A stretch of DNA of 64,000 nt, taken from the NCBI RefSeq assembly GCF_027409185.1, contig NC_084472.1, forward strand, positions 17,842,524 to 17,906,523, read 5' to 3'. Positions within the stretch are counted from its first letter, which is position 1; every line of letters starts with the position of its first letter. Both the position numbers and the translations under genes were made by a program. Of this stretch, positions 1 through 64,000 are shown one piece after another. Source of the DNA: Cynocephalus volans (taxonomy: Eukaryota > Chordata > Mammalia > Dermoptera > Cynocephalidae). The notes under the pieces were generated by a model. That model was not told where the DNA came from. It searched no databases and was given only the letters and a program-made list of their open reading frames with translations.

Positions 1-1825
1 TCCTCTGAAACCGTCCCGTTGCTGCACCCATACAGCTATCGTGGTCTCTAACCAAGACTATCACAGAAGTTTCCAAACACTCTTCTTGCCTCCTCATGAG
101 CCCCTTCCAGACTGCCACTAGAGGAATCTATTCGAAGCTGAAAAGGGAACATGTCATCTCTTTGCTTCCCACATTTTTGTGGCTACTTTCATTTACAGGA
201 TACAGTCTCAATTCCTCAGAACTGGGCTGCTTTTCCATCTTCCTTTCCTACCACTCCCTCTCTCAACTCAACACTTGGTAGTCTAGTAATGCCAGGTTGG
301 TCTTGATCCATTCTTCTGGATAAACTGTGCCATTTTATGTCTTCATGCTTTTGAGAGGTTCTTGCTTATTCTTTTTCTTCCAACACCCTTCTCTCCTGTA
401 TTAATGATGTTTACATTTATCTGCAAATGACAGGAAACACTAACCAGCAAGTTAGACATTTCTTTCCCACGTAAAGTTTGGAGATAATAACCCAAGGCTG
501 ATAAAGTATCTGCTATCATCAGGCACCAAGGCTCTTACCCAGTGGTTCTGCCATCAATGTGTGGCTTCCATCCTGGTGCCTTTCTTCCTTCTCTACCCTC
601 TTGGACCTTATTCCACTAATCATCCCCCTCTTATGTATCATCACCTCTCCCTTTTTTTTCAGGGAAGAACCCCAACCTGCAAGCATCCTTCCTTCTAATT
701 GTTTCTTCCTGCTATTTTACCTTTCCTACAATTACAAACATATTTCCACTCTAGTTCTCAGCACTCATTGAAAAAGGAATCACATGCCATGGCACATTTT
801 CATCCGTGATCCTCTTTGACTTTTCTTACCAGCCCAAACTATCTATGGCCTTCCATTTCTCCAAACTCTCTTGTCTCCTGGCTTTCACAACACCATCTGA
901 TCCTGGTTCCCTTCCTATTTCTCTTACTGCTCCTTCTCCATCTACTCTGCTGGGTTTTCCTCCTTGTTTGCTTGACTCTAAAATGACAGTGTTTCTCATG
1001 GTTGCCTCCTTGACCTTACTCCACATACTTACTCCACATACTTTCCCTACCTAAGCAATCACTAGGTAATCTCGCCAGTGCCAATATCAGCTATCTGTGT
1101 AGCTGCCGTCTGTCTCCAGGGACTGCTTGTTTAGGCCCCATGTTCTGAGCTGCAGTCTGAATTTCTATCTGCCTACTGAAAGGACTCCTTTGTTCCTCCA
1201 TCCCTGATTATGTGTAAACCCCATCACCTCTTCCTAGACTCTTGCAGAAATTTTCATTTGGTCTCTAATTCAATTTTTATACTGCCACCAACATTGCCTT
1301 CTACTTTGAAAAAAATCTGATTCTGTTCATTTCTTTTATGAAAATTTCCATTGGCTTTCTTCTACTTTTAGGATTAATTCAAATTCCTAATTTGGCATAT
1401 AAGGACTCTTTGATACTGGCCCCAACCTACTTTTTTATTTTCTTCTCTTACCTCTCAACCCCCCTGCCCCTGCCATATACCACCAATCATGTACCCAACA
1501 ATTGACTTTCAATATTTCTAAAATACACTATGCCTTGACAGTCTGTTCTGTTGACTGTGAGGTCCCAATTCTGTCTGATGAATTCCTGCCTTGTCCTTTA
1601 AAGCCACCCAAAATGTCACCTCTTCATTGATGTCTCTATTTTTCCAGACAGAGTTGCTACATTCTCTAATCTTTTATAGTATTTTGTCCCTACTTCTAAT
1701 GAACACTTATACTTTTATAGATCTGTCTTCACCTCTAGAGTTGGATCTCTTTGAGAGTAAGGACTGACTTTATTATCATTCTTAGTTCAGTTTACAGTAG
1801 GGTTTAGGTGAATAAATGAATAATA
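1..1825 (+). repeat. Old L2-like LINE remnant
   Basis: The pyrimidine-rich text carries phrases typical of L2 reverse-transcriptase-to-3'-UTR sequence in the plus orientation: a cell of ggctttcttctac...ggattaattcaaa near 1350-1380, ggactctttgatactggccc near 1405, and tcacctcttcattgatgtct near 1617, ending in a gtgaataaatgaat-like tail near 1808. Decay is heavy and the left part is less certain than 1130-1825. The short readings across it are shadows. Confidence 0.5.
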
Positions 1826-2479
1826 TCATGAAATCAGGGAATTGGAATAGCTTTTGGCATAATAATAATGAGTTTTGCTTGGGACATATTAATTTTGGAC
1901 ATATTGAGTTGACATTTTGAGGTTGAGGAAAGAGCAAAACACAAAAGCGATGTTCTGTAGATTTTTCTAATCTGGGAGCAGCAACCGAAAAGACTTTATA
2001 GCCAGTGATATAGATGTAGGAGTTACCAGCAAAGATAATAAGAAACAACTGATTGGATCTCATGTTATTTAAGAATGGACTAAAGAAAGGTAGAACATCT
2101 AGAGGAAGTGGGGAAAGGGTTGATAGTGGGAATTTGTGGTATGGGGGAAGAAAACTTATAAACACCCTTGCTGGAAAAAAACCCATAGTTGATACTTTTG
2201 CCTGTAGTCTTTTCCCCTCTACCAGAAGTATTCAGCTCTTTTTCTAATTCAAGTTAAAGTCTGGAATCCAGAAAAAGAATGGGCCAAAAGGTGTTTCTTC
2301 TATTCCTTCTAGGATTAGAAGCGACTGATTCAAAAATCTTATCCCAGTCTCTTGCTGGCTACTTCTAACCCACCTTGTCCATTCTCCTCCTCCTCTTCTG
2401 TTTGAGTTTCTGCCCCTTTTACAATAGCAAGAGAGAATGGGTAGGATGGAAATATGTATTTTGTTCCTCTCATAAAATA
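1826..2479. other. Unassigned intronic sequence
   Basis: No gene, RNA gene or repeat family recognised. The short open frames on both strands lack codon structure or known motifs. Confidence 0.4.
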
Positions 2480-2490
2480 ATTAATAAACT

Positions 2491-2652
2491 GGGCTGGCCT
2501 GGTGGCTCACTCAGGAGAGTGCAGCGCTGGTAGCGCCGAGGTCACGGGTTTGGATCCTATATAGGGATGGCCGGTGCTCTCACTGGCTGAGCATGGTGCA
2601 GACCACACCATGCCAAGGGTTGCAATCCCCTTACTGGTCAAAAAAAAAAAAA
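2491..2652 (+). repeat. CYN-like tRNA-Ile-derived SINE, dimer
   Basis: Two tRNA-like monomers in tandem: the first is gggctggcctggtggctcac... and the second starts near ggatggccggtgctctcact. It has box-B-like ggtttggatcc and an A tail of about 13. It is flanked by the direct repeat attaataaact (2480-2490 and 2653-2663), as expected of L1-machinery insertion. Confidence 0.85.
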
Positions 2653-2929
2653 ATTAATAAACTGAAAAAGTTTAAGAATTTCTTTTTAAAATGGAAAAAG
2701 AACATCTTTGGAGTTTCTATTTATTCAGACAAAGGTTTTTTTCTTCATACTTCTTTCCCCCTCTCTTGTTTTCTTTGAGCCTCTAGGAAATATAACACTG
2801 GTTTACATAGACTACTTAAAAACAGGTAAAGTGAGTTCTGTGTTTCTACACAACTGCTTAACATTTTAAAAATTGGTAAACTCAATTGTATAAAAATTAA
2901 AACTGTATAGAAAATAACAATAAACACTA

Positions 2930-3158
2930 TAAAAAAGTCAAAAGTCAAAATGAAAATCTGAGGGAAAATGTTGTAACTCATATCATAGCCAAAGGACAAA
3001 ATTCTTTAATATATAAAGAGCTCCTGGAAATCAAGAATAAAACCTCACAACCAAAAAAAATGGATAAAGACCAGACATTTCAAAGAAGAAGAGTCAAGGG
3101 CTTTTATTTTATTTTATTTTTTTAGTCAAGGGCTTTTAAACATTTGAAAAGATATTCA
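2930..3158 (+). mobile_element. Old L1 (L1M-type) ORF2 3' fragment, left part
   Basis: Contains the ORF2-end phrase aaagagctcctggaaatcaa and aacatttgaaaagatattcag typical of older L1s. It stops abruptly where the younger L1 at 3159 begins; the matching right part resumes near 8970. A 17-bp micro-insertion lies inside (3107-3123). Confidence 0.6.
3092..3138 (-). mobile_element. Tail-only micro-insertion 1 with exact target duplication
   Basis: An exact 15-bp direct repeat, agtcaagggctttta, occurs at 3092-3106 and 3124-3138. Between the copies are only 17 bp of T/A (3107-3123). The surrounding old L1 reads continuously if one repeat and the insert are removed. The simplest reading is an L1-mediated insertion truncated down to its (AAAAT)n tail, in minus orientation. 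Replication slippage is the alternative. Confidence 0.6.
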
Positions 3159-4723
3159 GGTAGCCCCCAGAGCCCTGTCCATGTGGCTTCCACCTGGCTA
3201 CACCCTCCATAGTCCTGTCCCATGTAGCTATGTGACAGGAACCCTGCATCACCAGGCCATAGCCTCTGAAACCCCACCCCTCACAGCTTCTACCACTGGA
3301 GCCCAGTGCCTGCCTGGGCACAGCCCCTAAAGCCACATGCCATGAGGTCCTGACTGTCCTCAGCCACAGCCATGCCTGTGAGTGCCACCCAGACTGCTGA
3401 GTCTACCCAGAATAACTGAGTCTCCCTAAAATGACTGAGACTATGGAGTCTACATGGAACCCCAACTAAAACATCCAACTCAAAAGGCAACATGAAACAA
3501 ATCTATAGGCGGGAATCTCTCTCCTCAAAAGCAATTGGAGTAACAGAAGAAGCAACTGTTCCACCAAATGACTAATGCAGGGGTACTAGAAAAATGAAAA
3601 ACAAGAAAATATGACATCCCCAAAGGAATACAAGAACTCTCAAATACCAGATCCCAAACTACAAGAAGCCCTTGAAATGTCTGAAAAAGAATTCCGAGCA
3701 ACAATCTTAAGAAAACTAAGTGAGAAACAAGAAGAGTCACATAAATGACAATGAAATGAGAAAAAAAATCCAAGACATGAAGGAGGAAATTTACAAAGAG
3801 AAAGATGTCATAAAAAATGATGTAGCAGAACTCTTGGAACTGAGGGTCTCATTTAATGAAATAAAAACTACATTCAAGAGCTTAAGCAGCAGTCTAGAGC
3901 AAGCAGAAGAAAGAATTTCTGATCTTGAACAGTGTTTTCAAAATAAGCCAAGACAAAAAATAAATAAATAAAAGAAAAAGAAATTTTAAAAATGAAGAAA
4001 ATCTTTGAGAGCTATCAGACAACCTCAAGTACACAAACATCTGAATCATGGATGTTCCAGGAGGGGAGGAAAAAGGAAAAGACATTGAAAAACCTATATG
4101 ACAAAATAATAGCAGAAAATTTTACAGGTATTGGTAGAGAAAAAGATTTCCAGATACAAGAGACTCAAAGTTACCCAAACAGATTCAGTACCAAAAGATC
4201 CTTTCCAAGACATATTGCAGTCGAACTAGCAAAAGTCATAGACAAAAAAAGAATCCTAAAAACAGCAATAGAAAAACATCAAGTCACCTGCAAGGAGTCC
4301 CCATCACACTAACAGCAGACCTCTCAGCAGAAACCCTACAGGTCAGAAAAGAATGGGATGATATATTTAAAGTTGTAAAAGAAAAAACTGCCAGCCAAGA
4401 ATACTATACCCAGCAAGGCTATCCTTCAGATATAAAGGAGAAATAGTGTGTTTCCCAGACAAACAAAAACTGTGGGAATTCAGCACCACACAACAACCCT
4501 TACAAGAAATCCTCAAAGGAGTCCTACATCTGGAATCCAAAAAACAATAATCACCACCCTGAATACACAAGAAAGAACAAATTCAACTGGTGGAACACAT
4601 AGGCAAAGAGAAATAGAAAAAAACTATACCATACCATCTCAAAAAACCAACAAACTCAAAAGACAAACAACAGGGAAAGAATGGAACAAAAGATATTTAA
4701 AACAACCACACGAAAGCAATTAA

Positions 4724-5197
4724 ATGACAGGAATTAGACAATACCGGTCAATAACAACCCTAAATGTAAATGTATTGCATTCCCCACTGAAAAGATATAG
4801 ATTGACCAGATGGATTGAAAAACTAGACCCAACTATATGCTGCCTACAAGAAACCCACCTCACCTGTAAAGATTCACACAGACTAGTAGTGAAAGGATGG
4901 AAAAAGATACACCATGCAAATGGAAGCCAAAAAAGAGAAGTAGTTATTCTTATATCAGATAAAATAGACTCTAAACCAAAAACTATAAAAAGAAACAAAG
5001 AAGACCATTATATAATGATAAATGGATCTATATCTACCAAGAAGACATTAACAGTCATAAATATATATGTTCCCAAGATAGGTGTGCCCAGATATATAAA
5101 GCAAATGTTATTATTACACCCAAAGAGAGATAGACTCCAGTATAGTAATAGTTGGGGACCTGAACACCACTCTCTCAGCACTGGGCACATCATCTAG
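4724..5197 (+). pseudogene. L1 ORF2 endonuclease-domain fragment
   Basis: 157 codons read from the ORF2 start, including TLNVNVLHSPLKRYRL, CCLQETHLTCKD and a later GPEHHSLSTG run in a shifted frame where the family has a conserved GDFNT-like motif. The APE-type endonuclease of L1 nicks target DNA at TTTT/A sites. Here it is truncated by frameshift, and the rest of ORF2 follows in other frames to about 8110. Confidence 0.85.
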
Positions 5198-6712
5198 GCA
5201 ACAAATCAACAGAAAAACACAGGATTTAAACTATGCATTAGACCAATTGGACTTGGTGGACATATACAGAACATTTCACCCAGCAACTAGAGAATATACA
5301 TTCGTCTCATCAGCACATGGAACATTCTCCTAGAAAGACCACATGTTAGGTCACAAATCAAATCTCAACAAATTTTTAAAAATTGAAATTATTTGAACTA
5401 TTTTTCAGATAACAATGGATTAAAACTAGAAATCAATAACAAGTGAAACTCTGGAAACTATCCAACTTCGTGGAAATTGAACAACTTGCTCCTGAATGAC
5501 CTATGGGTCCAAGAAGAAATTAAACAGGAAATCAAAATATTTTGAAACTAATGAAAATAAAGATGCATCATAACTAAACCTGTGGGATACAGCAAAAGCA
5601 GTATTAAGAAGGAAGTTAATTGCAATAAATGCTTACATCAAAAGAATAGAAAGATTTCAAATAAACAGACTAATGCCACACCTCAAATAACTTGAAAAAC
5701 AAGAAAAATCCAATCCCAAAGTTAGATGAAAAGAAATAATTAAAATCAGAGCAGATAAATGAGATAGAGACCAAAAATATGATACAAAAAATCAATGAAA
5801 CAGAAAGTTGGGGTATTTTTTGAGAAGATAAACAAAATAGATAAACCATTAGCCAGATTAACTAAAAAAAGAAGAGAGAAGACCTGAATAACAAAAATCA
5901 GAATGAAAAAGGAGACATCACAACTGATACCAGAGAAATACAAAGAATCATTAGAGACTACTATGAAAAACAATATGCCCACAAATTAGAAAATGGATAA
6001 ATTTCTGTACAATACAGACTACCAAGACTGAACTGAGAAGAAACAGAAAAACTGAACAGACCAATAACAAGCAACAAGATTGAAGCAGTAATCAGAAATC
6101 TTCCAACATAGAAAAGCCCAGGACCAGATTGCTTCACCATTGAATTCTACCAAATCTTTAAAGAGAAATTAATACCAATTCTTTTCAAATTATTCCAAAA
6201 AATTGAAAAACAGAGGCCATTCTCCCAAACTCATTCTATGAGACCAGCATCACCCTGATACCAAATCAAAGATACAACAGAAAAATAAAACTACAGGCCA
6301 ATATCCTTGATGAATACAGACAGAAAAATCCTCACCAAATATTAGCAAACAATACAGCAGCGCTTCAAAAAGATTATACGTCATGGTCAAATGGGATACA
6401 TCCCAGGGATGCAATGATGGTTCAACATATGCAAGTCGGTAAATATGATATACCACATCAACAAAATCAAGGACAAAAACCATGCGATCATCTCAATAGA
6501 TGCAGAAAAAGCATTTGACAAAATTCATCATCATTTCATGATAAAGATTCTCAACAAGTTAGGCATAGAAAGAATATCAACAAAATAAAAGTGATATTTG
6601 AGAAACCCACCACCAGTACCATCCTGAATGGAGAAAAGCTGAAAGCTTTTCCTTTAAGAACAGGAGTAAGGTAAGAATGCCCACTCTCACCACTCTTATT
6701 TAACATAGTATA

Positions 6713-7292
6713 TTGGAAGTACCTGCCAGAGCAATTAGACAAGAAAAAGAAATAAAGGGCATCCAAATTAGAGAAGACAAAGTCAAATTTTCCCTGTTTG
6801 CCAATGACGTGATCCTATGTATAGAAAACCCAAGAGACTCTACCAAAAACCTCTTAGAGATGATAAATGAATTCAGTAAGGTTTCAGGATACAAAGTCAG
6901 TATACAAAGTCAATAGCACCTTTGTACTCCAACAACAAACTAGAAGAAAAAGAAATGCAAGGAAACATATTTACATAGTCATCAACAAAATAAAATACCT
7001 AGGAAAAAATTTAACCAAGGAGGTGAAAGATTTCTACAATGAGAACCACAAATCACTGCTGAAAGAAATTAAAGAGGACACCAAAAGATGGAAAGACATT
7101 CCTTGTTCATGGATTGGAAGAACCAGTGTAGAGAAAGTGTTCATACTACCCAAAGCCATCTACAGATTCAGTGTGATCCCCATCAAAATACCAATGATGT
7201 TCTTCACAGAAATAGGAAAAACAATCCTAGCATTCATATGGGACAACAAAAGACCCCGAATAAACAAAGCAATTCTGAGCAAAAATAAATAA
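6713..7292 (+). pseudogene. L1 ORF2 reverse-transcriptase and connection fragments
   Basis: Two overlapping frames (6713-6916 and 6867-7292) carry L1 reverse-transcriptase sequence around the polymerase active site and the stretch after it ([20 protein letters not shown], then a [22 protein letters not shown] phrase). The active-site aspartate pair is altered to FAND. The frameshift between them and the stops further on make this a relic. Confidence 0.85.
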
Positions 7293-8969
7293 ATAAATAA
7301 AGCCAGAGGCATTACACTTCCTGACACCAAGTTATACTACAAAGCTATAGTACCCAAAAAGCATGGTACTGGCATTAAAAACAGACACTCGGACCAATGG
7401 AACAGAACAGAGAACCCAGAAATCAACCCATGTACTTACAGTCAACCAATCTTGGACAAGGGCACCAAGAACACACAATGGGGAAAGGAGAGCCTCTGTC
7501 AATAAGTGGTGTTGGGAAAACTCGATATCCATGTAGAGAAGAATGAAACTAGATCTGTACCTCTCACTTTATACTAAAATCAACTAAAAATGAATTAAAG
7601 ACTTAAATATAGACCTGAAATTTTAAAACTCCTTAAAGAAAACATAGGAGAAATACTCCAAGATGTAGAGCTGGACAAAGACAACAAAAGCACAGACAAC
7701 AAAAGACACAAACTAAAAAGCTTCTGCACCACAAAGGAAACAATCAAGAGAGTGAAAAGACAACCTACAGAATGGGAGAAAATATTTGCAAATAATACAA
7801 CCATGAGGGATTAGTATCCAGTATATACAAGAAACTCAAACAACTTAACAGTAAAAAACAAATAATCCAATTAAAAAATGGGCAAAGGAACTGAATAGAC
7901 ATTTTTCAAAGGAAGACATACAAATGGCCAACAGGTGCATAAAAAAATGCTCATCATCACTAATCATCAGGGAAATGCAAATCAAAACCACATTGAGATA
8001 TCATTTCACCCCAGCTAGACTGACTATTATCAAAAAGACAGAGAGTAACAAAATGCTGGCAAGGATGTGGAGAAAGGGGACCCTCCTACACTGTTGGTGG
8101 GACTGTAAATGAATAGAGCCATTATGGAGAACAGTATGGAGTTTCCTTAAACAACTCCAGATAGAACTACCATACAATCCAACAATCCCACAACTGGATA
8201 TATATCCAAAGGAATGGAAATCATCATGTCAAAGGGATATCTGCACTCCTATGTTTATCACAGCTGTATTTATGGTAGCCAGGCTATGGAACCACCCTAA
8301 ATGTCCATTGATGGATGACTGGATGAGGAAAGTGCGGTATAGATACACAATGGAATACTACTCAGCCATAAAAAAGAATGAAATTCTGCTATTCACAGCA
8401 ACATGGATGAACCTGGAGAAAATTGTTTAGTGAAACAACGCAGACCCAGAAACAGAAATATTTCATGTACTCACTCATAAGTGGGAGCTGAATTAATAAA
8501 TAAATAAACAATAAAGACAGAAAGAAACAACAATCACAATAATACATTGAACTTAGAAGGAGAGAACAGAACTGTGGTTACTAGAAGTAGAATGAAGGAT
8601 GGGGAGGAGATGAGGGAGGGGAGTTAATAAGAAATTAATGAGAAATTGGTTAATGGACACAAAGAATGGTTATGTATTGTAATGATGAATAAGCTAACTA
8701 TTCTGATTTGGCCATTACATACTGTACACAACTATTAATACTCAACTTTGTACCCCACAACTATATATAATCAATTACGCTTTGATAAAAAGTAAATTTA
8801 AAAAAAATTAAACTGAGAAGAAACCTAATTTTTTAAAAAAACAGTACTGTAAAATATCCCATCAATCATTGTTATGATGATTGTATATTGAAGTGATAGT
8901 ATTTTAGATATGGTGGTTTAAATAAAATATGTTATTAAAAATTTTTAAAGATATTTAATATTATTTACA

Positions 8970-9660
8970 AAAGAGAAATGGAGATTAAAAGTACATTAAG
9001 ATTTTTCATCTGTCAGATTTTTCATCAGTCACTTTGGCAGAAACCCAAAAGTAGATAATATTCTACTTTAATAAAGGTATGGGAATATATAAATTGCTAA
9101 TGGGAGTGTAAATTGGTCAAACCCTTATCAAGGGCAGTTTGGCAATACTTAGCAAAACTAAAACTGTATATATTCTTTGACCCAGTAATTCCACTTCTAG
9201 GAATTTATTCAATATATGCAAAATTTGTATGCATTAATGCAGGGGGGTTGATTATTACCATATCTTTAGTAATAACAAAGATTGGAAACTAAGTGTCCAT
9301 CATTAAGGGACTACTTTAAAATAATTATGGTGTATACATGTCAAGGGAATTCTCTGAAGCTGCAAAAAAGAATGAGGAAGATATTTACATGCTTATATAG
9401 AAAGATTTCCAAAATATTTTTTAACTGAAGATGGCAAGGTGCAAAGCAGTGTGTGTATTTGCTTTGTCTTTACTTATACATGCATTTAAAAAATGTAAAG
9501 TATATGTATTTTAAAAACTAATAAAAGTAGTTTCATGTGAGGGGAAACTGTGGGACAGTGTTGAAGGGACACTTTTTATTGTCTTTATTACTTTACTTCT
9601 AAATTTTTAATCAGGTAAATATATTATCTATTCAAAAAAATTAAAAAGAAGGATTTTTTA
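8970..9660 (+). mobile_element. Old L1 (L1M-type) 3' fragment, right part
   Basis: Continues the element interrupted at 3158: catctgtcag...ggcagaaacccaaaagt, then aattccacttctaggaattt and gttggaaactaagtgtcc-type phrases of the ORF2 end, and an A-rich end near 9655. 8811-8969 is AT-rich and unassigned. Confidence 0.6.
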
Positions 9661-10234
9661 AAATCCTTAGAATAGAAATATTCTGTTTTAATCACCTCAA
9701 GATGCAGTTTCCATACTGATTTAATATGGGTAGGTTTTAGCTTGAAAATATCTTAGTGATATCTTTGTTTCTTAAGTGCCAGCTGTATGCCCCAGAACCA
9801 TGATAGGTGGTGTGGAGGTTACAAGGACAAAGATACATGTGAGCAAAGTAAGAAAAGGATTAAGACTGGCTGAAAACTTGAGTGAGGGTGGGAGATAGAC
9901 AACTTGAAAAAAGGCACAGTGATAGATATTGGCTTGTTATTGTGGGGGACAGCAATAAAATTAATTTGATAGGAAAAGATATTGCATATTGGGGTATAAT
10001 GGGTAATAAGTTTGAATAATAGGCACAGAAAGATAATTAATGGCAGTTTTAAACAGTAGGTTGTGAAATTTGTGTTTCATCCTAGGGGTTATGAGTTTCA
10101 GATCACTGCCTATGTCATCTTGGAAGGTTTTTGCACATCTCCACGTAAGGCAAGCTATTATAAATAGATTTAACAAATTTACTGCCTTATGATAGTAAAA
10201 ATGATATATGGAGCGGTATTGAAAACAAGTCATA

Positions 10235-10325
10235 GGGCTGGCTGGTTAGCTCAGTTGTTAGAGTGTGGTTCTGATAACACCAAAGTCTGGGGTTTGATTC
10301 CTGTACTGGCCAAGCCAAAAACATA
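10235..10325 (+). repeat. CYN-like tRNA-Ile SINE, monomer
   Basis: Starts gggctggctggttagctcag (box A region) and contains tctggggtttgattcc (box B region) and tactggcca, closely following tRNA-Ile. A short A-rich tail follows. A clean target duplication was not found. Confidence 0.8.
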
Positions 10326-10555
10326 AAATTATTGTAGTATTTATTTAGTCTTTACTATGTGAACATTTATAAACTGTATTTGTCACTGCACATTTAACTA
10401 CAATAAACCTACTGATGTGAAAAAGTATTACTTGTCAAATGAGAAAGTCTGTGTTTTGCAATATCAAATATTCAAAGTCAGTAAGTATAGTAATAACGGT
10501 GATGATTATAGTAGAATATATAGAGCTTAACTAAATTTGCAATTGCTTAATTTTT

Positions 10556-10655
10556 GGGGGGGGGGGCACAGCTGGCTGGTACAGGGATCCAAACCCTTGA
10601 CCTTGATGTTATAATGCTGCACTTTGACCAATTGAGTTAACTGGCCAGCCTGATG
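10556..10655 (-). repeat. CYN-like tRNA-Ile SINE, monomer (reverse)
   Basis: Reverse-complement monomer: ggtacagggatccaaaccct then gagttaactggccagcc. The tail side carries a G-run of 11 (10556-10566) rather than a T-run. Flanking direct repeat tgcttaa(a)ttttt at 10544-10555 and 10656-10668. Confidence 0.8.
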
Positions 10656-12989
10656 TGCTTAAATTTTTAAAATAACAACTTCATTGTAGAAAATTGGAAA
10701 ATAAAAATAAGCATAAAAGAAAAAAAAATTGTATTCTATAATCACATCACCCACTGTAATGTGATTTATATCACACTAGATTTATATCTTTATCTCTTTA
10801 TCTTACCAGGTTATTTATATATTTTTTCCTCATAGAAATGGGACCATATATTTTTATAACATATTTTTCCATTTTATATATTCTGAATATGTTTCTATGT
10901 GAAAAATGTACTTCTTATATTATTCCACTTATGGATGGATTTGTCAGTGGTAAGTGAGACAGTGTATGCAAGCAAGCTACATGGTAGGGATATATAAATG
11001 GTTGCAGTTACTACTGTTACTATAATGTGTTTCTCTATTTCCCTACTGATGGAACATTAAGTTCTTCTCAGGGGTGGGGATATTACTTTATGTTATTATA
11101 TACTTAATACACACTAACTTTTCATTAGAAACTTTTTTCTTAACTGATTGTTTTTCATTTTATTTATTTTAGGTATTTAATATACAGAAGTGTTATATTT
11201 TCATCAGTCAAATCTGTCAGTCTTTTCCTTTGTGATTTCTGGGCTTAGAAAGCTAAATTCTTGCTACGATGCCATAATAGGTATTGATAATATATATGAT
11301 AAATATCAGTATAATAAATAATTATTTCCTCTTAGTTTTTATATGGTTTGATGTAGATAGGCTTGCCAATGTATTTATGTATAAACCTTTAAATTTATTT
11401 TTTTATTCTCTCTGGAATTTATTTGTAGTGACTAATATAAGTTGTTTCTTAACTATTACTATTTAAATTGTTGATCATTATTTCAGAATCATTAAGTGAA
11501 TAGTTTGTTCTCTTCATTTTATAATGTCTCAATTATCATATAATAATTTTTATAGATCAAAAATTTATAGTCTTTTTGGACTGTCACCAATAATCTTCCC
11601 ATTCTTGTGCCAGCCCCATGTATTATTAAATTATTCAAAAAATATTTTTGAGTGGCTGCTATGTTGGAGGGTAGCACCATAAGTACTGCGATTTCAATAA
11701 TAGGCAAAACAGAAAAACACAGTTTCTGCTTTCATGGAGCTTAGAATCTAATAGGGAAGACAAACGTTAATTCATCATACTGATTATTATATAGTTCAAA
11801 GTGAGTTCTTGTTGGGATGGAAACGAACAAAGTTCTGTGAGAGCTTTTAGTAGAGGACTGAGGGGATCAGGGAAAGTTTCCATTTGGAAGCCATCCTTGA
11901 GTTGGAACCTAAAGGATCAAAGGAATTTAAGTAGGCAAAAGTAAAAGATGGGGCTGCTTACAGGCAGAGGGAAAGTAAGTGTCTAAAAGTTGATCAGTGT
12001 TGCTGGAGCACAGCATTTGGGAAGAGCTCAGCGCAAGATAAGGCTGGAGAGTTGGTGAGGGATAGTTAGGATATTGATTTTTATCATGAGAGCAATGTGA
12101 AACCTTAGAGGTTTTTAGCAAAGGGTTGACATGATTATATTTGCAGTGTGATGTAGAGAAGTGATTGGAAGATGTCAGGGAGGAGGCAAGGAGAGCAATT
12201 AGGCAAGCTGGCATGCGCTCTTGAGAAGAGGCCTCAGTTCTTACTTATGAGGGCCTCTCCCTGAGTTTCTTGAGTGTCCTTACAACATGGTGACAGTCTT
12301 CACTCACAGCAACTAATCCAAGAGGTCAAAGCAGAGCTGCATGTCTTCTGTGACCTTGGAAATCACACAGTCTCTTTTTCAATATTTTTATTGATCGCGC
12401 GAGACAGCCCTGATTCAATATGGGAAAGGCTTACACAGGAGGTGAGAATCACTGGGGACCGTCTTGAATCCTGTGGAATTCCAACATTTAATTGGTGGGT
12501 AGTGTATTATGGGAATGCAAAGGAGATTGAGAAGTAACATATGGATGGACGAAAACCAGAAAAATAGTGAGATGAAATCCAGCAGAAGGGAAGGAAGTTT
12601 CCGAGAGGGTATGTTAGACAAGAACTGAAAAAGGTTCACTGGATTTAGTGACACGAATTTAATGATCAAAAGCTCTTTCTTCATGATATGGTTTGATATG
12701 GTTCTGACTCACCTCCCTTATAACGTTTTTTGAAAAGATTTTTTAAACTTTTCTTTGGTAACCTTTCTTATGAATTTACGGTTGGTTTTTGTGAAGTTTG
12801 TAAAAAATTCTACTATTTTAATTAGAATTGTGTTAAGTTTATTACAATGATTAAGCTTCTCTTTAAGAAACTTAGTATCTTTCTCTATGTGTGTGAATTC
12901 TCACCAAAAGCACCTGAGAAAGTTTGGCAGTTTAAAAAATAATGAATGGGATCTCTTCCCTGCCCCCACTACCACCAGTGTTCTCTTTT

Positions 12990-15240
12990 TGAAATTTTTT
13001 TTTGTTTAACTAATAAAAAGTATATATATTTATGTTGTGCAATGTGATATTTTTAAATATGTATACACTGTGGCATGGCTAAATCAAGCTAATATGTACA
13101 CTACCTCACGTAATTTTTTTGTGGTGAGAACTCTTAAAATTTACTCTTTTAGCAATTTCCGAGTATACTGTACATTGTTATTAACTTAACATAAGTTACC
13201 ATGTTATACCATAGAGCTCTTGAACTTATTCCTCCTGTGTAACTGAAATTTTGTGTCCTTTGACCAGCATTTCCCCAGCCCACACCGTCTCCCCAAAGTA
13301 GCCTCCGGTAACCACCACTCTACTCTCTACTTCTATGAGTTCAGCTTTTTTAGATTCTACATGTAAGTGAGATCATGCAGTATTTGTCTTTCTGTGCCTG
13401 GCTTATTTCACTTAACATAATGTCCTCCGGGTTCATCCACATTGTCCCAAATGACAGGATTTCCTTCTTTTTAAAGGCTGAATAGTATTCCATTGTGTAC
13501 ATATATCACATTTTCTTTATTCATTCATCCATTTATGGACACTTAGGTTGATTCCATATCTTGTCTATTGTGAATAATACTGCTATGAACATGGGGGTGC
13601 AACTATCTCTTTGAGGTACAGATTTCATTTCCTTTGGATATATACCCAGTAGTGGGATTGCTGGATCATATGGTATTTCTATTTTTAGTTTTTTGAGGAA
13701 ACTCCATCCTGTTTTTTATGACTACTAACTTATATTCCCACCAGCAGTGTGCAAAGGTTTCCTTTTCTCCACATCCTCTTCAACCCTTGTTATCTTTCAT
13801 CTTTTTTATAATAGCCATTCTAACAGGTGTGAGGTAATAACTCATTGTGGTTTTAATTTGCATTTCTCTGATGATTAGTGATGTTGAGTATTTTTTCATA
13901 TACTTGTTGGCCATTTGTATGTCTTCTTTTGAAAAATGTCTATTCAGGTCCTTGGCTCATTTTTAAAAATTTTGTTTCTTAATTGAAACATAATTGATTA
14001 TACACATATTTATGGGGTACACAGTTGACTATCAGTATTTGTGTACAGTATGTGATGAGCAAATCAATATAATTAGCATGTTCATCATTAAAAATCATAA
14101 TTATTCTTTGTGTCCCTTGCCCAGTTCTCCCTAATCCACCTCCCTGTACCCCTTTCTCACCTAACTGGGTATTTGTTTTATTGTTATTGAGTTGTTTGAC
14201 TTCCTTGTGATTTTGGATTTTGACCCCTTATTAGATGTATGGCTTGCAAATACTTTTCTTCCATTCTGTAGATTGTCTCTTCATTCTGTTGATTGTTTCC
14301 TTTGCTGTGCAGAAGCTTCTTAATTTGATGTAATCCTGTCTGTCAATTTTTGCTTTTGTTGCCTGTGCTTTTGGAGTCGTATTCAAAAAACATTGCCCAA
14401 ACCAATGTCATGGAACTTTCCCCCTATGTTTTCTTCTAGCAGTTTTATAGTTTCAAGTCTTTAATCCACTTTGAGTTGAATTTTATATATGGTGTGAAAT
14501 ATGGTCTAATTTCATTTTTTCTGCAGGTGGATATCCAGTTTTCCCAACATCTTTTACTGAAGAGACTGTCCTTTTCCCATTGTGTGTTCTTGGTATCTTT
14601 GTTGAAAATCAGTTGACTGTAAATGCATGGATTTATTTCTGGGCTCTCTGTTCTTTTCCATTGGTCATTTTATGGAGTGTGTCTCCTTTTATGCCAGTGT
14701 TTTGATTACTGCAGCTTTGTGGCAGATTTTGAAATCAGGTCATGTGATGCCTCCTGCTTTGTTCTTTTTGCTCAAGATTTGGTTATTCAGGGTCTTCTGT
14801 GGTTCCGTACAAATCTTAGGATTGTTTTTTCTATTTCTGTGAAAAATGTTGTTTGAATTTTGGTAGAGGTTACCCTGTATCTGTCGATCACTTTGGGTAG
14901 TATGGACTTTTTAACAATATTAATTCTTCTGATCCATGAACACATTGTATCTTTCCATTTGTTTGCATTTTCAGTTTCTTTCATCAATGTTTTATTGTTT
15001 GCAGTGTATAGATCTTTCACCTCCTTGGTTAAATTTATTTCTAAGTATCTTATTTTGTTTTGTAGCTATTGTGAATGGGAATGTTTTCTTCACTTCTTTT
15101 TCAGATAGTTTGTTGATGTATAGAAACCCTATTGATTTTTGTATGTTGATTTTGTATACTTTGTATCAACTTTAATTCGTTTATCAGTTCTGACAGTTTT
15201 TTGGTGGAGTCTTAGCGTTTTCTACATATAAGATTTACAA
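12990..15240 (-). mobile_element. 5'-truncated LINE-1 (minus strand)
   Basis: Antisense L1 3' UTR (ttgtgcaatgtgatattt... near 13036), then reversed ORF2 phrases: gaatagtattccattgtgta (13480), ggatatatacccagtagtgg (13638), tgccaatttttg... and cagttttcccaacatctttt (14537). It stops near 15240 inside ORF2, so the 5' part was never inserted. Frames are broken. Another L1 3' end is nested at about 13968-14166. Confidence 0.85.
13968..14166 (-). mobile_element. L1 3'-end fragment nested in the minus-strand L1
   Basis: The host L1 text breaks after cttggctcattttta and resumes at gggtatttgttttattg. The insert reads cataattgattatacacata...ttcatcattaaaaatcataa...cccttgcccagttctccc, the same L1 3'-UTR family seen at 35690-35880 and, in plus orientation, near 8620-8790. 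Confidence 0.65.
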
Positions 15241-18200
15241 CAGAGATCTACGTGTACAAATACAGACCACCATAGTGTTTTCAATCTAGAAATGTATTAC
15301 TTTTAACCTCCGTTTTATGGATAAGGAGGTCCAGAGAAGATAGGTGATATGGCCGTGGTTACGAAGTGACAGAATTGGAAAATTCACATCTTGGACATCC
15401 TAATTTTATTGTGCTACATTAACAGGAAATCAAGTTGCATACCCAGTCAAACCTTGTTAGAGTTAATACTCCCTTAACTGTCTCTGGTATCGGATTTCAA
15501 AGTAGCAATATACATTTTATAACACATCTCCAGTTTTCAGCATTGTCATTTTGAAGTATAGTGTCATGACTTGAGGAACTGCCTTTCGTCTCCACTCAGT
15601 TCTCCCAAGACACGATTCCTACCAGACAGGAACTATTTCTTCTTTGAGGTCTAAATAGCACCTAACAATCTATTGCACTGAATAAATATTTAATGAAGAT
15701 TGAATATTTCCTCTGTGGTGGATCAATTACCTTTGTTGATTCTCTGAGGAAAGCTTTTTTTTTTTTTTTGATGTCATATAATAGGTTAAGAAATATGTTT
15801 TCCCAAATATTGCTATTAATACTAAAATTTGTCTTAGTGATATAAAAATTCATGTCCCTTAGGTTTTCAGTTGCTTGTTTTTCCTGGGTTACATATGCAG
15901 CTTGAACTTTTATGTCATCTCAAATACAAATCTGAGATTCATTCATCTGGTAGCATGCAATAAAGTCATTTGCTAAGAAGATTGGTTTTCCTAGAATTTG
16001 TGGTATTTGGGGCTCTGAAAATGAAAAATATTTGCTAATGAGGTATAAGGATGTTTGTGGTGTACTTTTTTAATGGAAGAAATGTAATTTTTATTGGTAA
16101 ATGCCTCCAAACATAAATAATATTTTTTCTTTCAATATATTTCTTGTATTTTTAACCATCAGCCATATATTTATTTTCCTTATTTTTAAGCTTTTCTTAA
16201 TTGATATAAGGTTTAAATGAAATACATTTATCTTTGCCAATGGAGTCTCTAAATTTATGAAATTAGTGAAATAGCTCAAAAGTTTTCAACTTGTAAAATT
16301 GGAATCACTATAGTGGGGTCATTTGGTGCAAGTTGTTAATGTGGCATTCAGATGGAATTTATCAGAATCAATTAGAAAAACAAACTCCTCTTATTTAAAT
16401 AAAGCAGAAAAAAAGGAACAGTAGGGAAAAGAATGTATATACTTTTATTCTCTTTCCACTCTAGGAAGCAAGTGAACATAATTATGAAAGATGAGTCATG
16501 CCTAGTGAAAAAATATCCTCCATTTTTAAGGAATAACTTCACTGAGTTTCATATTTGATGACTTTTGAGGCCTATATTTCAGTTTAAATAATTGTTGACA
16601 TATTTTCATGTTTATTTTACTAGAAGAAAATTGTGTGTGTGTGATGACAGTTATAGTACATATTTGATAACAAGGGTAGAATAAATCAGTTGAGTCATAG
16701 TGCTCTGATGTCTGTTTTTAGGTCTTTTTGACCCAGGAGGCTATGACCTGTGAAATCTCCACTTTTTTGAATTTGTTTAGATACTTTACAATGCAAAGAC
16801 TTAAATTTAAACGAACACCACACTGCAGGAAGTTGGCTAATGTGGCCAAAACATCAAGTATATCAAGATATAAATTGGGAAAAGTTTAAGTTTTGATAAC
16901 AATTAATATATGAGAAGAGAGAGGCTACAGTTTAGGACGTTTCTTTTCTTTCCCAGCTTATAACAAAGAGAACCTGAAGTTTAACCTGGTATTTGCAATG
17001 CTCTGATTACTCAGCAGCATTCCATTTTGTGAAATCATTGCCACGAAAATGTACTCAAATCTTGAGTTACAGACTGTTCTTGCAGCTGACTGAAAGAGGT
17101 ATAGAAGTTGTTTGTAAGGTATTGCAGATCCCAGGCAGCACAAATGAAGGTAGAGACTTGGGGGAGGGTTTGAGTCAGGGAAGGGAAGCTTCCTAGACAT
17201 TACAGCTCTGTCCAGAGGCCAAATGGGAGATAAATCACTGCTGGCCACTTCTCTTATTATTGAAATAGTTCAGCCCTTGGGTTTAACCGAAGAACTAACA
17301 GGGTTTTGAAGTGCAAATAGGATGGTGAAGGGTAAACCCTTTTAGGGTTTCATCTTGATGGATTTTTTTCCTGTGTGGATTTCTGGCACTGACTGTGATC
17401 TGGAAGGGGCCCTTAAAAAGGAAAACTTTTGTTTTGTTTTTGATCAATCAGGCAATACGAACTTTCCACAGGGGTGTACTTTTCCTGCATGCATATTGAT
17501 CCTACTGTGCTTAAAAGTAGGTTATTTAATCAGGTCTTTTTTTGAGCCTTCTGCAATGGAACTGTCATTTCAAGGTCACATCTCTCTTGTTATTAATGCC
17601 AAAGTTTGAGAGTGTTGAACAATTGGTACTTTTGGATAAATAGTTGTGGGGGGATTATTTAAGGCCAGTGTGTGTTAAAGTATTCTAGTTAAAGATCAAG
17701 TCCATATTAGAATAAGTCTCTTATGTAATGATAAGCATTCTATATTTATTCAATCTTTTTCCATTGAGTTATAATTGTACATATTCATTTAGTTATTTTT
17801 GTATGCATTCTGTTTTGCCAGCCTTAGAAAAAACCCAAAATTTTGAGTTTGTGAAATATTGTACTATGTTATTTGCAGTGATACACTGAAGTGTTTGAGG
17901 AAATAAAGGACACATAATAATGTTTAAATAAATGATATGCTGATTTCATCAAGCTGAAAATTCCCTCCCCCCTGCAAATAATTCAAACACAGGAGATAAA
18001 ATATCTTTTAAAATTTATTTATTTATTTGGAAAATGGGGATGAGAGGAATCATTAGTGACTCCAAAGAGATGCTTGTAGTGTAACTTAAAGGCTTTGTGT
18101 ACAAAATATTTAAAGAAAAATTAAAATATTTTTACTGAAGAAATGCCATTGTGAATGCTTATGTTTCTTCTTTGAAATATTGTTGATGGAACTTTTCTTG

Positions 18201-18858
18201 AGCATTTTGGCTCTTTACTTTAGATGTAACATGAATATTTGTATCATTTACCCTTTTTGAGAATGATAACGTATTTAGCGGCAATGGAGGCTTTCCTTTG
18301 TGTTGCTTGATATCTATTATAAAAATGGTTGTTAATCTTCATAATTGACATTGATCACACAGTGTTCTTAATTGACCTCCAGGTCGGTTTTTGTTTTTAT
18401 GGTCTTCAAAATTTTCCCTTCACTGTATGTATGTAAATGTCAGAAGTATATTTACTTCCTATTGCTGTATGATGATTTTAAATAAGATGCTTTAAACAAC
18501 AACAAAGAAAACCAAAAACCCAAGATGGCATCAGACAGAGTCCCCTGCATCTACAGCTTCCCTGTCATTAGTTTGTTGCAGGGAGATGTTAATATGACCT
18601 TTCCTTTGTTAGAAAAGAAATCTGTAGCCCTTCCCAGAATCCTCTTGTTAACTGTCTTTTTAACCTAAGCTGGAGGTTGTCTGACACATGAATGGTGAGC
18701 TTTTTTTATGAGCTACACGTATTGTGGACATTGTGTCACACATTGCTTTCTCATTTCTAATGTGTTTTTAATTTGCAAAGCATGCATGTGTCTTCCACAG
18801 CAGTAGAATTGAGTCAGCATTTCCGAGTCCAGATATTGCTTTATGCAAACAAGAAGAG
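15241..18858. other. Repeat-poor intronic sequence
   Basis: No exon, RNA gene or clear interspersed repeat recognised. Ordinary AT-rich single-copy text. It could hold regulatory elements, but no specific site is claimed. Confidence 0.4.
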
Positions 18859-19155
18859 TCAGGCTTAAGAATGCTGCATCATGGCCTTAGATTTCCTGAA
18901 ACACACATGTGAATGAATTTCACTTTGAATGTTATCGAATAAAAGAAGACACTTGAGAAAGGCTTTTTTCCCCCAAGAACTTCTCTTGCCTCTTGGCAAG
19001 TGAATTGTCAGGCTTAAGAATGCTGCATCGTGGCCTTAGATTTCCTGAAACACACATGTGAACAAATTTCACTTTGAATATTATTGAATAAAAGAAGACA
19101 CTTGAGAAAGGCTTTTTTCCCCAAGAACTTCTCTTGCCTCTTGGCAAGCGAATTG
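18859..19155 (+). repeat. 149-bp tandem duplication
   Basis: Copy 1 is 18859-19007 and copy 2 is 19008-19155. Both begin tcaggcttaagaatgctgca and end ...cttggcaag(t/c)gaattg. The junction is direct, without spacer. The copies differ at only a few positions (for example catcatgg/catcgtgg and gaatga/gaacaa). The open frames across it on both strands are not supported as genes. Confidence 0.9.
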
Positions 19156-22100
19156 CCCCAATATAAAAGCATCGGGAGGGGGGAAAGTGAGTTACAGAGT
19201 GAAAGGCAATCCGCAAATAATCACTCTTTTCTGCCTTTGATTGTGTCAGATTTTTTTGTGTGTGTGGCAATTGTTTTCTTTTTTCGCTTAGAAGAGGTTT
19301 ATGGTCCAATGTCTGTCAAGTCAGCCCCTGTCTTGAGGTTGCAGTTGTATTTCTCTCTGGAGTTCCTGGAGGTGATGTTATCTTTTGTTCACTCAGCAGT
19401 GTGGTCGTTCCTGAGAGCATCTGTCACTTTAGGCATTACAAGATGGATGGGTCTCCAGTGAACTGCTGGTTGAAGCAAATGGTGAAAATAAGAAAAGACA
19501 AGGGGTTTCAGGGTCTGCAGAGGGGACAGACAACAAGGAAACACTGTTAGAAATCAAGAGTAAGCTGATCAGTAGAGGAAGAGACAGCAGAGATGGATCA
19601 GATGTCATTTCATAAACATCTTGGAAATCAGAATCTTTTGGTGGCTATCGTGGTGTGAGGGAGACATCTGCATCATGGTAAACAATTATGTACTTTGGGT
19701 TTGCAAAATGTGTTTGGACAAATTTTTTTTTTTTTAATCTGGGAGACATGTTAAGAATAACAATAAATAACATAGAATGTTTTACGTGAGGATTTTACTG
19801 TTTGGAGAATTAGTAGTCTTTTATAAAGATTAAAAATCGAACAGTAAAATTTTTGTTTTGTTTTCTCTTTTTTTGTTCCTTGCTCTTTTTTTCTTCCTTT
19901 TTTATAAGCAACTGAGCAATCATAGATATTAAAATGTTTGAAAAGTTTGGACCACATAGTTAACATCTTTATTGAATGCTTTTCAGCATTTTTACAGGGG
20001 AATCCTGAAAATTCTATGCTCGTGCTTTAGGGAGGCTGGGGGCAGATTTTATGTTATTTTAAGTAACCTCTAAATTTAATGGGCTTATTCATCAAGGAAA
20101 GAAATATAATTGTTATTGATCTGTCAGAAAGAGGTGGAGATTTGTATTGTGGGTAGAAATTTATTTTGTTGGTGAAGATCAAAATTCGAAAATCCTGGCT
20201 GATATAAAGTCCCTCCTGTGCAGACAAGGAACAGGAAGGAGCTTGGCTAAGGAGTAAGAAAGGGGAAGGGGAGGGAAGTGATGTGATTGAAAAAAAATGA
20301 TTTTGTCAAACTTTTTGGCATTCGTCTATGAAGAAGACCATAGGTTGAAAGGCAAAGAAATTAAGATGATTAGCTTTAAGCTATGCAAATGGTAGAGTAT
20401 CTTCCTTCCCTGTGGGTGTAAATAATAGATGAAAGGGTAAGAGTGACAACAAAGGATCAGGTCGTTTAAGAGAATGTGTGCAGCCTGAATAGGGGTCTGT
20501 GGCCCAGGGCCAAAGGTCTTAGCTTTGAGTGTAATTAGAAGAAAATACAAAAATGTCATTACTAGCAGGTGAAGTGTGCAGCACGTGGCCAAAAATTGGC
20601 AATTTTAGACTCTGAAGCTATTGGAATTGGATTACTGACCTTTTTTAGAAACCATTAAGGTCCTTGTGGAGTCATATAGTTTCATTGGCAGTAATGCAGT
20701 TTGACCTTGTTGACCATATGGGGTAATCTTGGTTCTGGATATAGGTAGCAAGCCTCCTGACTTAGAAAAAATGTCTATTTGTGTGTGGGTGGGTGAAAAA
20801 TATGTGAGTTTGAAAATCTGGGTCTTGCATTTTTAATTATTCTTTGGCCGGAAGACATTCTTCTGACATGAGAGGTAAGATAAATATTTTTATTTTAAAA
20901 TCTAAAATGGTTCTTTTCTCTCCTTCAAGTTGGCATAACAGGAAAGTAAAATGAAGGCCACTTTTTTAGAAAACATAAGTTAATATTATTTCAAATATTT
21001 TAGTGCTATAAATATTCATATTGAAATTAGTGCATTCTTAGAAAAATTCTCTCTTTAGACACAGTGACAAAGGACTAGAAATACTTGTGAGTTATGTCTA
21101 AAAATCAGTGACAAATAGTTTTTATTTTACCTTATGCTTTACAACTGTATTTCCTATTTTTCCATGTAATAGTTTATATTGACCATAATCTACTTAGAGG
21201 AGAGAGTAATATACACACTATAATTTTCAATCAATTATATGTAATTATAATTATTTAGTTTAATATCTTCTAGGAATACACTATTCAAAAGGGTAGGAAA
21301 AAGTAGCTTTTTTTCTTCTTGCAAGCTTTCCTCTTGGAAATTATTGAAGCGTTAATTTTCAAAAAGTAGAAAAATAATTTTAATTAATATTAGTTATGTT
21401 TTACATTTTTGATAGTTCTTTGAATAGATAAATTTTGGCCAGGTATCAGGGATTGTAAAACTTTTAAACTTTGAGAGTAAGAAAATTACCTTTACTAATT
21501 ACATTCCTAAAAATAAAAATAGTCTATTATGGTAATACCTGTCAAAAATGCAGATTTGACAGACTTATTCAACTTACATTTAGTGGGGGGAAATCTTAAG
21601 AACAACAGAAATTATTTTAGAGTGTATATAATAGCTAGAAGTGATTGTTTCGGGAGTATTTAGGAAGGAAGAGTATCTGTATGTTTGCCAATTATGATGT
21701 ATATAGAGTTGTATTAAACTTTGATAATGAATTTCCAATTGTGATTTTTCAAGAATTGTGAATATTTAGGTTATTGTATTATAGAATATAATACACTTGG
21801 AAATTAACTCATGACTTCATGTATATATTTTTATTTTTTATGTTTTTGCAGGTGCAAAAAAGCTCTAAACAAGTTAAAATCTAGGCAACAGGCTCCCTGA
21901 AGTGTTGACTGCCCAACTTAATCATGAACATGATTCAAAAATGTTAATAAATAAACTAAGGTATTGTACAATTATATATGACCCCCCCCCAAATTTTTCA
22001 AGATCAAATTTGTTTTAGGAAGTTGCATTTAGAATTTAATTAAAGCTTCTATATTTGGTCCTTAAACTGATTAAGCAGATACTTCTGTGAACTCCTTCCT

Positions 22101-23878
22101 TTTCCTCACCTCCCTGCTTTCTTCTCCCCTCTCCCATCCTCTCTACCCACCCCCCCCACAAAACTAATTCAGCAATTAAGTTTTTTTCCTACAATAGCCT
22201 CCGTATTTCCTAAATTAAGAAAATAAGAATTCAGTTTTTGATTCCCCTTTATTGATTATGATTTTTATCTTCCAAATCATCTAATAAGAGAGACTTCTAG
22301 ATCTTTGGCTTCTGTGGAAAAACCCAAACCATATCCAGTGACCGCATATATTTAAAATTTGTCTCATATAACACTATGCTGAGATGTATGATATAAAAGT
22401 TATATAAAAGTTTTTTCTATTTTTAGAAGGCTTTTAATTTAGAAAAGGAACAAGGTGATACTGATACTGCCTTTTTTTTTTTTTCCCTATGTCAAAGAAA
22501 ATGAAAAGCTTGATGAGAATTGAGAATTTAGGAACTACTGTTTTAGGTAACTTTTGTCTATCAGAAGGGACATAACCCAAGACTGTCTCTCCTTTTGGAA
22601 ATTACAATGTGCTTAAATAGCCTGGCATTTCCAAAGGAAGCCAAACATCTTTTCCTCTTTTATGACCCGTTGTATCCTTTTGAGGCCAAAAAGAACAAGA
22701 GGGTCATTGCCACTTGAGCCTGGTCCCTGTTTGTTCCTTCGTGGTGACCACGCAGATACTGAAACCCAGTATTGGCTTAACATTTGGGCCTGGAACATCT
22801 GGAAAATGGTCAGAGCAGAGGAGGCAGAAGAAAGAGAGAGAACTGTTGCATTTTGTTTCACCAGGTGCTAGGAGGAAGCAACATTAGCCGTTTTGATATG
22901 GGAGGCAAATTCTGTGGGCTCTGGAGTTAGGCTTCAACAATTGAAGAGGTCAAAGGACAGCTGAGTGGGGTCAGTGAGACACCATGGGGTGTATTTTGTT
23001 ACTTAGTAAAAGGAGCAGCCTCCTAAAACCTTAAAGGATTCTTGAAAATCTGTGTTGTGAAAAGGTTTTATGAGTCTCATGGCAAAAACTCCTGATTTAT
23101 CTAAGGAATGCTTGCTTTTGTCTAATGGAAAGATAATCCTTACCAAATGTTGGCAACTACTATAAGGGTCAATATAAGTCTGAAAGAACAGTTAGGATTT
23201 GAAGTGTACTTTGCTTTCCAAAATGTTTATCATTTTAATGTTTCTCAGTGGAGAATTTTGCAATGCTGAAATGCCACCTTTTTCTTTCCTTGGAGCAGAA
23301 AGTGGAGGTGGAGAGAGGGGGAGGGGTAAGGAGTGAGGTTTGAGGCTACATTAATTTAAAAATTGTTCTGCGAGCTTTTGACCTTACCCACAAACAGGAT
23401 ATTATTATTAAATCTTTAAACACACCCAAACTTGTTAAGTCTGAAAAGCTATCTTTGAATTTATTTGAACTTATAGAGAACAAATGGCACATCAAGTATA
23501 ATGTTTCCGGATTACAGATTTCTTAAGTTGTTGATAGTTGATAGAAGGTGCGGTATCAGTTGACAAATAACCTTAAACCTTGTGTTTGTCCCTGCATGTG
23601 TTTCTTGTATGTTTTGTAGTAGTAAGAAGAAAATCAATGTCAGAGTCAAGAATAGAGAATAAGAAAAGCAAAATAAAGGGAATTTTCTCTTTGAAGGGAA
23701 TGAAGAAGGGGAAAAAATATCAGCATGTTGTAAAGGCGCTCTTTACCAGAGCCCATGACCTCGAGATCACTTCTCTGATTGTGGATACCTTTGAAAGGTA
23801 TTAGCCACCTGGCAGATAGGTAGTGAAAGGGGACTGTTAGAGGAATTTGGCAGTATTTTGATAATCCAGTTTATACAC

Positions 23879-23934
<56 letters not shown>

Positions 23935-26231
23935 AAGCATATATTACAACATGTATAGTGAGGAAAAAGATGAGGAGTATATTATAGGCTTTGCTAAGCA
24001 TATTTTTACTAATATATAAATTTACAATATTTATTAATTACTTGTGTATGTGATTTTTTAAATCCTTTTAAATAACTACTCGTGTTAAAGGAACATTTAA
24101 ACAAATGTAAGGCTTAGCATGCAGTGTGCTCTCTTTCTATTTTCTCAAGGTTAAAGTGCCTTTCAACAACTAATTTAGAAACCTAAGTGTAGTAACTGAT
24201 AATTACCCAGAGAAAACCCACAGCTGCTTAAGTAGCATTGAAATTGTGGCAAAACTGACAAATACAATCAGCAACATTAATAAGATAAGAAAATAGAAAG
24301 ACAGGAGTGAATGACAGAGTGGAAAGATGAAGGTAGCCAGAGGAACAAATCCATATAAGAACAGGAATATCCATAGTTGCTTTGAATTTCCAGCGTTTTT
24401 TCTTTCAAGCTCAGTCTCCCTCTTTTACTGCTCTCTGAATTACCTGCAGAATGTGTGTTTTGCAAGTTAAATAAATCAGATACATTTGTTCAGCCTCTAA
24501 CTCCCATCTGATTTTGGAAGAAGACAGCTGTTTGGCAGTAGTATCTAAGAAAAACAACCAAACTTTGCTGATTCTAAGGCACAATTTGATTTTCAGTGCT
24601 TTTTAAAAGTCAATTTTAAATGTATTTCTATTTTACTGTAAATACTGAGTTGGGATTTCTTTCCTTTGCACCCTAATAATTCTTAGTCATCCAGATACAT
24701 TACAAAGGAGACCCTGTTTCTGCATTTAGTGACCTACCATTACCCAAAACAAAACAAAACCAAAAAGCTTGCAGAAGTCTTTAATGTATTATTACTGATT
24801 ACGTTTATCTGGTTAAGGTTTATAGCCCACTTTCCAAACAACTTCTTAAGAAAATTAATTGGGGGTGGGTGAATAATAGAAATTAGTTGAGCGTTATGCA
24901 AAAAATATTTACTTATTTGTGCCTTGCCCACTACGTTTTTGAAAGCATTAGATGAAATCTGGAAAAGCATTGTGGTGTCTTTTGAAGTTCTACTCTGCAT
25001 TTGGGAAATTGGCTTTAGCTACTGGTGTTTTATGCAGATTTTAATGATTATTGGGATAAATCCCCAGAAGTTTGTTCTCTGAAACCACAGATACTCTGAA
25101 CTGTGAGTGTGGCAAACTTGATGGATGTGGTAAGCCACACTTTGGAAGCATTTCTCATTATATAATGTTTTCTGTTTTGGATTATTGACTGTTCTCCCCG
25201 TTGAAAAATTGGTCTCTGGTGACATGGTAGAGGTCACACGTTGCCTATTATTGTTTTGCTTCTTTGATCTTACACAGGGATTGCCTCTGGTAATTACACT
25301 AGTTCCAGAGAGTCTTGACAAGATGTGTTTATTTTGCAGAAGAATTTCTGGCATTTCAAGGAAGAAAGTAAAGATTTCCAGTAGTAATGTGTAACTCTGT
25401 GTTACAAAGGAAAAAAAAGTATTGTACTTTATCTTGTGATTATGATAATTTTTAAAAATCATTTTTAAATTAGTTGGCATATCACAGTAATTATTCCTAT
25501 AACGATTTAAGAAATAGTGCCCATCTGTAAGTATATTGCTAAAAATGGTAAATTTTAGAATTAAGTAATTAGGGCTGGATTTTTCTTTCAGTATCTGAAA
25601 CATGGGTTCAGGAACTGTCAAAAGAGATTTATCCAAATTTAAATGTACAGAACTATTAAAAGAGGTTGAAAATCCTGTCTTTTAATCTGTTTGCATTGCT
25701 AAAAATTTTCAGCAAGGAAGGTGAACAAAAATGAAATAAAACACTTTTGTATGGAATGCATGGTTAGCTTTGTGCTTTTTTGGAATGTGATTGGGAAGAG
25801 ATGATATCTCTTCATCCCTGTTTAATGTATAATTGGATAAGACACCCAAAGGTCAAACTATTCATTTTTTACCCAACTTCAATTTTAAACAAAGAATTTG
25901 TCCCCCAAAACTCAGAATCTAATGGGGGAGTTAGACAAATAATACACCCAAATAACTATAATTAAGAGTGACAAATGTCAATTTAAAGGAATAAATGAAC
26001 TGCTAAAAGAGCACAAAGAAGAGGAAACCGTGAGTGTATACTTGTTTTTAATTTTGGATTATAGATTTTACAAGAACTGTTTGGTTTATTTGCCTAGGAG
26101 TCACACATTATCAATCTAATCAGTGAATATTTTTAACAGAGAAAGAACACGTAAGCAGTGATGCAATAACAAATAATTTTTGTATATAACGTCAAGGAAT
26201 TTTATCACTGTAAGGGGCAGTCATAATGTAT
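19156..26231. other. Repeat-poor intronic sequence with a microsatellite
   Basis: No exon or RNA gene recognised. Poly-pyrimidine text lies near 22080-22160, and (TA)n(GA)n is at 23881-23935. The 205-codon frame on the minus strand at 25019-25636 shows no recognisable domain, and its composition is that of AT-rich intron. Confidence 0.4.
23881..23935. repeat. (TA)n(GA)n compound microsatellite
   Basis: About 30 bp of TA repeat run directly into about 20 bp of GA repeat. Confidence 0.95.
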
Positions 26232-26340
26232 TCTATACACTCACCTTACAGATGAAGACACTGAGCTTGAGAGAAGTTAAGTGACTTGTCAAAGTCACAT
26301 CACTAGGGACACAGCCTGACCTCTTAGAACTTAAGTAATA
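26232..26340 (-). repeat. MIR fragment
   Basis: Contains acagatgaagacactgagct...agagaagttaagtgacttgt...gtcacatcacta, the reversed core of the mammal-wide MIR SINE. Confidence 0.7.
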
Positions 26341-26374
26341 TTCTATTTCCCAGTCATCGTATATTCTCTAGAGT

Positions 26375-26510
26375 TGTACTGCCCAAGAGATAGCTACTAG
26401 CCACATTTCAAGTGCTCAACTGCCACATGTGGCTAGTGGCTACTTTCTTGTACAGTACAAATATAGAACATTTCCATCATTTAAGAAAATTCTGTCAGAC
26501 AGCACTACTC
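26375..26510. repeat. hAT-type MITE end
   Basis: The phrase agccacatttcaagtgctca...cacatgtggctagtggctac...gtcagacagcactactc matches a widespread non-autonomous hAT element of mammals. I am not certain of its family name. Confidence 0.5.
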
Positions 26511-26779
26511 TTGGTATCAAAGTTCATCCCATGATTTGTGTATATGATTGCAAAATCTCTTAATAAATGAATTGTATATAGGGCCAAATAGCAGCTTTTG
26601 AAACTGTTATGTTGATGGTCATTTGTTCCTAGAACAATGCCCCCAGAATCTACTGTAGTGCCCAACACAGACAAGGGAAAAAGCACATCTTACTTTTCTT
26701 AATATTTTCAATGTAGCACAATGCTAAACAAAGCAAAACAAAGCAAACAAAAAAACTACTATTACTGCTAACATTATCT

Positions 26780-26990
26780 TCCCACTTGTTCTGTGCCAGA
26801 CACTATTCTAAAAACTTTATATATATAAAATCTTATGTATTCTCACAAAAACCTATAAAATTGGTAGTGTTGTTCCCATTTTACAGATGAGAGATTAAGT
26901 AATTTACCCATATCTATAGGGAGCAGGGGGTACAGGATTTGAATTAAGGTTATCTGACTCCAGAGCCGATGTGCTTCCCCACTATGATAG
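26780..26990 (-). repeat. MIR fragment
   Basis: Reversed MIR: cattttacagatgagagatt, aagtaatttaccca, aggatttgaattaaggttat and ctgactccagagcc are visible in order. Confidence 0.75.
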
Positions 26991-27151
26991 TAGGATTCCT
27001 ATAAGTGCTGGCTGGCTGGGTGGATGACTGTTAAAGTTTAGGAAGTGAGTAACAACATCTGTAAAGAAAAAGGTAACAGAAAACTAGGAAGTCTTTATAG
27101 TATTACACGAGCACACAGTCAATAAATTGTGTCTTAAAAATATTAATCTCA

Positions 27152-27245
27152 GGGCTGGCTGTAAGTCACTTGGTTAGAGCATAATGCTGACAGCATCAAT
27201 GTCAAGGGTTTGGATCCCCATAATGGCCAGCCGCCAAAAAAAAAG
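27152..27245 (+). repeat. CYN-like tRNA-Ile SINE, monomer
   Basis: gggctggctgtaagtcactt, then gtcaagggtttggatccc, aatggccagccgcc and a short A tail. Flanked by ttaatctca at 27143-27151 and 27246-27254. Confidence 0.85.
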
Positions 27246-27266
27246 TTAATCTCAAACCAAAAATAA

Positions 27267-27267
<1 letters not shown>

Positions 27268-27299
<32 letters not shown>
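27268..27299. repeat. (CA)n microsatellite
   Basis: About 15 CA units. Confidence 0.95.
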
Positions 27300-27301
<2 letters not shown>

Positions 27302-27374
27302 CTATACACATACACACACCAAACAATGTATTTATTGTCTTCACTCTCACCTTTTTTTTCTGTTTCAAACAGAA

Positions 27375-27490
27375 TGTTTGAGTGGGGGGAGCATAGGCTT
27401 TTGAGTCTAGATTTGAAATCTAGTTCCACCATTTACAAACTGGGTAACCTTGGCTTGTTGCAGAAACTAAGTCAGTTGCCCTATAGATTT
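27375..27490 (+). repeat. MIR fragment
   Basis: gcataggcttttgagtctag, atttgaaatctagttccacc, atttacaaactgggtaacct: the tRNA-like and core parts of MIR. Confidence 0.55.
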
Positions 27491-27719
27491 GTCCCTCATT
27501 CTGAATCTGCTTATTTCCTTGTGGTTTCATTTAAGTTGTTCCTTGATCCTTATAAAAGGAAGTTGCTCTAGAGTTTTTACCAGATTCATTGCACCCTTTG
27601 GCAGGAACAATTCCCAGGTGGTGTGTATGCTTCCTATGATCTCCCCTGGGGAGGTGCACAGTGTCTCACTGCCTCACTTTGAGTGGTGTGAAGCTTGATC
27701 AGTGGGTTCAGGAGGTGAC

Positions 27720-28300
27720 AGTCTGACTTCTCCATCATAAACTTCCCCATCAACCTTTTATATAATGGTCTCACTTGTTAGTATTGCCTGTATGAATTTT
27801 TAATTAGGGCTTGCAAAGTGGTAATTTTATAATTCTGTCATTCTTGGCACCTTTATTAGCTGGAATTCTTCATTTAAAAAAGCAAACTCTCTCTCAGTAA
27901 CCAGGACTATTTGGTTACTTTGAAGTATAGGAAGAGCAGGATAAATGCTTCCCTCTTTTCCTGCTAGTAGTGTTCAGTTAGGTGCTTTTGCTTTCTTCCC
28001 CCAGGAAGAGCTCTTTTTTCCTTGAGTAGCAAAATTAATTCATGAGTTTTTATATTTTAAATATGCTTCAGTCAATTGCATTTATTCTTTTATATTTGAT
28101 TTCTCTAATCTTTGGCCCATAGGAGCCCTTCATTGGGCTTCTGTCTTTGGGCATGCCCCAGTAGTTCTTGACAGCTTCTTTGCTTTCTGGCACAGGATGT
28201 TCAAGGCTTATCTTGCATATTTCCGGCCCCAGACTTGAAATTGGCCATACATTTGAAGAGACCTGATTTCTTCCAGTGGGGAAACTGTAATCATTTTATT
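27720..28300 (+). mobile_element. Old L1 (L1M-type) 3'-UTR fragment
   Basis: Phrases such as gcaaagtggtaattttataa, ttctgtcattcttggcacc, ctttctggcacaggatgttc and atttcttccagtgggg follow the 3'-UTR of old mammalian L1M elements. A fragment of the same type lies at 41845-42620. Confidence 0.5.
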
Positions 28301-28405
28301 AGGAAATATGTATTGTTATTGAGTTGTCATTGCTTCTTGGACTTTTCAGTAGAGAAAGCTTGGAAATACATACTTGAAAGCTTTTTAAAAATGAGTTATT
28401 ATGTA

Positions 28406-28407
<2 letters not shown>

Positions 28408-28439
<32 letters not shown>
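28408..28439. repeat. (TA)n microsatellite
   Basis: About 16 TA units, 5' of the HAL1-like remnant. Confidence 0.95.
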
Positions 28440-28443
<4 letters not shown>

Positions 28444-28689
28444 ACCCCCATCTCCTGCTACACTAACTTGCTGTTAAAATCAGTTGACCCCAACGTAGTA
28501 TCTTAGATAGTTCTTTTTCTTTTAGCATGATTACATGGTTTAAAAAAAAAAAATCAATGTTTTCCTTTTCTTCTTTGTCACTGTGATGACCTTTTAAAAT
28601 ACTTTTCAAGTGGATATTTTACTTTCCATGCTGTGGAAGACCTCTCTTAATCTTCATTTTTGGTCCTTGTTGCTAAAAAGAGCTATTAT

Positions 28690-29640
28690 TGAAAAGATCA
28701 TAATGCTTCAGCTCAGAAGAAAGGAACAGCTAAGTAATCAAGAAAATGCCTCCTCTTGAAACGGATATAGTGCTGGAAATTGAGCTACAGAAGCTATAGA
28801 AAGGTTTAAGAATCCTTTAATACAAGGGGTTAATAACCTATCAACAGTGATAGAGAAGGGATGGGCAGAGAGCTCAAAAAGTATCAGGATCTGAGTTAGT
28901 TAATAGAAAGTTACAAGCCAGATTGTCTACCAAATCAAATTACTGAAGTAAAAAGCAAAACAAGAGAAACTCTCATAGAATGTGGAGAAAAAGAGAAAAG
29001 AAATCAAGATAAGAGAGAAAAAGAGAGACCTAGAGGGCTGATCCAGGAGATACAATCTGCGCATAACAGGAATACCTGAAACAGGACAAAAAGCAAATGG
29101 AGCTGAAACAGTAATTAAGGAACTAGTTGACGAAAATATTCCAGAGCTGAAGAGCAAACTAGATCTGCAAATGGAAAAAGCGCACAGGGTAACTTTAAAT
29201 TTTGCTGAAAAGAAAGCAACACCTAGGCATATTCTAGTGATATTTTTAAACTTAAAGGACAAAGAAAAAATTCTATAAGTATCCAGACAGAGAAAGCAAG
29301 TTACCTATAAAGGGGCAAAAGTCAGGCTGATCTCAGATTTTTCTCTTGCACCTCTAGATGCCAGAAGACAATGGAACAATATCTACAGAGTTTTAAGGGA
29401 AAATACTTTTGAACAGAGAATTATATACCTTGCCAAGTTATCATTTCTGTACAGGCAACTGGAAGATGTTCTCAAATATTCAGAGGTTAAGAAAGTATGT
29501 CAGTGAAGAACCTTCCCTAAAGAATTTGCTGAATGATTTACTGCAGCAAACAGAGAACATGAACTCAAATAATTCAAGAGTAGAGAGGCAATTGTATGAA
29601 AGGATTAACGTTGTTTCCAGTTAGCCTGGAGCTACAAACT
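28690..29640 (+). mobile_element. L1 ORF1-type (HAL1-like) remnant
   Basis: Broken plus-strand frames give an L1 ORF1-like protein: IRISGIPETGQKANGAETVI, a helical part around ELKSKLDLQMEKAHRV, then RHILVIFLNLKDKEKIL and a final LDARRQWNNIYRVLREN-like run. No ORF2 follows, which suits HAL1 (half-L1) elements, though a truncated L1 is possible. Several stops interrupt it, so it is not a working gene. Confidence 0.65.
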
Positions 29641-30060
29641 TGCCATGAGACATGTACTTTCCAGACCCCAAGAAACCATAAAGCTATGCTGATTCCACCC
29701 TGAAGTATATCAAAATCCAGCAGGACCCTAGGATAACATCAAAGATGGGAACAGGAACCAGATGGAGCCTTGGTGAGACCTTGCACCTGGCTCCTTGCAC
29801 AGAGCCCCCACAACTCACATACCCCTCTCTCCTGCTTTCCCTTCCCACATTCCATCCCCTCAACTCTCTCTTCAAAAACCCCTAAGTAAATCTGAGTCTT
29901 TGAGATGATTTTAGTTTGTCCATTCTTCAGGTTTACTGGGGAGATGATTTAGTCTGGCTTTTCCCTTTCAGGTTTATCAGAGAGATGGGTTAGCCCCACA
30001 TCTCTCCTCAGATCACTGGTATTCCTGCATGAAGCTGACTTCCATTTTCACCACCACCAA
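29641..30060 (+). repeat. Possible old LTR-like sequence
   Basis: The text has LTR flavour: a C-rich stretch cccttcccacattccatccc, then aaaaacccctaagtaaat, then two similar phrases (ttcaggtttactggggagat and ttcaggtttatcagagagat). No target duplication or clear TG/CA ends were found. It could instead be the 3' part of the HAL1-like element. Confidence 0.3.
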
Positions 30061-30429
30061 CAACCAAAAAATTAATGCTTATTTTCTCCAGATAGTTGGT
30101 ATTAAAAGACAACTTTTATTTAAAAGCCCAGGTACCTTAAAAATACTTAATCAAAAGAGGAACTTGTTGAGGGAGCATGGTTGGATTAGCACAAATGTGT
30201 GATCATAACAAGGGGGAAATTGTTTGCAGTAATTGTGCTAGAAAGCAGTAGTAGAAACTCCAACTCTTAAGGGGAGGCTCTCAGACTAAGCAGTGGGGTG
30301 AATTTTATAGTGCTTAGTGTTGGCAGTTTAGTAATACTTTACAGAATATCCATTTACCCAATTTGGTCATTTTGGTGGGTGTTTTAATAGCTGAATGGCA
30401 TAGAAGATAAAGATAACCTAAGAGAGCTG

Positions 30430-30545
30430 CTTCTGTAGCCAAACTTGTCTTTGCCATTTCTTCATACTGTGATCTTGGGCAAGTTCCTTAACTTCTCTAG
30501 GCCTCAGTTAACTTAAAAATGTGAGAAATAATAGTATACGCCCAG
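30430..30545 (+). repeat. MIR fragment
   Basis: gatcttgggcaagttcctta, acttctctaggcctcag and aataatagtata in MIR order. Confidence 0.75.
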
Positions 30546-30611
30546 CCTTTAATAAGCTGTCCGTGTTATTGTAATCGTCCTAAGAAGAATGCTTCCTTTC
30601 ACATTTTTTGA

Positions 30612-30730
30612 CAATAACAACTCCTACTACCACTACCACCACCACCATTATCACCATCAGTACCATCACCACCACCACACCCTCACCAGCACCAACACCA
30701 CCATCGCCACCACCACTTATAGTAATAATG
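30612..30730. repeat. Imperfect CAC/CAT repeat
   Basis: Runs of accaccaccattatcacc-type triplets. The His/Thr-rich open frame across it (30589-30810) is a low-complexity artefact. Confidence 0.85.
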
Positions 30731-30810
30731 ATGTTAACAGCAGCTACTATTATATCAGCTGCTTGCTAGATATCTACCATTGTGATGTGTGCTTCACATT
30801 AGCTTTTTAA

Positions 30811-31778
30811 AAATAAGAATATATATTCTGAAATCTCATCTGATGCTTTAATAGTAAAAAATCTTTGAGAATAAATTAAAGGATAATTTTATCACTAAGG
30901 GTATTTTTTCCTCCTGTGCACTTAATAATGACTGTATAAGTATGATGTTAATAATAGAGTAATTATTAACCATTAAACCTCTAACAAAAAGGAATTAAAA
31001 AACATTACAGATCAAAGAGTACTCTCTTTCAAAGTGTGCTGCTTCTCCGTTCAATTTTTGAGAAGAAAGCAGAATTGAGGAGAGGCTATTGAAGCGTTTG
31101 CCAGCAGCTATTTCCCAAGCTTCTCTTTTCTTTTCTTTTCCAGTACCCCTTCCTAAAGCCACCAGAAATAGATGCTGCCTGTTTTACTTCCATCCCCCTT
31201 CCTCAATCTTTCTTTCTGTGGAAAAAGGGGGAAAGGTGGAACAGAAAGGCACTGAACCACAACCCCATGGTGGTTTGTGGTTTGTAGTTTGATCCAATCT
31301 GCATTCTGAGTGATTAATTAGCAATGCAGAGAGAGCACATATTGTTTACTGTCCCTTTCTTAGACACTTCCTCAATATCACAAAAGTTGTCTATTAGTAT
31401 CTCAAAGGTCTGTAGTGTTATAACAAAGCATTGAACATAGTTTGTCCTTTTGTAATTTTACAATCAGAGAAATATGGAAAAGTAATGTAATGCAGTCTCA
31501 TAAACTTGGTATCAGCCAGATCCATAAAATATGTATGTTTTCTAATGGAAATTACAAATCTGCTTTCCTGTTGCATTTGATTTAATGACCACTTCTGGAA
31601 AGTATTTCTCCATCTTCCACCTGAAGTCAGATTTATTCACACTGACTTTCAATAAGGTATTATGCCATTTCAGACATTGGGAGCTCTATGAGATTCAGAG
31701 GAAAGAAAGGCTGAAAGTCTAGGTGGATAACACCAACAATTTCAGTGACCATAAGTATTATGGTGTATGAATATATTA
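30811..31778. other. Unassigned intronic sequence
   Basis: No gene or repeat family recognised. Confidence 0.4.
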
Positions 31779-31984
31779 CAGTCATGTAGCACATAATGTT
31801 TCTATCAACAGCTGACTGCATATTCAATGGTGGTCCCAAAAGATTATAATGGCTTTACCATAGAGCCTAGGTGTGTAATAGGCTATGCTGTCTGGGTTTA
31901 TGTAAATACACTCTATGATGTTCATATAACAACAAAATCACTTGACACACTTCTCAGTGTCCCCATCATTAAGTGACATGACTG
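31779..31984 (+). mobile_element. Short Tc1/mariner (Tigger-type) MITE
   Basis: Begins cagtcatgtagcacataatg and ends tcattaagtgacatgactg, inverted termini, with TA on the left side. Internal phrases agcctaggtgtgtaataggc and cactctatgatgttc match a common mammalian Tigger-type element reduced to about 206 bp. The exact family is not assigned. Confidence 0.7.
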
Positions 31985-33529
31985 CACAACAAAAAGGCTT
32001 CCTTTGAACTCCATCCTTCTGTGGGTAGCAATGGGCTGTCAAGGGCAGAACTCCATAATCAGCATCAAAGGACTCTGGTCAGTTCTGTAATTCTTTACAT
32101 TACATTGTCGTTATCATTTTTTTAATGCCTAGTTATGTTTATATTTGCAATAAAGTGAGCTACTTCTTTTTGCTCTACCAAGTTTGAGAGGGGAATGGAT
32201 ATTTTCCATCATCTTCATTTGAGCAATGCTCTTGTAGGATTATACATACCTTCTAGGATGGTGAAACTCTATTGCCCATTTTTATGCTGATTTAATATTT
32301 TTATTCAGCATAGTATTTATTTGCCCTGTATATATGTATCTGTCATATTACTCCTTAAACTGTAAGGGGAAGGGATCAAGAGTCTGCAGTCCTCCATGAA
32401 TAATCATGCACATCGTTATTAAACTAAAAAGATCTCTCAGAGATTGTAGGTTTTCAAGATTTTCAATGATAAAAGGAAGATAACTTGTTGGCGGTGGTAA
32501 TAGATCAAGAACAGGCAAGATTTCCAGGCATTTGGTGCCCTAGAGAAAGGCTAAAGGTCCACCTTTGAAGTTATTCTGTTGCCCATGGATAAGAAGTACT
32601 GTGGTTAACTCTGTACTAGTTCCTGGTAGTTTTCCCCCTTCAGCAAAGAAGAAAGGTGAAATGGCTGTTAGACTTTGACTTAGATGCACAAACTAGTGCC
32701 CTAGTGCCACAGTATGTTTCTCTTCCACCCCCACTCGGTTTTGATCATGTGTGGCTGTTGAATATTAAATTGTTTTTGATCTTTAGAAAATTTAAATGTT
32801 TACAGTAGTACTGGTGGGGAATCATAGAAGCTTGGCCCAAAACTTGGTATTTCAGAAAACTTTCATTTGAAAGACTGTTGATTTTCTTCCATTTACAACT
32901 TTTCATTGGGTAGCATATATATATACCAGACTTTTAATTGGGTATCATATATTTTGGGTATAGTTTTTGTGAGAAAAAAAACCTAGTGATTTAAATCCAT
33001 GGTATTTAGTTTTTTATTGCCTATTAGGAGAAAGGTTGCCAAAATAGGATCCTGGCTTTTCCTCTAAATTATAAATATGCTCTAAAAAGCTTCAGTAAAC
33101 CCAGCCACTCTGATGGTAATCACTGTAAATTACTCACTGCTATCAGGAATCATGTGAGAGGCCTTTTTTCTGCTACATAAAGGCAGCACGGGAACACCAG
33201 AATCTCCCATGAAGGGAGCTCTTGCACATAAGTCTGGAAAACTTGAGAGTAGGTTGCGGATGTGCTGTACATCGCCCCTTCTCTGCTCATGAGTCAGCAC
33301 ACTAGATCATGGCTCCCTTTCCTGAGGAGCCCAGGTCCATACTCAGGGTCCTTCTCAACAAGTCCTCCAGGGACTCCTTCCAGAGGTGGCATTCCAAATG
33401 AAATTTAGTATCTATCCCTGTCCTTGATGGGAGAAGTGAGGCTAAGATATTCCCCACATTACCTGTCTTGAAATGAGAATTACCCAACTTGAGCCTACAC
33501 AGTAGGAAGGCAGGATTTGTTATTGCATG
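31985..33529. other. Unassigned intronic sequence
   Basis: No gene or repeat recognised. Confidence 0.4.
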
Positions 33530-33715
33530 GCTAGATTTGAGTCCGGGCTCCATCCCTTATTAGCTGAGTGACAGTGGGCAAGTCATTTAGATTCTCTGAA
33601 TTTCAGGTTTTTGTTTTTGTTTTTTAATTTGTGAAGTAGAAAGAGATCATGCCTACTTCAGAATACTGAGGATTAAATAAGATGATTTTTATAAAGTGCT
33701 TATTAATATCCTGTC
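33530..33715 (+). repeat. MIR fragment
   Basis: gatttgagtccgggctccat, gctgagtgacagtgggcaag, tcatttagattctctgaat and ggattaaataagatgattt in MIR order, interrupted by a T-rich patch. Confidence 0.7.
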
Positions 33716-33723
33716 TAGCCCAT

Positions 33724-34136
33724 CAGTTCTCAAACTTTTAGTTCAGTACCCCTTTCTATTCTTAAAAGTTATTGAGGGCCTCATAGAGTTTTTGTTTATG
33801 TAGATTATATTTATTAGAAATTAAAACAGAGATATAAAAATATTTATTAATTTTTAAAATTAATAATAAATCCACTATATATTAACATAAATAACATATT
33901 TTATGAAAAATAATTATTTTCCAAAGAAAAGTTAGAATAATAGCCTATCTGCTTCTGCATTCAGTCTGTTGCAATATCACACATCATGCAGATTCTGGAA
34001 AATTCCTCAGTGAACTTATAAGAGAATGAGAGTGAAAAAGGCAAACAATACCCTAGTAATAGTTTGAAAATAGTTTTGACCTCATGGACCCCTGAAAGTG
34101 TCTTGGGGCCCCAGGACCATACTTTGGGAATCACTG
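33724..34136 (+). mobile_element. Charlie-type hAT element, internally deleted
   Basis: Starts cagttctcaaacttttagtt and ends gaccatactttgggaatcactg, an imperfect inverted pair. Inside are ttattgagggcctcatagag and tttgacctcatggacccctg, characteristic of Charlie1-like hAT elements. No transposase frame remains. Confidence 0.7.
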
Positions 34137-34350
34137 GTTTAGTCAATAGTTAGCACCCACTAAATTATTGTTATTATTGTAATACATGGAAATTTTTGTA
34201 ACTACTAAGTACTATAAAAATATTAGTGACAAGAAATAAAGGTCATGGCTTTAAAACTTCTTACTCTATACTTTTCTGAAGAGTCCTAAATAAGATTTTA
34301 CTTCAGATGAGGCAAAAGAAACAACAGTGTTTTTCAAACACGTACTAGTA

Positions 34351-34691
34351 CAGTCATTCCTTGGTATCTGCAGGGGATTGGTTTCAGTACCTGCACAGAT
34401 ACTGAAATCTGAGGACGCTCAAGTCCCTTATATAAAATGGTGTAATCTTTGCATATAGCCTACTCACATCTTCCCGTATACTTTAAATCATTTCTAGATT
34501 ACTTATAATACCTAATACTATGTAAATGCTATATGAATAGTTGTTATATTTTTTATTTGTATTATTTTTATTGTTTTTGTTATGTTTCACATTGTGTTGT
34601 TATTTTTTATTGGTTTTTTTTCCCTAATATGTTTGATCCATGGTTGGTTGAATCCATGGATGAGGAACCTGTGGATATGGAGGGTTCACTG
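34351..34691 (+). mobile_element. MER2-like Tigger MITE
   Basis: Terminal inverted repeats cagtcattccttggtatct and atggagggttcactg, flanked by TA on both sides (34349-34350 and 34692-34693). Internal tcaagtcccttatataaaat and gttggttgaatccatggatg match MER2. 341 bp, non-coding. Confidence 0.85.
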
Positions 34692-34704
34692 TAATATGAC
34701 TTTG

Positions 34705-34759
34705 AAAAGTTCATGGAAAGATTTGTATTATCCTTAATTCTATTTTTCCATGAACTTTT
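34705..34759. repeat. 15-bp perfect hairpin, MITE-like
   Basis: aaaagttcatggaaa (34705-34719) is the exact reverse complement of tttccatgaactttt (34745-34759), with a 25-base loop. It sits 14 bp after the MER2-like element. Confidence 0.75.
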
Positions 34760-35303
34760 AAAAGTACCTGTGTACATAAATGAGTTTTTTGAGTTTAAAA
34801 GACTCAGATCTTGTTTTCAGGAGTTTGTTAATTAAATATATTGTCATAAAGATTTCATTTTTCTCCCAGTCTTTTTTTCCTCCCTAGAGTAATAGATTTG
34901 AGTAGGGAGAAAAGTTAACTAGATAATTACTCTGAAACCCCTGACAGAGTTGGGGTAGGGTTATGGTAGCTCACCAGTTTTAAGGAGGAGTTGTGGCCGC
35001 ATTGTTAATCAGGTTGGGCTTCATAATTGACAGGTCAATTTTGATTTACTGGTTGGAGAGCCTTGACTTAAAGCATTTATTACTGTTTGATTTTTATATA
35101 TAAGATTCTTTAAAGGGGCTTTTTGAAATGGGTTTGGAATGTAAAGACAAAAAGCACAAGTGATATGACAACATAACTCAGGTTGTCTTAACAAGAAATA
35201 TGGGGTAGTTCATATAGTTTACATCTTAAGATACAGGGCTATAGTTTATAGTAGCTGTACATGTGCTTTGCAGACATATAACCTCTAATTATAATTTTCT
35301 CCT

Positions 35304-35524
<221 letters not shown>

Positions 35525-35631
35525 TAGACTCCTTTTAAGAGAAGAAGTGGGGATTCCAGATCTTGGGACCTCTGAAATAAATTGGCTAAATGTTAGTGAA
35601 TGCTAGTCTCCTTTTCCCCAACTGTCTTTTA

Positions 35632-35706
35632 TTTTTTATTTTATATTTTATTTATTTATTTATTTATTTATTTATTATTTTTTATTAAATTATTTTATTT
35701 TATTTA
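35632..35706. repeat. (TTTA)n tail of the composite retroposon
   Basis: T-rich (TTTTA/TTTA) run, which is the A-rich 3' tail of the minus-strand element. Confidence 0.85.
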
Positions 35707-36189
35707 TTGAATCAAAATCGATTATACATATTTTTCAGGTTAAACATTGACATATGTTGATTAAATCAATATTACTAGCATATATATTGTTACAAATCAT
35801 AATTATTCTTTATGCCCCTTGTCCAACCTCTCCCCTTCCCCCCTCTAATTGCCCTAGATTTCTTCTCTCCTTCTTAAAGAATAATGGTTACTTTATTAAC
35901 TTGTTGCCTAGATGATCTGTCCAATGCTGAGAGATGTGATCAGGTCCCCCAATATTATCATAGAGCAGATGCTTCTTCTGTTACTCTGAAATGGGTTTTG
36001 TGGAAAGAGACATCCTCTTCTTTTCTTTGTCTCTGCTGGTGACTATTGTGTCAATGCACTCCAGTGGTTGGCAGACCATCTGCGTGGTGGCTGTGGCATC
36101 TAGCTGCTTTTGCAGCAGCCATGGTTATTGTGGTGGCTGTGGTGGGCCACCCACATGGAGGTAATGTTTTTGGCATGCTCCTTGGCACT

Positions 36190-37400
36190 GGCGGTATGCC
36201 TTGTTGTGGGTGTGTTTGGTCCCCTTCTCCGTGCCTCTGGTCCCTGGGCAGACTCCAAGGTGCTGGTGCCATGTGCCTGGTTGTGGGAGAGGGGTCCAGT
36301 CCCCTTCTCCATGTCCTGGGTCCCTGGGCGGGCCCTGAGGTACTGGCGCAGTGTGCCTGGTTGTGAGAGAGAAGTCCATTCCCCTTCTCCTTGACTCGGG
36401 TCCCCAGGCAGGCCCCAAGGTGCTGGCATGGTGTGCCTGGTTATGGGAGGGTGGTCTGGTCCCCTTCTCCATGCCCCAGGACTGTGGGCAGGCCCCGAGG
36501 CACTGGCTTGGTGTGCCTGGTTGTGGGAGAGAGGTCCATTCCCCTTCTCCTTGACTCGGGTCCCCAGGCAGGCCCCAAGGTGCTGGCGTGGTATGCCTGG
36601 TTAAGGGTGGTCCGGTCCCCTTCTCCATGCCCCAGGACCGTGAGTGGGCCACGAGGCGCTGGCTTGGTGTGCCTGGTTGTGGGAGAGAGGTCCAGTCCCC
36701 TTCTCCGTGCCCTGGGACCATGGGCAGGCCCCAAGGTGCTGGCTTGGTGTGCCTGGTTGTGGGAGAGAGGTCCAGTCCCTTTCTCCATGCCTCAGATCCC
36801 TGGGCAGGCCCTGAGGCACTGGTGCAGTGTGCCTGGTTATGGGAGAGAGGTCCAGTCCCCTTCTCCATACCCCAGTTCCCTGGGTGGGCTCTGAGGTGCT
36901 GGCATGTTGTGCCTGGTTGTGGGAGGGAGGCCTGGTCCCCTTCTCCATGACCTGGGTCCCTGGGTGGGCTCCAAGGTGCTGGCATGTTGTGCCTGGTTGT
37001 GAGAGGGTGATCCGGTCCCTGACTCCATATCCCGGGTCCCGGGGTGGGCCCCAAGGCGCTGCCTCAGTGTGCCTGGTTGTGGGAGGGTGGACCGGTCCCC
37101 TTCTCCATGTCCCAGGACCGTGGGTGGGCACCAAGGAGCTGGCTTGGTGTGCCTGGTTGTGGGAGAGAGGTCCAGTCCCCTTCTCCTTGCCTCAGATCCC
37201 TGGGCAGGCCCCAAGGTGCTGGTATGGTGTGCCTAGTTGTGGGAGGGGGGTCCAGTCCCCTTCTCCATGCTTCAGGTCCCCAGGCTGGCCCCAAGACACT
37301 GGTGCAGTTTGCTTGGATGTGGGAGTGGGGTCCGGTCCCCAGATCCAAGCCTCCAGTTCCCAGGCAGGCCCCAAGGGTGCTGGTGGTGTGCCTGGGCCGG
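36190..37400 (-). repeat. 80-bp VNTR inside the composite retroposon
   Basis: The marker gcctgg recurs at 36275, 36355, 36435, 36515, 36595, 36671, 36751, 36831, 36911, 36991, 37071, 37151 and, with one change, at 37231 and 37311, then at 37390. Spacing is 80 bp except one step of 76 and a final step of 79. Each unit carries tccccttctcc, a gggcaggccccaagg-like run and a ggtgtgcctggttgtggga-like run. The array is GC-rich in AT-rich surroundings. Frames of up to 309 codons on minus and 255 on plus exist only because the repeat lacks stops. Confidence 0.95.
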
Positions 37401-38278
37401 AACTAATTTTTTGTCCTTTGCTTCTAACATGGGGGAACTTCCTGTGGGAACCAGTACTTCAGCTGTGTGGTTGTTTAGATTGCTACTTTGCTGCTGTTTC
37501 ACTAGGGAAGGCTTTTTGTGCAGCTCAGGGTTTAATGGTTGATCTTATTGGTACTTCCTGCTCTCCAGGGACCCGGTGGATCTGTGTTCTGTAGAATCTT
37601 TGGTCTGGGTCTGAGTTTTTTCATCAAACTGCACCCGTGCAATTCTGCATTCCTGACCAGTCTCCTCTGACTGGTCCTGTGCTGATTGGGGGGCAGGTCA
37701 GCTGTCCTTTTGTGTCCCAGTGTTCCCCTGGTGGGCACGTCTCCTCTACCACCCATGCTCCAAACACTTCCCATGCGTTGGTCCCTTACAATGACTCACT
37801 GGCCTCTGAGCGGCTCCCCTTTTTCAGTTGTTCTGGCTCCTTGCTCCAGCATGGGTCCTCGGGAACCCTATTAGTGGTCCTGGGGGCTGCCAAGGCTGTC
37901 TTCTCCCCTGCTGCCTCCAAGCAACTCCATCTGAAGGGCACAGCTGTGGCTTCTGCCGGCTCCTGCTCCATGCGCTCAGCAGCTCGAGCCTTAAAGCAGC
38001 TGCATCCCGAAATGCTCAGAGCAGCTTTTTCTTTCTCTTATCGTAGTTTCTCCTGCCTTCATGAACTCCATAGGTCTCTCCTCCTCTTCCCCTGAGCTCC
38101 AGCAGCCCCAGCTTGGCTGATGTTACATTTTTATAGTTGTAAATTTGGTTGATTTGTGTGAGAGAGTGACACTGGGGACTGTCTATTCTGCAATCTTGAT
38201 TGAATCTCCTCCCAACTATGTCTTTTAGAACTATGAATTTTTCTTCGGATTATTTTTCCATAAGCATCTCTTTATTAA

Positions 38279-39380
<1,102 letters not shown>

Positions 39381-39393
39381 AATGAAAAGCCAG

Positions 39394-39533
39394 GGCCGAG
39401 CCCGTGGCGCACTCGGGAGCGTGCGGCGTTGGGAGCGCGCGACGCTCCCGCCGCGGGTTTGGATCCTATATGGGAATGGCCGGTGCACTCACTGGCTGAG
39501 TGCCGGTCACGAAAAAGACAAAAAAAAAAAAAA
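39394..39533 (+). repeat. CYN-like SINE, CpG-rich dimer
   Basis: Starts ggccgagcccgtggcgcac and holds a GC-rich inserted stretch (gcgcgcgacgctcccgccgc), then ggatcctatatgggaatggc of the second monomer, which is shortened (gctgagtgccggtcacg), and a long A tail. Flanked by the exact repeat aatgaaaagccag at 39381-39393 and 39534-39546. Its retained CpGs suggest it is the youngest SINE here. Confidence 0.85.
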
Positions 39534-39546
39534 AATGAAAAGCCAG

Positions 39547-41400
39547 ATAAATAGTTTGCACTGTTTTGGAGTTTTATTTTCTCTTGCCTTTTGTTTTGTT
39601 TTGTTTTGAGAATCTGATAAACAGTAAAGGGGTCAAAATCCCCTACCTGGCAATGAAGAGACCTGAATAATACTCCTAGTAGCTAATCTGTGCGCGATTC
39701 ACTACAAGTGGTCTCTAGCAATTAGCACTACTGGTTTTTTGAGTTGAGCCTTCTGAATTTGCTTCCACTCACAATTGGTTTTTGCCCAGACTTGGCATAA
39801 TATATATAGATTTATTCGTTATTGATGTAATACAGGCCTTTAAACCTGTAGAGGTGTGGGAGGTGGCTAGCATTATGCTTCTGCTTACTTACTTTATATA
39901 CATTTTCATGCCTTTTATTTAATTGAGCAGTCAACTCATGTTTATCAAGTAACAAACTAGAAGCTGAAATAGTGCTTAAAATATTGTTGGATTCTCATTG
40001 AAAATCTTGTTATACATGAGTTTTAAATAGAACCAGAGTAAAAGCTTTAGAGGATAATTTTGAGATATTGTATTTTATACTAAAAATTGGGGAAGAGATT
40101 CTCTTGTTTTCCTGTGCCCTAGGAATGTTTTTAGTTTGCCTTTTGGGGTATCTGACACTGGTATCATTTAAAACCAGATATGGAAGGCTGTTTAGTACCC
40201 ACCCAGATATAAACTCAGTGATCTGAAGATAGCAAATGTTTCCTAAACATTAAAACATGAGACGTACAGGAAGGGTAATAGTTATTTTAAAGATAAAGGA
40301 GGTGTAATTTTTCTGTAAACAAAGAGCTATCCCACCCACACACAAGAGTCAAATTCCAAGATGACCTGAAAACACTAGTCCTACATTTCGATTCCTCCAT
40401 CAGCTACTTTAGGTTCTTATAATCAATGTCCATTATTAGTTTTACCCTTGTAATTCAACTGAAGGGGTGGGCATTTGAAACAAAAAGCAGCTTATAATTT
40501 GATAGTTTATGGTTTGTACATAGCTCTTTCCGTTTGGCTTATTCTAAGATAGTTGTAAGGGTCCTCTTACTCAATGGGAAAACGGCCCTGAAATTTTCCT
40601 TATAAAATGGCCCTGAAAGAGGGCAATATCACAGCCGGGCTTGTTTCGGCATACCACCTTCCCTTCATGGGAAATCTCCTATTTACCTAAGGCTTAAAGG
40701 AAGGTAAAGCTATTTTTAGAGGCAATTTAGATAAGCAGATACTTAACACCTGATGGGCTGCCAGGGGTTACCTTTCAGATGTAAATTTTGGTTGCTAATT
40801 TCTTATGTAAATTATTGGAATAGTGTAGGTTCCTACCCTGCTGGGAGGCAGTTGATTGTCTAAAGGGGTAAAGAGCAACCAAACTTCAGGCCTCCAAATA
40901 CTGCTTTGATTACTTTAGTTTGTGTTTACAGCTGTTTCAGTAAACTTTCCCCTCCCCCCTTTAAGTTTACTCTGTAAGCTTCAAGTTGGAGATAATTGGA
41001 GAATGCAAAGCTGTTTCTGTGAAGTGAAAACCCTGGCTATTTTCTTAAGGAAATGGAGATGTAGTTTACGAAGAAGGATCCTCTACTGTTATTTCTGTTT
41101 TAAAAAAATTAAAATTATTTGCTCTGCAAGAGGGCAACATTTCAGAATTATTCTTGGAAAATGAAACTATTACAGAAGGAAGTTTGTCAAATAAATTATT
41201 TGTATGCCCATATTGATATCTTAACTTTCCTTATGCACAGTAAACAGGCTTAGGGCCTTCCAGTAGCCTTTGAAAGAAAGATCATATCCTTTCAGAATTA
41301 TTTTAGATGTAATTCAGAATTACCCTGCAGGGTAGTACTAAGGTTTCTTTTTATTTAGTTTGAGATTTTAATTGATTTAATATTTGATTTTTATTAGATT
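39547..41400. other. Unassigned intronic sequence
   Basis: No gene or repeat recognised. AT-rich single-copy text. Confidence 0.4.
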
Positions 41401-41404
41401 AATA

Positions 41405-41480
41405 GTCAATAGAGCATGGTGTTGTAACACCAGGTCAAGGGTTCAGATCCCTGTACTGGCCAGCTGCCAAGAAAAAAAAA
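41405..41480 (+). repeat. CYN-like SINE, 5'-truncated
   Basis: Begins in the tRNA anticodon-side region (caatagagcatggtgttgta), then aggtcaagggttcagatccc, tactggccagctgcc and an A tail. A short flanking attaata is present on both sides. Confidence 0.75.
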
Positions 41481-41844
41481 TTAATAATTGGACATATTTC
41501 TAATAGTGAGAAAAGAGAACTACCTGCCACATTGGATATTTGGATCCTATAGGTCTTGAAATATAATCACTTTTCATAGATTCTTTAGCTTTCCACTCTT
41601 TTTTAGACCCTTGGCAGATGAACTTATTCTCAGAATAACAACAGACTGAACTCAGGAACTTTTCCTTGATTTCACAGCCATTTTGCCCTTGAACTGACCT
41701 TGTTTCTAGACTGAGCCTTGCCTTCCCTTTCTCTCCTATTTTCTTTCTTCTTTATTAAATTGCCCGTGTGGCTTGTGTTGACAAGTAACTAGGAGGTAAG
41801 AAGATAAAATAGGACTATTTTATCTTGTAAAATAGACTTTGTTT

Positions 41845-42620
41845 AAAGAACAGCTTTAAATTTATGGAAAAATTGAGAAAAAGGTAGTTTTTATATATCC
41901 CTGCACAGTTTCCCCTATTATTAATATCTTAGTATAGTACATTTGTTACATGTAATGAACCAGTATTGATACACTTATTAATTTTAGTAATAAAGTCTAT
42001 ACTTTGTTTGGGTTCCTTAGTTTTTACCTAATGTCCTTTTACTTTCCAGGATCCATCCAGGATACTTAGATTTAATTGTTATGCTTCCTTAGGCTCCTCT
42101 TGGCTGTGACAGTTTTTCAGACTTGCCTTGTTTTTGATGACCCTGACAGTCTTAGGAGTATTAGTCAGGTGTATTATAAGAAACCCTCTATTGGAATTTG
42201 TCTGATGTTTTTTCCTCTGCTGAGGCTGGGGTTATGGGTTTTGGGAGGAAGATCACAGATAAAGTGCCATTTTCATCATGTTATATCAAGGGTACATACT
42301 GTCAACATGATTTATGACTGTTGGTATTGACCCCTGGTCACCTCTTCCCCCTTCCCTTTCTGTACTGTGCCCAGCCCACATGGAAGGAGTAGGGAGTTGT
42401 GTTCCGTATCCATGAGGGCAGAGTATCTATGTAAGTTATTTGAAATTCTACTGCGTGTTAATTTGTCTCTTCTCCCCCATATATTAATTAATGTGTTTGT
42501 TTATATCATTATGGACTCAAGGACATTTATTTTATGTTTTGGGTTATAATCCAATACTAATTTGTTTTCTTGCTCAGACTGCTCCAGTTTTGGACATTGG
42601 GAGCTCTCTAGGTTGGTTTT
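41845..42620 (+). mobile_element. Old L1 (L1M-type) 3'-UTR fragment
   Basis: Phrases tttccaggatccatccagga, ttaattgttatgcttcctta, gacttgccttgtttttgatg and aatttgtctgatgttttttc follow the 3' UTR of old L1M elements. Short frames in it are shadows. Confidence 0.5.
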
Positions 42621-43360
42621 TGTGCCCCTTTTACATTGTGGGTTTGTTTTTGGCATAAAACATGACATTTTCTCTTTTCATCGTAACAGGCACCTCTTGA
42701 AAAACATTTTTAAGAGAATGAGGCTAGAAAACATGCTTCTCATAGAATCCAGTCATTGCCTAATAATTACTACTTTTTACCTCTAGGTGTCCTCATATCA
42801 TAAATGGGAAAGCCCTCAAAGGCTGAAAGGCTAGAAACTGGACATCTTCGTTTGAGTGTACTGTGTATGTTTCATTCTGCTGCAGTAATCACTCTGAACT
42901 AATCTCTCTTCCCTAGAAAATCCTGCTTTCTTCAGGCATTCTCCACGCTGACTGTGCCTTCTCAACTCTATCCCTGTTTAGATCAAAAATTGTACTTTTT
43001 TCCTCTTAATCTCCCTTTTGCTGCAATGTATTGCTCGAAAAATCTCATCGGAAATGTCAGTCTCTAAGCATGGATTACCTTTGTGGTTTACAAAAACTTG
43101 AATTGTAAGGATTCATCAGCAAGTATAAGATAGGTGGATGCTGACACAGTCCGTGGCTGACAGGGACCAGTGCATCAAATGACCTGTAGAATTCAGTCTG
43201 AAAAGGGTTCAGGGAAGTCAGGGGACAGGACCCGGCAAAAATAAGCAAGGAAGAAGTTACAGGAGAGTGTCCTACATCATCAGACTGGGGGAAGGTGAAG
43301 CATTATACTGTAGATGAGTCAGAAGTACTAATGAGGCTCAAGGAGCATCTCACTTAGAGT
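42621..43360. other. Unassigned intronic sequence
   Basis: Nothing recognised. Confidence 0.4.
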
Positions 43361-43480
43361 TGAGACCCGGGTTCTTGTCCTACCATTTCTGGTTGCTGAG
43401 CATTTGACCTTGGCCCATTTTTTAACCTATTTGGGTCCTTTCCTCATTTACATATTAAAGAGATTAGAATAGATTAGTGT
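43361..43480 (+). repeat. MIR fragment
   Basis: gagttgagacccgggttctt, ggttgctgagcatttgacct and ttaacctatttgggtccttt in MIR order, decayed. Confidence 0.55.
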
Positions 43481-46150
43481 TCCCCAATCTCTGACTCACA
43501 ACTCTCTCATAATAATGTGTAATCTTTTGAACTCCTCAGGGATCTAAAAACTAATTCTGTCATTCCATGGCATGTGTTAATGACTTGATTTTGAGCCCCA
43601 AGTATTTATTTTAGATAAGTACATTAATATACTCTTTGATATTCATGCTACACAAGAAAAATTATCTACAGTTGATCATTCAGTAAATGCTGTTTAATTT
43701 ACTTTAAATTGGTTGTGTAGAAAAGGCATGTTTTGTTGAGAAATTCAAAAACAAAATATATATTTTTTATATTCTTTTAACATTTATTTTGTACATATTT
43801 GTGGGGTACAGTGTGTTGTTTCAATACATGCATATACTGCACAATGATTCACTTATGGTACATAGAGTAGTTTTGTACCCATTAGTTCAACATTTCTCCT
43901 CACCCCCCACCTCTACCCCTTGCCTCTAGTAACTATTACTCTATTCTCTACGTCTATGAGAACCACTGTTTTGTTGTTGTTTTTAGATTCCACATGAGTG
44001 ATATCATACCATATTTATCTTTCTGTGACTTACTTCATTTAACATGATGGTTTCCAGTTCCATCCATGTTGCTGCAAATGATAGGATATCATTTTTTTTT
44101 TTTAACAGCTGAGTAGTATTCCATTGTGTATATGTACCACAGTTTTTTGTCCGTCCATCCATTGATGGACATTTAGGTTGATTCCATCCCTTGGCTGTTG
44201 TGAATAGTGCTGCAATGAACATGGGAGTGCAGGTGTCTTTTTGATATATTGATTTAATTTCCTTTGAGTATATACCAAGTAGCGAGATAGCTGGGTCATA
44301 GGGTAGATCTATTTCTCGTTCTCGAAAGAACTTCCGTACTGTTTTCCGCAGTGGCTGTACCCACTTACACTCCCACCAGCAATATAGGAGAGTTCCTTTT
44401 TCTCTGTATCCTCGCAGATAAATAAATAAAAAAGAATTTGTTTTTTGTCTTGTTGACAATAGCCGTTCTAACTGGATTGAGATGATATCTCGCGGTTTTA
44501 ATTTGCATTTCCCTGATGATTAGTGATGTTGAGCATTTTTTCATGTGCCTGCTGGCCATTTGTATGTCTTCTTTTAAGAAATGTCTGTTCAGGTCCTTTG
44601 TTTTTAAATTGGGTTATTTGGTTTTTTGCTGTTGAGTCTGAATTCCTTATATATTCTGGCTATTAGCCCTTGTCTGATGTGTAGTTTGCAAATACTTCCT
44701 CCTATTCTGTAGGTTGTCTCTTCACTTTGTTGACAGTGTTCTTTGCTGTGCAGAAGCTTTTTACTTTGATGTAGTCCCATTTATGTATTTTTACTTCAGG
44801 TGCCTGTGCCTTTGTAATCTTGCTCAAAAAAGCGCTGCCCAGTCCCATTGCATGTAGCATTTCCTCTATATTTTTTTCTAGTAGTTTCATAGATTCAGGT
44901 CTTAAATTTAGGCCTTTGACCCATTTTGAGTTGATTTTTGTGTATGGTGAGAGATGGGGGTCTATTTTCAATCTTCTGCATGTGGATACCCAGTTTTCCC
45001 AGCACTGTTTGTTGAAGAGGCTGTCCTTTCTCCCTTGTATATTTTTTGGCACCTTTGTCAAAATTTAGTTGGCTGTAAGTGTGTGGGTTTATTTGGGGGC
45101 TCTCTATTCTATTCCATTCATCAATTTGTCTGTTTTTATGCCAGTACCATGCTGTTTGGGTTCCTATAGCATTACAGGATATTTTGAAGTCAAGAAGTGT
45201 GATGCCTCCAACTTGTTCTTTTTGTTCAAGATTGCTTTAACTATACGGGATTTTTTGTGGTTCCATACAAATTTTAAGGTCATATTTTCTATTTCTTTGA
45301 AGAATGTCATTGGTATTTTGATAGGGATTGTGTTGAAAGTGTAGATTGCTTTGGGTAGTATGAACATTTTGATGATGTTAATTCTTCCAACCCATGAACA
45401 TGGGATATCTTTCCATTTGTGTCCTCTTATATTTTTTTTTAACCAAGGTTTTATAGTTTTGTTTGTAGAGGTCTTTCATTTCCTTTGTTAAATTTACTCC
45501 TTGGTATTTCATTTTTTTGGTAGCTATTGTGAATGGGATTACTTTCTTGATTTCTTCAGCTATTTTGTTGTTGGTGTATAGGAAGGCTGTTGATTTTTGT
45601 GTGTTGATTTTGTCTCTTGCCACTATACTGAATTCATTTATTAGTTTCAGGCATTTTTTGGTGGTGTCTTTAGGGTTTTCTATTTATGGAGTCGTGTCAT
45701 CTTCAAATAAGGATAGTTTGACTTCCTCTCTTCTGATTTGACTGCCCTTTATTGCTTTTTCTTGCCTTATTTTGCTGGCTAGAGCTTCTAGTACTGTGTT
45801 GAATAAGAGAGAGGGAAGTGGGCATTCTTGTTTTGTGGAAGTCTTAGAGAAAAAGCCTCCGATTTTTGTCCATTCAATATGAATTATTTGCAGGTTTGTT
45901 ATATATAGCCTTTATTGTTTTGACGTACATTATTTGTTGAGTGTTTTTATCATGAAGGAATGTTGGATTTTATCAAATGCTTTTTCTGCATCTGTTGAGA
46001 TGATCATATGGGTTTTCCTTCATTCTAAATGTGATGTATCACATTTATAGATTTCTGTATGTTGAACCATCCTTGCATCCCTGGGATGAATCCTACTTGT
46101 TCATGGAGTATGATGTTTTTAATGCATTGCTGCATTCTGTTTGCTAGTAT

Positions 46151-47036
46151 TTAGTTGAGGTTCCTCATGTATGTGTTCATTAGGGATATTGGTCTATAGT
46201 TTTCTGTTTTTGTTGTGTCTTTTTCCAGTTTCAGTATAGGGGTAATGCTGGCTTCATAAAAAGAATTTGGAAATATTCCCTCCTCTTCAATTTTTTGGAG
46301 AAGTTTGACAAGAATTGGTATTAGTTCTTTTTTGGATGTTTGGTAGAATTCAACAGTGAAGCCATCTGGTCCTGGGGCTTTCTTTGTGGCAAGATTTTTT
46401 ATTACTGCTTCAATCTCATTACTCATTATTGATCTGTTTAGGTTTCCTAGTTTTTCATGATTCAACTTTGGTAAGTTGTATGTGTCCAGGAATTTATCCA
46501 TTCCTTCTAGGCATTCCAGTTTTTTCACATATAGTTTAGTAGTCTTATTTGAGTCTTCTCTCTTTTTTCTTCAGTAGTCTAACTAAAAGTTTATCGATTT
46601 TATCTTTTCAAAAAACCAATTCTTTGTTTCACCGATCTTTCATGCTATTTTAAATCTCTAATTCATTTATTTCTGCTCTGTTCTTTGTTATTTGTCTCCT
46701 ACTGACTTTGGGTTTGGTTTGTTCTTGTTTTTCCAATTCTTTGAGGTGTAACGTTAGGTTATTTGGAGTTTTTCTTCTTTTTTGATGTAGGCATTTATTG
46801 CTATAAACTTCCTTAGAACTGCTTTCACTATGTCCTATAGGTTCTGGTATGTTGTTTCCATTTTCCTCCAGAAATTTTAAATTTTCCTTCTTGGTTTCTT
46901 CTTTGACCCATTTATTGTTTAGGAGCATACTGTTTAATTTCCATGTATTTGTACAATATCTAGTGTCCCTTTTGTTGTCAATTTCTAGTTTTATTTGAAG
47001 AACTCCCCTTAGCATTTCTTGTAAGACAGGTCTCAT
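46151..47036 (-). pseudogene. ORF1-tail/ORF2 fusion and reverse-transcriptase start
   Basis: The frame 47036-46650 begins with the ORF1 tail and continues into ORF2 without its endonuclease. The frame 46528-46151 has the reverse-transcriptase entry: [13 protein letters not shown], then [20 protein letters not shown] and SLMNT. Both are pseudogene fragments. Confidence 0.85.
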
Positions 47037-47087
47037 GTTGATGAATTCCCTTAGTTTTTGTTTGTCTGGAGAGCCTTTATTTCTCTT

Positions 47088-47908
47088 TCATATGTGAAGG
47101 TTAGTTTTGCCGCATACAGAATTCTTGGCTGACAGTCTTTTCAGCACTCTGAATATATCATCCCGTTCTCTTCTGGCCTGTAGAGTTTCTATTGAGAAAT
47201 CTGCTGAGAGATGTATTGGGGTTCTGTTGAATGTTATGTGTTTCTTTTCTCTTGCTGCTTTCAGTATTCTCTCTTTGTCTTTGGTTTTTGATAATTTCAT
47301 TATGATGTAACTTGGGGTTTTCCTCCTTGGATTAAATTTCACTGGTGACTTCTGAGCTCCCTGTACTTGGATGCTGTCAACTTAGAATCTCCATAGTTGG
47401 GATATTTTCAGCCATTATTTTCTTGAAAATATTTTCTTTGTTTATCTCTTCCTTTTCTTCCTTTTCTTCTCCTTTGAGTATGCCAATTATACAGAGGTTA
47501 TTTTGCTTGAGGGAGCCCCAAATTTGCTGTATTTCTGGTTCATCTTTTTCTTTTTCTTTTTGCTCCTCTGATTGGATAATTTCTTGTGTTTTATCTTTGA
47601 GCTCACTGATTCGCTCCTCTCTTTGATTAAGTCTGCTGTTGGAGTTTTCTATCGAGTTTTTCAGGTCAGATAATGTATTTATTTCTAGAATTTCTATTTT
47701 TTAAAATTGATTCTATGTCTTTGTCAAGTTTCTCTTTCTGCTCCTGAATTATTATCCAGATGTGATTTGATCTTCTATCCATATTTTCTTGTGACTCTGT
47801 GAACATCCTTAAGAGGGTTATTCTGAATTTTCTGTCAGACATTTCATAGATCTGCTGTTCTTCTGCATCCATTGCTGGTGCTTTGTTTGTTTCATTTGAT
47901 GGCAACAT
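47088..47908 (-). pseudogene. L1 ORF1 remnant
   Basis: The N-terminal part at 47908-47666 reads MLPSNETNKAPAMDAEEQQI followed by a coiled-coil-like stretch. The C-terminal RNA-binding part at 47342-47088 contains TPSYIIMKLSKTKDKERILK and RRERDDIFRVLKRLSAKN. The frame is broken between them. ORF1p is the RNA-binding chaperone of L1. Confidence 0.8.
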
Positions 47909-48457
47909 ATTTCTCTGTTCTACCTCGATCTTTGTGTCTTTCTGTTGATGCTGGCCTCTGGGCAGCTCTTCTCCAGTCAGTTGTGGCTGTCTGCTCCTAT
48001 GTGGGCCAGGGGGAATCCTGCCAGTGGTCTTTATGGCTTGTCGGCTGGTATGATGTGCTCTGAAGCCCCCTTTCCCTTTGCAGACTCTAAGCAGGTTTAC
48101 ATGAAGGGTGCCACTGCAGCTTTATCAGCTTGTGTAATAGCTAGTCCCTGCCTCCATACCAGGCGGGCTCAGAGCAACAGGTGCAGTCCCTACACCCTCT
48201 CACCATTGCCTCTTGCACCTTCACAAACTCTGCAAGTCTCTCCTCCTCCTCCCCCAGCTTTAGCGCTTCCAGGTTGTCAGTCTTTGCCTTTTAATAATTG
48301 TAAATTGATTACTTATGGGAAGGGGAGACATTGGCATTTTCTATTCTGCCACCTTGATGATGACACTCTGAAATATTATACTTCTTTTGGGAAGAAGGAG
48401 AGGAGCCAAATGTATTTAAATGTTTTCCAGCATTAAAAACAAGTCAAAATCTACTTT

Positions 48458-48551
48458 TATTTTTGGCTGCGGCTGGGCGGTAAGGGGATCCGAACCCTTG
48501 ACCTTGGTGTTTTAACACCATGCTCTAACCAACTGAGCTAGCCGCCAGCCC
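48458..48551 (-). repeat. CYN-like SINE (reverse), monomer
   Basis: ggggatccgaacccttgacc then aaccaactgagctagccgcc. Exact flanking repeat tcaaaatctacttt at 48444-48457 and 48552-48565, inside the left inverted-repeat arm. Confidence 0.85.
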
Positions 48552-48694
48552 TCAAAATCTACTTTAAATATGTAAATTTTGAAATTCCTACATTTTAGGA
48601 TTAAAAAGATATAGTAGTTTATTTTTATAATTTTTGCTCTATGTGATGAGAAGGTTTTAGGCTGCTGTTTGCAGGAAATTCTCTATAACATGCT

Positions 48695-50007
48695 TGCCGG
48701 AGACCAGCTCTGCAGGATTTGTTGGACCTGAATAGGTGGTGTGGATTCGGTGAAAAGGAAGAGACGGACCACAGATGTCTAGTGCAAGTGTGGACAACAA
48801 CCACAAGAATCTTGCTTTATTTATATGTTTTTACTTAATCTTTTACATAATGATTCATCTTTCAATCAAAACATTTTTTTAATTTCATCTCTATAGAAAA
48901 AGAAAAATCAGAATGTTCCAAAGCACTCATGCTGTGATAAAAGCACCCACTCATGCATTAATAGTTCACCCCAAAGCCTGTGGCTTGTGGCCAGGAAACT
49001 ATACAATAGCAGCATGCTTGGCTTTAAAACGTCAGACTTTTTGTCTGAATCACAATTCTTAACTTTTTAAACTTACACATAAACTTATATTCTAAATTTC
49101 TATTAAATCTTACCTATATTTAACAATTTAATGTTTTATGTTTTATATTAACTATTCTAATTCTTAACCAAAATCAGAATGTCTATAATATGATTTTTTA
49201 TAATGAAACTTAATTATAATGTTTTATTATATTTTGCACTACTATTAAAAACAAGTATACTTTAATCTAAACAAAGTCTATTAATATCAAAACCTTTTTA
49301 TATATCTCTACTATTTTACCTATTCATCTCTATAGTAAAACTTTCTGTTTTGTTGCCAATTGACTCTGGGAACAGTACAAGGAACAAAGTGAAAAATTAA
49401 ATGATACTACTCAAGCTAACCAAAACACGCTATATCATTCTTATCATTACTAAGGAAAGAACATGTTCTTGGTAAATCAAGTGAAACTGTGGGAGTGGGG
49501 AGAAACAAAGAAATCTGTAACTGGTTGTGATCAATTAGTTGTAAACACTACTGCACTTGGACCCACCGTCTCCCTGGGGGAATGTAGATAGAAATCCAAC
49601 ATAATAACTTCATTCCACACGTACAAGAGCATGACCACAGCCACAATGGGTTAATGCACACATCACTAACAAGAAAGATTAATAACAAAATTAAATGGAG
49701 CTAACCCATACCAGGAACATGCATCAAAAACACCTTTAGTACTGACAATGCCTTTTAAATAAACCAGTTAATTTTGATGTATTTTAACATGTCCTTTGAG
49801 AAACTCCAGGGAATTTCCCAAAGCCATACTAAGACAAAAGGTTAGGCTATTTAATTCTGGGAAGGCTTGTCAAGCAACCAAAGGTGAACAAACAAGAAAT
49901 TCCACGGAGCCCTGCCACACACACAGGACCCCCTTGTAGCCTGCAGAACAAGGGGTATCACTCCCCAGGCTCCCATGCTATTCCCTATAGCAGGATGGCT
50001 CACAGCA
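48695..50007 (-). mobile_element. Solo LTR, endogenous retrovirus class II-like
   Basis: 1313 bp with TG...CA ends on either strand (plus strand: tgccggagaccagctctgca ... ggatggctcacagca), flanked by the exact 6-bp repeat catgct (48689-48694 and 50008-50013). On the minus strand an AATAAA lies at 48821-48816, about 120 bp before the 3' end, as expected for a polyadenylation signal. The length, 6-bp duplication and absence of internal genes suggest a solo LTR of a betaretrovirus-like ERV; the class is inferred. No viral coding sequence is present. Confidence 0.75.
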
Positions 50008-50061
50008 CATGCTCTTGAAAGAGAATATGTTTTCCCCCCTCATATATGAAAAGCCAAATTG

Positions 50062-51048
50062 GATTACAATCACTAAATTTTTACCTTTTAAACATTTTTT
50101 TTCGATGCTCTAGCAACATATTGTTGCATTTTATGTAGTCTTATAATTTAATGCCTGAGGGTAGGGAATGAATTTAACTTTCACATCTAGCAAACAGCAT
50201 ATTTAGGCATGTGTAAAATTACTCCTTTGTGTTCATTAACATAATCAGTGTTTCCTGAGCTTCTCCTCTTTAACCAACGTATGCAGATTAAGCAGTATAT
50301 TGATACATATGACTGAAAATAAAAATAATTTGAAATTGTGTAATGTTCAAAACCACACAATGATATGGGGTTTAACTGAGTGAATTATGAGCTCTCTCAG
50401 TGGGTTTCCACTAATCCTACATATATTGGATGAAAGGCCCTCAGAACATTCTATTTTTAAAGTAGGATATTAAAATAATTTTTTTTTAGTTTTTAGAAAT
50501 CGATAATGATGTTTATTTAAATTTCACTTGTAATTTCCAAGTATCTTGGAACACCTTTATAAATCCATGGGAATTTAATAACCACTTGTTGAGAAAAGCT
50601 GTGTTAGATGATCTTGAGGTTCCATATAACTCTAATGTTCTAAAAAACTTGTAGTAATTTGCAAATTGGTTCAGACTTGTGGTTCCATCTAGTCCACTCT
50701 TCTAATAGAGAGTGAATCAAAGCTGAAGAAAGTTTGCATTGCTACTTCTTAGTGACGGAGATAGCTCCCCTGCTTGCCATTAACAGGCAATCATGAACTC
50801 ATCTCTGAATTTATCTACACCTTTGGGGAAGATATTTTATATGGTTTGCCTTTGGGAGCAAGTCATACTTTTAATAAAGGTGCTACTTCTTAGGGAAAAT
50901 GTGCTTCTAGTTTTATTGTCTATGCAAATTAGTAATTTCTTTGACTAAAAAAATTAGTGCTCCTTTTCGTACTTTTAAATGCCTCCTAGATTTATTATTT
51001 TAGAATTTGATGAAAAAGTCTGTGTTCACCCCACATTTTGAAAAAAGT
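50062..51048. other. Spacer between inverted-repeat arms
   Basis: About 990 bp of AT-rich text with no recognised gene or repeat. Confidence 0.4.
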
Positions 51049-51252
51049 CAATTTAGCTTTTCATATATGAAGGGGGAAAACATATTCTTTTTCAACAGCA
51101 TGTTATAGAGAATTTCCTGCAAACAGCAGCCTAAAACTTTCTCATCACATAGAGCAAAAATTATAAAAATAAACTGCTACATCCTTTTAATCCCAAAATA
51201 TAGAAATTCCAAAATGTAGGTATTAAAAGTAGATTTTGACTTTTTTTTAATG
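51049..51252. repeat. Inverted repeat, right arm
   Basis: Uninterrupted arm: caatttagcttttcatatat ... tgctctatg reversed ... ttttaatg. Matches the left arm 48431-50061 once its SINE and LTR are removed. Confidence 0.85.
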
Positions 51253-51369
51253 AAGTGATCATAACCACCGGGTCAGAATTGCCCTTAGCTTTGCTTTTGC
51301 CAAGATGATAGTATGCTTTTTGTCTGTTCTTATATGGCAAACTTCCCTTGTCTTACATCAAGTTTGACA

Positions 51370-51560
51370 TTATCAGACTTGTTATGTAACCTTGGACAAG
51401 TTTCCTAACCTTTCTGAGACTCAATTTCTCCATCTATGAAAGGGAGATGGTAGTACCTACCTAGAGTTGTTGAGAGAATTACATAAGATAATCTACACAG
51501 TGTTTAGCACTACACCTGACTTATGGTAAGTGCTCCATAAGTTCTAGCTGACATCAGTAT
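51370..51560 (+). repeat. MIR fragment
   Basis: taaccttggacaagtttcct, gagactcaatttctccatct and agtacctacctagagttgtt, then a tail, in MIR order. This is the best-preserved MIR in the window. Confidence 0.85.
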
Positions 51561-52274
51561 CATTAGCATGTTAGCATCATCATCATCATCACCAACTTAT
51601 CATCAATTTCCAACTTCCAGACCTGTGAGCCCTGTCCCTTAATGGAGGTGGGAGTTGCAGAATTCTTTCAAGGGGTTCCATGTATCTGTAGTCTCCAAAA
51701 ACTGTTAAACTGAGTAAGTAGTATGACTCACATATATAAATGACTGTTTTTCAAATAAATGTAGATAGTATTGTGAACGATAAAATGCAGATTTATTTCA
51801 AATTGTTAAATAATTCGTAATAACTTTTTGTTATTATTTTTCTAAATTCATGGACTCTAAAAGTTAAATTGACTTTTGTTAATGTTAAAAAGAGATCTAC
51901 AAGCTTGAAATGATTGAACCTCATTCTCTTTATCGTTTTAGTCTTCTGTTGTCTTTTTTCCAATTCCATTATTCCTGCTTTTAGGTTTGATGATTCAAAC
52001 TATATGCACCACAGCTTTATCTGCACCGCAGCTTTATCCATTGTTTTCATGGTGATTTTTAAAATTTCTCCTGTACTAATTGATGGCATTGAATTATTTG
52101 TTGGTGTTGGTTGAAATCACAATGTGAATTGATGCTAGAAGAATCTATCATGGTTCTTCCCTGCTTTATATGGGGCAGTGATGGTGGTGCTCCTTAGGTT
52201 TGTGTGTGGAGTTTTAGGTGTCTGTTCCTCATGCTCCCTCAAGTTCCTGAAATATCATTCATTTATCATACTTT

Positions 52275-52700
52275 TATTCAGCCTCTCTTGGTTGCAAATG
52301 ACAGAAACCCAACAGCAAGTAGCTTAGGTAAAATGAAATTTTTGGAAGAATTCAAAACCAAAAGGTTTTATGACTAAAAAACAGGAAAGGCAAATACAGC
52401 TGGGCTTCAGGGACCCAAACACTGCCAGAACAATCTCCCTCCTCTTGTCTCTGCTGAAAGACTTGCCTCGCAGGTCAAGGAACAGGGCTGCCACCAAGCA
52501 AACTGCCATCCATGCTCTCGCTGGCTCCATGTTCAGAATTCCTAGGGAAAAGGCCGTTGGCCTGGTTTATGTCACCTGCCTACCCCTGGACCAATTAACT
52601 ATGGCCAGTGAGTTAGGATATTAAAGTGACCCAGCTTGCATCAGGGGCCAGCTCCATGTCAATCTGGAGTATCGCAGCTCTCCAGGGGAATTACATGATT
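52275..52700. repeat. Interspersed repeat of unassigned class
   Basis: The phrase ggttgcaaatgacagaaacc at its start and gacccctggaccaatt-like text later recur in many mammalian loci as I remember them. I cannot name the family. Confidence 0.35.
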
Positions 52701-53393
52701 AGAGTACAGAGAGGGTCATTTCTCAGAAGATGTGCAGTGGAACGATAGCTGTCCTCTGCGATATTGTCTTTGTAATTCTTGGTTCCTTATATATTCTTCT
52801 AGTTGACTTCACTGAGGGTTCTTAGAGGAAGATATATTTTGTTCAATTCTGTATCCCCAGGCCTAGGACAGCATCCGTTGCAAGTGTTTGTTTAATAAAT
52901 GACGAACTAATGAATTTGTGTAATACATCGTGGTATACAAAGTGGTTATGTAAGATTTTGTCGTGTCTCGTATTATATCATGTCATATCTAGTGAAAATA
53001 AAAACTCTAGTTTTGAGTTCTACTTCTGGCCCATTCATTTGTGAATCACCAAAGTCTGAGCTTCAGCCTTTTCCTCTGTGACATGTAGAGCATATCTATT
53101 CTGATTGTCCACATTTAGAGAACTGAATTTGCATTGAAAGTAAAAATTATTGTATTACATGCACATACAAATTACATGCACTTTTCAAAGTTTGCTGTGT
53201 GTTTATCATTGCCTTACCTGTGGACCAGAAAGTATAAAGTCATTTTGGCTGAAGCACATGGTTTAGTGTCTTTTCAGCTCTGTTCAGAGGGGCACATATG
53301 ATAGATTTGTCTTCTGGGTCAAGTATATGGACTTTACTTTTAGTCCTTGATGGTGATTCCTACGGATAAATCTGCTCTCCAAATGGGTAATGA

Positions 53394-54462
<1,069 letters not shown>

Positions 54463-54478
54463 ATAAAATTCCTTCTAA

Positions 54479-55515
54479 GATGAGGGAGTTAAAATACACA
54501 TTTATTTAAAATTATCACAGAATTAGTTGGGGGTTAAATAGTTTAGATCAGGTATGAAACAGTTTTTTCTTTTAGTAACTTGTTAAAAATTAGTTTTCAT
54601 TTTCATTCATTCTCAAAAGACTTGCCTTAATTAAAAGACTTCTTGGACCAGACATTAAAGGACAACATGCAGTTTATCAAACATTAATATTTTATAAGAT
54701 AAAGTAGAATTCACCCTGTAGGGTCATTAATCCAGACCTGATGTCAACTGTCAATTATTCATCTGTGGATTATCTACTTTTAAGTTATTTGTAGTTTTTT
54801 CATACCACCAATTAGAAATAATACTTGTTTGATGTAATTATCATTTTCTGTCTAACAGTAGTTCATCCAAAATAACTAGGAATATGAGTGTGTGTATAAA
54901 TATATTTTTTACATCATATATATGATGTAAAATGTACTTTATCTCAGAATTGTTTTACCTTCTGGTACTAGATTTAGACTCTGGGCTTTTTCACAACATA
55001 ACTTCTCTATATCATGGGAAATAATAAAGAGCAGATTTATTTTTTTATTATTTTTATTAATTTAAAAGATAAAATGGCATATGAGGTTTGCTGCTTTTTT
55101 TTTTGTTCTGCTGTATTTCTCTAGGGTCATTTTTGTTTCTTAGAATTTTTCTTATAGATGGAATCAGACAGATGGAACAAATATCAGTAAAAAGGAAACA
55201 GAGAGGAAGGCAAAGAATTCAAGTGTTGTATTGATTTTGAGGTGTATTTGTTTGTTTAATTTGATGCATTCTTCCTAGTTATATAGTTTCATCAGAAAGT
55301 CTGGGAATACATTGATCAGTGTCTTGAGTGAGAAAGTGACCAATCACATACTTTATAAAGGTTCCTTAAAACCTAGTTCAAAGACTTCTGTTGGTTCATA
55401 GAAAAAGAAGTGATTTTCATTTTTCATAAAGCTGTCATAAAGAAGAATGTGTTTGCTTTATTTTTCTTTTGGTGAAGTTGAACAGGTGATTTAATATAGA
55501 AGTTTAGTGGTAAAT
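54479..55515. other. Unassigned intronic sequence
   Basis: AT-rich; contains a perfect 26-bp palindrome at 54907-54932. No gene recognised. Confidence 0.4.
54907..54932. repeat. Perfect 26-bp palindrome
   Basis: The sequence around the centre atcatatatatgat is its own reverse complement over 26 bp. Confidence 0.9.
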
Positions 55516-55516
55516 C

Positions 55517-55517
<1 letters not shown>

Positions 55518-55551
<34 letters not shown>

Positions 55552-55637
55552 TTTTGGTGGCTGGCCAGGATGGGGATCCAAATCCTTGACCTGGGTGTTG
55601 ACTACACTCTAACCAACTGAGCTAACCAGCCAGCCCC
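55518..55637 (-). repeat. CYN-like SINE (reverse) with (TTTA)n tail
   Basis: The tail is a run of about nine TTTA units (55518-55555), then ggctggccaggatggggatc, ctaaccaactgagctaacca and gccagcccc. Confidence 0.8.
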
Positions 55638-55679
55638 TAATGGTTATATGTTGAATTAAATTAGCAAAGAAGGTCCAAG

Positions 55680-55812
55680 GATTTGTTCATTCATTTAGCA
55701 ATATTTATTCAAAATGTACTGTGTGACAGAAATCATGCTAGACTATGATGTAGAGGTGCAAAAATTATAGGGCTCAGTCCTCACGGTGCTTACAACATAG
55801 TAGGCTGTGGTA
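55680..55812. repeat. L2-like fragment
   Basis: ttcattcatttagcaatatt, gactgtgtgacagaaatcat-like text and ctcacggtgcttacaacata resemble the widespread L2-related phrase set. A similar piece is at 11625-11765. Confidence 0.45.
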
Positions 55813-55989
55813 CAAGGATTTTAGAAAACTTTTAGCACATTTAAAAAGCATCACAGTCTTAATTAATGAAACAGTTCAGATATGGCTCTGACTATAGACA
55901 TTGAAAATCTCTCATAATGCCATTTTGCTCAATGATTCTTTATGATTAGAGGAATCTTCTTAGAATACATCATGGAAAAGACACAGAAA

Positions 55990-56512
55990 ACATCATCAGA
56001 ATACTGATGCTCCCCGACTTACAATGGATGAGGTTATGTTCCAATAAACCTATTATAAGTTGAAAATGTCGTTAAGTTGAAAATGTATTTAATACACCTA
56101 ACCTTATGAATATCATAGCTTAGTCTAACCTACCTTCAGTGTGCTCAGAACACTTATATTAGCCTACAATTGGACAAAATCATCTAACATAAAACCTATT
56201 TTATGATTAAGTCTTAAATACTGTACAAAAATGAGCATTTCATAGACACAATGGGATATGAAAACATAAAACACAACATCCAAAAAGCACTGGCAACATA
56301 GTACACTGTAGAGCATTGGTTATTAATCCTCATGGTCGCTGGGCTGGCTGGGAGCTGCGGCTCACTGCTGTTGCCCAGCGTTGCAAGAAAGCATCATACT
56401 GCGTATCGCTAGCCTGGGAAAAGATCAAAATTCAAAATTTGAAGTATGGTTTCTACTGAATTTGTATTGTTTTCACACCATTGTAAAGTTGAAAAACCCT
56501 AAATCGTAGACT
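55990..56512 (-). mobile_element. Tigger-type DNA transposon remnant
   Basis: Plus-strand reading tgctccccgacttacaatgg ... aagttgaaaatgtcgttaag at one end and accattgtaaagttgaaaaa at the other form the inverted termini, with tcatggtcgctgggctggct between. Non-coding, a few hundred bp; the family name is not assigned. Confidence 0.65.
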
Positions 56513-56564
56513 GTCTCTAATAGATTTCATCATCTTTTGTAATCAGGAATATGAGACCAAAGAC

Positions 56565-56775
56565 CATAGGTTTTGGAATCAGAACTGGGTTTAAATCCCA
56601 GATTTGCCACTTGGTGCTTTAAGACCTTGGGCACGTAGTTCAAGAACTCAGAGTCTTAGATTCCTTATGTATACAATGTGGCCAATAATGCCTACCTTGC
56701 GGTGTTGTAAAGATCAAATGAGTTCCATCATCTAGCACAGTGTGTGGGATACAGTACTTACTCTTTAAATGGTAG
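56565..56775 (+). repeat. MIR, nearly complete
   Basis: ggttttggaatcagaactgg, gtttaaatcccagatttgcc, gaccttgggcacgtagttca and caataatgcctaccttgcgg in order, ending near 56770. Confidence 0.85.
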
Positions 56776-57499
56776 TTACTCTGCTATTGTGTTTATTAAA
56801 TACCCCCACAGATTTGAAACTTTGCGTCCTTTCTGTTGCCTTATAAATGGACATAATTTTTCACTAACCACTTCTCCATGTGAGAGTGTAATACAGCAAC
56901 AAAATGGTAGGTTTTTCTTAGAGACGCATGCTGTTGAGATTTTTACATGTTCAGTACTCAGTTGTCCAAAAGCTAATATTTATCCAGCATTTCTTACTTA
57001 TGATGGATGGTTTTCGTATGCATTAAGATATAGTGGCACAGGTAATGATATTAAATGCTGTACCCCACAGATATGTACTATCAACTATGTTTCAGTAAAT
57101 AAAAATAAAGTACATAAAAAATAGAAAAAGACACAATGGGAAATTTTTTAAGTTTCAGATATTCCAGAATCCCTGTGGACTCCAATATAAATTTGTCTCA
57201 GTTTTTATATAAATTATGCAGATCCCAAAGGGCATGGAGTAATTGATTTTAAAAGATATTGATCCAGTTGACAGTGCATGTGCCCCAAATCTACTGTGTA
57301 GTTGGAAGACTTGACTGCCAGAAAAACTAGAAAGGTGATTTGGCTGTAAGAGATCTTATTTTTTGTTATCAATGATAGCAAGAACTTTGACCAGATAAAA
57401 TCTCCCTTGAACCAAGGCTAATGCTGAAACCATACAGAGTCTTAAAAACGGACTTGTAAGATTCTAACTCTTTCATATTGTTAACTGCTATTGACCGGA

Positions 57500-57853
57500 A
57501 GGTTCTCTTCTTAGCAGATTATCCAGACCCATTGCTTTTCTCTCTTCACACTCGTGCTTTTCATCTCAGAGAACAGACAGAAGAAAAGATAAGAGACAAA
57601 ACTCAACCTCAGTGATTTGTCGATTCTGATTCACACACTAATCTTTTCTGAATTACGTGGACCTATCAGACAAGACTAGTTTTTCAGCACTATCCATAAT
57701 TATTTCAGCTGAAAGGTTCTTACAGCTTTTTACTGTGTTTTGGGTGTGGTATGTCTGCCTCTCAGGTCGGGCAGTTTTCCACCAAAGCATGGTGGTTGCA
57801 CCAGAGTGCAATTTCCATGAAGGCAGGGGCTCTGTCTGCTTTGTTCACTGCTG
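57500..57853 (+). repeat. Direct duplication, copy 1 (left of coding exon 4)
   Basis: Starts ttctcttcttagcagattat and runs to gtctgctttgttcactgctg, matching 60708-61062 in the same orientation with scattered differences. The last about 70 bp (gaaggcaggggctctgtctg) resembles an L2-type 3' end, so an interspersed repeat may be part of it. Confidence 0.85.
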
Positions 57854-59400
57854 AAGATTTGGTACCTGAGATAGTACCTAGTACATTGTAGAGTACAAGC
57901 ATTGGTTGGTTAGTTGGTTGGATGGATGGATGGATGGATGGATGGATGGATGGATGGATGGATGGATGGTGACTTTAGGAGCTTGGTGAACTAGGCAGCT
58001 ATTGACAGCCATTTTTTTTGGACTACAGCTTCAAGGTATAGGACAAATGGCCAAAGGCTTTCAAATACAATCCATCTCTGAGTATATTGTAAGTCATTTA
58101 TAAAAATTATGTTAATTTTATTTTTCTATAAAGTGACAGTAATAAACTATTGAGTCCGTGTTGTTAACCATAGGTTATGACTGTCTCGTTTACCACTGTT
58201 TCTCCAGTGCTTAGCAAAGTGCCTAGCATATAGGTAGGTGCTCAATAAATAATTGTTAAATGAATAATAATAAACTGGACTGCCCATTTATAATTGGTTT
58301 TAATTGATTGTCAGCATTCTGAGATTGGGATATTGTGAGACATTCTGTATTTAATCCTTGCTTCCTTTCTCTTCTCTCCTTATATATCTTTGTTAATTAT
58401 AGAGCCAGATGGTTTAGGGGTTTGAAAAGAGTAAGTCACTTCATTAGTGAATTTATTTTCAGTAAATTATTTGTGTATAGAGATCTTGTCTTTATACGAT
58501 ATGGAGTGCCCTTTCTTATTTACAACTTTTTTGTCCTGTTCACCTATATGTAAATGTGTTGTGTCCTCATCAGATGCAATCAGAGTAACTCACTCTCTGA
58601 CTCTTACTCTGTGTGTTAAAGGGAACCAAAAAGTCAATTTTTAACAAAGCAGACCATGGTTCCTCATCATCCCAGCCTTCTTCATTTCTTCTTTCCACGT
58701 TCCCTGCTCCATCCAGGTCACTGAAAGTTTCATTTCGTTTGATTTGGCTGAGTGAGGAATTGTTTGGATGTTAGATCTAGAGGAATAATCTGGCTTGAAT
58801 AACGAAGGGTTGAATCAAGAGGAAATGGGGATCTCATGGCACTCATGTCAGAAAGCTTATAGCTACATCTCATAGAAACCAGCAGCTGACACTGCCCTGA
58901 ATTTGCACATCTCTGTGTGCTGTGCTGTCCTCTCTGCAGACCAGCTTCCTTTTCATAACTTAGTTTGTTTTTTCCACACATTAGCTTACACATGGTTGGC
59001 ATAGCCCCAACTCAGGTTCTAATTTTAAAAAACCTTACAAATCCAGGGTCCAGTACCATCTGACTGACTTTTTGCATTTATTTAAAAATTTCAGGAGAGA
59101 GACTCTGGCTGTCCCAGATTGGGTCAGATATTTGTCCACAGTCTCATCCACTGTCGCCGTGGAGGTCAGTTCATGTGCTGGGTAGGGTGGAGAACCAGAG
59201 CTAAGACCCACAGCCTCTCTAGGAAGGGAGTGCATGGAGTAGAAATGATGGACATCTCCAGGACCAAACTTTTTTTTCTTCTTATAAATGTTATCACATT
59301 ACACTCTCCATTCTATTTCCTTAACCATTAGCCTTTTAGAGCAGCATTTAAACTATTTCCAGTCTTTCACTGTGATAAAATAACTGTTTAAAAATTTTTG
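57854..59400. other. Intronic sequence with (GATG)n
   Basis: (GATG)n at 57919-57969 and an L2/MIR-like tail at 58190-58262 (tgcctagcatataggtaggt). The rest is unassigned. Confidence 0.4.
57919..57969. repeat. (GATG)n microsatellite
   Basis: About 12 tetranucleotide units, following a ggttggttagttggttg lead-in. Confidence 0.95.
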
Positions 59401-59481
59401 TTGGTTAGAGTGTGGTGTTATAACACCAAGGTTAAGGGTTCAATCCCCATACCGGCCAGCTGCCAAAAACAACAAACAAAC
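59401..59481 (+). repeat. CYN-like SINE, 5'-truncated
   Basis: Begins ttggttagagtgtggtgtta, then taagggttcaatccccatac and cggccagctgcc. The tail is (AAC)-rich. Flanking aaaatttttg (59391-59400) and aaaattttg (59482-59490). Confidence 0.8.
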
Positions 59482-59597
59482 AAAATTTTGTACCTGTTTT
59501 CCTTTTTCCTTTGAATTACTTTTTTGAAATTAGTACATTACTAGGTCAAAGATTGTGAATATTTCTATGCTTTTTATATGTAAAAGTATTGGATTAA

Positions 59598-59858
<261 letters not shown>

Positions 59859-59963
59859 TGATGGTGACAAGTGACCCACACTGAGTTCAGAATTCAGATG
59901 TGGTATAGATGAATATGTCAAGTTCAGAAGGCTTTCCCAAAATTTAAAGTTCTCTGGTAGGTT

Positions 59964-60040
59964 ATTTGACTTGCTCCTTTTTATTTTATTTTATTTTTTT
60001 TCAGAATATGCCTATTTTATTAACATTTGACTTGCTCCTT
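59964..60040 (-). mobile_element. Tail-only micro-insertion 2 with exact target duplication
   Basis: Exact 16-bp repeat atttgacttgctcctt at 59964-59979 and 60025-60040. Between them lie 45 bp made of a (TTTTA)n/T8 tract and about 24 bp of other sequence. Minus orientation; a drastically truncated L1-mediated insertion. Confidence 0.65.
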
Positions 60041-60044
60041 ACCA

Positions 60045-60645
60045 CAGTAATACCCACTTACTGCAGAGGATATATGTTCTAAGACCCCCAGGGGATGCCT
60101 GAAACTGCCACAGTTCTGAACCTTATATATACTATGCACAAATGTCTTCTTCTTTCTTTGCAGTTTCATGGATAGAAAATTTGTTCTTACCATAGATCTT
60201 ACAATTTTTTTTTTCTTTCCTTATTGTCAAGAACTTTCACCTTTTCATTTAAAGGAAGCGCTTTATGGCTTCTTGAATTCCCACATATCCGAATTCCCAC
60301 ATCACTGCTCTGCGCTTTGGGGCCATCATTAAGTCGAATAAGGGTGACTTGAACACAAGTGCTGTGATACCACTACAGCTGATCTGATATCTGAGCTGGC
60401 TGCTACGTGACTATCAGGCAGGTGTAGCTCAGACAGTGGACATGCTGGACTGTGGGATGACTCACATCCCAGGTGGGACGGAGCTGGTCGGCGAGAGATT
60501 TCATCATGCTGCTCAGAACAGTGTGCAACTTAAAACTTACAAATTGTTTACTTCAGTAATTTTCCACTTGATATTTTTGGACCATGGTTAACTGGGGACA
60601 ACTGAAACTATGAACAGCAAAACTACAGATAAGAAGGGACAAGTG
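60045..60645 (+). mobile_element. MER44/Tigger7-like DNA transposon remnant
   Basis: Starts cagtaatacccacttactgc, with ctaagacccccaggggatgc and accttatatatactatgcac early. Later ctgctctgcgctttggggcc, attaagtcgaataagggtga and gatttcatcatgctgctcag are seen, ending aagaagggacaagtgta. Matches the Tigger7/MER44 pattern as I remember it. No transposase frame. Confidence 0.75.
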
Positions 60646-60707
60646 TACTTTTAACAGAAGCTGTTCAAGTTTAGGGAAGTGCATGTCTCTGTGCTGGTCA
60701 TGGGAAG

Positions 60708-61062
60708 GTTCTCTTCTTAGCAGATTATCCAGACCCATTGCTTTTCTCTCTCTTCACACTTGTGCTTTTCACCTCAGAGAACAGACAGAGGAAAAGATAA
60801 AAGACAAAACTCAACCTCAGTGATCTGTTCATTCTGATTCTCACACTAATCTTTTGTGAACTACTTGGACCTGTCAGATAAGCCTACTTTTTCGTCACTC
60901 TTCACAATTATTTTAGCTGAAAGGTTCTTATAGCTTTTTACTGTGTTTTGGTGTGATATGTCTGCTGCACAGGTCAGGCAGTTTTCCAGCAAGGCATGGT
61001 GGTCACACCAGAGTGTAATTTCCGTGAAGGCAGGGGCTTTGTCTGCTTTATTTAGTGTGAAA
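60708..61062 (+). repeat. Direct duplication, copy 2 (right of coding exon 4)
   Basis: Same sequence as 57500-57853 (about 3.2 kb apart, same orientation), with an extra ct near 60745. Coding exon 4 lies between the copies. Confidence 0.85.
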
Positions 61063-61683
61063 AACCTGAACAAGAATTCAGGGGGAAAACGGACCATTTC
61101 TAGCTCATTCATTTAGAGAGGACCTCGACAAGTCAGTTTCTTGGTAAGATGCTCTTTTTACTTTACTTAAATTCTTTGGTAATTCTCAAGCATCTGTATT
61201 TTTCTGTCTTAATTAGACCTAAGCATACTGAGAATAAACAAAGCTCTCTTCATAATATCTGGGAAAATGCACTATTAAGTTGGCAAAGTTTTGTTTCTTT
61301 TAAGTTAGGAAGAACTTAACTTACTCATAGAAATGAATCCAATTGAAATTCCACATCTTCGTGTGTTTAATAGGAATTGCCACAAGTTCTATTCATTGTT
61401 CTAATGCAGTTCTAATACTCCTAATAAGGAGTATTAATCCTTATTCTATTCATCAGTTTCTTAGATGCTGAGATTTTTTTCTCTGTGTAAAAACTGTCTT
61501 TAATGTTTCTATTTGTTGTCTCTGTAAGATTTTTGCCTGACCGTGAAAAACAGCTTAATAAATCCAAATTACAACCACAGATTTGTCTCTGAATACTTCA
61601 CCTTAATTTCTCTTGGTTGTATTTCAAGTGGGATTATATACTTCCTTAAGGATTGGCTATATCTTCCAAGACAGGTATCATCA
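61063..61683. other. Unassigned intronic sequence
   Basis: Nothing recognised. Confidence 0.4.
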
Positions 61684-61700
61684 GAATTTAAAGCTTGGTG

Positions 61701-61803
61701 GGGCTGGCCCATTAGCTCAATTGATTAGAGGGTGGTGCTGCTAACACCAAGATCTAGGGTTTGATCCCTGTTCCAGCCAGCTGCAAGAAAAAAATAAAAA
61801 GAA
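61701..61803 (+). repeat. CYN-like SINE, monomer
   Basis: gggctggcccattagctcaa, ctagggtttgatccctgttc and cagccagctgc, then an A-rich tail. Flanking 17-bp repeat gaa(t/c)ttaaagcttggtg at 61684-61700 and 61804-61820, one mismatch. The clearest SINE target duplication here. Confidence 0.9.
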
Positions 61804-62082
61804 GAACTTAAAGCTTGGTGACCACTGAATCTTAAGGTGATGAATTATAAATAATTTCTTGTAGAAAAATCGTTTTGAATGTCATGAACCCCCCAAAAAA
61901 GAGTAAAAATGGGATAGGCATCACTTCTCTACCTTTTGAGTTCCTCCTTTACCTTTTGTTTTGGTTGAGTAAAATATTTTTAACTTCTTTTTTAGTGCTT
62001 AATGATAGTTCATCTTTCTAACCAAGAACAGCATTTGCAAAAGAAGCCTCATGTTTATAACAGCTGCTATTTCGGAATTGGA

Positions 62083-62275
62083 ATTGAAATTATATATATA
62101 TAATTCATATATATACAAACCTGTATACATATATATACACACATAATATCAATATACATATATGCATATAATATACATAATGTGGAGATATGCCTTTAGG
62201 AAGAAATACAGTAGCTCATCACAGATGGCATAGGAGGCTACAGGAATCTGCCTCCATTATATATATATATATCTG
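62083..62275. repeat. TA/CATA-rich low-complexity tract
   Basis: Two TA-rich blocks with tatacatata variants, separated by about 70 bp of ordinary sequence. Confidence 0.9.
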
Positions 62276-62452
62276 ATAAACTTGGAAACTCTCTAAAGGA
62301 TCCTCTACAATTAACTTTGTCATATGCAGGCATTATGTTCTTTTTTTACATGCTACTTTTTGAGACTAATATAGTGTAATTTGGTTGGAAGTTACAGTTT
62401 CATAGGCTGTCATAGTATTTGCTGTCTATCCAAATCAGTACAAAGTACAATT

Positions 62453-62506
62453 AAAATATCATACCAGAAAAGAATAAAACAAAACAAAACAAAATATCAT
62501 ACCAGA
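62453..62506 (+). mobile_element. Tail-only micro-insertion 3 with exact target duplication
   Basis: Exact 16-bp repeat aaaatatcataccaga at 62453-62468 and 62491-62506. Between them are 22 bp, aaagaataaaac followed by AAAAC units. Plus orientation. The same pattern as the insertions at 3092 and 59964, but with a C-containing tail. Confidence 0.6.
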
Positions 62507-63125
62507 GTCCCATTCATATCAGCCTACTTAAAATGAAGCTTGGTATTGCATGATCATTAACCACCTAGATATTGTTTAACTATTTCCTTTAATAAGAACT
62601 GAGAATAATATGAATTTGAGCATTTCTAATTTTTTCTTGTGCCTATACATTTTCCTTTGCCTCTGTTTTTGCACATAAATTAAGGTTGAGAAAAGAAGGT
62701 TGAAGGCAGAATAAGACTTTTGGTTACCGTTCTACACTGAAATCAATCCTAGATAATAGGTTAACTGGTATTTGAAATGCTTACTTGGTTTTTATAAATT
62801 ATTGATATTTTAGCCTCTGTCTTACCCATAAAACTAGTATTACTATATTGGTTATGAGTATTTTTTCCCTGAAAACTAGTCTTTGGGGAACAAAGGTCTG
62901 ATTGTGCTTTGTAACCATTTTCTTTGCCTTTTAGACATGACATCTGGCCCTAGGAAGAAGAACTGTGTCCATTAGCTTGAACATTCTGTTAGAGTCAGGA
63001 TTAGGGGAAGGGGATATCGGATAAGGAATATAGCTACCGCTTAAGGAGCAGCAGTTTATTTCAGAGATTTTTATGGATCGTGTCCTCATCACCTGTTTTA
63101 GCAGAACATTGGTCTCTTTATATAA

Positions 63126-64000
<875 letters not shown>

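Follow-up and report, generated by a model that had tools for sequence, protein, structure and literature searches.

In the window, the whole 64,000-nucleotide stretch of Cynocephalus volans DNA analyzed here, a composite element of 2.58 kb lies on the minus strand (38210-35631). It is antisense within an intron of a host gene, between two coding exons which match the Pfam family GREB1_N when joined (E 6e-10); we take this gene to be GREB1L. Read 5′ to 3′, the element consists of an L1-type 5′ UTR, an array of 80-bp repeats, a pre-ORF1 stretch, a scrap of ORF2 endonuclease sequence, an L1 3′ UTR with an AATAAA, and an A-rich tail. The features of the locus, with the evidence for each, are:

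38211..38227, minus strand: 5′ target site duplication, 17 nt (score 11; best control 8)
37396..38210, minus strand: L1-type 5′ UTR that opens with a G-rich stretch and has a first motif resembling that of L1 (window L1 match, other copies)
36204..37395, minus strand: VNTR, 15 complete repeats of roughly 80 bp each (tandem repeat scan and manual unit split)
35961..36203, minus strand: pre-ORF1 stretch of an L1 5′ UTR (L1 matches, copy alignment)
35891..35960, minus strand: ORF2 endonuclease coding piece, 70 nt, with a join at each edge (L1 match, copy alignment)
35702..35890, minus strand: L1 3′ UTR with AATAAA at its end (L1 matches, copy alignment)
35632..35701, minus strand: A-rich tail (read from the sequence)
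35617..35631, minus strand: 3′ target site duplication, 15 nt (duplication test against controls)
35342..35498, plus strand: host gene, the upstream one of the two coding exons (Pfam GREB1_N when joined with the next exon)
38306..38503, plus strand: host gene, opening part of the coding exon that follows, the stretch that was translated (Pfam GREB1_N when joined with the upstream exon)

Each part of the element was matched to L1s in the window, and the order and coordinates of the parts given by a sequence-only reading, made before any search, hold. The start of the element near 38210, a G-rich stretch ending in GGAGAT, was judged from other copies. The first 5′ motif is CAAGATTGC in the window copy and CAAGATGGC in 17 of 27 copies, and we take the latter to be the YY1 site found in human L1. 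The 5′ part (38208-37799) aligns with an older L1 in the window (48368-47951), with 276 of 453 aligned columns identical. Behind the array, positions 36051-35944 match 3478-3586, part of the pre-ORF1 region in a different L1 of the window, the clear part running to about 35962. The scrap (35962-35880) matches ORF2 endonuclease sequence at 5141-5226 (66/86), and for the 3′ part the 3′ ends of three L1s in the window gave matches. The internal joins of the window copy fall at 35961/35960 and 35891/35890. The sequence-only reading had placed them close by, near 35955 and 35890. The two target duplications of 17 and 15 nt, differing by one 2-nt indel, also stood up, their score of 11 exceeding the 8 of the best of 17 cross-locus controls.

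The window contains several other repeats. A monomeric tRNA-like SINE, presumably the tRNA-Ile SINE of colugos, is matched at nine places in the window (2565, 10236, 10571, 27153, 41410, 48456, 55544, 59400 and 61702), and two of these are also Rfam tRNA hits. This SINE had no matches in viral contigs, as expected for a mammal-free collection. A Y RNA match occupies 49467-49567 on the minus strand. There is also a 360-bp direct repeat pair (57497-57855 and 60703-61061, 89% identity), a 150-bp unit repeated head-to-tail (18858-19155, 95% identity), and an inverted pair of 143 bp (48552-48694 and 51097-51239, 92% identity).

A dispersed family in the genome

The source genome (2,814,384,482 bases in 130 contigs) holds at least 64 distinct copies of the composite, spread over 16 contigs, with both internal joins common to all. 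The composite is a mobile, multi-copy, dispersed family and not a one-off. The 64 copies came from three sets (40 + 16 + 8, one overlap removed). In each search the best 40 candidates were scored, and the first-look totals cited below are not copy counts because they include L1s.

An 801-nt 5′ UTR query, for which the best 40 of 7,689 candidates were scored, gave 39 non-self matches; each is 85-90% identical and covers 798 or more of the 801 nt. The 20 best of these 39 were fetched with 9.9 kb each, and 17 of the 20 have all parts of the composite in order, where neither ORF1 nor ORF2 intervenes. As exceptions, L009 and L023 end inside the array, and L011 has 47 nt of the pre-ORF1 stretch followed directly by the end of the 3′ UTR. 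When the 17 were aligned with the window copy, the joins agreed in 18 of 18 apart from small indels. At join 1, the same 3 nt are missing from two copies, L019 and L025, which perhaps form a subfamily.

A 221-nt query laid over both joins gave the same picture. The best 40 of 2,544 candidates were scored, and all 40, the window copy included, cover both joins; the 39 non-self hits are 95-98% identical to the query. A later 3′ UTR query returned ten hits at 97-98% to the composite 3′ UTR, all of them composites (eight fetched, two already known). Both joins are present in all eight fetched, with extra changes at a join in L056 and L057. The element thus neither occurs once nor has joins that vary from copy to copy, the two outcomes that the sequence-only reading had named against its own proposal. 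Of its two readings, that of a non-autonomous L1 derivative of this lineage is supported.

The stretch that contains L025 also carries another element (reverse strand, 6541-7452), with a 5′ UTR 77-82% like that of the composite. What follows this 5′ UTR is not the 80-bp array, and ORF1 probes found no match beyond it. A repeat of about 95 bp was suspected in L025 and dropped, as a tandem repeat finder gave no confirmation.

The 80-bp array

A tandem repeat scan placed the array of the window copy at 36219-37395 with a period of 80, and within the element it reported only this array and the TTTA-rich tail. Splitting the array by hand gave 15 full units from 37395 to 36204, in which the two-unit block u10-u11 is duplicated as u12-u13 (91% and 95% identical). 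The consensus unit is 66% GC. The VNTR pattern had no matches in viral and GTDB contigs, as expected for mammal-free collections.

Array length ranges from about 0.38 to 1.65 kb across the 17 copies and the window copy. Unit counts across copies are lower bounds, as splitting ended early in some arrays, such as that of L010. Unit similarity is 0.756 within one copy and 0.758 between copies (221 units), and the first units are the most alike between copies (0.90). Arrays of varied length, together with target duplications belonging to each copy, were what the sequence-only reading had expected of a mobile family; the arrays do vary, and duplications above controls are present in 19 of 27 copies tested.

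Insertion, coding capacity and age

A target duplication scoring above controls was present in 19 of the 27 copies tested, 13 of 18 in the first set and 6 of 9 in a set chosen by the junction query. Those no better than the best cross-locus control were L010, L016, L022, L027 and L028 in the first set and L029, L059 and L063 in the second. Of the nine junction-chosen copies, six extend to the L1-type 5′ end, and the other three are 5′-truncated. The truncated L030 has a perfect 18-nt duplication near its truncation. In L060, also truncated, the duplication has one 2-nt gap and ends one base before the truncation. L059 is without its 3′ end. The hallmarks of an L1-mobilized retroposon (target site duplications, an A-rich tail and 5′ truncation) are all present in the family. 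In L014, the 3′ UTR and the target duplication are separated by two A-runs with about 80 nt between them, including another AATAAA, an arrangement suggestive of 3′ transduction by a composite copy.

There is no conserved open reading frame across 18 copies; the longest ATG-started frames are 97-286 aa and differ in place and length. An autonomous L1 has ORF1 and ORF2, and the composite has 70 nt of ORF2 alone. The non-VNTR parts diverge from the majority consensus by 4.2-6.4% over all sites, and by 2.7-4.4% (mean 3.5%) once CpG columns are left out. With a substitution rate of 2.2e-9 per site and year, the non-CpG divergence gives an age of about 16 million years for the family, which may be older or younger than this because most copies were chosen as those nearest to the window copy.

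Very probably, then, the composite is a non-autonomous VNTR retroposon family, built from the 5′ and 3′ UTRs of an old L1 lineage together with an 80-bp VNTR and 70 nt of ORF2, and moved in trans by L1.

Related L1s and the question of a living parent

An alternative is that an autonomous L1 subfamily with the 80-bp VNTR survives, and that the composites descend from it by internal deletion and move in cis or in trans. L1s of a comparable design do exist. A 63-bp tandem repeat stands directly before the pre-ORF1 stretch, at the same place as the composite array, in two of the four L1s read: one in L011 (G000:C18:45082700-45092600, reverse strand 4218-4568, 5.4 copies) and one in L034 (1944-2086, 2.3 copies). 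Both of these L1s have ORF1. The 80-bp and 63-bp units show no similarity above that of shuffled sequence (207 of 300 shuffles score as high).

The searches for L1s joined to the composite's own untranslated regions speak against a living parent. A chimeric query was made from the composite pre-ORF1 consensus and the ORF1 start of the L1 in L011, and the best 40 of 7,199 hits were scored. All 40 run from the pre-ORF1 stretch into ORF1, but at only 81-86% identity to the query. In the three such L1s that were fetched, the pre-ORF1 stretch is 76-78% like that of the composite, and the 80-bp repeat is absent from all three. At the other end, a query joining the end of ORF2 to the composite 3′ UTR (best 40 of 8,040 scored) found the ORF2 end alone in 24 hits, one of them the window L1. 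A further 6 extend across the junction at 76-78%, and the remaining 10 are the composites. None of these best 40 of 8,040 links ORF2 to a 3′ UTR more than 78% like that of the composite. Among the best 40 hits of either query, no ORF-bearing L1 has the composite's own UTRs. The ends of the composite thus form a lineage of their own, as far as the scored hits go. Judged from these hits, a surviving parent with the 80-bp VNTR is improbable.

Origin of the joins

The second possibility in the sequence-only reading was an L1 subfamily with a 5′-UTR VNTR, of which the element would be a copy shortened by splicing or deletion. As ancestry this is partly right, given the L1s with a 63-bp repeat, although their unit is a different one; an origin by splicing is not supported by the joins in the relatives read. 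In its fullest form the splicing account would have a single spliced transcript of a VNTR-bearing L1, resembling the transcripts behind SpIREs, retrotransposed repeatedly, each insertion being a dead end. A fixed splice would give identical joins in every copy, and spliced L1 RNAs can retrotranspose (PMC5860796).

The sequence at the joins largely argues the other way. Neither of the two L1s read at join 1, that of L011 and the window L1, has a GT after the left edge of the join. For join 2, we aligned 16 L1 endonuclease regions (of 39 non-self hits) and the window L1, and a GT follows the left edge in none of the 17. An AG does lie just left of the ORF2 join in 4 of the 17 (L039, L043, L049 and the window L1), a point in favor of splicing. 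The four L1s that share the composite's TATGATAATA (L036, L037, L044 and L050) have no AG before TATGATAATA. Recurrent splicing would also call for a living parent with the same UTRs, and none is found among the best 40 hits of either query. We consider splicing a very unlikely source of the family. Join 1 may contain a 2-nt overlap (TA), and the joins probably arose by deletion or by reverse transcriptase jumping.

That the element is a one-off deleted L1 copy or a local duplication, which could be entertained while a single copy was visible before the genome search, is next to impossible because the searches show many copies with the same joins (64 on 16 contigs). A satellite or segmental duplication is ruled out because the copies lie at scattered sites in unlike surroundings and have target duplications of their own.

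A model for the family

We return to the non-autonomous retroposon moved in trans. Two deletions or reverse transcriptase jumps would have created it, leaving the VNTR before the former start of ORF1 and removing the rest of both ORFs. RNA polymerase II would start at the L1-type 5′ end, which may have promoter activity, and the product would be a non-coding RNA polyadenylated at the AATAAA. The proteins of autonomous L1s may then take up this RNA in trans, nick a T-rich target, and copy the RNA by target-primed reverse transcription. The outcome would be target duplications, A-rich tails and some 5′-truncated copies, with the array expanding and contracting from copy to copy. The joins, arrays, tails, duplications, truncation and lack of a conserved open reading frame are traces seen in the copies; the transcription and trans-uptake steps are what we infer from them.

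Comparison with known systems

The VNTR composites SVA, LAVA, PVA and FVA have been called specific to hominoids (PMC4432496, PMC7353768), and all four share a CT-hexamer/Alu-like 5′ region (PMC4432496). As these families are described in the text available from PMC4432496, the colugo composite resembles them in being non-autonomous and non-coding, with a central GC-rich VNTR of variable length, an A-rich tail and target duplications. L1 is the likely mover in both cases, as the insertion hallmarks suggest for the composite, and LAVA, like the composite, contains a piece of L1 (PMC4432496). There are also differences. The composite is without the CT-hexamer/Alu-like region, its 5′ part being L1 5′ UTR from the first base, and it has no SINE-R, PTGR2 or FRAM part; its repeat unit is 80 bp, compared to 30-50 bp in the four families (PMC4432496). 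Its flanks are nearly all L1 5′ UTR and 3′ UTR, and its host is not a hominoid.

The sequence-only reading had called the element SVA-like. This is apt for the architecture of VNTR, tail and duplications, but membership in SVA fails on the 5′ region and the unit length; we do not class the composite as an SVA because the CT-hexamer/Alu-like 5′ region is absent. The best reading is that the composite is analogous to hominoid SVA and LAVA and was built independently.

Other L1 derivatives share single features with the composite. HAL1 (half-L1) is a non-autonomous, L1-derived family that lost coding sequence and kept ORF1; the composite likewise derives from L1 by loss of coding sequence, and differs in keeping no open reading frame and in having a VNTR. 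Rodent L1s carry tandem monomers in the 5′ UTR, and the L1s with the 63-bp repeat found here also have an array in that place. In contrast to both, the composite has its array in an element without ORFs, and its 80-bp unit is unlike the 63-bp unit. SpIREs, as far as they are treated in the available text of PMC5860796, are L1 copies with internal parts missing and the L1 5′ end kept. The human SpIREs described there lose parts of the 5′ UTR, or of the 5′ UTR and ORF1, by splicing (PMC5860796). The composite lacks both ORFs, no GT stands at the left edge of either join in the L1s read, and its copies need not be dead ends.

We found no description of such a family in the full-text literature, where our search was thin on subscription papers, and the accessible portion of PMC13174262 makes no mention of colugo or Dermoptera. 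Judged from the literature, apart from repeat libraries, and subject to a check against such libraries, a family of L1 ends and a VNTR is a new form of the known VNTR-composite design.

It is tempting to speculate further, if tentatively, that VNTR composites had a second, independent origin outside hominoids, from L1 ends alone, and that the VNTR is a convergent requirement for the use of L1 proteins in trans by a long non-coding RNA; we would not yet bet on this. If it is true, tandem repeats in L1 5′ UTRs would be a recurrent raw material for such parasites. The role of the VNTR can be tested directly, because the ends of the composite are L1 ends and the VNTR is the sole part without an L1 counterpart among the relatives read. 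The same architecture in a non-hominoid mammal offers, beside SVA and its kin, a second natural experiment on the role of the VNTR and on the RNA features that allow a long non-coding transcript to be carried by L1 in trans.
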